This document shows positions 1-64,000 of a stretch of DNA of 64,000 nucleotides, piece by piece. Under the pieces are notes generated by a model. The model made no database searches. It saw nothing but the letters and a program-made list of their open reading frames with translations, and had not been told where the DNA came from. The position numbers and the translations under genes are program-made. The DNA is taken from assembly GCF_000184685.1 (NCBI RefSeq), contig NC_014830.1, positions 2,604,001-2,668,000 of the forward strand. Reading direction: 5' to 3'. This DNA comes from Intrasporangium calvum DSM 43043 (lineage in GTDB: Bacteria; Actinomycetota; Actinomycetes; Actinomycetales; Dermatophilaceae). Every line of letters begins with the position of its first letter. The stretch's first letter is position 1.

Positions 1-1005
1 ATGCTCAAGGTTGGTTGGAAGGCTTCGGCGGAGCAGTTCGGCCCCCGGGAACTCGTCGACCACACGGTCCGAGCTGAGCAGCTCGGATTCGACTCGGTCT
101 TCATCTCGGACCACTTCCAGCCCTGGCGCCACCGTGCGGGCCACGCGCCGTTCGCGATGTCCTGGCTCGCCGCCGCCGGAGAGCGGACCGAGCGCGTCAC
201 CCTGGGCACGTCGGTCATGACGCCGACGTTCCGGTACAACCCGGCCGTCGTGGCCCAGGCCTTCGGCACCTTGGGTGCACTCAACCCCGGCCGCATCATC
301 CTCGGTATCGGCACCGGTGAGGCGCTCAACGAGGTCGCGGTCGGAGCCGCCGGATCGCCGTGGCCGGAGTTCAAGGAGCGCTTCGCCCGCCTGCGTGAGG
401 CGGTCACCCTGATGCGTCGACTCTGGACCGAGGAACGCGTCACCTTCGAGGGCGACTACTACCGGACGCACGACGCGACGATCTACGACCGCCCCGCCGA
501 GCCGATCCCCGTCTACGTCGCGGCAGGGGGGCCGCTGGTCGCGCGCTACGCGGGCCGGTCCGGCGACGGGTTCATCTGCACGTCGGGCAAGGGCCGCGAG
601 CTCTATGCCGACCAGCTGCTGCCTGCCGTGGACGAGGGCCTGAGCAGGTCGAGCCGGACCCGCGACGACATCGACCGGATGATCGAGATCAAGCTCTCCT
701 ACGACCGCGACCCCGGCGCCGCGCTGCACAACGTCCGCTTCTGGGCGCCACTGTCACTCACCGCCGAGCAGAAGCACGGGGTCCACGACCCTGTGGAGAT
801 GGAGCGGCTCGCCGACGAGCTCTCCGACGAGCAGGTCGCCAAGCGCTGGATCGTCACGAGTGACCCGGGCGAGGCGGTCGAGCAGATCCGGCAGTACGTC
901 GACCTCGGCTTCAACCACCTCGTGGTGCACGCGCCCGGGGACGACCAGGCGCGCTTCCTCGACCAGTTCAGCGCAGACGTCCTACCGGGCCTGCGCGGTC
1001 TCTGA
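1..1005 (+). CDS. fgd: F420-dependent glucose-6-phosphate dehydrogenase
   Basis: A cytosolic enzyme that oxidises glucose 6-phosphate to 6-phosphogluconolactone and passes hydride to coenzyme F420, supplying F420H2 to other reductases. The 334-residue product follows mycobacterial Fgd1 closely from end to end. Visible blocks are KASAEQF near the N-terminus, SDHFQPWRH (His38 and Trp42 match the active-site His40/Trp44 of the mycobacterial enzyme), GTGEALNE (Glu107 matches Glu109) and SLTAEQKH near residue 255. This makes it a true Fgd rather than a generic luciferase-like oxidoreductase. The window begins exactly at the ATG, so its ribosome site and promoter cannot be seen. It converges on the tRNA genes, with a strong hairpin between. 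Confidence 0.93.
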
Positions 1006-1047
1006 CGCGGACGCCAACTGGGCTGCGGGTCGGCGGGACGAAAAGGA

Positions 1048-1080
1048 ACAAGGCCCGGATCCTCGGGATCCGGGCCTTGT
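1048..1080 (-). terminator. Rho-independent terminator of the tRNA pair
   Basis: A perfect 15-bp inverted repeat with a 3-base loop. On the minus strand it lies just after tRNA-Glu and is followed by TCCTTTT, so it best serves tRNA transcription. It also lies 42 bases after the fgd stop and may act in both directions. Confidence 0.85.
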
Positions 1081-1084
1081 CACG

Positions 1085-1160
1085 TGGTAGCCCCGACGGG
1101 ATTCGAACCCGCGCTACCGCCTTGAGAGGGCGGCGTGCTAGGCCGCTACACAACGGGGCC
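1085..1160 (-). tRNA. tRNA-Glu (anticodon CTC)
   Basis: The reverse complement folds as a cloverleaf: a 7-bp acceptor stem (GGCCCCG with CGGGGCT), an anticodon arm CCGCC-CTCTCAA-GGCGG giving anticodon CTC, and a T-arm containing GGTTCGAATCC. The discriminator is A and a 3' CCA is encoded at 1085-1087. It reads GAG codons. It is the second tRNA on the minus strand, after tRNA-Gln and just before the terminator, and lies near gltX, whose product charges it. Confidence 0.96.
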
Positions 1161-1258
1161 ACGCGCTGCGCCGAGCGACTCGGCACTCGGAGAACCTTAC
1201 CGTGCCGGCGTGATTTCTCCGAATCGGCCCCCGGCCCTCGAGGGGCCGAATGACCAAG

Positions 1259-1330
1259 CTGGGGTACCAGGACTCGAACCTAGAACGACTGAACCAGAAT
1301 CAGCTGTGTTGCCAATTACACCATACCCCA
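1259..1330 (-). tRNA. tRNA-Gln (anticodon CTG)
   Basis: The reverse complement gives acceptor TGGGGTA pairing with TACCCCA, a G discriminator as is usual for tRNA-Gln, an anticodon arm CTGA-TTCTGGT-TCAG with anticodon CTG, and T-loop GGTTCGAGTCC. CCA is not encoded. It is co-oriented with tRNA-Glu 98 bases downstream. With gatCAB at 48.5-52.2 kb it is probably charged first with glutamate by GltX and then amidated. Confidence 0.95.
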
Positions 1331-1390
1331 AGGGGTATCACTCCCGGAGCGCGCCCGAGGGCCTTCTGCGAGGTGAACCGAGAGGGAATA

Positions 1391-2239
1391 CTACCGGTCC
1401 CCTGCTGCGGCCCCAAATCGGCTCCCCGGGTCTCCAGGGACCGCAGTGACCGCAGTGACCGCCGGGACCGCGAGGACCCCCGTGATCTCGGCGAGCGACC
1501 TGACCCGCGCCACCGTGGGCGTGGAGGCCGGCCCCCGGGGTGACGCACCCGCGGACGCGGAGTCGACGGCCGGGGCCGTGTCGGGACGGTCGAGCCAGAT
1601 CCCCCGCAGACCCGCCCGGATCGCTCCCAGCACGTCCCACTCGAGGCTGTCACCGACGCAGACGCTCATCGCAGGATCGGCGCCGGCGAGCCGACACACC
1701 TCGTGGTAGACCCGAGGGTCCGGCTTGCCGAAGCCGAGCGTGTCGGTGGTGACGACACGCTCGGCGAAGCGCGCCGCGAGCCCCAGCGCCTCCAGCTTGA
1801 GCGACGTGTCGGCGGTCGTCGAGTTGGTGAGCAGGGCGACCTCGATGCCCGCGGCGTCGCTGGCGGCCAGCAGGCCCGGCACGTCGTCGAAGAGCCGTTG
1901 GGCGCGCCGGAAGGCGGGCATGTAGGCGGCGAGGTAGCGCTCGAGGGCGTCCTCGGGCAGCTCGACCTCGAAGCTGCGGGCGACGTCACCGAGCCGCTCG
2001 AGGCGCATCCGGTCGATCGTGATCTCCCCGGCTGCGTAACGGTGGAACCAGCGCCCCGGGTCCGCGTAGTACCGCTGCGCCATGTGCCGGTGCGCGCCGG
2101 CCCGGTCGGGCCACAGCGCGCGGGCGGCGTGGGTGCCCGCCTCCGTCATCGCGGCGCGCGTGTCGAGCATTGTGTCGTCGACGTCCAGAACGAGGGCCCG
2201 TATGCCGCTGAGCGCGCGCTCGAGCGCCCGCTCAGTCAT
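1391..2239 (-). CDS. HAD-superfamily phosphatase
   Basis: A haloacid-dehalogenase-type hydrolase of 282 residues; its substrate cannot be predicted. All four HAD motifs are visible: DVDDT (motif I, nucleophile Asp19 and Asp21), LLTNS (motif II), the lysine in GFGKPDP (motif III) and VGDSLEWD (motif IV). A helical cap lies between motifs I and II. The last 50 or so residues are low complexity (VTAVTAVP), coming from a repeated cagtgaccg stretch near 1445, and are probably a dispensable tail. It is the third gene of a minus-strand run FAH-gltX-HAD, 70 bases after gltX. A copy of the dispersed CGTATGCCGCTGAGC motif (2199-2213) lies inside its first codons and encodes LSGIR. Confidence 0.85.
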   Translation of the reverse strand: MTERALERALSGIRALVLDVDDTMLDTRAAMTEAGTHAARALWPDRAGAHRHMAQRYYADPGRWFHRYAAGEITIDRMRLERLGDVARSFEVELPEDALERYLAAYMPAFRRAQRLFDDVPGLLAASDAAGIEVALLTNSTTADTSLKLEALGLAARFAERVVTTDTLGFGKPDPRVYHEVCRLAGADPAMSVCVGDSLEWDVLGAIRAGLRGIWLDRPDTAPAVDSASAGASPRGPASTPTVARVRSLAEITGVLAVPAVTAVTAVPGDPGSRFGAAAGDR

Positions 2240-2309
2240 GCGCGTCCCCCAGCCCGTTCGAGCAGCTCACCGTCACCTCGCCGGACCACGAAACCTGTTC
2301 CGCGCAGCC

Positions 2310-3938
2310 TCAGAGCGAGTCACGAAGCGTGCGCAGGCGACTCAGGGTCGAGGTCTTGCCGAGGATCTCCATCGACTCGAAGAGGGGCGGGGAGATGCGC
2401 GCGCCTGAGACCGCGGTGCGCAGCGGGCCGAAGGCGAAGCGCGGCTTGATGCCGAGCCCGTCGACGATGGCCGCGCGCAGCGCTGCCTCGATCGTGGGTG
2501 CCACCCAGCCGCCGCCGGTGCCGAGCACCCCACCCCCGTGGTCGTCGATGTCGCCGAGCACGCGGATGGCTTCGTCGAGGACCGCGGCCGCGTCGCTGGT
2601 GAGCTGCGCCCGGGCATCGTCCTGGATCTCGAGCTGGTCGTCGGCGACGAAGAACGGGGCGACCAGCGCAGGCGCCTCCGTCAGCAGGGACATCCGCTCC
2701 TGGATCTGGGCGGCGACCAGCTTGAGTCGGCTGAGCTCACCCAGGGAAGGGTTCTCGCCGAGGATGCCGGCCTCGTGGAGGTAGGGCAGCAGGCGCGTGG
2801 CGAACTCGCCGACGTCGAGCTGGCGGATGTAGACGCCGTTGAGCCACTCGAGCTTCTTGAGGTCGAAGATCGGGCCGATCGGGTTGACCTTGGCCCAGTC
2901 GAAGGTCCGGGTGAACTCCTCGAAGGTGAAGACCTCGAGGTCGTTGCCCTCGGCGTCCTGCTGCGGCGGGTAGGCCAGCAGGGCCAGGAAGTTGACGAGC
3001 GCCTCGGGCAGGAAGCCCTGCTCGCGGAACCAGGTGAGCCGCGCCGCAGGGTTCTTGCGCTTGGAGATCTTCGACTTGTCGGTGTTGCGCAGCAGCGGCA
3101 TGTGCGCGAACTTCGGCGGCTCGAGCCCGAGCCACTGGTAGAGCAGGATGTGCTTGGGCGTGGAGCTGATCCACTCCTCGCCGCGCACCACGTGCGTGAT
3201 CGCCATCTCGTGGTCGTCGACGACGACGGCGAGGTGGTAGGTCGGGAACCCGTCGGCCTTGAGGATCACCTGGTCGTCCGGTCGAGGAGCCGACACCCGA
3301 CCGCGGATGACGTCGTCGAAGACGAGGGGGGCGTCGTCGGGGACGAACATGCGCACGACCGGGGTGTCGGTGAAGCCGGGCAGCCCGGCGCGCTCCTCGC
3401 GCGTCCGGCCGTGGCAGAGCCGGTCGTAGCCGGTCGGCTGCTTGGTCTTCTGCTGCCGGTCGCGCATCTGGTCGAGGCGCTCCTTGGAGCACCAGCAGTA
3501 GTAGGCGTGCCCCGCCTCGAGCATTCGCTCGACGTAGGGCCGGTAGGTGTCCAGCCGCTCCGACTGGCGGTACGGAGCGAACGGGCCACCGAGGTCCGGG
3601 CCCTCGTCCCAGTCCAGCCCGAGCCAGGCCAGGGTGTCGTAGAGCTGCGCCTCGCTGTCCTCACGGAACCGGGCCCGGTCGGTGTCCTCGACCCGGAGCA
3701 CGAACTGGCCGCCCTGCTGCCGCGTGAAGGCGAGGTTGAAGAGCGACATGTAGGCCGTGCCCACGTGCGGGTCCCCGGTCGGCGACGGCGCCACCCGGGT
3801 GCGGACCGGGCCGCTCCCGTCCGACGTGCTCACCCGCGGCTGCGGCGCGTTCTGGAGCTCGACCTGCTCGTCGAGGAGGGTGGTCTCGGGGACCGAGCCC
3901 AGCGGCATACGGCCTGGTGTGTGGTTCGTGTCGCTCAT
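2310..3938 (-). CDS. gltX: glutamyl-tRNA synthetase
   Basis: Class I synthetase that attaches glutamate to tRNA-Glu. Because gatCAB is present, it probably also mischarges tRNA-Gln. Visible are the HIGH-type motif in PSPTGDPHVGT (residues 51-61), VEDTDR, the zinc-region-like YYCWCSKERL, and the KMSKS-type loop KISKRKNP. The called ATG gives 542 residues with about 43 residues before the usual VRTRVAPSPTG start. That extension contains a copy of the dispersed motif (3896-3911, read as RMPLGS), and no clear Shine-Dalgarno precedes it. A GTG at 3833 (VSTSDGSGPVRTRV) is a plausible alternative start. It lies 22 bases after the FAH-family gene in the same operon. Confidence 0.95.
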   Translation of the reverse strand: MSDTNHTPGRMPLGSVPETTLLDEQVELQNAPQPRVSTSDGSGPVRTRVAPSPTGDPHVGTAYMSLFNLAFTRQQGGQFVLRVEDTDRARFREDSEAQLYDTLAWLGLDWDEGPDLGGPFAPYRQSERLDTYRPYVERMLEAGHAYYCWCSKERLDQMRDRQQKTKQPTGYDRLCHGRTREERAGLPGFTDTPVVRMFVPDDAPLVFDDVIRGRVSAPRPDDQVILKADGFPTYHLAVVVDDHEMAITHVVRGEEWISSTPKHILLYQWLGLEPPKFAHMPLLRNTDKSKISKRKNPAARLTWFREQGFLPEALVNFLALLAYPPQQDAEGNDLEVFTFEEFTRTFDWAKVNPIGPIFDLKKLEWLNGVYIRQLDVGEFATRLLPYLHEAGILGENPSLGELSRLKLVAAQIQERMSLLTEAPALVAPFFVADDQLEIQDDARAQLTSDAAAVLDEAIRVLGDIDDHGGGVLGTGGGWVAPTIEAALRAAIVDGLGIKPRFAFGPLRTAVSGARISPPLFESMEILGKTSTLSRLRTLRDSL

Positions 3939-3960
3939 GGTGCGACCAGCCTAGTGCGGC

Positions 3961-4743
3961 TCAGCGGCGCACGAAGGTGTTGGTCAGCGAGCCGATCCCC
4001 TCGACGTCGATGGTCACCTGCTGGCCCGGCTGGACCAACCCGACCCCGGCGGGAGTGCCGGTGAGGATGACGTCACCGGGCAGGAGGGTGAACGCGTTGG
4101 AGGCGTACTCGATGATGCTCGCCACCCCGTGGACCATGTCGGCCGTCGTGCCGTCCTGCTTCACCTCCCCGTCGAGGGTCGTGACGATGTGCAGGTCGCT
4201 GGGGTCGAGCTCGGTCTCGATCCACGGCCCGAGCGGGCAGCTCGTGTCGAAGCCCTTGGCCCGCGCCCACTGCCCGTCGGTGCGCTGCCAGTCGCGCGCG
4301 GTGACGTCGTTGGCGATCGTGTAGCCGTAGATGCACTCGGCGGCGTTCTCGGCCTTGACGCCCTTGGTGATCGTCTTGATGACGACAGCGAGCTCACCCT
4401 CGTAGGAGACCTCGTCGCTGCCCTGCGGCAGAACCACCGGGTCGAACGGTCCGACGACGGCAGTGTTGGGCTTGAAGAAGAGCATCGGGTGCTCCGGCGG
4501 CGTCGTGCCACCCATCTCGCGGACGTGGTCGGCGTAGTTCTTGCCGACGGCCACGATCTTCGAGCGCGGGATCACGGGCGCGAGGAGTCGGACTTCCTCG
4601 AGCAGGACCGGGCCCGCGCCGGAGGGCTGCAGGCCGACGTAGAGCGGGTCGCCGGTGAGAGGCGTGATCACCTCCGCGCCGGGGTCGCCCTGGACGATGC
4701 CGTATGCCGGGTCGTCCCCGGTCGTGAACCTCGCGATGCGCAC
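3961..4743 (-). CDS. fumarylacetoacetate hydrolase family protein
   Basis: A metal-dependent FAH-fold enzyme of 260 residues, the class that includes acylpyruvate hydrolases, oxaloacetate decarboxylases and 2-hydroxyhepta-2,4-diene-1,7-dioate isomerases. Diagnostic stretches are KIVAVGKNYADH, YEGELAVVI (a metal-binding glutamate), GYTIANDVTARDWQ and LLPGDVILTGTPAGVG. The true substrate cannot be read from sequence. It is the first gene of the operon with gltX; an FAH gene upstream of gltX is a familiar actinobacterial arrangement. Upstream it is divergent from the secreted protein at 4852, with 108 bases between them for two promoters. Confidence 0.88.
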   Translation of the reverse strand: MRIARFTTGDDPAYGIVQGDPGAEVITPLTGDPLYVGLQPSGAGPVLLEEVRLLAPVIPRSKIVAVGKNYADHVREMGGTTPPEHPMLFFKPNTAVVGPFDPVVLPQGSDEVSYEGELAVVIKTITKGVKAENAAECIYGYTIANDVTARDWQRTDGQWARAKGFDTSCPLGPWIETELDPSDLHIVTTLDGEVKQDGTTADMVHGVASIIEYASNAFTLLPGDVILTGTPAGVGLVQPGQQVTIDVEGIGSLTNTFVRR

Positions 4744-4851
4744 GTGGCCAGCCTACGGCCCGCGTGGTCGCGTCCCGGCCGTAACCCCAGCGCGGCGGCG
4801 TCGTTCTCAGCGTGCTCGTAGGGTCCACGATCGCTCCCGGAAGGGGTCCCC

Positions 4852-5901
4852 ATGTCTCACCGCCGTTCCCTGCTCGTCTCTCTCGCCGCCGGAGGTGGCG
4901 CAGCGGCGCTGGCGCTCGCCGTGACGGTCGGCGCTTCGAGCGCCTTCGCCGTGTCCGTCCCGACATCACAGACGTCGCCGAGCGGGGACGGGCTGCACGA
5001 CGCCCTCACCGAGCCCGGCGATGTGGTCAAGGACGTGACGGACCGGATCAGCGCCGACGGGGGCGCTCCGGCGCCGTCGCCGGGCACCGGGTCAGGCGGA
5101 ACGTCCGACGACGCGCCGCTGGCCCCGGTCGGCTCCGCGGTCAAAGAGGTCCTCCGCCCGGCCGACGAGAAGACGGCGGACACGCCGCTCGCTCGCGTGG
5201 TGCCCGGGTCGGGACCGGGCGAGGTCCTCAAGCTCTCGGTCAACGCGGCCCCGCTCGCGAAGGCGTGCGTTCAGGTGACCGGCACCGGCACCGCCGTCGC
5301 CAACCTCGACGTCACGGTCGGCGGCCACGACATCAGCACGCCGCTCATCGAGGCGCTGCCCGGGCTGCTCGCTCCGTGCCCATCGGGCTCGGCGCCCGAG
5401 TCAGAGGGCGCCGACGCGTCGGTGTCCGAGCTGGTCGGGGCGTGTGTGCGGGTCAAGGCTGAGCCACCCTTGGAGGCGAGCGTGCTGCTGCTCGACCACG
5501 AGCTCGTCGCGGAGCTGATCGAGGCCGGGGTGCCGTTGGAGAAGCTCGTCGTGCCGTGCCCGCGGCCTGCCGGTGATGGTGATGGCTCCGGTCCGGGCAA
5601 CGATGGTGGTTCCGACGGAGACGGGTCCGACGGCTCCGATGGCGGCGCGGGTGACGGCTCTGACGGCGGTACTACCGGCGGCGGCTCGGCCGGTGGGTCC
5701 GGCACGAGCAGCAGCACCGGGGACGACGCGTGCGAGCCGACGATCACCGCGCAGACGACGGCCAGCAGCTTCCTGCCGACCAGCGGACCGCAGGCCTTGC
5801 CGTGGCTGCTGCTCGCGCTCGCCCTCGTCGGCCGCGGTCGGCTGACGCACCTCGTCGGACTCGTGCGGTCCGGCGGTGCGACGCGCGCCACAGAGTTGTG
5901 A
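4852..5901 (+). CDS. secreted cell-wall protein with sortase-like tail
   Basis: I do not recognise a family. The product has 349 residues. Residues 1-33 are a signal peptide (positive start, then an Ala/Leu core ending SSAFA). The middle is Pro/Ala/Gly-rich and holds two related Cys-containing segments (KLSVNAAPLAKACVQV and VSELVGACVRVKA, each ending with a later PCP). A Gly/Ser/Asp linker follows near residues 240-290. The C-terminus reads FLPTSG, a hydrophobic stretch, then RGR, which is the layout of a sortase signal with Ser in place of the usual Thr of LPXTG. It is therefore probably exported and perhaps wall-anchored. GAAGGGG lies about 6 bases before the ATG. A hairpin terminator follows. 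Confidence 0.65.
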   Translation: MSHRRSLLVSLAAGGGAAALALAVTVGASSAFAVSVPTSQTSPSGDGLHDALTEPGDVVKDVTDRISADGGAPAPSPGTGSGGTSDDAPLAPVGSAVKEVLRPADEKTADTPLARVVPGSGPGEVLKLSVNAAPLAKACVQVTGTGTAVANLDVTVGGHDISTPLIEALPGLLAPCPSGSAPESEGADASVSELVGACVRVKAEPPLEASVLLLDHELVAELIEAGVPLEKLVVPCPRPAGDGDGSGPGNDGGSDGDGSDGSDGGAGDGSDGGTTGGGSAGGSGTSSSTGDDACEPTITAQTTASSFLPTSGPQALPWLLLALALVGRGRLTHLVGLVRSGGATRATEL

Positions 5902-5943
5902 TTTCGCGGTTGCATCGCCACCCGACGGGGTAAGACTGTGAAT

Positions 5944-5978
5944 GGCGGGGCCGGGATCGTGGAGGGTCCGGCCCCGCC
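5944..5978 (+). terminator. hairpin after the secreted protein gene
   Basis: 11-bp perfect stem (GGCGGGGCCGG with its complement) and a 13-base loop, 43 bases after the stop at 5901. No T-run follows, as is common in high-GC actinobacteria. Confidence 0.55.
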
Positions 5979-5997
5979 CCCCGCGTAACCTGCTGGC

Positions 5998-6888
5998 GTG
6001 AGAATCCTGGACGAGGGCGAGTGGCTTGTCGCCACCGCCGGGCACGAGGCCAGGGTCGACGCCCTCACCGCCGCACACCGCGTCCGGCGGGCCGACGGGC
6101 GGAAGCACCCGGTCGAGGACTTCCTGTTCACCTACTACGGCTGGACCTCGGGTCGCCTGAGGCGATGGCACCCGGGCGCCGGAGTGGGGCTGGCCGGCGC
6201 CGGGAGTGCGCCGCATCGGGGCTGGCGCTTCTACCGGGTCGAGGGTGATGTGGTGACCGTCGACCTCGCGGCGTTCCTCGATGCGCGCGGTGACACCGTC
6301 CGGTTCGTCCGCGACCTCCTGACGCAGACAGCCTCGCGCCCGGGCCGCTTCGGATGCTTCGGCCTGCACGAGTGGGCGATGGTCTACCGCCTTCCCCAGT
6401 CCGACATCCGTCACGCGGCGTGGCCGCTGCGCCTCGGGCCCGACGGGACCGACGCGGTCGTCGAGACCCACCAGATCGCCTGCTCGCACTTCGACGCCTA
6501 CCGGTTCTTCACGCCCGACGCAGCCCCGCGCAACCTGCTGACGCCGACGCGAGCCAGCCAAGCGGCATACGAGCAACCGGGGTGCCTCCACGCCGGCATG
6601 GATCTCTACAAATGGGCAATCAAGCTCTCCCCCGCTGTCGGCAGCGACCTCGCGGCGGACGCCTTCGAGCTGGCCCGCGACATCCGCGAGCTGGACATGC
6701 GGGCCTCGCCCTACGACCTGCGCGAGCTCGGCTACGAGCCGGTGCCGATCGAGACCGCCGAGGGCAAGGCCCGCTACGTCGAGGAGCAGCGAGGGTTCAG
6801 CGAGCGCAGCCAGGCACTGCGCAGCCGACTCATCGCGGCGATCGACCAGGTGGCAGTGCCGATGCGCTCGACTGATGCCTTGGACTGA
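5998..6888 (+). CDS. conserved actinobacterial protein, often labelled 3-methyladenine DNA glycosylase
   Basis: The product has 296 residues and a GTG start. It begins with the pattern EARVDALTAAHRVRRADG, then KHPVEDFLFTYYGWTSGRLRRWHPG, then a segment with FGLHEWAMVYR. As I recall, databases label such actinobacterial proteins 3-methyladenine DNA glycosylase. I see no helix-hairpin-helix motif that would confirm it, so the enzymatic role is unproven. It has no predicted export signal and is probably cytosolic. It is flanked by the hairpin after the secreted protein and converges on the RHS remnants. A diverged copy of the dispersed motif (6556-6571) encodes the stretch SQAAYE. Confidence 0.6.
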   Translation: MRILDEGEWLVATAGHEARVDALTAAHRVRRADGRKHPVEDFLFTYYGWTSGRLRRWHPGAGVGLAGAGSAPHRGWRFYRVEGDVVTVDLAAFLDARGDTVRFVRDLLTQTASRPGRFGCFGLHEWAMVYRLPQSDIRHAAWPLRLGPDGTDAVVETHQIACSHFDAYRFFTPDAAPRNLLTPTRASQAAYEQPGCLHAGMDLYKWAIKLSPAVGSDLAADAFELARDIRELDMRASPYDLRELGYEPVPIETAEGKARYVEEQRGFSERSQALRSRLIAAIDQVAVPMRSTDALD

Positions 6889-6944
6889 CACTGGTCAGCG
6901 CCACGGGAGCGTCCGCTGCCTGTGCTGCCGACGACGGTGCGTGT

Positions 6945-7274
6945 CGCGTCGTGCGGGTACGAACCTATCCCCGCCCCGTCACCGGTCCCGGCAACGGTGG
7001 CGACCCGGCCCAATCGGTCGAACGTGTCCCGTCGAGGCGGTCGCCACGAGCGCGCCGTGGTTGTCGGCGTTCATCGTGGACGCCGCGTCCTTGGTGCGGT
7101 TGCCGTTCAGGTCATAGTCGAACTGGTGCTCGGCCACCCTCACCCCCGCCGAGGTCTTCTCCAGCATCGAGCGGACCGAACCGTCCAGGAAGTAGCCGTA
7201 GTCCACGGTGTTCCCGTTGCCCTTGACCTCCCGCAACCGGCGACCCGCATCGGTGTACGTATACGTGGTCGTCT
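6945..7274 (-). pseudogene. orphan RHS/YD-repeat core fragment
   Basis: About 330 bases closely matching the core of the larger RHS pseudogene at about 9655-9975. The shared peptide runs from REVKGNGNTVDYGYFLDG to LNGNRTKDAAST. Similarity stops abruptly at about 7274, where the larger copy continues with different sequence, and fades out near 6945. It has no start of its own and no toxin tip beyond it. It looks like a leftover recombination cassette or half of a duplication. Substitutions have accumulated, so it is not a recent copy. Confidence 0.8.
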
Positions 7275-7793
7275 ACACGCGCATCCCGTATGCCGCTGAG
7301 TTCGCTCCCGACAGAGCCTCCAGTACCAGCCCTCCCGTCACCACAGACACCCCCTGGTCCGGCACGCGCCTCACTGGTCCTCGCTGACGGGTGAAACTGG
7401 CTCCTACGGCCCCATCTTGTCCTCGGAGTTCCAGTTGGCGGCACGCTGAACGAACTATTCGTTGAACGCTTTCGGACCGATATCGAACTGCTGCTCAGCT
7501 ACTTGTCGGGCTGCTTCGCAATCAGCCCCTTCAGGCCTCGCCTGATCCGATTGGCCCAGTGGAGCCACGGTCTGACCTCCCACCTACTTCCGCCATCGCG
7601 GCTGAGGCGGGACACACTGCTTCGGCAATGCCACAGCCCCCAGACGAAGCTTGGCCGTAAGAAACGACAATATCGCCGGCCCAGCCCCCGTATGGAGAAA
7701 CAACGTTTGGCGCCCAACGTCTGGGGGAAGAGGAAGATGCCGACGACTCATCGCTAACTATTACACCTGTCGAACTCAACGACCGCCCACTGC
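7275..7793. other. RHS-locus spacer with no convincing gene
   Basis: 519 bases between the orphan core fragment and the immunity-like gene. Short open frames exist on both strands but none has a credible start, codon usage or recognisable peptide. A copy of the dispersed motif lies at 7287-7300. From about 7440 the composition becomes less GC-rich, continuing into the toxin/immunity region, so this is probably decayed accessory DNA. Confidence 0.5.
7287..7300 (+). repeat. dispersed motif copy CGTATGCCGCTGAG
   Basis: Exact copy of the 12-base core plus AG, in the RHS-locus spacer just beyond the breakpoint of the core fragment. Confidence 0.85.
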
Positions 7794-8132
7794 CTAACCG
7801 CCCCGCGCCGCATGGATGTCTTCCTTGAGTAGCGGCCCGATCAAGTCTCCACACTGCGCCTCCCACGGTATCAAGAATGGCGTGATGCGAAACCTGACAG
7901 CGCCGGCGATCAAGTCAGTGCCAGTTTGAAGGAGGTCTTCCACCACACCAAAGCATCGTCGGGCCATCGTCTTATCTCTATTCTGGAGTGCCGGCTCAAG
8001 CAGGTCCCACCAGATGCCCCCCACGATGCCATAGGGGGACGACTCCTCAGTTGTCACGCGTTCAAGTATCACGCTGTCCTTATCGGGAAACGACTGGCGC
8101 AAGTATGAAACGAGGGAATGTTCGTCGATCAC
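7794..8132 (-). CDS. putative immunity protein of the RHS toxin tip
   Basis: The product has 112 residues and a GTG start. Its stop-to-start distance from the upstream RHS reading frame is 15 bases on the same strand, the standard place for an immunity gene. The protein is small and acidic with no export signal. It contains a Trp-rich VGGIWWDLLEPAL segment and the helical pattern ARRCFGVVEDLLQTGTDLI, which recalls DUF7674-type proteins found beside toxins; this recollection is weak. Base composition is clearly less GC-rich than the neighbours: 33 of 60 bases in 8101-8160. The frame is intact although the RHS gene is broken, which would be expected if immunity is still needed or decay is recent. 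Confidence 0.6.
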   Translation of the reverse strand: MIDEHSLVSYLRQSFPDKDSVILERVTTEESSPYGIVGGIWWDLLEPALQNRDKTMARRCFGVVEDLLQTGTDLIAGAVRFRITPFLIPWEAQCGDLIGPLLKEDIHAARGG

Positions 8133-8147
8133 AGACTGGCACCCACC

Positions 8148-11100
8148 CTACGACAGCGCGTCATTTGGATTTAGGCACGATCCTCCAAGACCGCAGTAGG
8201 TACCATTCATGATGGAGCCCACATCCTGCCACCACCAGTAAACATCAAATCCGATAAGGACACTGTTCATGTTCCCGAGAATGCGTGAAGCAGGGGCGCC
8301 CTTTACGCGCATGGGCGGGGCGTCTGGGTGCACCTGCTCGAACGGTTGTCCGGTGATATCGCGGACCGCGTAGGAGTTATCGATGAGGCGCCTATTCGCG
8401 TCTCTCTGTCTCTTGTATGACTCATTGGCGTTGATATGCTCCTCCACCTTCCCCGCAACATCTTCGGCTTTAAGAGCGTCCCAAAGCTCTGCGAATTCTC
8501 TCCGCGCGATGGTCTGCTCGTCCACGCTTAGCAGCATGCCCCCGGCGAGGCGCGCCTTGCGGTCAGCTTCAAGCAGTCCAGCATACTTCCTAGCAAGTTC
8601 CAAAACGTCGAGATGATGGAAGTAGGTGCGTCTACCTGCACCGCGCGTCATCTCTCCCGTGCGCTTCTCATGCAACAGGGCTGCGGAAGCCTTGCCGTTC
8701 CCGATTACCTTTCGCTCGCCCGGCTTCGCGTACGTGTTGTTGAGTGCTTCCTGAAGAGCCGAGTTGGTCACGGTCGGCGGGCGCAACGTGATCGAGCCGG
8801 GCGAATAGTCGTTGCCTTCGATCGGTCGGTGCCCGTCGAGTTCGATGCGGTTGATGGGGTTGCCGCCGGCGAACCCGTACCGGTTGCCGTTGAACGGGTC
8901 CGCGGCCAGGTTCAGGTCCGCCAGGGCGCCGTTGTACATGTCCCTCGTGGTGAACCGGTTCAACCCCGGGTCGTAGTCACGGAAGCCCATGTCGTACACG
9001 CCGGAGGCGGCATCCCACCGCTTCGCGTTGAACCGGTACACGTTGTACCCCTCGGCTCCGGGCTCGCCCACGGTCGGCTTGTCGATCCCGGTGAACCGGG
9101 CCGTGTCGTCGCTGCCGTACGCGCTGTACCCGTACGTCGCCCGCGTCGACCCATCCTGCTTGGTGAGGGTCTCGACGTCGGAGTGCGCGTTGTACCCGTA
9201 GAACGAGTCCTCCCACACCCCCGCGCTGGTCTTCTTCGACTGCCCGAGCCGCTCCCCGGTCGCCGAGTACGTGTACCTCGCCTGCACCGCGTCCGTGGCC
9301 GCGTCGAGCTCCTCGAGCAGCTGCCCGGTCAACCCCAGGTACGCGAACTCGGTCGTCGCCGCGCCCGCCGTGCCGGCGCCGGTGGTCTTCGAGACGGTCC
9401 GGTCCAGCGCGTCGAACACGTACCGGGTCGTGGCCAGCGCCCCGGTGTCGGTCAGCTTGCGGTGCTCGATGACGTGGTCGAACCCGTCGTACACCTTCCG
9501 CTCGAGCTGCCTGCCGGCCGAGGTGACCGACTCGAGCCGACCGAACGGGTCATACGTGTAGCCAGCGCTCGACCCGCCCGACGCCGCGGTCAGCAGCCGG
9601 TGGCGAGGTCGCCACCCCGCCGATGCTTTGGGCGATGACGTTGCCGTTCGCGTCATGCGTGTACGACTCGCTGCCCACCCCCGCCCCCGTCTTGGTCACG
9701 GTCGCGACCCGGTCCACCGGGTCGAACGTGTACACCGAGGTCGTCGCCACCACCGCGGCATGGTCGTCCGCGTCCATCGTGGACGCCGCGTCCTTGGTGC
9801 GGTTGCCGTTCAGGTCATAGTCGAACTGGTGCTCGGCCACCCTGGCTCCGGCCGAGGTCTTCTCCAGCATCGAGGAGACCGAACCGTCCAGGAAGTACCC
9901 GTAGTCGACCGTGTTCCCGTTGCCCTTGACCTCCCGCAACCGCCGACCCGCATCCGTGTACGTGTAGGTGGTCGTCTTGGCGGCCGGGTCGGTGGCCGAG
10001 GCCCCATTGGTGACCTTGGCGAGCAGGTCGCGGGCGTCGTACTCGTAGCTGGCGTACGTCTTGGCGTGAGTAGTGGTCTTGACGGCGCCGTTCTCGGTGT
10101 ACGTGAACGTTGTCGTCCCGCTGCTGGCACCGGACTCGGTGACCGACTTGACCTGGTTGAGCTGGGTGTAGTCCACGGCGTAGTTCGTCACCGCCACACC
10201 CGTGCGTTGGTCGGTGATGCTGGTCAGGTTGCCGTTGACGTCGTAGCCGTAGAGGAAGTCGCGGTTCTCGGTGTCGGTGTCGCCGCTGTTGTCGCGCACG
10301 GCCTTGATGCCGTCGGCGACGGCGATGCCGCCCGAGGACTGGGCCAGGGTCACCTTGCCGGTGTTGCCGTCGGCGAAGGTGTACTTGCCCAGGGAGACCC
10401 ACTGTCCGGCCTGCGTGGTCTGGTTCAGCGTGGGCTTGGCCTCACCGGAGGCGTGCTTGACCGTGTACGCCGCACTCGTCGTCGCACCGGTCACGGCCGG
10501 GTACTTCGCGTAGAGCGTGTACTGCCCGTCCTGCGGGATGTTCAGCGTCCACTCGAACGTGTCGCTCCCGGTGCCGGCCGCGTGGGTGCGGTAACCGACT
10601 CCCTGGTAGCCGGTCCCGGTCGAGGAGGCAGTCCAAGTCCCGGTGGCCTTCACGTTGCCGGTGTCCCCGTCGTCGACCAGCACGACGTGCGCGCCGACCG
10701 GCGCGCCGGAGTCGGCACGCGACTTCAGCTTCCCGTCCGGGTGGTAGTCCCAGGTCATCACCCGTGCCTGGCCACCGGCCGAGGTCAGGGTGCGCCTGGT
10801 CTGCTGCCCGAGCGGGTTGTAGTCGTAGGAGGTGATGATGTCCCACGGGTCGGTGGAGGTCTTGACGGCCCCGTGGTCCCAGTAGGAGTACAGCGTGTTG
10901 TTGCGGACTGTCTGACCCTCCGACGGCGGCTGCGAGAGCGTCTTGAGCCGGCCGACCGCGTCGTAGCCGTACGTCGTCTTGTTGGCCGTCTTGTACCGGG
11001 CGTCGGAGGGGTTGTACGGGGTGAGGGTCTCCTTGACCCGGTTCAGCTCGTCGTAGACGGTCTGGTGGACGAAGTCGTCCGCGACTGCGGCCGTGGCGAC

Positions 11101-11578
11101 CCCGCGGGGTGTGATGACCTTGCTCCGGTTGCCGACCTGGTCGTACTCGAAGCGCGTGTACCGGTAGGTGATCGTGCCGGCGTCGTCCTTGAACGGCGAC
11201 TTGGCCTCGGCGACCTGGCCGCGAGCGTCAAGGGTGACGGTGGTGGTCTGGTTCTCCTGGTCCGTGCTCGAGACGCCCGTCACTGAGCTCGAACACCTTG
11301 CCGTTGGCGCTCCGCCTGCCCGGAAGCTCCCTGACGCGCTTCGCCTTCGGCGCATCCTTGCCGGCCGCAAGGACGCCTCCCCGCGGCACCGCGCCCGCGT
11401 TGAGGACGGTGTCCCGTGGCGGCGCCGGCGGCTGCCATGTCGGCGCCGAAGCGGCGCCCACTGAGGCCGCCGCAGTCGGCGCCGCCTCCGCCGACGTCCG
11501 TGCCGCGGGAACGACCAGCCCGCTGGCGATGAGGGCCGAAGCCACGATGGACACGCCGGCACGCAGCACGATGTTCAC
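8148..11578 (-). pseudogene. secreted RHS/YD-repeat toxin gene, deleted and frameshifted
   Basis: Three reading frames must be joined to read the protein. (1) GTG at 11578 with GGGGAG upstream starts a clear signal peptide (VNIVLRAGVSIVASALIA) and continues to KVFELSDGRLE. (2) Near 11270 the sense moves to another frame, reading STDQENQTTTVTLDARGQ and then YD repeats (YEYDARDLL, YTYTDAGRRL, YSYWDHG) and a carbohydrate-binding-like insert near 10400-10700. (3) Near 9600 sense moves again, to RLLTAASGGSSAGYTYDPFGRLESV, the RHS closing core (RFTTRDMYNG, GNPINRIELDG) and a C-terminal tip of about 220 residues. The tip has a VIGNGKASAALLHEKRTGE pattern seen in actinobacterial RHS tips and a Trp-rich end. 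The join near 11270 looks like a large internal deletion, because intact homologues carry a long N-terminal region there. Tip DNA (to about 8750) is lower in GC, suggesting transfer. Confidence 0.8.
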
Positions 11579-11648
11579 AGGAACTCCCCTGATCCAGCCC
11601 ATGCCGCCGTGCCGGCACAGGCCGACACGGCGCCAAGGGCGAGCCATT

Positions 11649-11732
11649 GGCCCGTGGAGGGTGGGCCGCGCCGACAATCCCAGATCGGGTGCAAACACCG
11701 CAAACCGAACTGCGGCCCACCCTCCACGGGCC
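11649..11732. repeat. 84-bp element with 21-bp perfect inverted ends
   Basis: Arms 11649-11669 and 11712-11732 are exact inverted copies (GGCCCGTGGAGGGTGGGCCG...) around a 42-base centre. It lies 71 bases upstream of the RHS GTG, in what would be its leader. It may be a regulatory hairpin or a small inverted-repeat element; no target duplication is evident. Confidence 0.7.
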
Positions 11733-11837
11733 TAGGGTGGTGTGAATCTCGCTGCGCAACAATGCGATTAGCGTCAACGGAAACCGAAGCCGGTATGCTT
11801 TCGCCTCTCGAAGCGGACCAAACCTGTGGCGAAGAAT

Positions 11838-12416
11838 TTACGAACTGCTGACCTTTGCGGCGACCAGGCCGCGCACGATGACCTCGAGGCCGACCGCAAA
11901 CGACCTGGCAACCTCGGCCCCGTCTCGGCCTGCACCACCGGCGTCCCCGGCCTGAGCGAGCCGCTCGTTCTGCTCCAGCGCGACCGAGCCGAGGATGTGG
12001 TGGACGAGCAGGTCAGTCACCGCGTCGCATGAGTCAGCCGGCACCCCAGCGCGTCCCACCAGGCCACGCAGCTCCCGCAACGCGGTCACGGAAGCGCGCT
12101 CAGCGGCATACGCCATCCCGACGACGTCGGCGGCGTCAGGCACGGGCGCCAAGGCCGCGCGGACTGCGGTCGCCAGCTCGGCCAGCGCAGCCAGGGCTTC
12201 GCTCTGCGGCACCTCCTCCCGCACCCCGGGCACCTCCGCCAGCAACGCGGCGGCCACCTCGACGAGGAGCTCCTGCTTGCTCGCGACGTGCCAGTAGATC
12301 GCGCCCGGCTGCACGTCGAGCTCGCGGGCGAGGCGGCGCATCGACAGGTCGGCCAGGCCATACCGCCGGAGCAGCTCGACCGCGGTGGAGACGACGTGGT
12401 CGCGGGTCAGTGCCAC
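11838..12416 (-). CDS. bioQ: TetR-family regulator, probable biotin repressor BioQ
   Basis: A DNA-binding repressor of 192 residues. The N-terminal helix-turn-helix is clear ([32 protein letters not shown], split by the turn at residues 27-50), followed by a ligand or dimer domain. GTG start with AGGAGGTGA upstream. It is divergent from bioB with 100 bases between starts, and that gap holds two identical palindromes of the BioQ type. In Corynebacterium and Mycobacterium, BioQ is a TetR protein that represses biotin genes. Assignment here rests on context and operator shape, not on a specific sequence signature. A dispersed-motif copy (12098-12112) is read as AYAAERAS in the second half of the protein. 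Confidence 0.75.
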
Positions 12417-12475
12417 AGGTCACCTCCTCATCGCGTGGGCAACGGTTGACATCGTGCCACGTCCGGGCGGCATAC

Positions 12476-12503
12476 TGAACGCCGTTCAATTGAACGCCGT
12501 TCA
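12476..12503. promoter_or_regulatory. tandem BioQ-type operators
   Basis: Two identical 13-bp palindromes TGAACGCCGTTCA at 12476-12488 and 12491-12503, two bases apart (15-bp period). The form TGAAC-N3-GTTCA matches the known BioQ box pattern of corynebacteria (TGAAC-N3-GTTAC). They end 13 bases before the bioB ATG and so would control bioB and probably the divergent regulator. Confidence 0.8.
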
Positions 12504-12516
12504 AGACAGGAGCGCC

Positions 12517-13575
12517 ATGCCGATCTTCGACCAGCTCGCCGACACCGTTCTCGCCGGGACGCCGGCGAGCCACGCCGACGCCCTCGCCGTGCTCCGGGCA
12601 GCCGACGACGACCTCCTCCCCCTGGTCGCCGCGGCCGGACGACTGCGCCGAGCCCACTTCGGCAACACGGTGAAGGTGAACTACCTCGTCAACCTCAAGT
12701 CCGGCCTCTGCCCGGAGGACTGTGGCTACTGCTCCCAGCGGCTCGGCTCCGGCGCCGACATCCTCACGTACACCTGGCTCAAGACGGACGAGGCCATCGA
12801 GCAGGCGACCGCCGGCCTGCGCGGCGGCGCGACCCGGGTCTGCATGGTCAGCAGCGGACGGGGCCCGACCGACCGCGACGTCGAGCGCGTCGCCGGCCTG
12901 GTCGGCGCCCTCAAGGAGGAGCACCCCGACGTCGAGGTCTGCGCCTGCCTCGGCCTGCTCAAGGACGGCCAGGCCGAGCGGCTGCGCGCGGCGGGCGTCG
13001 ACGCCTACAACCACAACCTCAACACCGCCGAGTCGCACCACGACGAGATCGTCACGACCCACACCTACGCCGACCGCGTCGAGACGGTCGAACGCGCCCA
13101 GGGCGCCGGGCTGTCCGCGTGTTCTGGCCTCATCGCCGGCCTCGGGGAGACCGACGAGCAGCTCGTCGAGGCGCTCTTCGCGCTGCGCGACCTCGGCTCC
13201 GACTCGATCCCCGTCAACTTCCTCATGCCCTTCGACGGCACCCCCCTCGAGGGGACCTGGGAGCTCACCCCGGGACGCTGCCTCCGCATCCTCGCGATGG
13301 CGCGGTTCGTCTGTCCTGACAAGGAGATTCGCATCGCCGGTGGTCGTGAGATGCACCTCCGCTCCCTCCAGGGCCTCGCGCTCCACGTGGCCAACTCGAT
13401 CTTCCTCGGCGACTACCTGACCTCTGAGGGACAGGCCGCCGAGGCCGACCTCGAGCTGATCCGCGACAACGGTTTCGTCGTGCTCGGCGCGGAGGAGGCT
13501 GGGGACGAGGCGGGTTCGCACGACCCGTCGATCCGCCGCCGCGGCGCCGGGACCGCGCTCGCCCCCAATGCCTGA
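12517..13575 (+). CDS. bioB: biotin synthase
   Basis: Radical-SAM enzyme that inserts sulfur into dethiobiotin as the last step of biotin synthesis. 352 residues from the ATG at 12517, which has ACAGGAG 4-10 bases upstream. An in-frame extension further upstream would run through the operators and is rejected. The radical-SAM cluster motif is visible in [15 protein letters not shown] (CxxxCxxC), followed by [14 protein letters not shown] and [14 protein letters not shown]. It is the first gene of the bioB-bioA-bioFD operon and its end overlaps bioA by 8 bases. Control by the upstream BioQ-like boxes is expected. Confidence 0.96.
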
Positions 13576-14899
13576 GGTCGCCCTGCGCTCGGTGACCGAG
13601 CGCGACCGCGGACTCGTGTGGCACCCCTACGCTCCTCTCGACGGTCCGATGCCGTATGCCGCTGAGTCCGCTTCCGGGGTCCGGCTCCGTCTGCGTTCGG
13701 CTGAGCGGGCAGCGGTCGAGGCGATCGACGCGATGTCCTCGTGGTGGTGCGCCATCCACGGCTACCGGCACCCCGCGCTCGACGCGGCTGCGCACGCGCA
13801 GATCGACGCGTTCAGCCACGTCATGTTCGGTGGGCTGACGCACGAGCCTGCCGTGTCGCTCGCCGAGCGCCTCGTCGCGCTCGCGCCCGGGATGGCGCAC
13901 GTCTTCTTCGCCGACTCCGGCTCCGTGTCGGTCGAGGTGGCCCTCAAGCTGGCCCTGCAGTACCAGGCGGCGCGGGGGCGACCCGCCCGGCAGCGGTTCC
14001 TCACGGTGCGCGGCGGCTACCACGGCGACACGTTCGCGGCGATGAGCGTCTGCGACCCCGTCGACGGGATGCACTCGGCCTTCCCCGGCGTGCTGGCCCG
14101 GCACCTCTTCGCCCCGCGCCCCCCGGCGGCCCGGCTGCCGTTGGACCGAGAGCGGCCGGCGGCGTCTGTGGACGAGGTCGACGCCTGGGCCGCTGGCTTC
14201 CGGGAGCTGGCCCAGCGGCATACGGACGAGCTGGCCGCGATCGTCGTCGAGCCCGTGCTGCAGGGGGCCGGCGGGATGTACGTCTACGACCCCGAGTGCC
14301 TGCGGGTCATGCGGGAGGTCGCCGACGAGCACGGGCTGCTCCTCGTCGCGGACGAGATCGCCACCGGGTTCGGGCGGACCGGGCGGCTCTTCGGGTGCGA
14401 GTGGGCGGGCGTCACCCCCGACGTGATGTGCGTCGGCAAGGCCTTGACGGGTGGCTACCTGACCCTCGCGGCCGTGCTGACGACGGCTCGGGTCGGTGAG
14501 GTCATCACCCGGTCGACGTTCCGGGCCCTGTTGCACGGGCCGACGTTCATGGCCAACCCGCTGGCCTGCGCCGTGGCGGGCGCGTCGCTCGACCTGCTGG
14601 CGCTCGGCTGGCAGGACGACGTCGCGCGGATCGAGCATGGGCTCGCTGCGGGGCTGGCGCCTGCGCGGGACCTGCTGTGTGTCAAGGACGTTCGGGTGCT
14701 CGGGGCGGTGGGCGTCGTCCAGCTGGATCGTCCCGTCGACGTCGTTCGGGTCACGCGCGCGGCCCTGGCGCGGGGCGTCTGGGTCCGCCCGTTCCGCGAC
14801 CTCGTCTACACCATGCCGCCCTACATCACCTCCGAGGAGGACGTCGCGACGATCGGCGCGGCCATCGTCGGCGCCGTCCAGGAGGTGCACGGTCGATGA
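13568..14899 (+). CDS. bioA: adenosylmethionine-8-amino-7-oxononanoate aminotransferase
   Basis: PLP enzyme of 443 residues converting 8-amino-7-oxononanoate (KAPA) to 7,8-diaminononanoate with S-adenosylmethionine as amino donor. Family marks: LVWHPYAPL at the start, [49 protein letters not shown] and the PLP lysine in [14 protein letters not shown]. The start overlaps bioB by 8 bases and the stop overlaps the bioF ATG (ATGA), so translation is probably coupled. Two copies of the dispersed motif lie inside the frame (13653-13666 read as PYAAES; 14210-14224 read as AQRHTDE). Both are at positions where homologues tolerate variation. Confidence 0.95.
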
Positions 14900-16748
14900 G
14901 CGGCACGGTGTGGGACGACTGGCTCGCCGAGCGTGCGGCACTGCGGGTCGAGCGCGGCACGGTCCGGTCCGACCCGGTCCTCCGGGATGTCGGAGGGCGG
15001 GCGCCGCTGGATCTGGCCAGCAACGACTACCTCGGCCTGTCGCGGGACCCACGAGTCGTCGCCGCGGCCCACGCTGCGATCGACCGGCACGGTGCTGGGG
15101 CGACCGCCTCGCGGCTCGTCACCGGCACGCTGCCGGTCCATCGCGAGCTCGAAGCGGCACTGGCCCAGTTGACCGGGCAGACGAGCGCGCTGGTCTTCTC
15201 GACCGGCTATGCGGCCAACCTTGGCGTGCTGACCGCGCTGTCCGGGCGGGGCGCTGAGATCCTCCTCGACGAGCACGCCCACGCCTCCCTGCACGACGCG
15301 GCTCGGATGTCCCGGGTGCCGTACGCCACCTTCCGTCACAACGACGTCGCGGACCTGGACACGTTGCTGGCTGCGCGCCGCGGGTCTCGCGTCGTCGTCG
15401 CCGTCGAGTCGATCTACTCCGTGCTGGGTGACGCCGCGCCCCTGGTCGCGCTTGCCGAAGCCGTCGCCCGGCACGACGCGCTGCTCGTCGTCGACGAGGC
15501 CCACGGGATCGGGGTCGCCGGGCAGGGTCGGGGGCTCGTCGCCGAGGTGGGGCTGGCCGGCGCGCCCAGTGTCGTCGTCACGGCGACCCTGTCGAAGTCA
15601 CTCGGATCGCAGGGCGGTGCCGTGCTCTGTCGGTCCGAGGTGCGCGAGCACCTCGTCAACACGGCTCGCAGCTTCATCTTCGACACCGGCCTGGCACCCG
15701 CCGCTGCAGGCGCCGCCGCCGAGGCGGCTCGGCTCGTCGCATCCGATCCGTCGCTCGCGGAACGGGTCCGGTCCAACGCCGCCCTGATCTCCGGGATCTG
15801 TGGCATCGACCAGTCGGCCGGGGCGGTCCAGTCGATCCCGATGCCCTCTCCCGGGTCCGCCGTGGCGGCGTGCCTCGAGCTGCGTGAGCGAGGTGTGCTG
15901 GTCGGCTGCTTCCGGCCGCCGAGTGTCCCTGACGGCGTCTCGCGCCTGCGAGTGACCGCCCGGGCCGACCTCTCCCCCGCCGAGGTCGAGGCCGCAGCCC
16001 GCCTCGTCGCCGAGGTCGCCACGCGGCACGAAGAGCACCCTCGACCCAACCCCCAGTCGAGTGTGCAGAACCTGCCGCTGCTGCCGCGCGTGCTCATCGT
16101 CACCGGCACCGACACCGACGTGGGCAAGACCGTCGTCACCGCAGCCACGGCGGCAGCGCTGGTCGCAGCGGGACTGAGCCCAGCGGCATACAAGCCCGTC
16201 CAGACCGGCGTGGCACCCGGCGAGCCCGGCGACATGGGCGAGGTCGAGCGACTGGCGGGCATCCCCACTCGGGAGGGCGCCCGGCTCCGCGAGCCGATGG
16301 CCCCCCGTCCGGCGGCCGCGCTCGAGGGCACCACCCTGCCCACCCTCGCCGACCACGTCGCCGAGATCACCGCCCTCACCGCAAGCCACGACCACGTTCT
16401 CGTCGAGGGCGCCGGCGGCCTGCTCGTCGAGCTCACCGAGGCCGGCGAGACGCTCGCCGACCTCGCCCTGGCCCTGGCGGATGCCGCCGCGATCATCGTC
16501 GCCCGCAGCTCCCTCGGCACGCTGAACCACACCATGCTGACTCGGGAGGCGTTGCAGGGCAGGGGAATCCGCAGTCTCGGCACCGTCCTTGGGTCCTGGC
16601 CGGCCAGCCCCAGCCACCTTGAGCGGACGAACCGGGACCACCTTGCCGCCCGACCTGACGGACTCCTCGGCGCCGTCCCCCACGGCGCTCCAACCCGCGA
16701 CCCGGCCCAGTTCCACGACGCGGCGCCGACGTGGCTCCCCGGGTTGGG

Positions 16749-16770
<22 letters not shown>
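14896..16770 (+). CDS. bioF-bioD: fused KAPA synthase and dethiobiotin synthetase
   Basis: One uninterrupted 624-codon frame encodes two biotin enzymes. Residues 1-376 are BioF, the PLP-dependent 8-amino-7-oxononanoate synthase: [11 protein letters not shown], Asp200 and His203 in VVDEAHG, PLP lysine 234 in [11 protein letters not shown]. Residues 398-624 are BioD, which makes dethiobiotin from diaminononanoate with CO2 and ATP: P-loop GTDTDVGKT (404-412), [18 protein letters not shown]. The linker (about 377-397) reads [20 protein letters not shown]. No stop separates the domains. An internal GTG at 16090 could start BioD, but no ribosome site precedes it. The linker DNA is a copy of an intergenic inverted repeat seen at 18.65 kb. 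The stop region overlaps the convergent cimA by 22 bases. Confidence 0.92.
16025..16076. repeat. intergenic-type inverted repeat inside the bioF-bioD linker
   Basis: Arms 16025-16045 and 16056-16076 match the arms of the repeat at 18646-18719 (19 of 21 and 18 of 21 bases). Here the repeat is translated in frame as the linker between the two enzymes. Confidence 0.75.
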
Positions 16771-18329
<1,559 letters not shown>

Positions 18330-18394
18330 GGCGTGATTCTCTCGTACTCGTCGTGGGTCGGCGTGGCCGTTCGCCCCTCGGGCTCTCATTGATC

Positions 18395-18410
18395 CGTATG
18401 CCGCTGGGCT
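18395..18410 (+). repeat. dispersed motif copy CGTATGCCGCTGGGCT
   Basis: Exact 16-base copy between the cimA attenuator and the cimA start, in the transcribed leader. Confidence 0.9.
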
Positions 18411-18452
18411 GGGTGTGCTTCGCGGCTCTCCCCCGCTGGTGGCCGGGGAAAC

Positions 18453-18504
18453 AAAAAGACCCCCCGGGTAGGGAGGTCTGCGCGACGAGGGTCTCTCGTC
18501 GCGC
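18453..18504 (-). promoter_or_regulatory. cimA transcription attenuator
   Basis: Minus strand, in order: a hairpin at 18504-18480 (perfect 10-bp stem GCGCGACGAG, 5-base loop), then a terminator at 18479-18453 (stem AGACCTCCC with GGGGGGTCT, loop TACCC, followed by TTTT). The loop plus the next base of the first hairpin (AGACCC) is complementary to GGGTCT of the terminator, which gives a possible alternative pairing. The leader-peptide stop codon overlaps the base of the first hairpin. Confidence 0.75.
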
Positions 18505-18551
18505 TACGTGATAATGAGCGTGCTGGTGGCAGCCCTGAGGAGGTGCGTCAC
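18504..18551 (-). CDS. leader peptide of the cimA attenuator
   Basis: A 15-codon frame, GTG start, reading MTHLLRAATSTLIIT and stopping inside the first attenuator hairpin. The Leu-Ile-Ile-Thr end, using ATT and ATC, suits sensing of isoleucine or leucine charging. The ribosome site is weak, so use of this start is inferred from position and content. Confidence 0.65.
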   Translation of the reverse strand: MTHLLRAATSTLIIT

Positions 18552-18645
18552 GAAGTCATCGTGGCAGCCCGCTCCGTCGCCCGAAACCGCGCGTCCGCAT
18601 GCTGGACCGATGGCGCCCGGCCACGAGACCTTGCCGCGCAGATCC

Positions 18646-18719
18646 GTCGAGTGTGCACTTCCTGCCCCGAGGGCCCGCCCGAGTGTGCACTTCCTGCCGG
18701 CACGAAGTGCACACTCGAC
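18646..18719. repeat. intergenic palindromic repeat, GTGCACTTC family
   Basis: Two direct copies (18646-18666 and 18679-18698, containing GAGTGTGCACTTCCTGCC) followed by an inverted copy (18699-18719). Together they can fold into alternative long hairpins. It lies after the stop of the C26 hydrolase gene and may end its transcription. Related copies are at 43027-43080 and in the bioF-bioD linker. Confidence 0.8.
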
Positions 18720-18739
18720 GGTGGGTGGGCGCGCTGGGG

Positions 18740-19489
18740 TCAGGTGGGCGGCTCGGCCCGCCCAGCGGCATACGACCTGGCGGCGGCCACCAGCGCCTCG
18801 AAGAGCCGTGGGTCCTCCCCCTCCTCGGGGTGCCACTGGACCGCCAGGCGGAAGAGCGCGGCCGGGTGCTCCATCGCCTCCAGCGTCCCGTCCGGTGCCC
18901 ACGCCGCCGCGACGTAGCCGGGGTGGGTGACGACGGACTGGTGGTGGTAGCTCGGGACGTCGACCTCGGCCCCGAGCAAGCCGGCGAGCCGGGTGCCCGG
19001 CACCGGGTGGACCGGGTGGCTGCCGTAGGTCGCCGGGGCGGGCGAGTGGTCGTCGTGGCCCACCCGCTCGGGAACGTGCTGCTCGAGCGTCCCGCCCACG
19101 GCGACCGCCATCACCTGCATGCCACGACAGATGCCGAGGACCGGCAGGTCGAGTTCTCCGGAGACGTCCGCGATGGCCATCTCGGTCGTGTCGCGGTCTG
19201 GCCGGGAGGCCTGCACCGTGGGGTGGCCCTCAGCCTCGTAGAGCTCCGGAGCCACGTCGGCACCGCCCGAGATGATGACGCCGTCGAGCCGCCGCAGCAG
19301 CTCACGCACCAGCCGATGGTCGTCGTCGGCCGAGTCGAGCCGAGGAGGAATGAGCACCGCGATGCCACCAGCCTGCTCGACCTTGCGCACGTAGGAGTGC
19401 GGGACGAGTGCCGACGGCACGTCGACCCAGTCTCCCCGCGTCGCCCGCTCGACGTACGAGGTGATCCCGATGATCGGCGTGTCCGACAC
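18740..19489 (-). CDS. gamma-glutamyl-gamma-aminobutyrate hydrolase family (PuuD-like)
   Basis: Class I glutamine-amidotransferase-like peptidase C26 of 249 residues that would release glutamate from gamma-glutamyl amines such as gamma-glutamyl-GABA. Visible: GITSYVE at the start, the oxyanion GVIISGGADVAPELY, nucleophile Cys in LGICRGMQVMAVAVGG, and the His/Glu pair in VQWHPEE. It is the last gene of the minus-strand catabolic operon, 11 bases after the SDR gene. A copy of the dispersed motif (18760-18774) forms its last codons (SYAAGRAEP). Together with the PuuA-like ligase and aldehyde dehydrogenase upstream, it points to degradation of putrescine or a related amine. Confidence 0.88.
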   Translation of the reverse strand: MSDTPIIGITSYVERATRGDWVDVPSALVPHSYVRKVEQAGGIAVLIPPRLDSADDDHRLVRELLRRLDGVIISGGADVAPELYEAEGHPTVQASRPDRDTTEMAIADVSGELDLPVLGICRGMQVMAVAVGGTLEQHVPERVGHDDHSPAPATYGSHPVHPVPGTRLAGLLGAEVDVPSYHHQSVVTHPGYVAAAWAPDGTLEAMEHPAALFRLAVQWHPEEGEDPRLFEALVAAARSYAAGRAEPPT

Positions 19490-19500
19490 CTCGCCCCCGA

Positions 19501-20268
19501 TCAGAGCGGCGTGACGTACGCGCCGGAGATCCCGCCGTCGACGAGGAAGGTCGAGGCAGTGATGAAGCTCGACTCGTCCGAGGCGAGGAAGAGGACGGCG
19601 TTCGCCATCTCCTCCGGCTCGCCGAAGCGGCCCATCGGCACGTGGACCAGGCGACGCGCGGCACGTTCCTCATCCTTGGCGAAGAGCTCCTGGAGCAACG
19701 GGGTGTTGACCGGCCCGGGGCACAGGGCGTTGACGCGGACCCCCTCACGCGCGAACTGCACGCCCAGCTCACGCGACATCGACAGGACCCCTCCCTTGCT
19801 CGCGCTGTAGGAGATCTGCGACGTCGCCGCGCCCATCACGGCCACGAACGATGCCGTGTTGATGATGGAGCCGCGCTTCTGCTCGAGCATGTAGGGCAGG
19901 GCCGCCTTGCAGCACAGGTAGACCGAGGTGAGGTTGACCTCCTGCACCCGACGCCACGCATCGAGGTCCGTGTCGAGGATCGAGTCGTCCTCGGGCGGAC
20001 TGATGCCCGCGTTGTTGAACGCGATGTCAACGGAGCCATAGGTGTCCTTCGCGACCCTGAAGAGCTCGTCGACCTCATCCTTGCTCGTCACGTCGACCAT
20101 GACGAACGTGCCCCCGACCTCGTCGGCGATCCGCGGCCCGTTGACCTCGTCGACGTCGCCGATGACGACCTTGGCGCCCTCCTCCGCCAACCGTCGGACC
20201 GTCGCGAGCCCGATCCCCGAGCACCCGCCCGTGACGACCGCGACCCTGCCCTCGACCCTGCCTGCCAT
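19501..20268 (-). CDS. short-chain dehydrogenase/reductase
   Basis: Classical SDR of 255 residues using NAD(P)H. Visible: cofactor motif TGGCSGIG (residues 13-20), NNAG, catalytic YSASK, and the NALCPGPVNTPLL segment. The glycine-rich pattern resembles 3-oxoacyl-ACP reductase-like alcohol dehydrogenases; the substrate is unknown. It sits between the aldehyde dehydrogenase (33 bases upstream) and the C26 hydrolase, so it probably handles a carbonyl intermediate of the same pathway. In the classical Puu route no SDR is needed, so its role here is open. Confidence 0.88.
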   Translation of the reverse strand: MAGRVEGRVAVVTGGCSGIGLATVRRLAEEGAKVVIGDVDEVNGPRIADEVGGTFVMVDVTSKDEVDELFRVAKDTYGSVDIAFNNAGISPPEDDSILDTDLDAWRRVQEVNLTSVYLCCKAALPYMLEQKRGSIINTASFVAVMGAATSQISYSASKGGVLSMSRELGVQFAREGVRVNALCPGPVNTPLLQELFAKDEERAARRLVHVPMGRFGEPEEMANAVLFLASDESSFITASTFLVDGGISGAYVTPL

Positions 20269-20301
20269 CTCTCCTCTTTCCTTGCTGCTCTTCAGGTTCC
20301 G

Positions 20302-21675
20302 TCACTCAGTGCTGATGAAGACGTTCTTGACGTCCGTGAACGCGTCCAAGGCATCGGGGCCGAGCTCCCGTCCGATCCCGCTCTGCTTGAAGCCACCGAA
20401 CGGCGTCCAGTAGCGGACGCTGCTGTGGGAGTTCACCGAGAGGTTGCCCGCCTCGACGCCGCGAGCGACACGCAGGCCGGTGCCGAGGTCACGCGTCCAG
20501 ATCGAGCCGGACAGCCCGTAGGCCGTGTCGTTGGCCTTGGCGATCGCGTCGGCCTCGTCGTCGAAGGGCATGACGGCCACGACCGGCCCGAAGACCTCCT
20601 CCTGCCAGACCCGGTCCGACGTGGAGCGCGGCAGGACGACCGTAGCCGGGTACCAGAAGCCCTGACCCTCAGGCGCCGTGCCGCGGAAGGCCACGTCCAC
20701 CGGCTCGTCGGAGGCCTCAACGTAGGACGACACCGTCGCGTGCTGGTCGGCGCTGATGAGCGGTCCCATCTCCGTCGCCTCGTCGCGGGGGTCAGCGACG
20801 ACGACGTTCTTCACGGCCGTCTCGAAGCGCTCCATGAACTCGTCGAAGGCGCTGCGCTGGACGAGGATCCGACTCCTGGCGCAGCAGTCCTGCCCGGCGT
20901 TGTCGAAGACACCGTAGGGCGCCTGCGCAGCCGCCTTCTCGATGTCTGCGTCGGCGAAGACGATGTTGGCGCTCTTGCCGCCGAGCTCGAGGGTGACCCG
21001 TTTGACCTGGTCGGCAGCGCCCCGCATGATCCGCTGCCCCACCTCCGTGGAACCGGTGAAGCACACCTTGCGCACGTCGGGGTGGGTGACGAACCGCTCC
21101 CCCACGACAGAACCCTTGCCCGGGATGACGGTGAAGACGCCCTCCGGCACGCCGGCCTCGAGGGCGAGCTCACCCAGGCGCATCGCCGTGAGCGGGGTCA
21201 GCTCGGCTGGCTTGAGCACGACGGCGTTGCCCGCGGCGAGCGCCGGCGCGAAGCCCCACCCGGCGATCGGCATGGGGAAGTTCCAGGGGACGATGATCCC
21301 GACGACGCCGAGCGGCTCCTTGAACGTGATGTCGATGCCGCCCGGGACGGGGATCTGCTTGCCGAAGTTCCGCTCGGGCGCCGCGGAGTAGTAGGCGAGC
21401 ACGTCGCGCACGTTGCCGGCCTCCCAGCGTGCGTTGCCGATCGTGTGCCCCGAGTTGGCCACCTCGAGCTGCGCGAGCTCCTCCTGGTGCTCCCCGACGA
21501 GGTCGGAGAAGCGCCTGAGGAGCCTGCCGCGGTCACCGGGTGCGACGGCCCGCCATGCGGGCCCGGCTGCGACAGCCCTGGCGATGATGGCGTCCGTGTC
21601 CTCGACCGACGTGAGCGCGACCGTGCGGACGAGGGCCTCGGTGGCTGGGTTGATGACGTCGTGGGTGGTGCTCAT
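20302..21675 (-). CDS. aldehyde dehydrogenase, PuuC-like
   Basis: NAD(P)-dependent aldehyde dehydrogenase of 457 residues that would oxidise gamma-glutamyl-gamma-aminobutyraldehyde or a similar amino aldehyde to the acid. Visible: VPWNFPMPIAGWGFAPALAAGN, FTGSTEVG (cofactor), general-base Glu in LELGGKSANIV, catalytic cysteine in NAGQDCCARSR, EEVFGPV, and FGGFKQSGIGRELG. ATG at 21675 is chosen because AGGCAAGGACC precedes it and homologues start with a comparable short N-terminus; the frame is open further upstream without support. The gene lies between the glutamine-synthetase-like gene and the SDR in one operon. Confidence 0.92.
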   Translation of the reverse strand: MSTTHDVINPATEALVRTVALTSVEDTDAIIARAVAAGPAWRAVAPGDRGRLLRRFSDLVGEHQEELAQLEVANSGHTIGNARWEAGNVRDVLAYYSAAPERNFGKQIPVPGGIDITFKEPLGVVGIIVPWNFPMPIAGWGFAPALAAGNAVVLKPAELTPLTAMRLGELALEAGVPEGVFTVIPGKGSVVGERFVTHPDVRKVCFTGSTEVGQRIMRGAADQVKRVTLELGGKSANIVFADADIEKAAAQAPYGVFDNAGQDCCARSRILVQRSAFDEFMERFETAVKNVVVADPRDEATEMGPLISADQHATVSSYVEASDEPVDVAFRGTAPEGQGFWYPATVVLPRSTSDRVWQEEVFGPVVAVMPFDDEADAIAKANDTAYGLSGSIWTRDLGTGLRVARGVEAGNLSVNSHSSVRYWTPFGGFKQSGIGRELGPDALDAFTDVKNVFISTE

Positions 21676-21759
21676 GGTCCTTGCCTCTCCACTCGCTCTC
21701 CGTTCGAGGTAACCATCGACCACTGGGAGTCTCCCGATACCTCGAACGAGAGATGGGGT

Positions 21760-21775
21760 CGTATGCCGCTGGGCT
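21760..21775 (+). repeat. dispersed motif copy CGTATGCCGCTGGGCT
   Basis: Exact 16-base copy touching the stop codon of the glutamine-synthetase-like gene. Confidence 0.9.
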
Positions 21776-23142
21776 CAGAGGCGCTCGAAGCCTCTCCGGC
21801 GCTCCCAGTCCGTCACGGCGGCGTTGAAGGTGCGGAGCTCCACGTCTGCCGCATTGACGTAGTGGTCGACCACCTCGTCCGTGAACAGGCGCCGTGCGAG
21901 CGTCGACGCGTCGAGCAGGTCACGCGCCTCCTGGAGGGTGGTGGGCACCTGCTGCCGGCCCGACGTGTAGGCGTTGCCCTCGAAGGCCGGCTCGAGCTCG
22001 AGCCCCTCCTCAATCCCGTGGAGACCGCCCGCGAGCATCGCCGCGACCGCCAGGTAGGGGTTGACGTCACCGCCGGGGACGCGGTTCTCGACCCGGAGCG
22101 CCGACCCGTGGCCGACCACCCGCAGGGCGCACGTCCGGTTGTCGTGGCCCCAGGCGATGGTCGTGGGGGCGAACGATCCGGGCTGGAACCGCTTGTAGGA
22201 GTTGACGTTCGGCGCATAGAAGTAGGAGAACTCCCGCATCGTGGCGAGGATCCCCGCGAGGAAGTGGTCGAAGAGCTCGCTGTGCCCGTGCGAGCCTGCC
22301 TCGTCGGCAAACGAGATCGCCCCGTCGGAGCCGCGCAGGGACAGGTGGATGTGGCACGAGCTGCCCTCGCGCTCGTCGAACTTGGCCATGAAGGTCAGCG
22401 ACTGGCCCCGTCGTGCGGCGATCTCCTTGGCCGCGTTCCGGTAGATGACGTGGTTGTCGCAGGTGCGCACCACCTCGTCGTAGAGGAAGGCGATCTCGTG
22501 CTGGCCGAGGTTGCACTCCCCCTTCGCCCCTTCGACGACGACACCGGCCCGGTACATCTCGTTGCGGATCTCGCGCAGCAGGGGCTCGACACGGTCACCG
22601 CCGAGGATCGAGTAGTCGACGTTGTAGCGGTTCGCCGGGGTGAGCCCGGTGTAGCCGCGGTCCCAGGCGGCGTCGAACGAGTCCTCGAAGACGATGAACT
22701 CGAGCTCGGTCCCGCAGTAGGCGGTCAGGCCCAGCGCCGCGGCCCGGCCCGCCTGGGCCTTGAGCACCGATCGGGGCGCCTGGGCGACCGCACCACTGCC
22801 GTCGAGCCAGGTCAGGTCGCACTGGATCGTCGCCGAGTGGGGGGCGCCCGGTGTGCGGCACAGGGTGGTCAGGTCGAGGTCGAAGAACATGTCACCGTAG
22901 CCGCGCTCCCACGAGGAGATCGCGAAGCCGTCGACGGTGTTCATCTCGACGTCCACGGCGAGCAGGTAGTTGCAGCCCTCCGTCCCCTGCTCGAGGACGT
23001 GGTCGAGGAAGAAGTGGCCGTGCAGTCGCTTGCCCTGGAGCCGACCCTGCATGTCCGTGAAGGCGACGACGACCGTGTCGATCGTCCCGTCGTCGATCTC
23101 CGAGCGGAGCTGGTCGAGCGTGAGCTTCGGTGCTGCTGCCAT
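21775..23142 (-). CDS. glutamine synthetase-like gamma-glutamyl amine ligase
   Basis: GS-family ATP-dependent ligase of 455 residues joining glutamate to an amine. Visible: TDMQGRLQGKRL (N-terminal beta-grasp), GTELEFIVF (metal-binding Glu), GQHEIAF, the ATP/ammonium region SCHIHLSLR, NSYKRFQPGSFAP and NPYLAVAAMLAGGLHGI. The usual tyrosine adenylylation site of GlnA is not evident. With PuuC-like, PuuD-like and permease neighbours, it is best read as a PuuA/GlnA3-type gamma-glutamylpolyamine synthetase rather than a nitrogen-assimilation GS. It lies 20 bases after the GntR gene. The dispersed motif touches its stop codon. Confidence 0.88.
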   Translation of the reverse strand: MAAAPKLTLDQLRSEIDDGTIDTVVVAFTDMQGRLQGKRLHGHFFLDHVLEQGTEGCNYLLAVDVEMNTVDGFAISSWERGYGDMFFDLDLTTLCRTPGAPHSATIQCDLTWLDGSGAVAQAPRSVLKAQAGRAAALGLTAYCGTELEFIVFEDSFDAAWDRGYTGLTPANRYNVDYSILGGDRVEPLLREIRNEMYRAGVVVEGAKGECNLGQHEIAFLYDEVVRTCDNHVIYRNAAKEIAARRGQSLTFMAKFDEREGSSCHIHLSLRGSDGAISFADEAGSHGHSELFDHFLAGILATMREFSYFYAPNVNSYKRFQPGSFAPTTIAWGHDNRTCALRVVGHGSALRVENRVPGGDVNPYLAVAAMLAGGLHGIEEGLELEPAFEGNAYTSGRQQVPTTLQEARDLLDASTLARRLFTDEVVDHYVNAADVELRTFNAAVTDWERRRGFERL

Positions 23143-23162
23143 GCTGCGCCTTCCTGGTGCGT

Positions 23163-23906
23163 CTAGCCGATGAGCCCGCGCAGCAGTGCGGAGGTCGCGT
23201 CACAGTGCTCCTCCATCACCGCCCGTGCGCGCTCGGGGTCGCCGGCGAGGATCGCCGTCACGATCTGGTGGTGCTGTTCGTTCGAGTGCTCGATGTTGCG
23301 CCGCAGCACGGGGATCGCGGTCAGCATCTCGTGCAGCGCGGCCTGGGCCCGGGTCACGGCGTCCACGAGCATGGGTGACCCGGAGAGCGTGGCGATGGCC
23401 AGGTGCAGTCTCGAGTCGGCAACCCGGTGGGCCGCCGGCTCAGCGGCCTGATCCACCTTCTCCAGGCTGTCCACCAGCCAGGCCCGCTGGTCCGCCGCGA
23501 GCGAACGGGTGGCTGCGACCCAAGCGGCACCGGGCTCGACCACACGACGGAAGGCGAACGCGTCCTGCATGTCAGCTCCGCTGCGGACATACGAACCGTT
23601 CACCGCGGAAGGGTGCTCAGCGGCATACGTGACCCTGCTGCCACCTCCGCGCCCGCGCCGCGTCGTCACCAGGCCGGAGTCGCGAAGGGCTGCGATGGCA
23701 TCGCGCAGGGTGTTGCGGCTGATCCCGAGCCGCTCGGCGAGCTCGCGCTCCGGAGGCAGCTGCTCTCCGTCGCGGAGCACGCCGAGACGGATCGCGCGAG
23801 CCAGCTGCTCGACGGCGTGCTCGAAGGCGTTGCCGGACGCCGGACGCAGGACCGCATCCGGCAACGCCGTCGTCGCGAGCTCCCCCGCCGGTTTGTCCCG
23901 CACCAT
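23163..23906 (-). CDS. GntR/FadR-family transcriptional regulator
   Basis: Regulator of 247 residues. The winged helix (residues about 28-95) reads QLARAIRLGVLRDGEQLPPERELAERLG in two parts around the turn and then SRNTLRDAIAALRDSGLVTTRRGRGGG. The C-terminal all-helical FCD ligand domain has DSRLHLAIA and NEQHHQIVTAILAGD with the metal-binding histidines of that class. It is embedded in the operon: 3 bases after the permease stop and 20 before the ligase. It therefore probably controls the pathway, sensing an amine or its glutamyl derivative. A candidate operator lies at 25561-25582. A dispersed-motif copy (23615-23629) is read as TYAAEHPS between the two domains. Confidence 0.9.
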   Translation of the reverse strand: MVRDKPAGELATTALPDAVLRPASGNAFEHAVEQLARAIRLGVLRDGEQLPPERELAERLGISRNTLRDAIAALRDSGLVTTRRGRGGGSRVTYAAEHPSAVNGSYVRSGADMQDAFAFRRVVEPGAAWVAATRSLAADQRAWLVDSLEKVDQAAEPAAHRVADSRLHLAIATLSGSPMLVDAVTRAQAALHEMLTAIPVLRRNIEHSNEQHHQIVTAILAGDPERARAVMEEHCDATSALLRGLIG

Positions 23907-23909
23907 GTC

Positions 23910-25472
23910 TCAGCCCAGCAGCTCCGCGGGGGCCTTCGTGTCATGGCCCTCGGGGACGTCCCGCATGAAGTGGTTTCGCCCCACGGCGAACCACATGACC
24001 GTCGCGAAGACGATGACGACTCCGACGGCGATCGGCGCGTAGTTGAACGTGTCGTCCCCCCACGTGCCCGGGGCGTAGGCGGGCAGCATGAACAGGACGA
24101 CGATGATCGCCACCCAGCCGATCGCGATCCAGCCGATCGGCGCGCTCCAGCGCCCGAGGTTCCAGCGCCCGGGCCGGAACTCCGGGTGAGTGCGACGCAG
24201 GAAGACCGGGACGATGTAGGCGATGTAGAGCCCGATCACGGCGATCGACGTCACCGCCGCGTAGGCGACGATGCTCCACAGCGCCGGTAGGGCGACGACG
24301 ATGGAACCGGCGACGCACAGCCAGATGGAGTTGGTCGGAGTCCCGGTCCGGGGGTTGACCTTCGACCACCAGCGCGAGCCCGGCAGCGCGTTGTCGCGCG
24401 AGAAGGCGAACGACATCCGCGAGTTGGCCGTCACCGAGGCCATCCCGCAGAAGAACTGGGCGACCGCCGCGATGAGGAGCATGAACTTGCCGAGCCCGGC
24501 CCCCGCCGCGTCGATGAAGATCTGGGCAGGAGGCAGCCCGGTCACGGTGGCGCGCTGGGCGTCGTAGTCCTGGATCGCGGCCGTGACGGAGACGAGCAGG
24601 ATCCAGCCGGCGATGATCGACACCCAGACCGAGCGGACGATCCCCTTGGGCGCCTCGATGGCGGCACCCTTGGTCTCCTCCGCGACGTGGGCCGAGGCGT
24701 CATAGCCCGTGTAGGTGTACTGGGCCATGAGCAGGCCGACGAGGAACGCGTAGGGCAGGAAGCCCAGGATCGTCACATCGAAGCCGGTCTCGTTGCGGAA
24801 CTCGGTGAAGGTCCACGAGAGCGACTGGTGCTGGTCGGGCACGAGCCAGAGGATTCCGACGATGACGGCGACACCGATGAGGTGCCACCAGGCGCTGACG
24901 TTGGAGAGGACCTTGACGAGGTTGACGCCGAAGGTGTTGAGCAGCCCGTGCAGCGCGATGATGACGAGGAACGCGACGAAGGTGCTGGTCGCGGTGACCT
25001 CGAGGCCGAAGGTCAGGTTGAGCAGAGCCATCCAGGTGATGGCCGCTCCGTAGTCGATCGCCGCGGTCACGGCGATCTCTCCGAGGAAGTTGAACCAGCC
25101 GACGTACCAGGCCCAGATGCGCTTGTTCCGGCGGGCGAGCCGCCCGGCCCAGTAGTAGAGACCACCGGCCGTCGGGTAGACCGAGCAGATCTCGGCCATC
25201 GCAAGGGCCACGCAGAGGACGAAGATGCCGACGACGGGCCAGCCGATCGAGATGGCGATCGGGCCACCAGCGTCCATGGCCAGGTAGTAGGTCGTGATGC
25301 ACCCGGCAAGGATGGAGATGATCGAGAACGAGACGGCAAAGTTCGAGAAGCCGCTCATGCCCCGGTGCAGCTCCTGCTTGTAGCCGAGTTCCGCGAGCAG
25401 GGCTTCGTCGTCGTGGAGGTCAGCAGCCGCCCGGTTGGCCAGCTCCTGATCGGATGAAGGAGGAACGCTCAT
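23910..25472 (-). CDS. APC-family amino acid/amine permease
   Basis: Inner-membrane transporter of 520 residues with about 12 hydrophobic segments starting near residue 45. The start of the transport core, GMSGFSNFAVSFSIISIL, and the TAGGLYYWAG and YTGYDASAHVAEET motifs are typical of the amino acid-polyamine-organocation family, eukaryotic-GABA-permease-like subgroup. It is the first gene of the catabolic operon and presumably imports the amine degraded by the downstream enzymes; the exact substrate cannot be read. A promoter and operator would lie in the 100 bases before the ATG at 25472. Confidence 0.9.
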   Translation of the reverse strand: MSVPPSSDQELANRAAADLHDDEALLAELGYKQELHRGMSGFSNFAVSFSIISILAGCITTYYLAMDAGGPIAISIGWPVVGIFVLCVALAMAEICSVYPTAGGLYYWAGRLARRNKRIWAWYVGWFNFLGEIAVTAAIDYGAAITWMALLNLTFGLEVTATSTFVAFLVIIALHGLLNTFGVNLVKVLSNVSAWWHLIGVAVIVGILWLVPDQHQSLSWTFTEFRNETGFDVTILGFLPYAFLVGLLMAQYTYTGYDASAHVAEETKGAAIEAPKGIVRSVWVSIIAGWILLVSVTAAIQDYDAQRATVTGLPPAQIFIDAAGAGLGKFMLLIAAVAQFFCGMASVTANSRMSFAFSRDNALPGSRWWSKVNPRTGTPTNSIWLCVAGSIVVALPALWSIVAYAAVTSIAVIGLYIAYIVPVFLRRTHPEFRPGRWNLGRWSAPIGWIAIGWVAIIVVLFMLPAYAPGTWGDDTFNYAPIAVGVVIVFATVMWFAVGRNHFMRDVPEGHDTKAPAELLG

Positions 25473-25560
25473 GCACTACCTCACAAACATCAGGCAGCGG
25501 ACCTTCGCCCACCGCGTCGAATGATGTGACGCATCCAATACCTGCGGAAGTCCACCCGTC

Positions 25561-25582
25561 AATGGTTCCTGATCAAACCATT
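25561..25582. promoter_or_regulatory. candidate GntR operator
   Basis: Imperfectly spaced palindrome AATGGTT-N8-AACCATT about 90 bases before the permease start, overlapping the stop of the upstream HAD gene. TGGT/ACCA half-sites are common in FadR-type operators, but this is a single site and could be chance. Confidence 0.35.
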
Positions 25583-26382
25583 TGTTGAAGGAGTCGCTCG
25601 AGGGTCACCGCGACCCCGTCGTCGTCGTTCGACGGGCAGACCCGGTCGGCCACCGCTCGCACCTCGGCGTGGGCGTTGGCGACCGCCCAGCCGACTCCGG
25701 CCCAGCGGATCATCGGCACGTCGTTCGGCATGTCGCCGAAGGCCCACACGCGCTCTGCCCCGATCCCCAGCCGGGCCGACCACCGCTCGAGCGCGACTGC
25801 CTTGGTCACCCCAGCCGCGTTGATCTCGGCCAGGCCGCCGGCGCCGGAGAAGGCGACGTGCGCCCGGTCGCCGACCACCGCAGTCGCCCGCTCGAGGAAC
25901 TCGTCGTCCCCGAGCGTCGCCGACTTGGCCAGCAGCTTGCCCACCGCCTCGTCGTCGAGATCATCGATCGCGGCCTCGACCGCGTCCCCGGGGACGACAT
26001 GGGACGGATCGTGGGGGAACTCCGACTCGAACCACAGGCCGCTGCCCCGCTCCGCTGCGAAGGCGACGTCCGGCACCGCTCGGCGCAGGTCAGCGACGAT
26101 GTCGCGGACGAGACCATGCTCGAAACCGGAGCTGGTCCGCACTCTCCTCGCCGCGACGTCGTAGACGAACGCTCCGTTGGCGCAGATGGCGGTGCCGTGC
26201 CCACCCACAGCAGACGCAAGCTCGTCGAGCCAGCGCGGCGGGCGGGCGGTGACGAAGACGACCTCGATGCCGGCCTCCTCGACCGCGCCGAGAACTGCCG
26301 CGGTCCGGTGGGAGAGCGTCCCGTCGGACCGGAGCAGCGTGCCGTCGAGGTCGGTCGCGATCAGACGAGGCGCGTCATCCAC
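25573..26382 (-). CDS. HAD-IIB (Cof-type) phosphatase
   Basis: HAD hydrolase with a large Cof-type cap, 269 residues from the GTG at 26382. Visible: ATDLDGTLLRSDG (motif I), VFVTARPPRW (motif II), the lysine in VTKAVALERW (motif III) and FGDMPNDVPMIRWAG (motif IV). Members dephosphorylate sugar phosphates or flavin/pyridoxal phosphates; the substrate is not predictable. The start is placed so that the gene overlaps the end of ilvE by 22 bases, suggesting coupled translation. An upstream in-frame extension is antisense-like arginine-rich sequence and is rejected. Confidence 0.85.
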   Translation of the reverse strand: MDDAPRLIATDLDGTLLRSDGTLSHRTAAVLGAVEEAGIEVVFVTARPPRWLDELASAVGGHGTAICANGAFVYDVAARRVRTSSGFEHGLVRDIVADLRRAVPDVAFAAERGSGLWFESEFPHDPSHVVPGDAVEAAIDDLDDEAVGKLLAKSATLGDDEFLERATAVVGDRAHVAFSGAGGLAEINAAGVTKAVALERWSARLGIGAERVWAFGDMPNDVPMIRWAGVGWAVANAHAEVRAVADRVCPSNDDDGVAVTLERLLQQMV

Positions 26383-27455
26383 CCGTGGGAGTCCTCGGCC
26401 CGGCCGTACTGGATGTCGAGGAGCCTGCTGCGGATCGCGCTGGCCACCGTGTCCTCGTGGCCGTCGCGGCGGTGGTCGACCGAGCCGCCGTCCCACCGCA
26501 GCTCACCGACAGGCGTCACGACGGCGGCGGTGCCGCAGGCGAAGATCTCGACGATGTCTCCGGAGGCAGCGCCTTCCTTCCACTCGTCGATCCGGATCCG
26601 CCGCTCCTCGGGCTCGAGGTCGAGCTCCTTGGCGAGCTCGAGGATCGAGGCCCGCGTGACGCCCTCGAGGATCGTTCCGGTCAGCTCGGGTGTGACGATC
26701 TTGCGGTCCCTGGTGACGAAGAAGAGGTTCATCCCACCCAGCTCCTCGATGTAGGTGTGCGTCGACGAGTCGAGGAACACCGCCTGGTCACAGCCGTGCT
26801 CGGCGCCCTCGAGCTGCCCGGCGAGGGAGGATGCGTAGTTCCCGCCGCACTTGGCGGCGCCCGTGCCGCCGGCGCCGGCGCGCGCGTACGACGTGGAGAT
26901 CCACAGGGTCACCGGCTTGAGGCCGCCGGTGAAGTACGCGCCCGCCGGTGAGGCGATGACCGAGTAGGTGACCCGCTGCGCCGGGCGGACCCCGAGGAAG
27001 GCCTCCGACGCGAACATGAACGGGCGCAGGTAGAGGCTCTTCTCTCCCTCGGCTGCAGGGACCCACTCCTGGTCGACCGCGACGAGCTGTCGCAGCGACT
27101 CGATGAAGTCGGCCTCGGGCAGCTCCGGCAGCGCCAGCCGCCGAGCCGAACGGGCGAACCGGGCGGCGTTGGCCTCCGGGCGGAACGTCCAGACGGAGCC
27201 GTCCGCGTGCCGATAGGCCTTCATGCCCTCGAAGATCTCCTGGGCATAGTGCAGCACCGCAGCGGCGGGGTCGAGCTGGAACGGGCCGTAGGGCTGGACC
27301 CGCGCGTCGGTCCACCCGTCGGCGGCGCTCCAGTCGATGACGACCATGTGGTCGGTGAAGGTCTTGCCGAACCCGGGATTCTCGTGCACCTGGGCGATCC
27401 GCTCGGACGAGGTGGCGTCCTCACGACGGGTGACCTCGAAGGACAACTGGGTCAT
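26361..27455 (-). CDS. ilvE: branched-chain amino acid aminotransferase
   Basis: PLP enzyme of 364 residues performing the last step of Leu, Ile and Val synthesis (2-oxo acid plus glutamate). The ATG at 27455 has GGAGG at good spacing. Visible: FGKTFTDHMVVIDW, LHYAQEIFEGMKAYR, the PLP lysine in GAAKCGGNYASSL, LFFVTRD and the EIFACGTAAVVTPVG segment. The type matches the actinobacterial/mitochondrial class IV enzymes. It lies 174 bases downstream of leuB, with a palindromic repeat in the gap, so it may have its own promoter. Confidence 0.95.
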   Translation of the reverse strand: MTQLSFEVTRREDATSSERIAQVHENPGFGKTFTDHMVVIDWSAADGWTDARVQPYGPFQLDPAAAVLHYAQEIFEGMKAYRHADGSVWTFRPEANAARFARSARRLALPELPEADFIESLRQLVAVDQEWVPAAEGEKSLYLRPFMFASEAFLGVRPAQRVTYSVIASPAGAYFTGGLKPVTLWISTSYARAGAGGTGAAKCGGNYASSLAGQLEGAEHGCDQAVFLDSSTHTYIEELGGMNLFFVTRDRKIVTPELTGTILEGVTRASILELAKELDLEPEERRIRIDEWKEGAASGDIVEIFACGTAAVVTPVGELRWDGGSVDHRRDGHEDTVASAIRSRLLDIQYGRAEDSHGWMTRLV

Positions 27456-27532
27456 GGCAAACCTCCGTAGCGGCACATCAGCAGTGATCCACTGCAGGCT
27501 ATCGCCCACCGGATGGGACGGCGAAAAGGGCC

Positions 27533-27607
27533 CGATCGAGAGAGCAGTTCGGCCCGTGGCGCTCGGGTTCCCGGGGCACGACCTGTCGCGAAGGGCTCTT
27601 TCGATCG
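27533..27607. repeat. imperfect palindrome, GAAAGAGCAGTT family
   Basis: Arms around CGATCGAGAGAGCAGTTCG (27533-27551) and its near inverse (27589-27607) flank 37 bases, just after the leuB stop. It resembles the perfect palindrome at 39002-39075, so it is probably a degenerate member serving as a terminator. Confidence 0.7.
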
Positions 27608-27629
27608 GCGCGGAGTGCTCTTGCGGTGA

Positions 27630-28703
27630 TCAGAGGCGAGCGGCGATCGCGTCGCCGACCTGGGTGGTGGAGCGAACCGCGCTCCCCCGCTCCGCGAGGT
27701 CGGCTGCGACGGCGGCTTCGACCCGGGCCGCCTCGGCTGCGAGCCCCAGATGGGTGAGGAGCATCCCCACCGAGAGGACCGCGGCCGTGGGGTCGGCCTT
27801 GCCCTGGCCGGCGATGTCCGGGGCCGACCCGTGCACGGGCTCGAACATGCTCGGCGTCGTCCGCGCCGGGTTGATGTTGCCCGATGCGGCGAGGCCGATC
27901 CCGCCCGCGATGGCGGCGGCGATGTCGGTGATGATGTCGCCGAAGAGGTTGTCCGTGACGATGACGTCGAAGCGACCCGGGTCGGTCGCCATGAAGATCG
28001 TGGCCGCGTCGACGTGCTGGTAAGCCGTCTCGACGTCGGGGAAGTCCACGGCCACCTCGTCCACGGTCCGGCGCCACAGGTGACCCGCGTGCGTGAGGAC
28101 GTTGTGCTTGTGCACGAGGGTGAGGTGGCGGCGGGGGCGGGCCTGCGCGCGGGCGAACGCGTCCCGAACGACCCGCTCGACCCCGAAGCGGGTGTTGACG
28201 CTGACCTCGGTGGCGATCTCGTGGGGCGTGCCGACGCGAAGGGACCCGCCGTTGCCGGTGTAGGGGCCCTCGGTGCCCTCGCGGACCACGACGAAGTCGA
28301 TGCCGTCCGGTGCCACGCGGGCGACGTCCAGGGGGCTGGCCACACCGGGGAAGAGCCTCGCCGGGCGGAGGTTGACGTAGTGGTCGAGCGCGAAGCGGAT
28401 GGGCAGGAGCACGCCCCGCTCGAGGACGCCGCTCGGGACCGAGGGGTCGCCGATCGCTCCGAGGAGGATCGCGTCGTGGCCGCGCAGCTCCTCGAGGACC
28501 GAGTCGGGCAGGGTCTCCCCGGTGGCGTGCCAGCGGCGAGCGCCGAGGTCATAGTCGGTGGTGGAGAACGTCGTGCTCCCGGCGGTGGCCGCCGCCAGGA
28601 CCTTGAGCCCTTCGCCGACGACCTCGGGGCCGATCCCGTCGCCGCCGATCACGGCGATCGAGTAGTCCTTCTTGGCGCCCTCTGTGCGCTGCGCTGCTCC
28701 CAT
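27630..28703 (-). CDS. leuB: 3-isopropylmalate dehydrogenase
   Basis: NAD-dependent oxidative decarboxylase of leucine synthesis, 357 residues. Visible: [13 protein letters not shown], the substrate arginines in [25 protein letters not shown], metal-binding [13 protein letters not shown], and [18 protein letters not shown]. The ATG at 28703 adds about 13 residues before the conserved start. It is downstream of serA on the same strand with 517 bases between, in an order (ilvC, serA, leuB) common in actinobacteria. Confidence 0.95.
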
Positions 28704-28761
28704 GGGATCAGACTAGAACCCGTCTTGTGATGTGGGACGCACGTCTCAGGAAATGACATGC

Positions 28762-28798
28762 CTGAGGCCCTCGCCCCACGAACGGGAGAGGGCCTCAG
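28762..28798 (-). terminator. hairpin after the 26-residue gene
   Basis: 11-bp perfect stem CTGAGGCCCTC with its complement around a 15-base GC-rich loop, 17 bases after the stop of the small gene on the minus strand. Confidence 0.75.
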
Positions 28799-28815
28799 TG
28801 GCAGTCGAAACGGGC

Positions 28816-28896
28816 TCAGTCGTCAGTGTGGCCCTGGTCGCGCAGGTCCATGGACTCCTGCAGCGCCTGGCGGGCGGCCTGGGCGTCTTCGCTCAT
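28816..28896 (-). CDS. 26-residue acidic small protein
   Basis: An 81-base frame that begins MSEDAQAARQALQESM and ends DQGHTDD. It is preceded by GAAGGA at about 9 bases from the ATG and followed closely by a strong hairpin terminator, so it looks like a complete small gene. It is predicted to be a charged, mostly helical peptide with no membrane segment. I do not recognise a family. It lies between serA and leuB on their strand. Confidence 0.55.
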   Translation of the reverse strand: MSEDAQAARQALQESMDLRDQGHTDD

Positions 28897-29185
28897 GGCA
28901 ATCATTCCTTCTTCGCAAGTCGAACGTGGGTGAGTTTCAGGGCTCGAGCCCGGGTGGGCGAACCGTCAGCCGGAGGGAACGCGGGATCGCCGCGGCGAGG
29001 TAGCTGACTACTGGAACTCGCCGCGGCCGGCAATGAGTACGACCTGCCGCGTCATGTCAAATACGGTACGCGCGCCTACCCGGAGGTACAGGGGGTTTCC
29101 AGAAAATGAGACGCCGTGCCCGGGATGTGAGGAAAAGATCTTCACGATGTGACCGACCTCACCGAATCAGGTTCGTCCAGAAGGC
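28897..29185. other. intergenic stretch upstream of the small gene
   Basis: 289 bases without a gene. On the minus strand TTGACA (29060-29055) is followed 15 bases later by TACTCA, a weak candidate promoter for the small gene. I see nothing else in it. Confidence 0.3.
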
Positions 29186-29242
29186 CGTATGCCGCTGGGC
29201 TGGGACGGCGCCCAGCGCGCGGTCCCAGCCCAGCGGCATACG
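29186..29242 (-). repeat. inverted pair of the dispersed motif, serA terminator
   Basis: Two copies of CGTATGCCGCTGGGCT face each other (29186-29201 and 29227-29242) within a perfect 22-bp stem (29185-29206 and 29222-29243) with a 15-base loop. It starts 12 bases after the serA stop, where a terminator is expected. Confidence 0.85.
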
Positions 29243-29253
29243 GAAAGTGGCAG

Positions 29254-30837
29254 TCAGTCCTGCAGGTTTACGACGGTGAACGTCTTCGCGTCGACCGCGG
29301 CAGCGATCTCCGCAGCCAGCTGCGATGACACCGCGCTGTCCACGTTGAGCACCCCGATGGCCTGGTCGGCCGCACGGGACACCTGCATGCCGCCGATGTT
29401 GACGCCGGAGTCGCCGAGGATCCGGCCGACGGCGCCGATGATGCCGGGGCGGTCGGAGTACTCGAAGATCAGCATGTGGTCCGAGAGGGGGACCTCGAGG
29501 TCGTAGCCGTTGATGCCGACGAGCTTCTCGACCATCTTCGGTCCAGTCAGCGTGCCGGAGACGCTGACGATCGAGCCGTCGCTCAACGTGCCACGCAGCG
29601 TCGTGACGTTGCGGAAGTCGCCCGCGGCCGCGTCGGTGACCAGTCGGACCTGGCAGTCCCGCTGCTCGGCCAGCACCGGGGCGTTGACGTAGGTCACCGG
29701 GTCCTCGACGACGTCGGTGAACAGGCCCTTGAGCGCGACCAGCTTCCAGACGCTGACGTCGTGCTCGGTGATCTCACCCCGGACCTCGACGTCGAGCTGT
29801 GCCGGAACCGCCCCCGCGACGGCAGTGAAGATCCGGCCGAGCTTCTCGACGAGCGGAATGCCCGGGCGGACCTCCTCGGCGATGTAGCCGCTCGACACGT
29901 TGACTGCGTCGGGAACGAGCTCGCCGGAAAGGGCCAGCCGGACCGACTTGGCCACCGAGATGCCGGCCTTCTCCTGCGCCTCCTCGGTGGACGCACCGAG
30001 GTGCGGGGTCACGACCACCGACTCGTGCTCGAAGAGGGGGGACTCGGTGGTGGGCTCGGTGGCGAACACGTCGATGCCGGCACCGGCCACTCGGCCCTCG
30101 GCCACCGCCCGGGCCAGGGCTGCCTCGTCGACGATGCCGCCGCGGGCCGCATTGATGACGCGCACCGACGGCTTCACCTTGGAGAGTGCGTCCTCGCCGA
30201 TGAGCCCGATCGTCTCGGGGGTCTTCGGCAGGTGCACCGTGATGAAGTCGGACTGGGCGAGCAGCTCGTCGAGGCTGACGAGCTGCGCACCGACGAGACC
30301 GGCCTTGGCCGGGGACGCGTAGGGGTCGTAGGCGATGACCTTCATCCCGAACCCCTTGAGGCGCTCTGCGACGAGCGCGCCGATCCGACCGAGGCCCACC
30401 ACACCGACCGTCTTGTCCAACAGCTCGACACCCGAGTACTTGCTCCGCTTCCAGGCGCCCCCCTTGAGCGCCTGGTTGGCCGGCGCGATGTTGCGCGCCG
30501 TGGCCAGCAGGAGAGCGATGGCGAGCTCCGCGGCGGAGGTGATGTTGGAGGTCGGTGCGTTGACGACCATGACGCCCGCCTGCGTCGCTGCCTGGACGTC
30601 GACGTTGTCGAGACCGACACCCGCGCGTGCGATGACCTTGAGGCGCCGGCCTGCCGCGATCGCCTCACCGTCCATCTTCGTGGCCGAGCGGATCAGGACC
30701 GCGTCGACGTCGGCGAGAGCAGGGAGGAGCTCGTCACGGTTGGCTCCGTCGCAGGTACGGACCTCGAAGTCGGGGCCGAGGGCCTCGATCGTTGCGGGTG
30801 ACAGCTCTTCGGCGATGAGCACAACGGGCTTGGTCAC
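29254..30837 (-). CDS. serA: D-3-phosphoglycerate dehydrogenase
   Basis: First enzyme of serine synthesis, NAD-dependent, 527 residues. The GTG at 30837 (VTKPVVLIAEEL) has GAAAGGA upstream and gives the normal length; the longer open frame is unsupported. Domains: substrate and NAD-binding domains (VGLGRIGALVAERLKGFG, NAARGGIVDE, HLGASTEEAQEKAG), an allosteric intervening domain (about 315-450) and a C-terminal ACT domain (LIFEYSDRPGIIGAVGRIL), the long form typical of actinobacteria. Serine feedback through the ACT domain is expected. It is transcribed after the DyP/PCuAC group. Confidence 0.95.
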   Translation of the reverse strand: MTKPVVLIAEELSPATIEALGPDFEVRTCDGANRDELLPALADVDAVLIRSATKMDGEAIAAGRRLKVIARAGVGLDNVDVQAATQAGVMVVNAPTSNITSAAELAIALLLATARNIAPANQALKGGAWKRSKYSGVELLDKTVGVVGLGRIGALVAERLKGFGMKVIAYDPYASPAKAGLVGAQLVSLDELLAQSDFITVHLPKTPETIGLIGEDALSKVKPSVRVINAARGGIVDEAALARAVAEGRVAGAGIDVFATEPTTESPLFEHESVVVTPHLGASTEEAQEKAGISVAKSVRLALSGELVPDAVNVSSGYIAEEVRPGIPLVEKLGRIFTAVAGAVPAQLDVEVRGEITEHDVSVWKLVALKGLFTDVVEDPVTYVNAPVLAEQRDCQVRLVTDAAAGDFRNVTTLRGTLSDGSIVSVSGTLTGPKMVEKLVGINGYDLEVPLSDHMLIFEYSDRPGIIGAVGRILGDSGVNIGGMQVSRAADQAIGVLNVDSAVSSQLAAEIAAAVDAKTFTVVNLQD

Positions 30838-30914
30838 AAGGGATCCTTTCGGGGCGGGTGCGCGGCCCGAGGACGTACGCGGGCCGGTCAGCGGCACCGC
30901 GATGTGCCGGGGGC

Positions 30915-30945
30915 AGTCTAGGCGCAGGCAACGCTCGAGGTCATC
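30915..30945 (-). promoter_or_regulatory. possible serA promoter
   Basis: Minus strand: ATGACC (30944-30939) and TAGACT (30920-30915) with an 18-base spacer, about 80 bases before the serA GTG. The -10 box is good and the -35 box poor. Confidence 0.35.
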
Positions 30946-31085
30946 AGTTGTAACCAGCATGTGAACGCAATCGGCTCACGGGTGACCCGTATCACGTGCT
31001 GGACCACCCGTCCGGATGCCGGACGGATGAGGGTGCGAGGCGAACTGAGGCGCCCCGCGTTGGACGACGGACACCCCGGCTGCCC

Positions 31086-31182
31086 CTACGTCACTGACCC
31101 CCCTCGCGAGTCAGTGGGTACCACTGACCCCCCTCGCGAGTCAGTGGGTACCACTGACTCTCTGTGCGGGTCAGTGACGTAG
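31086..31182. repeat. three tandem CACTGAC/GTCAGTG palindromes
   Basis: Two identical 30-bp units (31092-31121, 31122-31151) and a diverged third (31152-31181). Each begins CACTGAC and contains GTCAGTG, so each can form a hairpin. The outermost sequences CTACGTCACTGAC and GTCAGTGACGTAG are also inverse of each other. Most of 30946-31337 is otherwise empty. It lies after the DyP gene on the minus strand. Confidence 0.85.
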
Positions 31183-31337
31183 GCGGTCAGGTAGGTCCTG
31201 CGGGCGCCGTGAGCGGACGCCGCCAGGCTGGATGCGCTGGGGACGCGGTTCTCCCGGGAACGCACGGAACTCGCGGAAGAGGGCACCACCGATCGGAACC
31301 GGGCCCGAGGGTTGGTGGCCCGGCCCCGGGGACAGGG

Positions 31338-32597
31338 TCAGTCGAGCAAGGCCGCGCCGAGGTCCTCGCCCGCCTGAGCGCCCGGCAGGACGGCGTAGAC
31401 GCCGCTGCTCAGCGGTGTCGTCCAGATGTTCAACAGGTCGGCCTCGGCCAGTCGCTGCTGGATCGGGACGAACTGGCGCACGGGGTCGGCCTGGAACGAG
31501 ACGAAGACCAGTCCGCAGTTGGAGCGCTGCCCCGGGGCCGGCGGATCGTCATAGGAGTAGGGGGCGCGCAGGATCCGCTCATGGGGCTCCGTCGCCATCG
31601 CCCGGCGCACGTGCGAGACCGGGTCGATGACCGGGAAGCCGAGATCGTCCGTCGCGGCGAGATCCGGTAGGTCCGCCTCGACCCGTCCGGTGAGGGGCGC
31701 CCCCGAGCCGAGTCGCCTGCCGACGGCGTGCTCGCGCCCGGCACGGTCGATCTGGTCCCAGGTGTCGAGGTTCATCGCGATGCGCCGGATGACGAGGGAG
31801 GTGCCGCCGGCCAGCCCCTTCGGGGCTGGGGTCCCCGCAGCCTCGGCACCGTCGCCCCCGGTCGCCGGATCGGCGCCGAGCCAGACCAGGCGGTCGTCGC
31901 TGCCGTCCGTCGCCGGCTGGACCGTTCCGTCGACCTGGCCGAAGAGGTTGCGAAACGGCATCCCCGGTCGCGCGTCCGTGAGTGGCTCACGGAAGCCCCG
32001 CTGGACCCACCGCTGGACGGCGAGCGGTTCGGCCCCCACGACGAGCCGGCGCGCGGCGTGGGCGACCGAGACCGGCGAGTCGGCGCGGATCTGCAGCAGC
32101 ACGTCGGTCTGGGGCCAGTCCCGGTTGAGCCGGTCGACCGCAAAGGCGGGCAACGGCGCCAGCCAGGACGGGCGCACCGCGTCCAGCCCTGCCGCAGCGT
32201 AGAAGCCGGGCCCGACCGCGACCGTGACGCTGAGACGCGACGGCACCGCGGCGAGCTCCGGCTCGAGGTCCGTCAGCGGTCCCCGGGCCGCCATGAGCCG
32301 CTCGATGTCGTCGGTCCACACCCGCATGAGCCGGCGACACGTCAGCCTGGTCGCCCCCTCAGGAAGGTCGAGCCCGACGAAGGCCGCGAACGGCTGCGGC
32401 GCATCGACCACGCCGGACTGGCGGCTCCCGCGGAACGGCAGGACGGCAGGCCGTACCGCTGTGGGGGCCGCCGCCCGCGACCCCACGCCGGCCCGGTTCG
32501 CCTCCACCGCGAGATGGGTCGCGGCAACGGCTGCGGCACCGGCACCCCCGGCGAGCAGCCCGGTGCGCAGCACGGCCCGCCGGTCGAGGCCCTCCAT
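31338..32597 (-). CDS. TAT-exported DyP-type peroxidase (EfeB-like)
   Basis: Haem peroxidase of 419 residues. It begins with a twin-arginine signal (LDRRAVLRTGLLAGGAGAAAVAA). Visible: VDAPQPFAAFVGLDL near residue 60, the family motif GxxDG in FGQVDGT, and VSHVRRA with a candidate proximal histidine. The exported, folded form would act outside the membrane on peroxide and perhaps on haem or iron. Its ATG overlaps the stop of the PCuAC lipoprotein (TGATG), so the two are coupled. EfeB normally sits with EfeU and EfeO; neither is here. A PCuAC protein and a membrane protein take their place. Confidence 0.88.
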   Translation of the reverse strand: MEGLDRRAVLRTGLLAGGAGAAAVAATHLAVEANRAGVGSRAAAPTAVRPAVLPFRGSRQSGVVDAPQPFAAFVGLDLPEGATRLTCRRLMRVWTDDIERLMAARGPLTDLEPELAAVPSRLSVTVAVGPGFYAAAGLDAVRPSWLAPLPAFAVDRLNRDWPQTDVLLQIRADSPVSVAHAARRLVVGAEPLAVQRWVQRGFREPLTDARPGMPFRNLFGQVDGTVQPATDGSDDRLVWLGADPATGGDGAEAAGTPAPKGLAGGTSLVIRRIAMNLDTWDQIDRAGREHAVGRRLGSGAPLTGRVEADLPDLAATDDLGFPVIDPVSHVRRAMATEPHERILRAPYSYDDPPAPGQRSNCGLVFVSFQADPVRQFVPIQQRLAEADLLNIWTTPLSSGVYAVLPGAQAGEDLGAALLD

Positions 32598-33199
32598 CAG
32601 TCGCCCTCTGGGACGTACGTCTCCTCGGCGCCCGCGAACGTCCTGACCGGCACGGTCCACGCGAGCTCGTCACCACGGCTCGTGACCATGACCAGCACGA
32701 CGTCGTCGCCGTTGACGAGGGGCCCGGTGAGCCCGAGGAGCATCAGGTGGTCACCCCCGGGCGCGAGGTCGACGGACTCGCCGGCCGGCACGCTCAGGCC
32801 GCCCTTCTTCTGCATCATCGTCATCGAGCCGTCGGCCTGTTTGGCCATGGTGTGCACCTGCACCTCGCCGGCCGAGGGACTGGTGCCCCCGGTGATGGTG
32901 AGGTCCTGGTCCGAGCGGTTCGTGACGGTCCCGAAGACCGCGGTCATCCCGGAGCCGGCCTTGGCCCAGCCGGACTCGAGCGTCACGGTCCCCGCCGGCG
33001 CGTCGTTCGACGGACGGGCCGACGGGACCGCGGCGGGGGTCGCGGCACCGGCCGTCGGATCCGAGGACGACGTGCCCGGGTCGGCGGCCGTGCCGCACGC
33101 CGCGAGGCTCAACATGGCGGCAAGCGTGAGTGCAGCTGCGAGACGGCGCGGTGCCGGGTGGGCGCACCGGGAGGTGGTGAGGGTGGAGCAGGGGGTCAT
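32597..33199 (-). CDS. PCuAC-domain copper-chaperone lipoprotein
   Basis: Secreted lipoprotein of 200 residues with a lipobox in MLSLAACG. After a Ser/Pro/Ala linker comes a PCuAC domain that binds copper outside the cell: VQVHTM, MTMMQ and GDHLMLLGL supply the His/Met ligands in the family order. Such proteins deliver copper to cytochrome oxidase or store it. The ATG at 33199 follows AAGGACCCCTC. It is coupled to the DyP peroxidase downstream and lies 103 bases after a small membrane protein, so the three probably work together at the cell surface. Confidence 0.85.
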   Translation of the reverse strand: MTPCSTLTTSRCAHPAPRRLAAALTLAAMLSLAACGTAADPGTSSSDPTAGAATPAAVPSARPSNDAPAGTVTLESGWAKAGSGMTAVFGTVTNRSDQDLTITGGTSPSAGEVQVHTMAKQADGSMTMMQKKGGLSVPAGESVDLAPGGDHLMLLGLTGPLVNGDDVVLVMVTSRGDELAWTVPVRTFAGAEETYVPEGD

Positions 33200-33302
33200 G
33201 AGGGGTCCTTCGGAGTCGGCGGATCGGGCAGGCATGACCGCGACGCAGCGCCCCGGGCGCACACGTCGACCGTCCTTCGACGCGGATGCGTGAGGACTCA
33301 GG

Positions 33303-33899
33303 TCAGGCCGGCACCGGTGGCCCGCGGCCCGGGACGACCGCCACGTCGAGGTCGCGCAGCCAGCCCCGCAGCAGGAAGGTGACCGCGCCGGAACCCTCGA
33401 CGGCAGGAGGAGCAAGCCTCGGCAGGACCGGCACCGCGAGGTCGACGACCCGCCACAGCGCGGTCTCGCCCCGAGCGAGCACGAAGGACAGGACGAGGGC
33501 TGCCCCGAGGTGCGCCACCGTCATCGTGGACAGGCTCACCTGGCCGCCCGTCGTCGCGACGGATCCACTGCAGTCGAGCAGCAGGTGACCGTGGTGCACC
33601 GAAGCCGTCGTGCAACCTGGCCCGCCGGAAGCGCCGGCGACGGCAGTCCCGACATAGGCGAGCACGGCGTGCCCGGCGAGCTGGCCCCCGGCGAGCGTCG
33701 GGAACAGGTGCCGCACACCGCGCTGCCGCCCCGACCCGAGCAGGGCGACCGGCCAGGTGAGCACGGCGAGCGCAGCCACGCCGAGCGGGTGGACCATGCC
33801 GCCACCCGCGACGTGCCCGGCCAGGGTGAGTGAGGTCGCGACGGCGAGGAAGACGAGCGCACGCAGCGCGCGCATCGCTCCCCGGCCGGGCTCCAGCAT
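33303..33899 (-). CDS. small integral membrane protein next to PCuAC/DyP
   Basis: I do not recognise a family. The product has 198 residues from the ATG at 33899, or 190 from a second ATG at 33875, which has GGGGAG upstream. Four hydrophobic segments are visible (FLAVATSLTLAGHVA, PLGVAALAVLTWPVALLG, AGHAVLAYVGTAVAGA, VAHLGAALVLSFVLA), with a His-containing loop ASVHHGHLLLD between the third and fourth. It ends with an Arg-rich cytoplasmic-type tail. As the first gene of the group with the PCuAC lipoprotein and the DyP peroxidase, a role in copper handling is possible but unproven. Confidence 0.6.
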   Translation of the reverse strand: MLEPGRGAMRALRALVFLAVATSLTLAGHVAGGGMVHPLGVAALAVLTWPVALLGSGRQRGVRHLFPTLAGGQLAGHAVLAYVGTAVAGASGGPGCTTASVHHGHLLLDCSGSVATTGGQVSLSTMTVAHLGAALVLSFVLARGETALWRVVDLAVPVLPRLAPPAVEGSGAVTFLLRGWLRDLDVAVVPGRGPPVPA

Positions 33900-34027
33900 G
33901 CCCCCGATCCTACGAGGTGGGAGCGTGGACTCCCCCGTCCGCCCGGGAAGCCGGCCCCCCGGCCCAGCCACCCGGTCATCGGCGGGCAGAGCCAGCCCGG
34001 ACGCGACGAAGGGCATGCCGCGGACCG

Positions 34028-34042
34028 AGCCCAGCGGCATAC
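34028..34042 (-). repeat. dispersed motif copy, reverse orientation
   Basis: AGCCCAGCGGCATAC between ilvC and the membrane-protein gene, 31 bases after the ilvC stop on the minus strand. Confidence 0.85.
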
Positions 34043-34072
34043 CCTCCATGTCGTGCCCGGCCGAAGCGGCCC

Positions 34073-35137
<1,065 letters not shown>

Positions 35138-35156
35138 TCAGGGACAAGCATGGGGC

Positions 35157-35172
35157 CGTATGCCGCTGGGCT
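35157..35172 (+). repeat. dispersed motif copy CGTATGCCGCTGGGCT
   Basis: Exact copy in the ilvH-ilvC gap. Confidence 0.9.
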
Positions 35173-35211
35173 CGCTCGGCGTCCACGCCCGGCCGGCGCG
35201 GCCGCTGGGTG

Positions 35212-35724
35212 TCAGGCGCTCCGCAGTGAGCGGTCGGTGATCGACCGCCCGCCACGTCCGACCGCGACCATGCCGGACTGGACGAGCTCCTTGATGCCGA
35301 ACGGCTCGAGGACCTCGAGCAGGGCCTTGAGCTTGTCGGTCGTGCCGGTGGCCTCGATGACGACCGCATCGGTGGTCACGTCGACGACCTTGGCCTTGAA
35401 GAGCTGGATCGTGTCGATGACCTGGCTGCGGGTCGCGGGGTCCGCCCGGACCTTGACGAGAAGGATCTCACGCTGCACCGACGAGGCCGGGTCGAGCTCG
35501 ACGACCTTGAGGACCTCGATGAGCTTGTTGAGCTGCTTGGTCACCTGCTCGAGGACGCTGCCCTGGACCTCGACGACCACGGTCATCCGCGAGATCTCGG
35601 GGATCTCGGTGGGACCGACGGCGAGCGAGTCGATGTTGAAACCGCGACGGGAGAACAGGGCCGCGACGCGGGTCAGGACGCCGGGCTTGTTCTCGACGAG
35701 CACGGACAGGGTGTGCTTGCTCAT
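35212..35724 (-). CDS. ilvH: acetolactate synthase small (regulatory) subunit
   Basis: Regulatory subunit of acetohydroxyacid synthase, 170 residues from the ATG at 35724, which has GGAGGTGG just upstream. It has an N-terminal ACT domain (LSVLVENKPGVLTRVAALFSRRGFNI, split at residue 20, with the Val-binding loop) and a C-terminal ferredoxin-like domain (VIEATGTTDKLKALLEVL). It binds valine and confers feedback inhibition on IlvB. 73 bases after ilvB, with which it forms the enzyme. Confidence 0.95.
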   Translation of the reverse strand: MSKHTLSVLVENKPGVLTRVAALFSRRGFNIDSLAVGPTEIPEISRMTVVVEVQGSVLEQVTKQLNKLIEVLKVVELDPASSVQREILLVKVRADPATRSQVIDTIQLFKAKVVDVTTDAVVIEATGTTDKLKALLEVLEPFGIKELVQSGMVAVGRGGRSITDRSLRSA

Positions 35725-35797
35725 TCCGCCACCTCCATTGCTCGGATCGCGCACCGCTCCGGGCCTCGCTCGTACCTCACTCGTTTCCTCACGGCAC

Positions 35798-37672
35798 TCA
35801 CTCCTCGCGCTCCCAGACTGGCGCCTCGTGGCGGGCGGCCATGATCTTGTCGTTGCTGACTCCGGCGGGGACCATCGGCCACACCATCGCGTCGCGGTGG
35901 ACGACGAAGTCGATGACCACCGGTCGGTCGTTGGTCTCCAGCGCCTGCTTGATCACCGCGTCGACCTCCTCGGTCGTCTCCGCGCGCAGGCCGAGGCAGC
36001 CGTAGGCGTCGGCGAGCTTGACGAAGTCGGGCACCCGCTGCTGCATCGGCTGGAGGTCGGTGTTGGAGTAGCGCTCGTTGTAGAAGAGCGTCTGCCACTG
36101 CCGGACCATGCCGAGCGAGCTGTTGTTGATGATGGCGACCTTGATCGGGATGTTGTTGATGACGCAGGTGGCGAGCTCCTGGTTCGTCATCTGGAAGCAC
36201 CCGTCGCCGTCGATCGCCCACACGGTGCGCTCAGGCTCGGCCACCTTGGCGCCCATGGCCGCCGGGACGGCGTAACCCATGGTCCCGAGGCCCCCGGAGT
36301 TGAGCCAGGCGTTCGGCCGCTCGTACTGGACGAACTGGGCCGCCCACATCTGGTGCTGCCCGACCCCGGCGACGTAGGTGCCCTCCGGGCCGGTCAGCTG
36401 CCCGATCCGCTGGATGACGTACTGCGGGGAGAGGGTGCCGTCCTCGGTGTCGGTCCACCCGAGCGGGTAGGTCTGCTTCCAGCCGGCGACCCGCTCGCGC
36501 CAGGCCGCATAGTCCCAGGCGTCGGACTGCTCGGGGCCGGCGCTGGCCTGGTCGGCGCGGATCTGCTCGATGAGGTCACCGATGACCTCGCCCACGTCAC
36601 CGACGATCGGGACGTCGGCGATCCGGTTCTTGGAGATCTCCGCCGGGTCGATGTCGGCGTGGATGACCTTGGCCTCGGGGGCGAACGTCGACAGCTGGCC
36701 GGTGACGCGGTCGTCGAAGCGGGCGCCCAGGGCGATGATGAGGTCGGACTTCTGCAGGCTCGTGACGGCGGCGACCGTGCCGTGCATCCCCGGCATACCG
36801 AGGTTGAGCGGGTTGCTGTCGGGCACCGTCCCGCGGGCCATGAGCGTCGTCACGACCGGGATCTGGGTCAGCTCGACGAGCTCTCGGAGCCGGTCGCTCG
36901 CGTGGGCGCGGACGACACCGCCACCGACATAGAGCACCGGGCGCTTGGCCGCAGCGATGAACCGCGACGCCTCCCGGATCTGCTTGCTGTGCGGGCGGGT
37001 CACCGGTCGGTAGCCCGGCAGGTCGATCTGCGGCGGCCAGCTGAACGTCGTCATGGCCTGCAGGGCGTCCTTGCTGATGTCGACGAGGACGGGCCCGGGC
37101 CGGCCGGTGCTCGCGACGTGGAAGGCCTCGGCGACGGACTGCGCGATCTTGGCCGGGTCGGTGACGAGGTAGTTGTGCTTCGTGATCGGCATCGTGATGC
37201 CGCGGATGTCGGCCTCCTGGAAGGCGTCGCTGCCGATGCTGGCGCTGGAGACCTGGCCGGTGATCGCGACCATCGGCACCGAGTCCATGTGCGCGTCGGC
37301 GATGGCCGTGACGAGGTTCGTCGCACCCGGACCCGAGGTGGCCATGCAGACCCCGACCCTGCCGGTCGCGGCGGCGTAGCCCTCGGCCGCGTGGCCGGCC
37401 CCCTGCTCGTGGCGGACGAGGATGTGGCGGACCTTGCTCGAGTCGAGCATCGGGTCGTACGCGGGGAGGATCGCACCTCCGGGAATGCCGAAGACCGTGT
37501 CCGCACCGACCGCCTCGAGGGCGAGTACGAGAGCCTGCGCACCGGTGACCTCGATGGCCGGCACGACCGGAGCAACCGTGACGTCGGTGCTCGAGTGGTC
37601 GGCGGGGGGCTTCGGGCGGGCCCGTTGGGCCACGTCCGCGGGCGAAGGCGCCTGCTTCGTGGTTTCGCTCAC
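35798..37672 (-). CDS. ilvB: acetolactate synthase large (catalytic) subunit
   Basis: Thiamine-diphosphate enzyme making acetolactate or acetohydroxybutyrate, the first common step of branched-chain synthesis. 624 residues, GTG start. Visible: [14 protein letters not shown], the glutamate in [14 protein letters not shown] that activates ThDP, GPGATNL, the FAD-binding middle domain and the ThDP motif [18 protein letters not shown]. An extra 35-residue N-terminal extension is normal for actinobacteria. Expression is probably controlled by the leader-peptide attenuator at 37747-37842. Confidence 0.96.
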
Positions 37673-37746
37673 GGTTCTCTCCGGTTCGATCGGCTCGGGT
37701 GCCTGGGGTTTCGGTTCCTGGGGGCGGACCCCCCGTGGGTGGCCAC

Positions 37747-37781
37747 AAAAAAACCCTTCAGTCCTGTGGCGGACGGAAGGG
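37747..37781 (-). terminator. ilvB attenuator terminator
   Basis: Minus strand stem CCCTTC-(C)-GTCC, loop GCCACA, GGAC-(T)-GAAGGG, then seven T. It lies between the leader peptide and the ilvB start. Confidence 0.85.
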
Positions 37782-37815
37782 GAAGCGCGCTGACCGGTGC
37801 TGGCTGGTCGGCGCG

Positions 37816-37842
37816 CTAGGGAAGTACGAGAATTCGGGCCAC
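37816..37842 (-). CDS. ilvB leader peptide
   Basis: GTG-started eight-codon peptide MARILVLP. Its middle is Ile-Leu-Val-Leu coded ATT CTC GTA CTT, three of them codons ending in A or T that are unusual for this GC-rich genome. GTAGGACGGTGGA precedes the start. The terminator hairpin begins 35 bases after its stop. It would stall ribosomes when Ile, Val or Leu tRNAs are uncharged and so prevent termination, as known for ilvB leaders of Corynebacterium. Confidence 0.75.
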
Positions 37843-37990
37843 GCGTCCACCGTCCTACGCGCCCTCTGGGAAGTCAATCGGCCGTGCTCCATGTCTCACC
37901 ATGTGGTGATGTGATCTCACCAACTGTCATGGCCCGGGGGTCCTGGGAAAGTCGGTTGAGCGGGCCCACGCCGGGCCGGACACTGGGGGC

Positions 37991-38977
37991 ATGTTGAGCG
38001 ACGACGAAGCGGGGAGCGAGGGCACGGGCCCCGGAGAGGACGCGGGGAGCACCCCGGCCGCCGGCCCCGACCCGACCGACCGCCTCGGTCTGACCGGCTG
38101 TGACGTGCGGCCGCTCACGTCCGAGGACGCCCGCGCGGTCTTCGAGCTGATGGCGGCCGGCGAGCTCGAGACGATCGGGGTGGTCGCCGTCGAGGAGGGC
38201 GACATCGTCAGCGACTGGCAGCGCCCGAGCTTCGACCTGGCGACCCAGAGCATCGGGGTCTTCGAGACCGGCCGCCTCGTCGGCTACGCGGAGGTGGCGA
38301 TGGGCCGGTGGGCTGACGCGGCGGTCGCGGCCGACCATCGGGGCCGCGGGATCGGGACCGGGCTCGCGCTCTGGACCCAACGCGTGAGCCGACGGGACGG
38401 CACCGGACTGGTCGGCCAGCCGGTGCCCCACGGCTCCCCGGGAGAGCTGTTGCTGCGCTCGCTGGGTTACGAGGAGCTGTGGACCTCGTGGGTGCTGGAG
38501 ATGCCGGAGGGCGCCACGATCGACTCGCAACCCGTTCCGGACGGCTACACGATCCGGCCCGCTGAGGACGAGGCCGACTTCCACGCAGCCCACGTCGTCG
38601 TCGAGGACGCCTTCCTCGAGTGGTCGGTGCGCGAGCGCGGGACGTATGCGGACTTCGCGGCGCAGGTCGTCCTTCGGCCCGGCTTCGAGCCGTGGCAGAT
38701 CCGGCTGATGACCGAGCGGTCGGGCGAGGTCGTGGGCACGTCGATCCTCCAGCTGGGCGAGGACTGCGGTTATGTGAGCCGGCTGGCGGTCCGTCGAGAC
38801 GAGCGGAACCGTGGTCTGGCCCGGGCCCTGCTCGTCGACTCGTTCGCCGTCGCCCGGGAGCGCGGCGCGACCCGGTCCGAGCTGTCCACCGACTCACGCA
38901 CCGGTGCGCTCGGCCTCTACGAGAAGGTCGGCATGCAGGTCACCTCGACGTGGCACCACCTGGCCATCCAGACCTGA
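37991..38977 (+). CDS. tandem GNAT acetyltransferase
   Basis: 328 residues with two GNAT folds. The N-terminal half has DHRGRGIGTGLALW as its acetyl-CoA loop (about residue 118), and the C-terminal half has VSRLAVRRDERNRGLARALLVDSF (split at residue 270), a canonical R/Q-x-x-G-x-G/A-type site, then LGLYEKVGM. The general shape recalls mycothiol synthase MshD-like double GNATs, but no specific residue proves that role, so the substrate is open. Single gene, divergent from ilvB and convergent with ilvD across a perfect palindromic terminator. Confidence 0.8.
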   Translation: MLSDDEAGSEGTGPGEDAGSTPAAGPDPTDRLGLTGCDVRPLTSEDARAVFELMAAGELETIGVVAVEEGDIVSDWQRPSFDLATQSIGVFETGRLVGYAEVAMGRWADAAVAADHRGRGIGTGLALWTQRVSRRDGTGLVGQPVPHGSPGELLLRSLGYEELWTSWVLEMPEGATIDSQPVPDGYTIRPAEDEADFHAAHVVVEDAFLEWSVRERGTYADFAAQVVLRPGFEPWQIRLMTERSGEVVGTSILQLGEDCGYVSRLAVRRDERNRGLARALLVDSFAVARERGATRSELSTDSRTGALGLYEKVGMQVTSTWHHLAIQT

Positions 38978-39001
38978 CCCCGGGCGAAAGAGCCCCACCC
39001 A

Positions 39002-39075
39002 ATCGAAAGAGCAGTTTGTCCGCCTGCTCGTGGCCCGCGGGCCGCGCACGAGCGCGGACAAACTGCTCTTTCGAT
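39002..39075. terminator. bidirectional terminator, GAAAGAGCAGTT palindrome
   Basis: A perfect 21-bp inverted repeat (39002-39022 and 39055-39075, containing ATCGAAAGAGCAGTTTGTCC) with a further GC-rich hairpin in the 32-base centre. It sits between the convergent GNAT and ilvD stops, so it can serve both. Confidence 0.85.
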
Positions 39076-39078
39076 GCG

Positions 39079-40779
39079 TCAGTCGCAGACGGCGCCGCGG
39101 CTCGCGCTGCCCACGAGCTTGCGGTACTTGGCGAGCACGCCGCGGGTGTACTTCGGCTCCGGGTGGGTGACCCCCGCCGCTCGGCGGCGCTCCAGCTCCG
39201 CCTCGTCGACAAGCAGGTCGAGCGTGCCGTTCGCCACGTCGAGACGGATTCGGTCGCCGTCTCGCACGAAGGCGATCGGACCGTTGTCCACGGCCTCGGG
39301 GGCGACGTGCCCGACGCAGAGCCCGGTCGTCCCCCCGGAGAAGCGCCCGTCGGTGAGCAACAGGACGTCCTTGCCCAGGCCCGCGCCCTTGATCGCCCCC
39401 GTGACCGCGAGCATCTCGCGCATCCCCGGACCGCCCTTGGGGCCCTCGTAGCGGATGACGACGACATCGCCCTTGCCGAGCGTGCCCTGCTCCACGGCGT
39501 CCATCGCCCCGCGCTCGCCGTCGAAGACCCGCGCGGTTCCCTCGAAGACGTCCTCGTCGAAGCCGGCCGACTTCACCACGGCGCCCTCGGGGGCGAGGGA
39601 TCCCGTGAGGATCGTCAGGCCGCCCGTCTTGTGGATCGGCCGCGACATCTCTCGGATGACCCGGCCGTCGATGTGCGGCGGCTTGATCTCGTCGAGGTTC
39701 TCGGCGACGGTCTTGCCGGTCACGGTGAGGCAGTCGCCGTCGAGCAGGTCGGCCTCGAGGAGCGTCTTCATGACGACGGGGATACCGCCGATGTGGTCGA
39801 TGTCCTTCATAACGAAGGCGCCGAAGGGTTTGACGTCCGCGAGGTGCGGGACCTTCCGGCCGATCCGCTGGAAGTCGCCCATCGTCAGGTCGACCTCGGC
39901 CTCGTGGGCCATGGCGAGGAGGTGGAGGACGGCGTTGGTCGAGCCACCGAAGGCCATCACGACGGCGATGGCGTTCTCGAAGGCCGGCTTCGTCATGATC
40001 TGGCGGGCGGTGATGCCACGGCGGAGCAGCCCGACGACCGCTTCGCCGGACTTGCGCGCGTAGGCGTCGCGGCGGCGGTCGGTCGCAGGGGGCGCGGCCG
40101 AACCGGGCATCGACATGCCGATCGACTCGGCCACGGCGGCCATCGTGTTGGCGGTGTAGAACCCGCCGCACGCGCCCTCACCGGGACAGATGGCGCGCTC
40201 GATCGCATCGACGTCCTCGCGCGACATCAGTCCCGCGTTGCAGGCGCCGACCGCCTCGAACGCGTCGATGATGGTGACCTCCTTCTCGGTGCCGTCCGAG
40301 AGCTTGGCGACACCGGGCAGGATCGTGCCGGCGTAGAGAAAGACGGAGGCCAGGTCGAGCCGCGCGGCGGCCATGAGCATCCCGGGCAGGGACTTGTCAC
40401 ACCCGGCGAGCAGCACTGAACCGTCGAGGCGCTCGGCGCTCATGACGGTCTCGACCGAGTCGGCGATGATCTCGCGGGAGACCAGTGAGAAGTGCATCCC
40501 CTCATGACCCATCGAGATGCCGTCGGACACCGAGATCGTCCCGAACTCGAGCGGGTAGCCACCCGCCGCGTGCACGCCGTCCTTGGCCGCCTTGGCGAGC
40601 CGGTCGAGCGACAGGTTGCACGGCGTGATCTCGTTCCACGAGCTGGCGATCCCGATCTGCGGTTTCGCGAAGTCGTCGTCCCCGAGGCCCACGGCCCTGA
40701 GCATTCCCCTTGCGGCGGCCTTCTCGAGTCCGTCCGTGACGTCGCGGCTACGGGGCTTCATGTCAGGGGTCTGGGTCAT
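39079..40779 (-). CDS. ilvD: dihydroxy-acid dehydratase
   Basis: Iron-sulfur enzyme making 2-oxo acids in Val, Leu and Ile synthesis. 566 residues from the ATG at 40779; another ATG at 40791 is equally possible. Visible: the cluster cysteines in [21 protein letters not shown] and [16 protein letters not shown]; also [11 protein letters not shown] and GRFSGGTTG. The single gene lies 341 bp past the ilvB leader beyond the GNAT gene. It is followed upstream by the SixA-like gene on the same strand. Confidence 0.95.
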
Positions 40780-40830
40780 GCGCCACAGCATAGAACTGCG
40801 TCCGCTGAGTGGACCGGCCATCTCAGATGC

Positions 40831-40846
40831 CGTATGCCGCTGGGTT
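40831..40846 (+). repeat. dispersed motif copy, one mismatch
   Basis: CGTATGCCGCTGGGTT between ilvD and the SixA-like gene, just after the latter's stop. Confidence 0.85.
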
Positions 40847-40868
40847 GGCTCCCCTCCCAACGCCCGCC

Positions 40869-41393
40869 TCAGCCGCGGCTGACGTGGAAGCGCTCCAGCT
40901 CGCAGGCGCCCCACTCGAGGTCGGCCCAGTCGCCCGCGTAGCGCAGCACCGCGACACCGCTCGTCGCGAACCCTCCGGCGAGGGCCTCGTGGGCGGCGCG
41001 CGAGCCGTCACCGTCGCTGAGCATGCTGGTCAGCTGGGCGACGGTCGGGTTGTGGCCGATGAGAAGGACGGACGCCGTCTCCCCCGAGTCCTCCCGGATC
41101 GTCTCGAGGGTCTCCTCGACTCCGCCGGTGTAGACGCTCCTGCGGTACTCGACGAACTCGGTGTGGGCGCCACCCTGGCGAGCGGCATCCCAGGTCTGAC
41201 GGGTCCGGACCGCGGTCGAGCAGATGACGAGGTCGGGGACGAGGCCCTGTTCCTTGAGCCACGCCCCGGCAGCGGCGGCGTCACGCCGCCCGCGGGCGAT
41301 GAGCTCGCGGTCGTGGTCGGGCTTGCCGGCACCGTCCTCGGCCTTCGCGTGACGCATGAGGACGAGGGTCTTCTCTCTCGCTGCGCTGCTCAT
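40869..41393 (-). CDS. SixA-like phosphohistidine phosphatase
   Basis: Histidine phosphatase superfamily, 174 residues from the ATG at 41393. The catalytic RHG-type motif is VLMRHAKAE (His14 region), with the second active-site block [12 protein letters not shown]. The short single-domain form matches SixA, which removes phosphate from phosphohistidine proteins; other small-molecule targets are possible. 91 bases after the ThiS/MoaD-like gene on the same strand. The much longer open frame upstream is not supported. Confidence 0.85.
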
Positions 41394-41484
41394 GCTCCGA
41401 GCATGCCCCCCTCCCGGCTTCTTGTCAGCCCTGTGCCCGCGTCCGGTCGAGCGGTGTCCGACACACTGGGAGAGGCGGCTCGTC

Positions 41485-41778
41485 TCAGCCCCCGGAGACG
41501 GCGTTGATGATGTGCACTCGCGCACCGGGAGGCACGGTTGTGGCCAGCCCCTCAGCGCGCGAGACGTCCTCGCCGTTGACGAAGACCTTGACGTGCGGCC
41601 GCAGCAGGCCGCGTTCGTCGCGGACCTTGCCGTCGAGGATCCGGTGCTCCCGGAAGGCTGCGTCGAGCAGCTGGCCGACGGTCTGTCCACCGTGATCCGC
41701 GGGGACCTCCAGCTCGCCGATCCCACCGACGAGGTCGCGCAGCAGTCCCGGGAGAATGACTCGGGTCGTGGTGGTCAT
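41485..41778 (-). CDS. ThiS/MoaD-like ubiquitin-fold protein
   Basis: 97 residues with a beta-grasp pattern: TRVILPGLLRDLVGG, VGQLLDAAF, VKVFVNGEDV and a C-terminal GARVHIINAVSGG. The terminal Gly-Gly is the adenylation/thiocarboxylate end of sulfur carriers such as ThiS and MoaD. No MoaE, ThiG or E1-like enzyme is nearby. Its partner is instead the BNR propeller gene 29 bases upstream in the same operon. Such pairs recur in actinobacteria as far as I recall, without a known function. Confidence 0.8.
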   Translation of the reverse strand: MTTTTRVILPGLLRDLVGGIGELEVPADHGGQTVGQLLDAAFREHRILDGKVRDERGLLRPHVKVFVNGEDVSRAEGLATTVPPGARVHIINAVSGG

Positions 41779-41807
41779 GAAACCCCTCTGTCTGTCGTGC
41801 CGGCGGG

Positions 41808-42887
41808 TCAGCCGACCTGGGCCGCGCGTACGGCCAGGACGTCGGGAAGCTGGGTCGCGATGCGGGTGAAGCTCTCGCCCTCGTCGGCGGAGGCGAAGAC
41901 GTCCCCGTTGCGGGTGCCGACGTAGATCCCGACGGGGTCGCCGTCGTCGAGGGCCGCCGCATCCCGCAGGACGCAGGTGTAGCTGTGGTTGGGCAGCCCG
42001 TTAGCCTGCTGCCGCCACGTGCGGCCGGCGTCGTCGGTGCGCTGCAGCTGGAGCTGGGTGCCCGGCGGGATGCGCTCGCCGTCGTCCTGGACCGGCACGT
42101 TCCACACGACTCCCGGTGTGCGTGGGTGGGCGAGGATGGCGAAACCGAAGTCGGTCGGGAGCCCCTCGGCGATGGACTGCCACGACGCGCCGCCGTCCTC
42201 CGAGCGGTAGACCCCCTTGTGGTTCTGGGCGTAGAGCTCACCATCGACGCCGCGCGCGACCTTGTGGACGCACTGGCCGAACTCGGGGTACTCGTTGTCG
42301 GGCATGAAGTAGGCGCGGATCCCCGGGTTGCTCGGCTCCCACGTCTCCCCCGCGTCGGCGGATCGGTAGACGCCGCCCGCGCTCATCGCGACGAGCATCC
42401 GCTCGGGGACCCCGGGCTCGGGGACGATCGTGTGCACGGCACCACCGCCGAAGCCGGGCTCCCACCGCGGTCGGTGGGGGTGGTTCCACAGCCCCCGCAC
42501 CAGCTCGAAGCTCTCGCCTCGGTCGGTGCTGCGGAACAGCGCGTGCGGCTCGACTCCCGCCCAGACCACGTCGTCGTCGTTGGGGTCGGGCGTCAGCTGC
42601 CACACCCGCTCCAGCGCGGTGTCGGTGTCGCTGGGGAAGGCGAGCGCCCGCTCCGCGCTCTCGCTCCAGGTCCGTCCGGCGTCCTCGCTCACCTGGACGG
42701 TCGGCCCCCAGTGCCAGGACTTGACGCCCGCGAGCACCGCCTGCCGGCCGGCCCGCGTGTCGAAGGCGACCGAGGCCACCTCGCTCATGAGGAAGTGGGG
42801 CCCTTCGAGCGACCACTCCTGCCGGTCGGAGCTGCGGGCGAGCCACAGGCCCTTGCGGGTGCCGATTGCCACGATCGTCTCAGCCAT
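41808..42887 (-). CDS. BNR/sialidase-like beta-propeller protein
   Basis: 359 residues from the ATG at 42887. Repeated Asp-box or BNR motifs are visible: SEDAGRTWSE, STDRGESFE, SADAGETWEP, SEDGGASWQS, TDDAGRTWRQ and SADEGESFTR, six blades in all. No signal peptide, so it is cytosolic, unlike true sialidases. Catalytic sialidase residues cannot be confirmed. Its function is unknown; it is translated just before a ThiS/MoaD-like protein, which suggests they act together. Confidence 0.8.
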   Translation of the reverse strand: MAETIVAIGTRKGLWLARSSDRQEWSLEGPHFLMSEVASVAFDTRAGRQAVLAGVKSWHWGPTVQVSEDAGRTWSESAERALAFPSDTDTALERVWQLTPDPNDDDVVWAGVEPHALFRSTDRGESFELVRGLWNHPHRPRWEPGFGGGAVHTIVPEPGVPERMLVAMSAGGVYRSADAGETWEPSNPGIRAYFMPDNEYPEFGQCVHKVARGVDGELYAQNHKGVYRSEDGGASWQSIAEGLPTDFGFAILAHPRTPGVVWNVPVQDDGERIPPGTQLQLQRTDDAGRTWRQQANGLPNHSYTCVLRDAAALDDGDPVGIYVGTRNGDVFASADEGESFTRIATQLPDVLAVRAAQVG

Positions 42888-43026
42888 GTTCACAGTGTCC
42901 ACTAGGCCACCGACAGCCACAAGGTTCCCGCTCGCTCCCGCTCGCTCCCACTAGAGAGGATCCCGGATGCCGCCGGGCTCGCTCCCGCTCGAGAGCGCAG
43001 TTCCCGCCACCGACGCTCACCCAAGC

Positions 43027-43117
43027 GGGCACGAAGTGCACACTCCATGGAGGGTTGGGCGGCACGAAGTGCACTCTCGATCGGGGGGTTGGGGGTACGA
43101 ACTGCTCTTTCGATCGG
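43027..43117. repeat. mixed intergenic repeat, GTGCACTTC and GAAAGAGCAGTT families
   Basis: Direct copies of GCACGAAGTGCACACTC (43029-43045) and GCACGAAGTGCACTCTC (43062-43078) are followed by a copy of the second family (43095-43117, inverse of CGATCGAAAGAGCAGTTCG). It fills the gap between the dehydrogenase stop and the BNR gene, on the minus strand after the dehydrogenase. Confidence 0.8.
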
Positions 43118-43118
43118 G

Positions 43119-44069
43119 TCAGGGGCGGGGTGCTGCGTTGACGAGGTTGTCGAGCGGCCGGTCGTCGCGCAGCGCCTCGACCTGCCGGCGGAGCAGCGCC
43201 AGCGCCCTCGGTGCCATCGCCGCCGTGGCGCCACCGACGTGCGGGGTGATGAGCACCCCCGGAGTGCGCCACAAGGGGTGGTCCTGCGGCAGCGGCTCCG
43301 GGTCGGTCACGTCGAGCGCCGCCCGGAGACGGCCCGAGGCGCACTCCGCGACGAGCGCGTCCGTGTCCACCACCCCGCCGCGGGCCACGTTGACGACCAG
43401 GCCGCCGTCGGGGAGCCGGGCCAGCAGGTCCGCGCCCACCAGGCCTCTCGTCCCGTCGTTCAACGGGACGATGAGGATGAGGACGTCGGCGTGCGCGGCG
43501 AGGCGGGGCAGCTCGTCCATGCCGTGCACCGCGTCGACGAGGTCGTCGCCCGGGCGGGCCCGGGACGCCACCACCGTCACGTCGACCTCGAAGGGCAGCA
43601 GGCGCCGGACGATCGCCCGACCGATCTGCCCGTAGCCGACGACGAGAACGCGCCGGTCGGCCAGCGCCCCCCAGATCCGGGGCCCGGCCCACTCGCCCCG
43701 GTCCTGGGCACGGACGTGGTGCGGGAGGTCCCGACACGAGGCGAGGACCAGCGCGAGGGCCAGCTCGGCCGTGCTCGCATCGTGGATGCCGGCGCCGTTG
43801 CACAGGCTCACCCCCTCGGGGATGGCGCCGAGCACCGACTCGTAGCCGGCCGTCAGCAGCTGGACGACCTCGAGCCGAGGCAGCTCCTCGAGCCGCTCCC
43901 GCGCGGGGGGCGCGCCCATGTACGGCGGGACGACGAGCCGGATCTCGACCCCGCGTGGGTGGGGGCCGGAAAGGTCCCACAGGACCGGCTCGACGCCCTC
44001 GACGGAAGCGAGCCCAGCGGCATACGACTCCTCGGGAACGGACACCACGACGGGGCGAACGGCACTCAT
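43119..44069 (-). CDS. D-2-hydroxyacid dehydrogenase family protein
   Basis: NAD(P)-dependent 2-hydroxyacid dehydrogenase of 316 residues. Visible: QLLTAGYESVL, NGAGIHDASTAELALAL, cofactor motif VVGYGQIGRAIVRRLLPF, NVARGGVVDTDALV (catalytic Arg) and DPEPLPQDHPLW, then TPHVGG (catalytic His). Probable phosphonate/glyoxylate-hydroxypyruvate reductase-like; the substrate is not determined. ATG at 44069, divergent from the MOSC gene with 42 bases between. A dispersed-motif copy (44011-44026) is read as SYAAGLAS near the N-terminus. Confidence 0.88.
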   Translation of the reverse strand: MSAVRPVVVSVPEESYAAGLASVEGVEPVLWDLSGPHPRGVEIRLVVPPYMGAPPARERLEELPRLEVVQLLTAGYESVLGAIPEGVSLCNGAGIHDASTAELALALVLASCRDLPHHVRAQDRGEWAGPRIWGALADRRVLVVGYGQIGRAIVRRLLPFEVDVTVVASRARPGDDLVDAVHGMDELPRLAAHADVLILIVPLNDGTRGLVGADLLARLPDGGLVVNVARGGVVDTDALVAECASGRLRAALDVTDPEPLPQDHPLWRTPGVLITPHVGGATAAMAPRALALLRRQVEALRDDRPLDNLVNAAPRP

Positions 44070-44111
44070 GGGGCTCAACCTACGTCCCGACGGCGACGTT
44101 AGGCTCCTCGG

Positions 44112-44783
44112 GTGAAGCCACCCCACGTCATGTCCGTCAACCTCGGCAAGGGGGTCCCCCGGCCGTATGCCAGCGGGCCGACCACGGCCATCGACAAGGG
44201 CCCGGTGCCCGAGGGGACGCTCGTGGAGATCCGCGACCCCGGCTCGAAACGGGGCGGTCTCGGCTCCGGCCTCGTCGGCGACGACATCGGCGACCGACGG
44301 CACCACGGCGGCGCGCAGCAGGCGGTCTACGCCTACGCGCGTGAGGACCAGCAGTGGTGGGAGGAGCAGCTGGGGCGCGCCCTGCCGCCCGGCTCCTTCG
44401 GCGAGAACCTCACCACGCTGGGGGTGGACACCACCCACGCCCTGATCGGCGAGGTGTGGCGGCTCGGCGAGGTCGTCCTCAGGGTGGAGGTCCCCCGCAT
44501 CCCGTGCGCCACGTTCGCCGGGCACCTCGGTGTTCGCGGGTGGGTGAGACGGTTCGGCGACGCGGGGCGCACCGGCGCCTACCTCTCCGTCGTCACCCCG
44601 GGCGTGATCGAGCCCGGCGTGACGGTCGAGGTCGAGCGTCCGGACCACGACATCGATCTGCTGCTCAGCTTTCGCGCCGCCCTCGGCGACCTCGAGGCGG
44701 CCACGCGCGTCCTCGAGGCCCGCGTGCTGCACCCCGACGAGCAGGTCTGGCTGGCTGACAAGGTGGCCCGCCGCAGACGGTGA
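44112..44783 (+). CDS. MOSC-domain protein (YiiM-like)
   Basis: 223 residues, GTG start. The MOSC fold (C-terminal domain of molybdenum-cofactor sulfurases) is shown by HHGGAQQAVYAYA, PGSFGENLTTLGVD, VWRLGEVVLRVEVPRIPCATF (split near residue 130) with the conserved cysteine. Similar to YiiM, which reduces N-hydroxylated compounds with the molybdenum cofactor. Adjacent to the sugar dehydrogenase, 29 bases upstream of it on the same strand. A variant of the dispersed motif (44164-44178) encodes RPYASGP near its start. Confidence 0.85.
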   Translation: MKPPHVMSVNLGKGVPRPYASGPTTAIDKGPVPEGTLVEIRDPGSKRGGLGSGLVGDDIGDRRHHGGAQQAVYAYAREDQQWWEEQLGRALPPGSFGENLTTLGVDTTHALIGEVWRLGEVVLRVEVPRIPCATFAGHLGVRGWVRRFGDAGRTGAYLSVVTPGVIEPGVTVEVERPDHDIDLLLSFRAALGDLEAATRVLEARVLHPDEQVWLADKVARRRR

Positions 44784-44812
44784 CGGATCAGGTCGGTGGG
44801 ACAGAATGAGGT

Positions 44813-45994
44813 ATGCCGTCCCGCTCGCGCCTGACCACCCGTCGGCTCCTCGTCGGCCTGGCCGCGCCGCTCCTCGCCCTCGCCGCCTGCACGGGCGCGC
44901 CGGCGGAGGACGACGGAGCCGCCCCGACGTCGGCGCCGACCGCCGCCACGTCGACGACCACGAGCACCGCACCGGACGCGACGGCCCCGAGCGACACCAG
45001 CGCGAGCGGCACCTCCCCCGCTCGCGAGTCCGGGCCTGCCCGGACGCTCCTTCGAGGGCTCGAGATCGCGTGGTCGATCGCCCCGCTGCCGGACGGCTCC
45101 GCCCTCGTCAGCGAACGGGACACGGGCGACATCCACCACGTGCCGGCACCCGGGTCCGGGGCCAGCCCGACCGTGGTCGGCCGGCTCCCCATCGAGCGCA
45201 CCAGCGGCGAGGGCGGCCTCCTCGGTCTGGCCGTCCCCGAGGACTTCGACGTCAACCCGGTCTTCTACGCGTACTACTCGACCGACAGCGACAACCGGAT
45301 CGCCGCGGTGCCGTGGCACGGTGACCGCATCGGCGAGCCCAAGGTCATCTTCGACGGCATCCCCCGCGGTCACAACCACAACGGTGGACGCATCGCGTTC
45401 GGGCCGAACGGCTACCTCTACGTGGGGACCGGCGAGGCCGGCGACACCTCGCTCTCGCAGAACCGCGAGTCGCTCGGCGGCAAGATCCTGCGGATCACCC
45501 CGGAGGGCGAACCCGCGCCGGGCAACCCCTTCGGAGGGTCCCCGATCTGGAGCTATGGCCACCGCAACGTCCAGGGGCTCGCCTGGGACAGCGCGGGCCG
45601 GATGTGGGCGAGCGAGTTCGGCGCACAGACCTGGGATGAGCTCAACCTCATCAAGCCCGGTTCGAACTACGGCTGGCCCGAGGCGGAGGGCAGGGCAGGC
45701 AACCCCGACTTCGTCGATCCGGTCGTCCAGTGGGCCACCGCCGACCTGTCACCGAGCGGGATCGCCATCGGTCCCGACGGCGCCGTCTACCTGGCCGCGC
45801 TACGCGGGGAGTCCGTGTGGCGGGTGCCGATCCGGTCCGACGGGAGCGCGGGTGAGCCCGAGCGCCGGCTCCGCGGGACCTACGGGCGCATCAGGGACGT
45901 CCGTTTCGTCTCCGGCCGGCTGTGGCTGACGACGAGCAACGGGTCGGACGACCGCCTGATCTCCCTGCCGCTCGCAGACGTCGGCGTGGGTTGA
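44813..45994 (+). CDS. PQQ-type aldose/glucose-sorbosone dehydrogenase lipoprotein
   Basis: Exported lipoprotein of 393 residues: signal with lipobox LLALAACTG, a Thr/Ala/Ser linker to about residue 70, then a six-bladed propeller of the soluble glucose dehydrogenase family. Family stretches are visible: EGGLLGLAVPEDF, RGHNHNGGRIAFGPNGYLYVGTGEAGD, split at the glycine, GHRNVQGLAWD, MWASEFGAQTWDELN and GSNYGWPEAEG. These contain the PQQ- and calcium-site residues. It may oxidise aldoses at the cell surface with PQQ; whether this organism makes PQQ cannot be seen here. Confidence 0.88.
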   Translation: MPSRSRLTTRRLLVGLAAPLLALAACTGAPAEDDGAAPTSAPTAATSTTTSTAPDATAPSDTSASGTSPARESGPARTLLRGLEIAWSIAPLPDGSALVSERDTGDIHHVPAPGSGASPTVVGRLPIERTSGEGGLLGLAVPEDFDVNPVFYAYYSTDSDNRIAAVPWHGDRIGEPKVIFDGIPRGHNHNGGRIAFGPNGYLYVGTGEAGDTSLSQNRESLGGKILRITPEGEPAPGNPFGGSPIWSYGHRNVQGLAWDSAGRMWASEFGAQTWDELNLIKPGSNYGWPEAEGRAGNPDFVDPVVQWATADLSPSGIAIGPDGAVYLAALRGESVWRVPIRSDGSAGEPERRLRGTYGRIRDVRFVSGRLWLTTSNGSDDRLISLPLADVGVG

Positions 45995-46070
45995 GCGCCA
46001 CCGCCACCACCGCATGACTAGGGTGCGGAGCAGTGCAACGCACCCGACGTTGCATCCCAAGGAGGTAGGC

Positions 46071-46811
46071 ATGTCGCAGTACGACGAGATCCTCGACCAG
46101 GTCCCGGTCCAGCAGCTCGCCGGAGAGTTCGGCGTCGGCGAGGAGGACGTCCGCGCGGCCGTCGAGCAGGCCCTGCCCGCGCTGCTCGGCGGTCTGCAGG
46201 CCAACGCCGAGGACCCGGCCGGGGCCGCCTCCATCGCGCAGGCCCTGGGCGAGCACGACCGCGGCGCGCCGCGTGACCTCGCGGAGGTCGACGTCGCGGA
46301 CGGCGAGAAGATCGTCGGCCACATCTTCGGAGGCAACACCGACCAGGTCGTGGACCGGCTGACCGGCGCGAGTGGCGTCAGCGGGGTCAGCGGGGTCAGC
46401 GGGGTCAGCGGGGTCAGCGGTGCGGGCGGGGTGAGCGGCGACCTGGTCAAGAAGCTGCTGCCGATCCTCGCGCCGATCGTCCTGTCGTGGCTCGCCGGCA
46501 AGCTCCGCGGCCAGGGCGGCCTCGGCGGGGTTCTCGGCGACCTCATCGGCGGAGGGTCGCCGAGCGCCCAGCCCCCGAGCGCCCAGCCCCCGGCCCCCGG
46601 CCCGGTGGACAACGGCCCGCTCTTCCCGGGCGGCCAGGGCGCGCAGAGCGGCCCGACGCAGGCACCGGGAAGCACGGGCGCCGGTCAGCCGCAGGAGTCC
46701 GGCTCGAACCCGATCACCGACATCCTCGGTGGCATCCTCGGCGGGTCCGGCCGGGGCGACGTCCTCGGTGGGATCCTCGGCGACCTCCTCGGCGGAGGCC
46801 GCCGGCGCTGA
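46071..46811 (+). CDS. DUF937-like protein with Gly-rich repeats
   Basis: 246 residues from the ATG at 46071, which has AAGGAGGTAGGC directly upstream. The N-terminal 90 residues ([27 protein letters not shown], split near residue 28) look like the DUF937 fold, helical and possibly membrane-binding or tail-less. The remainder is low complexity: five Ser-Gly-Val repeats (46371-46415), a hydrophobic LLPILAPIVLSWLAGKL segment, and Pro/Gln and Gly/Ile-Leu repeats ending with ILGGILGGSG. Function unknown. It is a single gene, followed by a strong hairpin. Confidence 0.7.
   Translation: MSQYDEILDQVPVQQLAGEFGVGEEDVRAAVEQALPALLGGLQANAEDPAGAASIAQALGEHDRGAPRDLAEVDVADGEKIVGHIFGGNTDQVVDRLTGASGVSGVSGVSGVSGVSGAGGVSGDLVKKLLPILAPIVLSWLAGKLRGQGGLGGVLGDLIGGGSPSAQPPSAQPPAPGPVDNGPLFPGGQGAQSGPTQAPGSTGAGQPQESGSNPITDILGGILGGSGRGDVLGGILGDLLGGGRRR
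46371..46415 (+). repeat. 9-bp minisatellite in the DUF937-like gene
   Basis: Five tandem 9-base units (four exact AGCGGGGTC, first AGTGGCGTC) encoding Ser-Gly-Val. Copy number may vary between strains because it keeps the frame. Confidence 0.9.
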
Positions 46812-46860
46812 CTCACAGCGAGGCCCGGCCGCTGGTCCGCGGGCCCGCTCTCCCCTCCTT

Positions 46861-46934
46861 CGCAACACACCCGCTCACCGCGTGCCCACCCCGGCCACAG
46901 CAGGGGGTCGCAGGCGGTAAGCGGGTGTGTTGCG
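46861..46934. terminator. convergent terminator hairpin
   Basis: Perfect 15-bp inverted repeat (CGCAACACACCCGCT at 46861-46875, inverse at 46920-46934) with a 44-base loop between the convergent DUF937-like and gap genes. Confidence 0.75.
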
Positions 46935-46961
46935 GGTGGACTGAGGAGGGAGTGCGGGCGG

Positions 46962-48485
46962 TCAGGCGCGGGGGAAGGCCGGCGGGTGGACCTTGGCCAT
47001 CGACTCGAGGACGCGCACGACCTGGCAGCTGTAGCCGAACTCGTTGTCGTACCAGACGTAGAGAACCACCCGGTCGTCGGCCGTGATGGTCGCGCGGCCG
47101 TCGACGATCCCGGCGTACTGCGATCCGACGAAGTCAGACGAGACGACCTCCGGGCTGTCGATGTAGTCGATCTGCTTGTGCAGCGCCGAGTGGAGCGCGG
47201 TGCGCCGCAGGTAGGTGTTGATCTCCTCGGGCGTCGTCCCCCGCTCGAGCGTCAGGTTGAGGATCGCCATCGACACGTCCGGCGTGGGCACCCGGATCGA
47301 GTTGCCGGTCAGCTTGCCAGCGAGCTCGGGCAGGGCCTTCGCGACCGCCTTCGCGGCGCCCGTCTCCGTCAGCACCATGTTGAGGGCAGCCGAGCGACCC
47401 CGACGCTCTCCCTTGTGGAAGTTGTCGATGAGGTTCTGGTCGTTCGTGAAGGAGTGGACCGTCTCGACGTGACCGCCGATGATGCCGAACTCGTCGTGGA
47501 CCGCCTTGAGCACCGGCACGATGGCGTTCGTCGTGCACGACGCCGCAGAGAGGATCGGCTCGTCACCCGCTTCCGCGGAGGTGATCATCTCCTCGTTGAT
47601 CCCCGCCACGATGTTCGGCAGGTCGCCCTTGCCCGGGGCGGTGAGCAGCACGCGGGCCACACCGGGGCAGGAGAGGTGCTGGGCGAGTCCCTCCCGGTCC
47701 CGCCAGCGGCCCGTGTTGTCGACGACGATCGCGTCCTCGATGCCGTAGGCGGTGTAGTCGACGCTCGCCGGGTCGTCCGAGTAGATGACCTGGATCAGGG
47801 TGCCGTTCGCGAGGATGGTGTTGGCGGTCTCGTCGACCGCGATGGTGCCCTGGAACGACCCGTGGACCGAGTCGCGGCGCAGCAGGCTCGCGCGCTTCAC
47901 CAGGTCGTCGTCGCTGCCCTTGCGCACGACGATGGCGCGCAGGTTGAGGCCGTCTCCGTGGCCGGCGTGGTCGACGAGGATCCGGGCGAGCAGCCGACCG
48001 ATCCGGCCGAAGCCGTAGAGCACGACGTCGGTGCCGCGCCGGCCCTCCCCGCCCTCACGTCCCGTTGACCCCTTGCGCCCGGCCACCTCGCCGAGCTCGC
48101 CCCGGACCCACTCGGTGAGGTCGGCGCCCTCGCCCTCCTGCTTGTACTTGCGGGTGAGCCGGCCGAGGTCGACCGAGGCCGCGCCGGGGTCCGCCGCGGC
48201 GAGCGCCTGGATCATCGGCAGGGTGTCCTGCAGGTCGAGCTCGACCTCGTCGACCCGGCGGGCGAAACGGTGCGCCTTGATCAGGTGGATCGCGTTCTCG
48301 TTGATGAGGCCGCGCCCGTAGATCGAGGTCACGACGCTGTTCTGCCGGTAGAGGCGGCCGATGATGGGGATCATGGCCTCGGCGAGGGCCTGGCGCTCGG
48401 ACCAGTCCTCGTAGTGCTCGTCAGCGGTCGCAGCGCTGGTCGGCTGGGCCGGGTCGGTCGACTGGTCAGTCACAGGGTGCGTCAT
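46962..48485 (-). CDS. long-form glyceraldehyde-3-phosphate dehydrogenase (GapB/GapX type)
   Basis: 507 residues. The first 150 are an N-terminal helical extension (ERQALAEAMIPIIGRLY and INENAIHLIKAHRFARR), followed by a Rossmann domain (VVLYGFGRIGRLLARIL) and the catalytic cysteine in SAASCTTNAIVPVLK. This is the long actinobacterial GAPDH class to which Corynebacterium GapB belongs, usually NADP-linked and gluconeogenic. The main glycolytic gap gene would lie elsewhere. ATG at 48485 gives the right N-terminus; a longer open frame is unsupported. It is oriented towards the DUF937-like gene. Confidence 0.88.
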   Translation of the reverse strand: MTHPVTDQSTDPAQPTSAATADEHYEDWSERQALAEAMIPIIGRLYRQNSVVTSIYGRGLINENAIHLIKAHRFARRVDEVELDLQDTLPMIQALAAADPGAASVDLGRLTRKYKQEGEGADLTEWVRGELGEVAGRKGSTGREGGEGRRGTDVVLYGFGRIGRLLARILVDHAGHGDGLNLRAIVVRKGSDDDLVKRASLLRRDSVHGSFQGTIAVDETANTILANGTLIQVIYSDDPASVDYTAYGIEDAIVVDNTGRWRDREGLAQHLSCPGVARVLLTAPGKGDLPNIVAGINEEMITSAEAGDEPILSAASCTTNAIVPVLKAVHDEFGIIGGHVETVHSFTNDQNLIDNFHKGERRGRSAALNMVLTETGAAKAVAKALPELAGKLTGNSIRVPTPDVSMAILNLTLERGTTPEEINTYLRRTALHSALHKQIDYIDSPEVVSSDFVGSQYAGIVDGRATITADDRVVLYVWYDNEFGYSCQVVRVLESMAKVHPPAFPRA

Positions 48486-48540
48486 CGTCACGAGCCCCGA
48501 GACTAGGTGCCGCCCCAAGGAACAGCCGACAGGACTGTGC

Positions 48541-48568
48541 TCGGCCCGTGACCAATCTCACGGGCCGA
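48541..48568 (-). terminator. hairpin after gatB
   Basis: Perfect 11-bp stem (TCGGCCCGTGA with its inverse), 6-base loop, 12 bases past the gatB stop on the minus strand. Confidence 0.75.
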
Positions 48569-48580
48569 ACGGCCCCACGA

Positions 48581-50158
48581 TCAGCCCAGACGGGCCAAGA
48601 TGAGCGTCCGCGCCTTGCCGGCGTCGGCCTGCCCCTTCATCTCCTTCATCACCTGGCCGATGAGCGCGCCGGCCGCCTGCACCTTGCCCGACCGGACCTT
48701 CTCCGCGATGTCAGGGTTGGCCTCGATGACCCGGTCGACGGCCGCCTGGAGCGCGTCGTCGTCCTGCACCAGCTCGAGGCCCCGTGCGTCAGCGACCTGC
48801 GTCGGGGTCCCCTCACCCGCGAGAACACCATCGAGCACCTGGCGGGCCATCGAGTCGTTGAGGCGACCACTCGTCACGAGACGGTCGAGCTCGGCGACGT
48901 GCGCTGGGCTGAAACGGAGCCCAGCGGCATACGACACGAGGTCCTGGCCCTCGGCGTTCGCGCGCCGGGACGGCTCACCGAGCCACCACTTCTTCGCCGC
49001 GGCGGCACCCGCCCCCGCGGCCACCGTCTCCTCGATCAGCTCGACCGCGCGCGCGTTGACGACGTCGCGCATCTCGAGGTCGCTGAAGCCCCACTCGCCC
49101 TGGAGGCGCCTGCGGCGCAGCCCGGGCGGCTCCGGCAGGGTGGTCCGCAGCGCGTCGACCGTCTCCCGGGTCGGCGCCACCGGGACGAGGTCGGGCTCCG
49201 GGAAGTAGCGGTAGTCGTCCGCGTCGGACTTGACCCGGCCCGACGTCGTCATCCCGGTGTCCTCGTGCCAGTGCCGGGTCTCCTGGAGGACCGAGCCGCC
49301 CGCCTCGAGCGTCGCGGCCTGCCGCGACATCTCGTAGCGGACCGCGCGCTCGACCGAACGGAGCGAGTTGACGTTCTTGGTCTCGGTCCGGGTGCCGAGC
49401 GGGACCGCGAGCTGCGCCTCGCCCCGCGGGTCGTCGCCGACCCGCACCCGGAGCGACACGTTGGCGTCGCAGCGCACCGAGCCCTGCTCCATCTTGACGT
49501 CGGAGACGTCGAGGGCGCGCAGCAGGTCCCGCAGTGCCGACACGTAGGCCTTGGCCACCTCCGGGGCGCGCACCCCGGCCCCGACGATCGGCTTCGTGAC
49601 GATCTCGATGAGCGGGATGCCCGCCCGGTTGTAGTCGACGAGGGAGTACTCCGCCCCGTGGATCCGACCCGTCGAGCCGCCGACGTGGAGCGACTTGCCG
49701 GTGTCCTCCTCCATGTGGGCCCGCTCGATCTCGACGCGGAACACCTCGGTGCCGCCCGCACCGTCGTCGACCTCGACGTCGAGGTAGCCGTTGAAGGCGA
49801 TCGGCTCGTCGTACTGGGAGGTCTGGAAGTTCTTCGGCATGTCCGGGTAGAAGTAGTTCTTCCGGGCGAACCGGCACCACTCGGCGATCTCGCAGTTGAG
49901 CGCCAGACCGATCCGGATCGCGGACTCGACGGCCTTCTCGTTGACGACGGGCAGGGCACCCGGCAGGCCGAGACAGACCGGGCAGACCTGTGAGTTCGGC
50001 TCCGCGCCGAACTCGGTCGGGCAGCCGCAGAACATCTTGGTGAGGGTGTGCAGCTCGACATGGACCTCGAGGCCCATGACCGGGTCGAACCTTGCGACGA
50101 CGTCGTCGTAGTCGAGGACGGGGTCCATCCCGACGGACGCGGCGGATGTCACAGCCAT
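48581..50158 (-). CDS. gatB: aspartyl/glutamyl-tRNA amidotransferase subunit B
   Basis: tRNA-binding and kinase subunit of GatCAB, 525 residues. It activates Glu on Glu-tRNA(Gln) (and Asp-tRNA(Asn) if present) using ATP and ammonia supplied by GatA. Visible: [13 protein letters not shown] at the start, [13 protein letters not shown] (zinc cysteines with CGCP), [20 protein letters not shown] and the C-terminal YqeY-like helical domain. Order gatC-gatA-gatB on the minus strand; its ATG lies one base after the gatA stop. A dispersed-motif copy (48918-48933) is read as SYAAGLRFS in the C-terminal domain. Confidence 0.95.
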
Positions 50159-50159
50159 C

Positions 50160-51686
50160 TCAGGCTCCCTTCACGAGGCCGGCGGCGAGGTCCGGTGCCT
50201 TGGACAGGATCGGGGCGCCCCAGCGCTCGAGGAGGGCCTGCTCGAGGGCGGCGCCGACACTGTAGAGGCGCTCGTCCTTCATGGCGGGGGCCAGGATCTG
50301 GATGCCGGTGGGCAGGCCGTCCTCCTCGGCGAGACCGGACGGGATCGACATCCCCGGGACGCCGGCGAGGTTGGCGGGGATCGTCGCGATGTCGTTGAGG
50401 TACATGGCCATCGGGTCGTCGAGCTTGTCGCCGAGCTTGAAGGCCGTCGTCGGTGCCGTCGGGCTGAGGAGCACGTCGACCTTCTCGTAGGCGCGCTCGA
50501 AGTCCTGCGCGATGAGGCTGCGGACCTTCTGCGCCGACCCGTAGTAGGCGTCGTAGTAGCCCGAGCTGAGGGCGTAGGTGCCCAGGATGATCCGGCGCTT
50601 CACCTCGGGGCCGAAGCCGGCGTCGCGGGTCGCGGCCATGACCTGCTCGGCCGTCGGCGCGTCGACGCCCTCGGGGAGCACGCGCATGCCGTAGCGCATG
50701 GCGTCGAACTTCGCCAGGTTGCTCGAGGCCTCGCTCGGCAGGATGAGGTAGTACGCCGCGAGGGCGTAGTCGAAGCTCGGGCAGCTGACCTCCACCACCT
50801 CGGCCCCCTGCTCGACGAGCAGCGCGACGGACTCCTCGAACCTCTCACGGACGCCCGGCTGGTAGCCCTCGCCGCCGAGCTCCTTGACGACGCCGATCCG
50901 CAGGCCGGTGACGTCGGCCCGGCGCGCCGCGTCGACGACCGGGGGGACGGGCGCGTCGATCGACGTGGAGTCGAGCGGGTCGTGCCCGCCCATCACCTCG
51001 TGGAGCAGCGCCGTGTCGAGCACCGTCCGGGCGCAGGGCCCGGCCTGGTCGAGCGAGCTGGCGAGGGCGACGAGGCCGTAGCGGGAGACGCCGCCGTAGG
51101 TCGGCTTGGTGCCGACCGTGCCGGTCACCGCGGCCGGCTGGCGGATCGAGCCGCCGGTGTCGGTCCCGGTCGCTAGCGGCGCCTGGAACGACGCGACGGC
51201 GGCGCTCGAGCCCCCGCCCGAGCCGCCGGGGATGCGCTCGAGGTCCCACGGGTTGCGGGACGGGCCGTAGGCCGAGTGCTCGGTCGAGCTGCCCATCGCG
51301 AACTCGTCCATGTTCGTCTTGCCGAGGATCGGCATCCCCGCGTCCTTGAGGTGCCGCACCACGGTCGCGTCGTACGGCGGGACCCACCCCTCGAGCATCC
51401 GGCTGCCGCACGTGGTGGGCAGGCCCCGGGTGGTCATGACGTCCTTCACGGCGATCGGGACGCCGGCCAACGTGGCGAGCCGCTCCCCCGCGGCGCGCCG
51501 GGCGTCGACGGCGCGGGCCGTCGTGAGCGCACCCTCGGCGTCGACGTGCAGGTAGGCGTGCACCTGCCCGTCGACCGCGGCGATCCGGTCGAGGTAGGCC
51601 TGGGTCACCTCCACCGAGGAGATCGACTTGCTCGCCAAGCCCTCCGCGAGCTCCGCCGCTGAGGCGCGTGTCAGGTCAGTGTTCAC
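50160..51686 (-). CDS. gatA: aspartyl/glutamyl-tRNA amidotransferase subunit A
   Basis: Glutaminase subunit of GatCAB, amidase-signature family, 508 residues, GTG start. The Ser-cisSer-Lys triad is visible: Lys in [10 protein letters not shown], cis-Ser and Ser in [10 protein letters not shown] and [12 protein letters not shown]. It releases ammonia from glutamine, which is channelled to GatB. 175 bases downstream of gatC; the gap holds an inverted pair of the dispersed motif. Confidence 0.95.
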
Positions 51687-51727
51687 ATCAGTTGCCTTCG
51701 TCCGAAAGGAAGTTCACGAAACGGTGC

Positions 51728-51759
51728 CGTATGCCGCTGAGCTGGCTGAGCGGCATACG
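51728..51759. repeat. inverted pair of the dispersed motif between gatC and gatA
   Basis: CGTATGCCGCT (51728-51738) and its exact inverse (51749-51759) around a 10-base loop, in the gatC-gatA gap. It can form a short hairpin, in the leader of gatA. Confidence 0.8.
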
Positions 51760-51861
51760 AGCTGGTGGTCGGTGGCTCGGTCCTTGCTCGCCCCGAGGAC
51801 CGAGCCGAATCGGCCCTCCGGTCCTCCCTCGCTGGCGCTCGGTCGATCCTCACGCCTTGGC

Positions 51862-52158
51862 TCAGTCCTCATCGAGGATGCGGGGCACCGCGAACCGGCC
51901 CAGCTCCCGCTCGGGGGCGCCCGAGAGCGCCTCGTCCGGGGTGAGCCCGGGACGGACCACGTCGGGACGGGTCACGTTGGTCAGCGGCATGGGGTGCGAC
52001 ATCGGCGGCACGTCCGCGATGGGCGCCTGCTGGACCTTGGCCACCGACTCGAGGATCACGGACAGCTCGCCGACCATCCGGTCGAGCTCGGCGTCCGACA
52101 GGTCGATGCGCGCCAGCCCGGCGAGGTGGGCGACGTCTTCGCGGGACAGGGAGGACAT
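51862..52158 (-). CDS. gatC: aspartyl/glutamyl-tRNA amidotransferase subunit C
   Basis: Small stabilising subunit of GatCAB, 98 residues. Visible: REDVAHLAGLARIDLSDAEL at the N-terminus, the helical LSVILESVAKVQQAPI and the proline-rich MSHPMPLTNVTRPD linker that wraps around GatA. First gene of the gat group. Confidence 0.93.
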   Translation of the reverse strand: MSSLSREDVAHLAGLARIDLSDAELDRMVGELSVILESVAKVQQAPIADVPPMSHPMPLTNVTRPDVVRPGLTPDEALSGAPERELGRFAVPRILDED

Positions 52159-52195
52159 GCGGGTCAGTCTATGGGGCGGGCCGACCGGGAGCGGA

Positions 52196-52229
52196 CGGGT
52201 GACCAGCCGCAGCGGCGGCTGGTCACCCG
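52196..52229 (-). terminator. hairpin after livM
   Basis: Perfect 15-bp stem (CGGGTGACCAGCCGC with its inverse) and 4-base loop between livM and gatC. It separates the transporter from the gat genes on the minus strand. Confidence 0.8.
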
Positions 52230-52243
52230 AGTGTCTCGCGTGG

Positions 52244-53266
52244 TCAGCGGTGCGGTCGGTTGCGGCGCTCGATGACCTGTTCGCGGACGAGGTTGCGGGC
52301 CGTCCCCCAGATGCCGTGGCGGAAGAGCAGGACGATGAGGACGAAGATCGCGCCGGTGATCATCGCGATGCCGCTGATCCCGGCCGAGGCCAGGTAGTCC
52401 TCGAGGTAGACGACCACGCCGGCGCCGACGAGGCCACCCCAGAGGGTGCCTATGCCGCCGAGGACGGTGATGAGGACGACCTTCCCGGACGTGGTCCACC
52501 CGACTTCCTGGAGCGAGGCGAAGCTGTGGCTGATCGAGAAGACGCCACCGGCCAGCCCGGCGAGCCCGGCGGAGATGACGAACGCGACGATCTTGTACCT
52601 CTCGACGTCGTAGCCGAGGGCGCGGGCGCGGGCCGGGTTGTCGCGGATCGCCGTGAGCACCCGCCCGAACGGCGAGTTGACGACGCGCCAGGCGATGAGG
52701 ATGCCGACGAGGATGACCCCGGCACCGGCGTAGTAGAAGTAGAACGAGTCCGTCTCGACCGCCTCGACACCGAAGAAGTTCTTCGGGATGTTCTGCAGGC
52801 CGTTCTCCCCGCCGGTCAGGCTCCGCCACTGGTTGACGATGAAGAAGAGCATCTGGGCGAACGCGAGGGTGACCATGGCGAAGTAGATCCCGGTGCGCCG
52901 CACCGAGAGGTAGCCGATGGGCACGGCGATCACCATGGCGAAGACGGCGCCGCCCAGGACGGCCAGCGGGAAGGGCACCCCCGTCTTGATGGCGATGACC
53001 CCGGTCGCGTAGGCGGACCCGCCCCAGAAGGCCGCGTGCCCGAAGCTGAGCAGCCCGGTGAACCCGAGGAGCAGGTCGATGCTGATCGCGAAGAGGCCCC
53101 AGCAGAGGATGTCCATCGCGACCGGCGGGTAGATCTGGTAGGGCAGCAGGACGAGGACCGCGAGCCCGGCGAGCAGCAGCACATAGCGCCAGGGACTGCG
53201 CCGGGAGAGGATCGAGGGCTGAGCGAGGTCGACGTCGGTCTTCGCGGTGAGCTGCTGGTCGGTCAT
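52244..53266 (-). CDS. livM: branched-chain amino acid ABC transporter permease LivM
   Basis: Inner-membrane subunit of 340 residues with about ten hydrophobic segments. Typical stretches: GFTGLLSFGHAAFWGGSAYA, ENGLQNIPKNFFG and the ABC-coupling region RALGYDVERYKIVAFVISA. It pairs with LivH to form the translocation channel. It overlaps livH by 4 bases (ATGA); the ATG at 53266 is chosen because the longer frame runs back over livH. Confidence 0.92.
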   Translation of the reverse strand: MTDQQLTAKTDVDLAQPSILSRRSPWRYVLLLAGLAVLVLLPYQIYPPVAMDILCWGLFAISIDLLLGFTGLLSFGHAAFWGGSAYATGVIAIKTGVPFPLAVLGGAVFAMVIAVPIGYLSVRRTGIYFAMVTLAFAQMLFFIVNQWRSLTGGENGLQNIPKNFFGVEAVETDSFYFYYAGAGVILVGILIAWRVVNSPFGRVLTAIRDNPARARALGYDVERYKIVAFVISAGLAGLAGGVFSISHSFASLQEVGWTTSGKVVLITVLGGIGTLWGGLVGAGVVVYLEDYLASAGISGIAMITGAIFVLIVLLFRHGIWGTARNLVREQVIERRNRPHR

Positions 53267-54132
53267 GCGATCTCCTCCCGTCCGAAGAGCCCTGCGGGCC
53301 GGACGAGGATGACGAGGGCCATCATGATGAAGATGACGATCTGGGCGTAGGCGGGGGCGTAGGCGACCCCGTAGGCCTCGACGAGCCCGACGAGGAACCC
53401 GGCCACGACCGCCCCGAGGATCGACCCGAGGCCCCCGATGACGACGACGGCGAAGAGGATGATGACGAAGTTGCTGCCCATCTCCGCGGTGATGGCGCGG
53501 CTCGGGGCGGCGAGGACACCGGCGAGCCCGGCCAGGGCGATGCCGAACCCGAAGACCGGGGTGACCCAGCGGCCCACGTTGATGCCCAGGGCCCGGGTCC
53601 GCTCCGGCGCCTCGGTCGCGGCGCGGACGATCATCCCGATGCGGGTGCGGGTGAGGAGCAACCCGACGGCGATGCACACGACCACCGAGAAGAGACACGC
53701 GAAGATCGCGTAGGTGGGCAGGCCCACGCTGCCGACCGTCACCTGACCGCCCAGGCCAGGTGGGATCTGGTAGGGCAGCCCGGAGACGCCGTACCGCTGC
53801 TTGACCGCCTCGACCAGCACGAGGGTGAGCCCGAAGGTGAGCAGGAAGTTGTAGAGCGGGTCGAGCTGGAGCAGCCAACGGATCAGGGCGCGCTCCATGA
53901 GCACCCCGAAGCCGAACATGATGATGGGGACGATGACGAGGGCGAGCCAGAAGTTGACGTTGAGCTCGGCGAGGAGGACGGCCGCCAGGACCGCTCCCAG
54001 CATGTAGACGGCGCCGTGCGAGAAGTTCACGACGCCGAGGACTCCGAAGATCACGGCGAGGCCCAACGCGGACACGGCATAGAAGCCGCCGGCCGCGAGG
54101 CCCTGCAGGGTGTACTGGATGAAAGCGCTCAT
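53263..54132 (-). CDS. livH: branched-chain amino acid ABC transporter permease LivH
   Basis: Inner-membrane subunit of 289 residues with about eight hydrophobic segments; starts FIQYTLQGLAAGGFYAVSALGLAV (split after residue 18) and has the coupling-loop ALGINVGRWVTPVFGFGIAL. Works with LivM, LivF, LivG and the lipoprotein upstream. Confidence 0.92.
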   Translation of the reverse strand: MSAFIQYTLQGLAAGGFYAVSALGLAVIFGVLGVVNFSHGAVYMLGAVLAAVLLAELNVNFWLALVIVPIIMFGFGVLMERALIRWLLQLDPLYNFLLTFGLTLVLVEAVKQRYGVSGLPYQIPPGLGGQVTVGSVGLPTYAIFACLFSVVVCIAVGLLLTRTRIGMIVRAATEAPERTRALGINVGRWVTPVFGFGIALAGLAGVLAAPSRAITAEMGSNFVIILFAVVVIGGLGSILGAVVAGFLVGLVEAYGVAYAPAYAQIVIFIMMALVILVRPAGLFGREEIA

Positions 54133-54224
54133 GGTGCCGACCTTGTCGTCATCGGTCCCGTCGCGGCGCGGGGTGCCGGCTGCCTCGCAGCAGCCGACAC
54201 CTCCGCCGACCTCGTGGGATCAGG

Positions 54225-55478
54225 TCACATCTTGCAGGCGTCGGACACCGGGCCGAACGCCTCTGCAGCGGGGATCGTCGTGAGGATCTCCTGGTAGTCC
54301 CAGTCCTCCTTGACCTGGTCCTTCGTCTTGACCTTGGCGAGGTAGGAGTCGTGCAGGACCCGGTGGTCGGCGGCACGGATCTCACCGTTGCGGAGGAAGA
54401 CGTCGTTGACCTTCTTGCCCTCGAGCTTGGCGACCACGGCATCCGCGGCGTCCGTGCCGGCCGCCTGGACCGCCTCGAGGTACTGGAGGGCCGCCGAGTA
54501 GTTGCCGGCGTGGGCGAACGACGGGCGGGTCTTCGTCTTCTCGGTGAACCGGTCGGCCCACTTGCGGTTCTCGTCGTCGAAGTTCCAGTACCACGCGTCG
54601 GTGAACTGGGTCCCTGAGAACTGCTCGACACCGAGCGAGTGGATGTCGGTGATGAACATCAGCCCGACCGCGAGCGTGGCCTTGTCCTGCATCCCCGCCT
54701 GGTTGTACTGCTTGACGAAGTTGATGAGGTCACCACCGGCGGCCATGATGCCGACGACGTCCGGGTTGTCCGCGGCTGCCTTGGTGATGAACGTCGAGAA
54801 GTTGTCGTTGGGGAACGGGGTCGGGATGGACTGGAGGATCTTGCCCCCGGCCCCCTCGACCGCCGTGGTGAACGACTTGTTCATGTCCTGCCCGAACGCG
54901 TAGTCCGGGTAGACGATCGACCACGTCTTGCCGCCGTTCTTCACGGTGGCTGCGCCGGTGCCGTGGGCGAGCATGTACGTGTCGTACGCCCAGTGGAAGG
55001 TGTACTTGTTGCAGGACGCCCCGGTCAGGGCCGTCGTTGCCGCGCCGATGTCGATGAAGAGCTTCTTCTTCGCCTTGGCCTGGGTCGCCACGGCCAGGGC
55101 GGCCGAGGAGGTCGGGACGTCGAGGATGATGTCGGCGTTCTGCCGGTCGTACATCTCCTGGGCCTTCGTGTTGGCGACGTCCGGCTTGTTCTGGTGGTCG
55201 GCCTGGACGATCTCGATCGTCTTGGCCACCGCGTCGTTGCCGTACTTCGCCTTGTAGTCGTCGATCGCCATCTGGATGGCGACCGCGGAGTTGGGCCCGG
55301 AGAGGTCCTTGTAGACCCCGGACTGGTCGTTGAGCAGCCCGATGATGACCTTGTCGTTGCTCAGCTTGGAGTCGCCTCCGGTCTGCGGGCCGCCGGTCCC
55401 GCCGCCGCAGGCCGCCAGTGCTAGCGAGGCCGAGGCCGCCATGGCCACGGCGCCCGTGACCTTCTTTCTGCCACTCAT
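54225..55478 (-). CDS. branched-chain amino acid-type substrate-binding lipoprotein
   Basis: Extracellular solute-binding protein, 417 residues, with lipobox SLALAACGGG and a Peripla_BP_6 fold (KVIIGLLNDQSGVYKDLSG, MAIDDYKAKYG, AAGGDLINFVKQ). Typically it captures Leu/Ile/Val or small amides or aromatic acids; the specificity is not decided by sequence. ATG at 55478 follows AGGAGGGGAC. It lies between livF and livH. Confidence 0.9.
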   Translation of the reverse strand: MSGRKKVTGAVAMAASASLALAACGGGTGGPQTGGDSKLSNDKVIIGLLNDQSGVYKDLSGPNSAVAIQMAIDDYKAKYGNDAVAKTIEIVQADHQNKPDVANTKAQEMYDRQNADIILDVPTSSAALAVATQAKAKKKLFIDIGAATTALTGASCNKYTFHWAYDTYMLAHGTGAATVKNGGKTWSIVYPDYAFGQDMNKSFTTAVEGAGGKILQSIPTPFPNDNFSTFITKAAADNPDVVGIMAAGGDLINFVKQYNQAGMQDKATLAVGLMFITDIHSLGVEQFSGTQFTDAWYWNFDDENRKWADRFTEKTKTRPSFAHAGNYSAALQYLEAVQAAGTDAADAVVAKLEGKKVNDVFLRNGEIRAADHRVLHDSYLAKVKTKDQVKEDWDYQEILTTIPAAEAFGPVSDACKM

Positions 55479-55563
55479 GTCCCCTCCTGGGATGTCGTGC
55501 TGGGGTGGTGCGTGATGTCGTGCTGGTTGGTCGTTCGGGTCCTGCGTCGGGGTCGGGATGGTG

Positions 55564-56280
55564 CTACATCCCGAGATAGGTGAGCAGCTCGCTCTCGCGG
55601 GTCTGGAACTCCTCGTTGTCGAGGTGCTCGACGACCCTTCCCTGGGCGAGGAGGTAGTGCCGGTCGGCGACCGTGGAGGCGAACTTGACGTTCTGCTCGA
55701 CGAGCAGGACGGCCACCCCGTGCGCCTTGATCTCGCGGATGATCTCCCCGATGCTCTGGACGATGACCGGGGCGAGCCCCTCGCTGGGCTCGTCCAGCAG
55801 GAGCAGCCGCGCCCCCATCCGCAGGACCCGCGCCATGGCCAGCATCTGCTGCTCGCCGCCCGACAGCTTGGTGCCGGGAAAGTCCCTGCGCTCGTAGAGC
55901 GCGGGAAAGAACTCATAGATCCGGTCGAGCGCCCAGCCGTCGTCGTGGACGACCGGCGGCAGCGTGAGGTTCTCGGCGACGGAGAGGGTGGCGTAGATGC
56001 CCCGGTCATCCGGCACCCAGCCGATGCCCAACCGAGCCCGGCTGTCCGCGGACCGCTTCACGAGCTCGACCCCCTCGAAGGTGACGGAGCCCTGGACCTG
56101 CTTGTGCAGACCCATGATGGAGCGAAGGAGGGTCGTCTTGCCGGCACCGTTGCGGCCGACGAGCGTGACGACCTCGCCCTGCCCGATCTGGAGGCTCACG
56201 TCGGACAGGACGCGGGCCTCGCCGTACCACGCGGAGACCCCGGTCACCTCGAGCGTCGATCGCGGCCGCCGCTCAGTCAT
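55564..56280 (-). CDS. livF: branched-chain amino acid ABC transporter ATPase LivF
   Basis: 238-residue ATPase. Walker A VGRNGAGKTTLL, signature LSGGEQQMLAMARVL, Walker B LLLLDEPSEGLAP. ATG at 56280 overlaps the livG end by 8 bases; an alternative start 30 bases upstream would overlap more. Energises LivH/LivM. Confidence 0.92.
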   Translation of the reverse strand: MTERRPRSTLEVTGVSAWYGEARVLSDVSLQIGQGEVVTLVGRNGAGKTTLLRSIMGLHKQVQGSVTFEGVELVKRSADSRARLGIGWVPDDRGIYATLSVAENLTLPPVVHDDGWALDRIYEFFPALYERRDFPGTKLSGGEQQMLAMARVLRMGARLLLLDEPSEGLAPVIVQSIGEIIREIKAHGVAVLLVEQNVKFASTVADRHYLLAQGRVVEHLDNEEFQTRESELLTYLGM

Positions 56281-57037
56281 GGGTTGCTCCGAGGTAGGCG
56301 GTGATGACACGCTCGTCCGTCCGGACCTGCTCGTAGCTTCCCTCGGCGAGGACCTGGCCGGACTGGAGGACCGTCACCGTGTCGGCCAGCGAGCCGACGA
56401 CGTGCATGTTGTGGTCGACGAACACGACGGTGCGCCCGGTCGAGATCTGCTTGACGAGCGCGATGGTCCGGTCGACGTCCTCGATGCCCATCCCGGCCGT
56501 CGGCTCGTCGAGGAGCAGCAGCTTGGGGTCGAGCGCCATGGCGATGGCCAGCTCGAGCGCCCGCTTCTGTCCGTAGGCCAGGGAGCCGGCCGGCGCCCCG
56601 GCCCGGTCCACCAGGCCGACCTGGTCCAGCAGCTCCATCGACCGGTCCTTGAAGACCGACATCCGCTTGACCGACCGCCAGAACTGCATCCCCATGCCGG
56701 TCGGGCTGGCCAGGGCCAGCTCGAGGTGCTCACGGAGGGTCATCTGGTCGAACAGGCTCGTGATCTGGAAGGAACGCGCGATGCCTTGGTGCGCGATCTG
56801 CTCCGGTGCCTGGCCGGTGATGTCCTGGCCGTCGTAGACGATGGTCCCCGAGGTCGGGGTCAAGAACCCGGTCAACAGGTTGAACAGGGTCGTCTTGCCG
56901 GCCCCGTTGGGACCCACGAGCGCGTGGATGGTGCCCTCGAGGACCGTGAGGCTGACGTCGGAGACGGCCTTGAACCCCCGGAACTCCTTGGTCAGGGAGC
57001 GGGTCTCGAGCAGTGGCGTGCCTGCGGACACCTGCAC
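56273..57037 (-). CDS. livG: branched-chain amino acid ABC transporter ATPase LivG
   Basis: 254-residue ATPase, GTG start with GAGGAG just upstream. Walker A VGPNGAGKTTLFNLLTG, LLLLDEPTAGMG, and the C-terminal VITAYLGAT of the LivG type. The usual ABC signature has drifted: LAYGQKRALELAIAMA. First gene of the livG-livF-binding protein-livH-livM operon. Confidence 0.92.
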   Translation of the reverse strand: MQVSAGTPLLETRSLTKEFRGFKAVSDVSLTVLEGTIHALVGPNGAGKTTLFNLLTGFLTPTSGTIVYDGQDITGQAPEQIAHQGIARSFQITSLFDQMTLREHLELALASPTGMGMQFWRSVKRMSVFKDRSMELLDQVGLVDRAGAPAGSLAYGQKRALELAIAMALDPKLLLLDEPTAGMGIEDVDRTIALVKQISTGRTVVFVDHNMHVVGSLADTVTVLQSGQVLAEGSYEQVRTDERVITAYLGATHD

Positions 57038-57221
57038 CTCCTCGTGCGACTCGTGGCCTGTCCGGTCTGGCCCGATCTGGTTTGATCCGGCGCGGTCGGG
57101 ACGGGCGTCCTGACTCCGGCAACTCTAGGAGGCGGCGAGACGCAGGACACGGTTGTTCCCCACACACCTGCCGCAGCCCTATGGCCGGTGGACACATGGG
57201 CTCGTGCGGACCGGGGCAAGG

Positions 57222-59534
<2,313 letters not shown>

Positions 59535-59591
59535 TCAGCTGTCCTGCCACCACGACGGGGGTCGAGGCACTGGCAGGTCCGAAGGGGATAC

Positions 59592-60833
59592 ATGCGCGTG
59601 AAGGTCACCATTCGCTCCGTTCGTCCGGCGTTGGTCGCCGTGCTGGCCGTCGTCGGCCTGACCACCGTGACGGCGTGCTCGCCCGACGTCCTCCCGACCG
59701 CGGACGGCGGCAGCGCCCGCACCAGCGCCAGCACCCCCAAGGCCACGCCGACCCCGACCCCGACGACTCCGCCGGTCACGTGGGTCACCACGCCGAGCCC
59801 CGGCGCCGAGGGCGTCGCCGTCGACACGACCGTCTCCGCCAAGACGAGGAACGGCACCCTGACGAAGGCCGCGCTCTCCTACGTGAGCAAGAAGGGCGTG
59901 GAGGTCCCCGTCGACGGGTGGCTCGAGTCCGGCACCTGGACGGCGAGCGACCTGCTCGAGCCGGGGGTGCAGTACACCTTCGAGCTGACCGCGAAGAACG
60001 ACGACGGCGAGACCGAGCGCGCCAAGCGGTCCTTCACGACCGCCGACCTCACCCTCGACGACCAGGTCTGGACCAAGGTCTACCCGAGCGGCGGCACCGT
60101 CGGGATCGGGATGCCGGTCATCGCCACGTTCGACCTGCCGGTCGTCGACAAGGCGACCTTCGAGAAGCACATGGTGGTCACGTCGACACCGAAGCAGACC
60201 GGTTCGTGGTACTGGCTCTCCGACCGCGAGGCCCACTGGCGACCGAAGGCGTACTGGCGGCCGGGCACCCAGGTGCACGTCGAGGCCAACCTCAACGGGG
60301 TGCCGGCAGGCGGTGGCCGATGGGGTGAGCAGTCCGTCGTCAGCGACTTCACGATCGGCCGGTCCGTCGTGGCCAAGGTCAACCTCGACACCCACCTGAT
60401 GGACGTCTACATCTCGGGTCAGAAGGCCCGGACCGTCCCCATCTCCGGCGGGCGACCCGGCTGGGAGACCCGGTCCGGCATCAAGGTCATCATGGAGAAG
60501 TTCACGAACTTCACGATGAAGGCCGAGTCGATCGGCCTCAAGGAGGGCGACAAGGACTACTACGAGGACGTCAAGGTCAAGCGCGCCCTCCGCATCACCC
60601 ACTCCGGCGAGTTCCTCCACTCGGCCCCCTGGTCGGTCAGCCAGCAGGGCAAGGACAACGTCAGCCACGGCTGCACCGGCATGAGCGACGCCGACTCCAT
60701 CTGGGTCTACGACCAGATGCGGATCGGGGACGTCGTCGAGACGGTGGGCTCCGAGAAGCCGATGACGATGGGCAACGGGTACGCCGACTGGAACCTCAGC
60801 TGGACCACGTGGAAGCAGGGCTCCGCCCTCTGA
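59592..60833 (+). CDS. L,D-transpeptidase lipoprotein
   Basis: Cell-wall cross-linking enzyme of 413 residues. Lipobox VTACSPD, a Thr/Pro linker, two Ig-like domains (residues about 65-250) and the C-terminal YkuD domain with ITHSGEFLHSAPWS and catalytic SHGCTGMSDADS. The layout is that of mycobacterial LdtMt2 and relatives, which form 3-3 links. ATG at 59592, GAAGGGG upstream. The much longer open frame is antisense to ligA. Confidence 0.93.
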   Translation: MRVKVTIRSVRPALVAVLAVVGLTTVTACSPDVLPTADGGSARTSASTPKATPTPTPTTPPVTWVTTPSPGAEGVAVDTTVSAKTRNGTLTKAALSYVSKKGVEVPVDGWLESGTWTASDLLEPGVQYTFELTAKNDDGETERAKRSFTTADLTLDDQVWTKVYPSGGTVGIGMPVIATFDLPVVDKATFEKHMVVTSTPKQTGSWYWLSDREAHWRPKAYWRPGTQVHVEANLNGVPAGGGRWGEQSVVSDFTIGRSVVAKVNLDTHLMDVYISGQKARTVPISGGRPGWETRSGIKVIMEKFTNFTMKAESIGLKEGDKDYYEDVKVKRALRITHSGEFLHSAPWSVSQQGKDNVSHGCTGMSDADSIWVYDQMRIGDVVETVGSEKPMTMGNGYADWNLSWTTWKQGSAL

Positions 60834-60898
60834 CCCATCCGGTGGTGGGCTGGGAGGCGACGAGGGCCCGCGTGGCGTGAGGCCGCAGCGCGCGACGG

Positions 60899-61930
60899 TC
60901 AGGCCGGATGCCGCTGGGCTCGCTCGCGTCGGGCGGCCCGGGTCGGGCGCGTGGGACGGGTCACGACGACGGCCGCGCCGAGGACGAGCGCGGCCCCGGC
61001 GAGTTGCCAGGCCCCGAGCCGCTCGCCGAGGAAGAGGTAGCCGAGCCCGACGGAGACGACCGGGATCAGGTAGGTGACGAGGGAGCCGACCTGCTGGCCG
61101 ACCGCCCGGAAGACGTCGAACTGGAAGAGGTAGGCCACGCCGGTCCCGAGGATGCCGAGCGCCAGGATCGAGAGCACGGGCCCCGTGCCCGGCCCCACCG
61201 CGTCGACCGCGGGCGACCACGGAGCGGGGAACCGGTCGCGGTGGAACGCCCACCAGACCCCGAGGACGACGACCATCTGACCGGCCGCGACGGTGAGCAG
61301 CGCGGACGGCAGCTGCAGGCCGCCGAGGTCGGTGTGGGCGAGGTACTTGCGGACCCACGTCCACCCGACGCCGTAGGAGGCGCCGGCCACGAGGGTCAGC
61401 CCGAAGCCGACGAGGTCAGGTTGGCCCACGGAGTCCCATGGCTGGGCGATGAGCGCGACGCCGAGGAAGCCGACGACGATCGCGGCGACCCGTCGCGCGG
61501 GCAGCCGCTCCGACGGGACCATCGCCATGGTGGCGATGACGGTAGCGATCGGGGTGATCGCGTTGCCGATGCCCGCGAGGGCGGAGCTGACCCGCTCCTC
61601 ACCGAGCGGGAAGAGGACGAAGGGCACCGACGCGAGGAAGACCGCGACGACGAGGAGGTGACGCCAGACGGCCCAGGACCGTGGCAGGCGTCCCCCGGTG
61701 AGGTGGAGCAGCAGCACGACCGTGACGGCGCCGAGCAGGACCCGACCGGTGGCGATCTGCACGGGCGAGAACCATCGCAGCCCGATCTTCATGAACAGGA
61801 AGCTCGCGCCCCAGATGATCGCGAGCGACCCGAACTTCACCTGCCAGGGCACGCGCTGGGCTCGTCGCACGATGGGTGTGTCCGGGCCGGCGCCACTGTC
61901 CACCGTCGTCGTCTCTCGCGTCACTCGCAC
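60899..61930 (-). CDS. EamA/DMT-family transporter
   Basis: Ten-segment membrane transporter of 343 residues, GTG start, with two EamA halves (IIWGASFLFMKIGLRWFSP and LVTYLIPVVSVGLGYLFLGE). Exports metabolites in known relatives; substrate unknown. Its last codons (AQRHP) come from a variant of the dispersed motif (60905-60920), so the C-terminus probably was reshaped by it. Confidence 0.88.
   Translation of the reverse strand: MRVTRETTTVDSGAGPDTPIVRRAQRVPWQVKFGSLAIIWGASFLFMKIGLRWFSPVQIATGRVLLGAVTVVLLLHLTGGRLPRSWAVWRHLLVVAVFLASVPFVLFPLGEERVSSALAGIGNAITPIATVIATMAMVPSERLPARRVAAIVVGFLGVALIAQPWDSVGQPDLVGFGLTLVAGASYGVGWTWVRKYLAHTDLGGLQLPSALLTVAAGQMVVVLGVWWAFHRDRFPAPWSPAVDAVGPGTGPVLSILALGILGTGVAYLFQFDVFRAVGQQVGSLVTYLIPVVSVGLGYLFLGERLGAWQLAGAALVLGAAVVVTRPTRPTRAARRERAQRHPA
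60905..60920 (+). repeat. dispersed motif variant at the end of the EamA gene
   Basis: CGGATGCCGCTGGGCT, one base different from the main form, read antisense in the last codons of the transporter. Confidence 0.75.
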
Positions 61931-61966
61931 ACGATAGCGACGACCGCCGACAGGCTCCCGTGAGAT

Positions 61967-63238
61967 CTACTTCAGCTCGGCGGAGGTGAGGCCGAGCAGG
62001 CGCCTCGCCACGACGAGCAGCTGGATCTGCTGGGTGCCCTCGAAGATGTCGAGGATCTTCGCGTCCCTGGCCCACTTCTCGAGCAGCTCGGTCTCGGCGT
62101 AGCCGGTCGGCCCACCGAGCTCGACGCAGGCGAGTGCCACGTCGACACACGTCCGCCCGGCCTTGGCCTTGGCCATGGAGGCCTCCATGGAGTTCGGGCG
62201 GCCGTTGTCGGCCATCCAGGCGGCTCGCATCATGAGCAGGTAGGCGGCCTGGTACTCCGCCTCGAGCTCGGCGAGCCGCGCGGCGGCGGCGCTCTGGCTC
62301 AGCGGCGGGCGGTCCCAGTCGACGGTGACGCCGGCTCGGGCGAGGAGCTCGGTCGTCGTGTCGAGACAGGCCCGGGTCAGCCCGACCGCCATCGCGGCCA
62401 CGAGGGGCCGCGTGTTGTCGAAGGTCGCCATGGCGCCGCCGAACCCGGTTTCCGTGGAGATCTCCGGGTCGCCGAGGAGGTCCCGGGCCGGGACCCGGCA
62501 GTTGTCGAGGTGGAAGCTGGCCGTGTCGGAGGCACGGATGCCGAGCTTGTGCTCGAGGCGGACGAGGGTGAAGCCGGGGTTGGAGCGCTCGACGACGAAG
62601 GACTTGATGGCCTTCTTGCCGAGGCTGCGGTCGAGGGTGGCCCACACGACGACGAGCTCGGCCCGCTCCCCCGCGGTGACGAAGATCTTCTCGCCGTTGA
62701 GGACGTAGTCGTCGCCGTCCTTGACGGCGGTCGTGCGGATCGCGCCGGAGTCGGAGCCGGCGTCGGGCTCGGTGATCGCCATGGCCGCCCAGCGCCTGCC
62801 GTAGCGGGCCTTCTGCTCGGCATTGGCGACGGCTGCGATGGCCGCGTTGCCGAGGCCCTGCCGGGGGATGGACAGGGCGAGGCCGACGTCGCCGCGGCAG
62901 GTCTCCATGACGGACAGGACGGAGGAGAGGTTGGTGCCGTTGCGGTTGCCGTTGGCCCGCGGCTCCCTGCGGCCCGCGCCGACCCCGGCGACCCCGGCGA
63001 TCTCGGCGATCTCGACGGGGACGTCCTGGCTGCGGGTGGCCCCGGCGGCGCCGGCTCCCTGGCCGGTGCCGGAGTCGGTGAGCCCGTCGATGACGGCGGA
63101 GACGAGGTCGAGCTCGATGGGGTAGCTGTGCTCGGCCCGGTCGTACTTGCGGGAGATGGGTCGCATCACCTCCTCCGCGAAGCCGCGGGTCTGGTGGAGC
63201 AGGGGGATGAGCTTGCGGGGGACCTCGAGGTTGATCAT
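61967..63238 (-). CDS. acyl-CoA dehydrogenase
   Basis: FAD enzyme of 423 residues oxidising an acyl-CoA to the enoyl form. Visible: AMAITEPDAGSDSGAIRTTA (FAD/substrate site), TAGERAELVVVWATL, EYQAAYLLMMRAAWMAD and the C-terminal KWARDAKILDIFEGTQQIQ, with the usual helical fold. A low-complexity insertion of about 50 residues (Gly/Ala/Val-rich, 60-110) is unusual. Adjacent to a second acyl-CoA dehydrogenase on the same strand; the pair may form a heteromer. Confidence 0.9.
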   Translation of the reverse strand: MINLEVPRKLIPLLHQTRGFAEEVMRPISRKYDRAEHSYPIELDLVSAVIDGLTDSGTGQGAGAAGATRSQDVPVEIAEIAGVAGVGAGRREPRANGNRNGTNLSSVLSVMETCRGDVGLALSIPRQGLGNAAIAAVANAEQKARYGRRWAAMAITEPDAGSDSGAIRTTAVKDGDDYVLNGEKIFVTAGERAELVVVWATLDRSLGKKAIKSFVVERSNPGFTLVRLEHKLGIRASDTASFHLDNCRVPARDLLGDPEISTETGFGGAMATFDNTRPLVAAMAVGLTRACLDTTTELLARAGVTVDWDRPPLSQSAAAARLAELEAEYQAAYLLMMRAAWMADNGRPNSMEASMAKAKAGRTCVDVALACVELGGPTGYAETELLEKWARDAKILDIFEGTQQIQLLVVARRLLGLTSAELK

Positions 63239-63255
63239 GGGCTGGGACTCCTTGT

Positions 63256-63271
63256 CGTATGCCGCTGGGCT
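63256..63271 (+). repeat. dispersed motif copy CGTATGCCGCTGGGCT
   Basis: Exact copy between the two acyl-CoA dehydrogenase genes. Confidence 0.9.
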
Positions 63272-63331
63272 GGGTTCGTCTGCTGGGTTCGTCTGCTGGG
63301 TGCGCCGGCCGGGTGGGCCGGGTGGGCCGGG

Positions 63332-64000
63332 TCAGACGAGCAGCACTCCCTCGAGGAGGCCCGCGCCGCGGAGGTCGCGGTACCAGCGCTCGTTGTCGAA
63401 CTCCTTGACGAAGCCGTGGCCGCCGAGCAGCTGGACGGCCTGGGAGCCGATCTGGGCGCCGTGGCGCGCGGTCAGCTGTCGGGCGTTGGCGATGAGGAGC
63501 GCGGCGTCCTTGCCCTCGTCGAGCCGGGCTGCGGCACGCCAGACGACGAGACGCAGGCCGGCGAGCTCGATGGCGACGTCGGCGACGCTGAAGGCGACCG
63601 CCTGACGCCGCGCGATCGGCTCGCCGAAGGCATGGCGGGTGGTCACGTAGGGGACGAGCTGGTCGAGGGCGGCCTGGGCGGTGCCGCAGGCGGCGGCGGC
63701 CCAGGCGAGCCGGGCCCGCCGGACGGCGTCGAGGTGGTCCTCGGTCGTGCCGAGCACGTTGGCGGCGGGGACGACGACGTCCTCGAGCACGAGACGCCCG
63801 GTCCGCGCGGCCCGGATCCCCATCGCGGGGTCGTCGGTCACGCTCACGCCGCGGGTGCCGGCCTCGACGATGACCAGGCGCGGGGCGCCGTCGACGAGGG
63901 CCGAGACGACGAGGAGGTCGGCCTTCTCGGCGCCGACGACGAGCGTCTTCTGCCCGCTGAGGACGAGGTCGCCGCCCCTGGTCGTCGCCGTCGTGCTCGG
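63332..64000 (-). CDS. acyl-CoA dehydrogenase, 5' end outside the window
   Basis: The last 222 codons of a second acyl-CoA dehydrogenase; the start lies beyond 64000. Reading in from the edge gives DLVLSGQKTLVVGAEKADLL, then LVIVEAGTRGVSV, an acyl-CoA dehydrogenase middle domain, and later helical segments (DVAIELAGLRLVVWRAAARL, LLGGHGFVKEFDNERWYRDLRG). The terminal arginine-rich loop and LLGGHGF fit the family. A call starting at 63847 would cut a continuous conserved region, so that start is not real. Confidence 0.85.
   Translation of the reverse strand, partial: PSTTATTRGGDLVLSGQKTLVVGAEKADLLVVSALVDGAPRLVIVEAGTRGVSVTDDPAMGIRAARTGRLVLEDVVVPAANVLGTTEDHLDAVRRARLAWAAAACGTAQAALDQLVPYVTTRHAFGEPIARRQAVAFSVADVAIELAGLRLVVWRAAARLDEGKDAALLIANARQLTARHGAQIGSQAVQLLGGHGFVKEFDNERWYRDLRGAGLLEGVLLV

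Follow-up and report, generated by a model that had tools for sequence, protein, structure and literature searches.

The citramalate synthase gene (cimA) of Intrasporangium calvum is preceded by a short leader which most likely functions as a ribosome-mediated transcription attenuator, setting cimA expression according to the supply of charged isoleucyl-tRNA; we place the probability of this reading at about 0.86. The switch, which recurs before cimA over a large part of the phylum, would probably turn the isoleucine pathway on when isoleucine is short. The anatomy of the leader, its conservation and covariation, the reading frame, the codon bias and the match between codons and target genes can be read directly from sequence; promoter use, stalling, termination and the direction of control are inferred.

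All elements of the cimA leader lie on the minus strand of the window (the whole 64-kb stretch of DNA analysed). The cimA gene occupies positions 16749..18329, with the ATG start judged from homologues, and was identified by a match to TIGR00977 (625 bits, cut-off 450). The leader sits in the 410-nt gap between cimA and a gamma-glutamyl hydrolase-like gene (18740-19489). Its open reading frame, VTHLLRAATSTLIIT (18551-18504), comprises 15 codons and a TAG stop at 18506-18504 (GTG ACG CAC CTC CTC AGG GCT GCC ACC AGC ACG CTC ATT ATC ACG TAG), and the C-terminal end of the 15-residue peptide is TLIIT. A locus from the same genus (L004) encodes an almost identical peptide, VTHLLRPATSTLIIT. No Shine-Dalgarno sequence is seen near the GTG; a putative -10 box, CACGAT (18558..18563), lies 6 nt before it, which suggests a leaderless transcript. 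The predicted sensor codons, ATT ATC (Ile-Ile; 18510..18515), are found one codon before the stop and 5 nt before a perfect 10-bp hairpin, Hp1 (18480..18504; GCGCGACGAG-AGACC-CTCGTCGCGC, loop AGACC), whose 5' end is the G of the stop codon TAG. With no gap after Hp1 comes an intrinsic terminator (18449..18479), made of a 9-bp stem, AGACCTCCC-TACCC-GGGGGGTCT (18479-18457), and the U-tract TTTTGTTT, and supported by a pattern scan, by folding and by covariation. The scan returned three matches, all variants of one terminator, where 0.3 were expected. The leader region folds at -47.1 kcal/mol, compared to -32.4 (sd 3.5) for shuffled sequences (z = -4.2; none of 200 shuffles equalled it). The distance from the terminator to the cimA ATG is 120 nt. 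An intrinsic terminator is thus interposed between the leader frame and the structural gene, the arrangement of an attenuator. The peptide ending in TLIIT, the perfect hairpin and the T-tailed terminator had all been singled out upstream of cimA in a sequence-only reading of this DNA, and each is confirmed here.

Two further structures were observed in this region. A small extra hairpin occupies part of the leader frame just before the Ile codons (18516-18541, minus strand; e.g. GTGGCCACCGCCAC); judged by eye, it is apparently kept in many Intrasporangiaceae (L005-L032) while its sequence changes. A palindromic repeat, CGAGTGTGCACTTC...GAAGTGCACACTCG, lies at 18648-18717; its 14-mer has 37 exact copies in the genome, frequently arranged in tandem and spaced approximately 33 nt apart, while the reversed control has none.

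The leader was then compared across relatives, using cimA loci of the family (135 of 188 genomes matching) and a genome collection that contributed 80 named loci. A terminator within 600 nt upstream of the gene and one to four Ile codons just before a second hairpin were found at 97 of 99 non-redundant cimA loci, from genera that include Terrabacter, Humibacillus, Knoellia, Pedococcus, Janibacter, Nocardioides, Aeromicrobium and Kineosporia. The two loci lacking the element are L069, where cimA directly follows another open reading frame (by eye, possibly an aminotransferase gene), and L086, where no leader is visible before cimA. Both hairpins covary strongly. In an alignment of 64 loci (A1), 97.9% of the cells pair, 10 of the 18 pairs vary in both partners, and double changes occupy 103 cells as opposed to 30 +/- 4 in shuffles. 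A covariance model (R1) trained on 64 of the cimA elements was used to search 297 genomes sampled evenly across the class, 235 of which have cimA; 177 genomes gave a match at E <= 0.01. Among 150 cimA genes from across the class, at least 90 carry a match on the same strand, 33-305 nt upstream, a figure that is a lower bound as it is notably incomplete for the matches of one genus (g79, probably Streptomyces). Sixty-five of the class-wide cimA matches served as a second covariation set, lying outside the training of the model yet aligned to it, and yielded 146 double-change cells against 33 +/- 8 in shuffles (the two sets comprise 64 distinct sequences each). R1 also has matches before distant cimA genes in other parts of the phylum, and it did not detect the element in two families that have cimA (f24 and f32). 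Beyond the named loci, the taxonomic limits of the element are approximate. As judged from these alignments, the element is old and under selection. Within Hp1, the upper pairs covary; at the base, across some 128 distinct sequences (A1 and A2), the GCGC pairs show a single G-U and no other change. By this comparison, the base is conserved beyond what the stability of the stem needs.

Translation of the leader is predicted from several features of 174 cimA leaders. In 151, a [T/C]AnnnT box precedes by 6-8 nt an ATG or GTG that is in frame with the Ile codons, the frame being required to stay open as far as these codons; in each of the other two frames, box and start coincide in 2 leaders. Selection of these 174 leaders used an Ile codon near the GCGC as anchor, so the Ile content of this set does not count as evidence. 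Five loci of the class set were missed by the anchor; inspected by eye, they show Ile codons wherever a leader is visible (L168, L174, L207, L215). Leaders start with GTG (111) or ATG (60) and are mostly 8-17 codons long. Most often (130 of 171) a single codon stands between the last Ile codon and the stop, and in Kineosporia, Aeromicrobium and others the frame continues into Hp1. Whether the stop falls before or inside Hp1, the 5-nt spacing between the last Ile codon and the hairpin is maintained (117 of 144 elements; 3-8 nt in the others), and 134 of 144 have a gap of 0-1 nt from Hp1 to the terminator. The Ile codons themselves vary synonymously (ATC 210, ATT 187, ATA 0), with a strong enrichment of the rare ATT: among the named loci, ATT makes up 62 of 171 sensor codons (36%) compared to 16 of 1296 Ile codons (1.2%) in the cimA genes (Fisher p ~1e-47). 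This enrichment, together with the conservation of codons and spacing in relatives, is the basis for designating ATT ATC as the sensor. The conserved codons are Ile only. Conservation of both Ile and Leu codons had been put forward as a check on the attenuator; it holds for Ile, while Leu is not a general sensor. On sequence grounds, then, the leader has the appearance of a translated short frame with codons of the regulated amino acid ahead of a terminator.

The sensor codons change when the target gene changes. Besides cimA, the cimA-trained model matches leaders of ilvB, leuS, leuA and threonine ammonia-lyase (ilvA) genes. Immediately before the stop, ilvB leaders end in LVIP, RLVVG, RLVVT, RVVP, ILVLH, VVVIR or ILVLGKRVG; leuS leaders in LLLT (three genomes), with MRAVRLLLSEPR, identical to a published leuS leader, in one (L221); and a leuA leader in NLLLT. 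Threonine ammonia-lyase leaders have Ile codons (GIT and MIIN); in three genomes of family f24 the match lies upstream of this gene instead of cimA (L213, L214, L218). The same holds for distant members of the phylum, where cimA leaders have three or four Ile codons (FIIIP, AIIIIS, RIIIIR), ilvB leaders have Val, Leu and Ile codons (e.g. LVLIT, ILVVT, VVVFV), and another leuA leader ends in LLLT. Thus, Ile codons precede cimA and ilvA, Val, Leu and Ile codons precede ilvB, and Leu codons precede leuS and leuA. In our view, this swap of sensor codons with the target gene is the strongest argument for amino-acid sensing, as predicted from the sequences. One of the ilvB leaders is in the window itself, approximately 19 kb from the cimA leader and a separate copy (37744..37842, minus strand; ilvB by TIGR00118). 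It consists of GTGGCCCGAATTCTCGTACTTCCCTAG, encoding VARILVLP and stop (37842-37816), a hairpin and a terminator, and is the second-best match of the cimA-trained model in the window (E 1.4e-5). Its codons are almost identical to those of the Streptomyces ilvB leader RILVLGKRVG. Two other matches, with genes identified by eye, are L257, whose leader IVIIR precedes an apparent isopropylmalate dehydrogenase gene, and L243 (VLLIT), close to a prephenate dehydratase-like gene. The proposal of a leader-peptide attenuator for cimA, made initially from this one sequence, therefore gains from comparison on two counts: conservation of the Ile codons, the leaderless start, the hairpins and the Ile-to-Hp1 spacing reaches well outside the genus, and the sensor codons of related elements vary with the downstream gene.

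An RNA of such well-conserved structure, with a hairpin base that is invariant beyond the needs of stability, could instead be a riboswitch that binds a ligand, or a leader that binds a protein, and not be translated. We consider this very improbable: the Hp1 loop is variable and the codons are the sole conserved unpaired block, while synonymous ATT/ATC changes and target-matched sensor codons indicate translation. Neither does any Rfam family reach threshold; searching the whole 64-kb window with Rfam 15 returned two tRNAs alone, and at a low threshold nothing credible appeared at the cimA leader (the top hit being Phe_leader, at 20.8 bits versus a threshold of 55). Equally slim are the chances that the short terminated transcript, predicted by the anatomy to be an RNA of approximately 100 nt, does its work in trans, as a small RNA or peptide, attenuation being of secondary importance or not occurring at all. 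A role in trans is known elsewhere for the leader peptide peTrpL (PMC7298713); in the present case the peptide varies freely towards its N terminus, the Ile codons and the hairpins alone are kept, and the element remains linked to cimA. Least credible of all is that the hairpins merely terminate the upstream operon (gamma-glutamyl hydrolase-like, short-chain dehydrogenase and other genes) and that the short frame arose by chance, since, despite the strong terminator pattern and a gene on the same strand at 18740-19489, the element accompanies cimA across many families in which the upstream frames differ in size, strand and distance, the leader frame, Ile codons and Ile-to-Hp1 spacing are all conserved, and a plain terminator needs neither two hairpins nor a leaderless start.

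The attenuator reading raises the question of how a ribosome would influence the terminator. The sequence AGACCC, in and beside the Hp1 loop, had been proposed to act as a switch by pairing with the complementary terminator arm. The complementarity is real in I. calvum, where pairing with the terminator 3' arm reaches -14.3 kcal/mol, compared to -10.4 for its own shuffled loops, and where the sequence contains a non-conserved 8-bp alternative pairing. It is not conserved: over 144 elements, pairing of the Hp1 interior with its own 3' arm comes to -9.9 kcal/mol, no better than with shuffled loops (-9.8) or with the arms of other species (-10.3), and the switch was discarded. Pairing of the Hp1 interior with the terminator 5' arm, in the same 144 elements, is weaker than in shuffled sequences, giving no conserved interaction. 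A column screen for conserved helices in two clades (38 and 45 sequences) recovered Hp1, the terminator and short register shifts. A match between the start codon and Hp1 (GUGAC:GUCGC) is confined to the Intrasporangiaceae group and absent from Nocardioides, and was not relied on. Overall, no conserved antiterminator was found with these pairing tests, which a degenerate or short-lived one would escape. When the sequence up to 9 nt past the last Ile codon is removed, the terminator still folds in essentially every element. Taken together, these results suggest either that an antiterminator is short-lived or degenerate in sequence, or that the ribosome acts directly. They lower the claim of a classical three-hairpin attenuator; they do not lower that of an isoleucine-responsive one.

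Attenuation at cimA would then probably operate as follows. Transcription would start at or beside the GTG, producing a leaderless mRNA, and as RNA polymerase went on to synthesise Hp1 and the terminator, a ribosome would be translating the 15 leader codons. If isoleucine is ample, the ribosome would get to the stop codon and leave, both hairpins would form and transcription would stop before cimA. With isoleucine short, the ribosome would stall on ATT ATC, 5 nt before Hp1, and cover the invariant base of the 5' arm; Hp1 would not fully close, and the polymerase would read through into cimA. A ribosome so stalled is expected to lie over the first 5-7 nt or so of the Hp1 5' arm, where the basal GCGC represents the pairs that essentially never change. 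This direction of control (read-through upon starvation, termination in fed cells) is modelled on the known ilvB cases. One feature counts against the model: in this leader the stop comes after a single codon beyond the last Ile codon, which leaves little distance between a stalled and a terminating ribosome. In the enterobacterial trp, ilv and thr attenuators, it is likewise ribosome stalling at sensor codons that decides termination, and these systems possess both a defined antiterminator and a Shine-Dalgarno sequence; the cimA leader would share the stalling logic and differs on the latter two points. A more general proposal, which we regard as rather doubtful, is that the cimA, ilvA, ilvB, leuS and leuA leaders form a phylum-wide family of minimal branched-chain attenuators that dispense with an RNA antiterminator, the stalled ribosome itself preventing termination. 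In such a variant the ribosome would hold Hp1 open or stay coupled to RNA polymerase.

Upstream of the leader, a CAGCATGCGGAC box (18593..18604, minus strand), centred approximately 47 nt from the leader start, is a candidate operator. Among 42 leaders from close relatives (L001-L055), 36 have a TGCGGAC-like box ahead of the leader start, and in 32 cases the box lies at -49/-50; it is absent from Nocardioides and from the wider class. The related CCAC-AT-SCGGAC pattern has 12 exact sites in the genome. Five open reading frames near five other sites include those for PEP carboxykinase, valS and a glycosyltransferase-like protein, two being without a family. The idea that the box is an LtbR/NdgR operator for branched-chain genes was dropped, as no leucine regulon emerged among these five; the CCACnATSCGGAC-like sequence is a possible operator of some regulator.

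The closest relatives of the cimA leader in the literature are those of ilvB. Leaders of this general type were predicted (PMC1262725), probed and tested with reporters (PMC10272879) and mutated (PMC11857589), and attenuation of ilvB by comparable leaders has experimental support in Corynebacterium (PMC10272879, PMC11857589) and in M. tuberculosis (PMC13236596). The ilvB-II/ilvBNC element of Corynebacterium resembles the cimA leader in having a frame with branched-chain codons, a hairpin, P1, that overlaps or follows the frame, and then an intrinsic terminator; in C. glutamicum the peptide is made without a ribosome binding site, and a reporter is repressed in rich medium (PMC10272879, PMC11857589). 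Unlike the cimA leader, ilvB-II is defined by its position upstream of ilvB, has Ile, Leu and Val codons, and has a proposed antiterminator formed by the P1 loop or flank and the terminator base. The cimA leaders precede cimA, have Ile codons only in a frame that usually ends before Hp1, and show no conserved antiterminator. In M. tuberculosis, ilvB1 has an upstream frame with LVVI followed by a terminator and is induced when branched-chain amino acids are short, and replacing LVVI by AAAA results in low, unresponsive expression (PMC13236596); it differs in gene and codons, and a competing antiterminator is predicted for it. A result of the opposite sign comes from Streptomyces coelicolor, where codon changes in the ilvB leader were without effect on regulation (reported in PMC1262725), which counts against the stalling model.

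RNA-seq of Streptomyces lividans gave a list of eight leader peptides (PMC8079986). That work and Seliverstov et al. 2005 (PMC1262725) have ilvB and leuS leader peptides with terminators in common with our set, the leaders being leaderless in S. lividans; the leuA LEU element of the same two entries is described there as a pseudoknot without a terminator, unlike the cimA leader. Neither cimA nor citramalate is mentioned in PMC8079986 as far as searched, cimA is not named in the portions of PMC1262725 searched, and a 50-genome survey makes no mention of it. No published cimA attenuator was found in the open-access literature, and an earlier description may exist elsewhere. The sequence-only reading had named none for cimA either, in agreement with the literature and with Rfam. 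Pending such a description, the cimA leader appears, from sequence comparison, to be a previously undescribed cimA case of a known attenuator type that no Rfam family fits.

If this assignment is correct, the committed step of the citramalate route to isoleucine joins the genes under leader-peptide control. The data suggest a coordinated set of leaders in Actinomycetota, with sensor codons matched gene by gene, which offers natural comparisons for the study of codon sensing; the reported codon insensitivity of the S. coelicolor ilvB leader makes a test of such sensing worthwhile. The missing antiterminator, combined with an invariant hairpin base beside the sensor codons, poses a specific mechanistic question.
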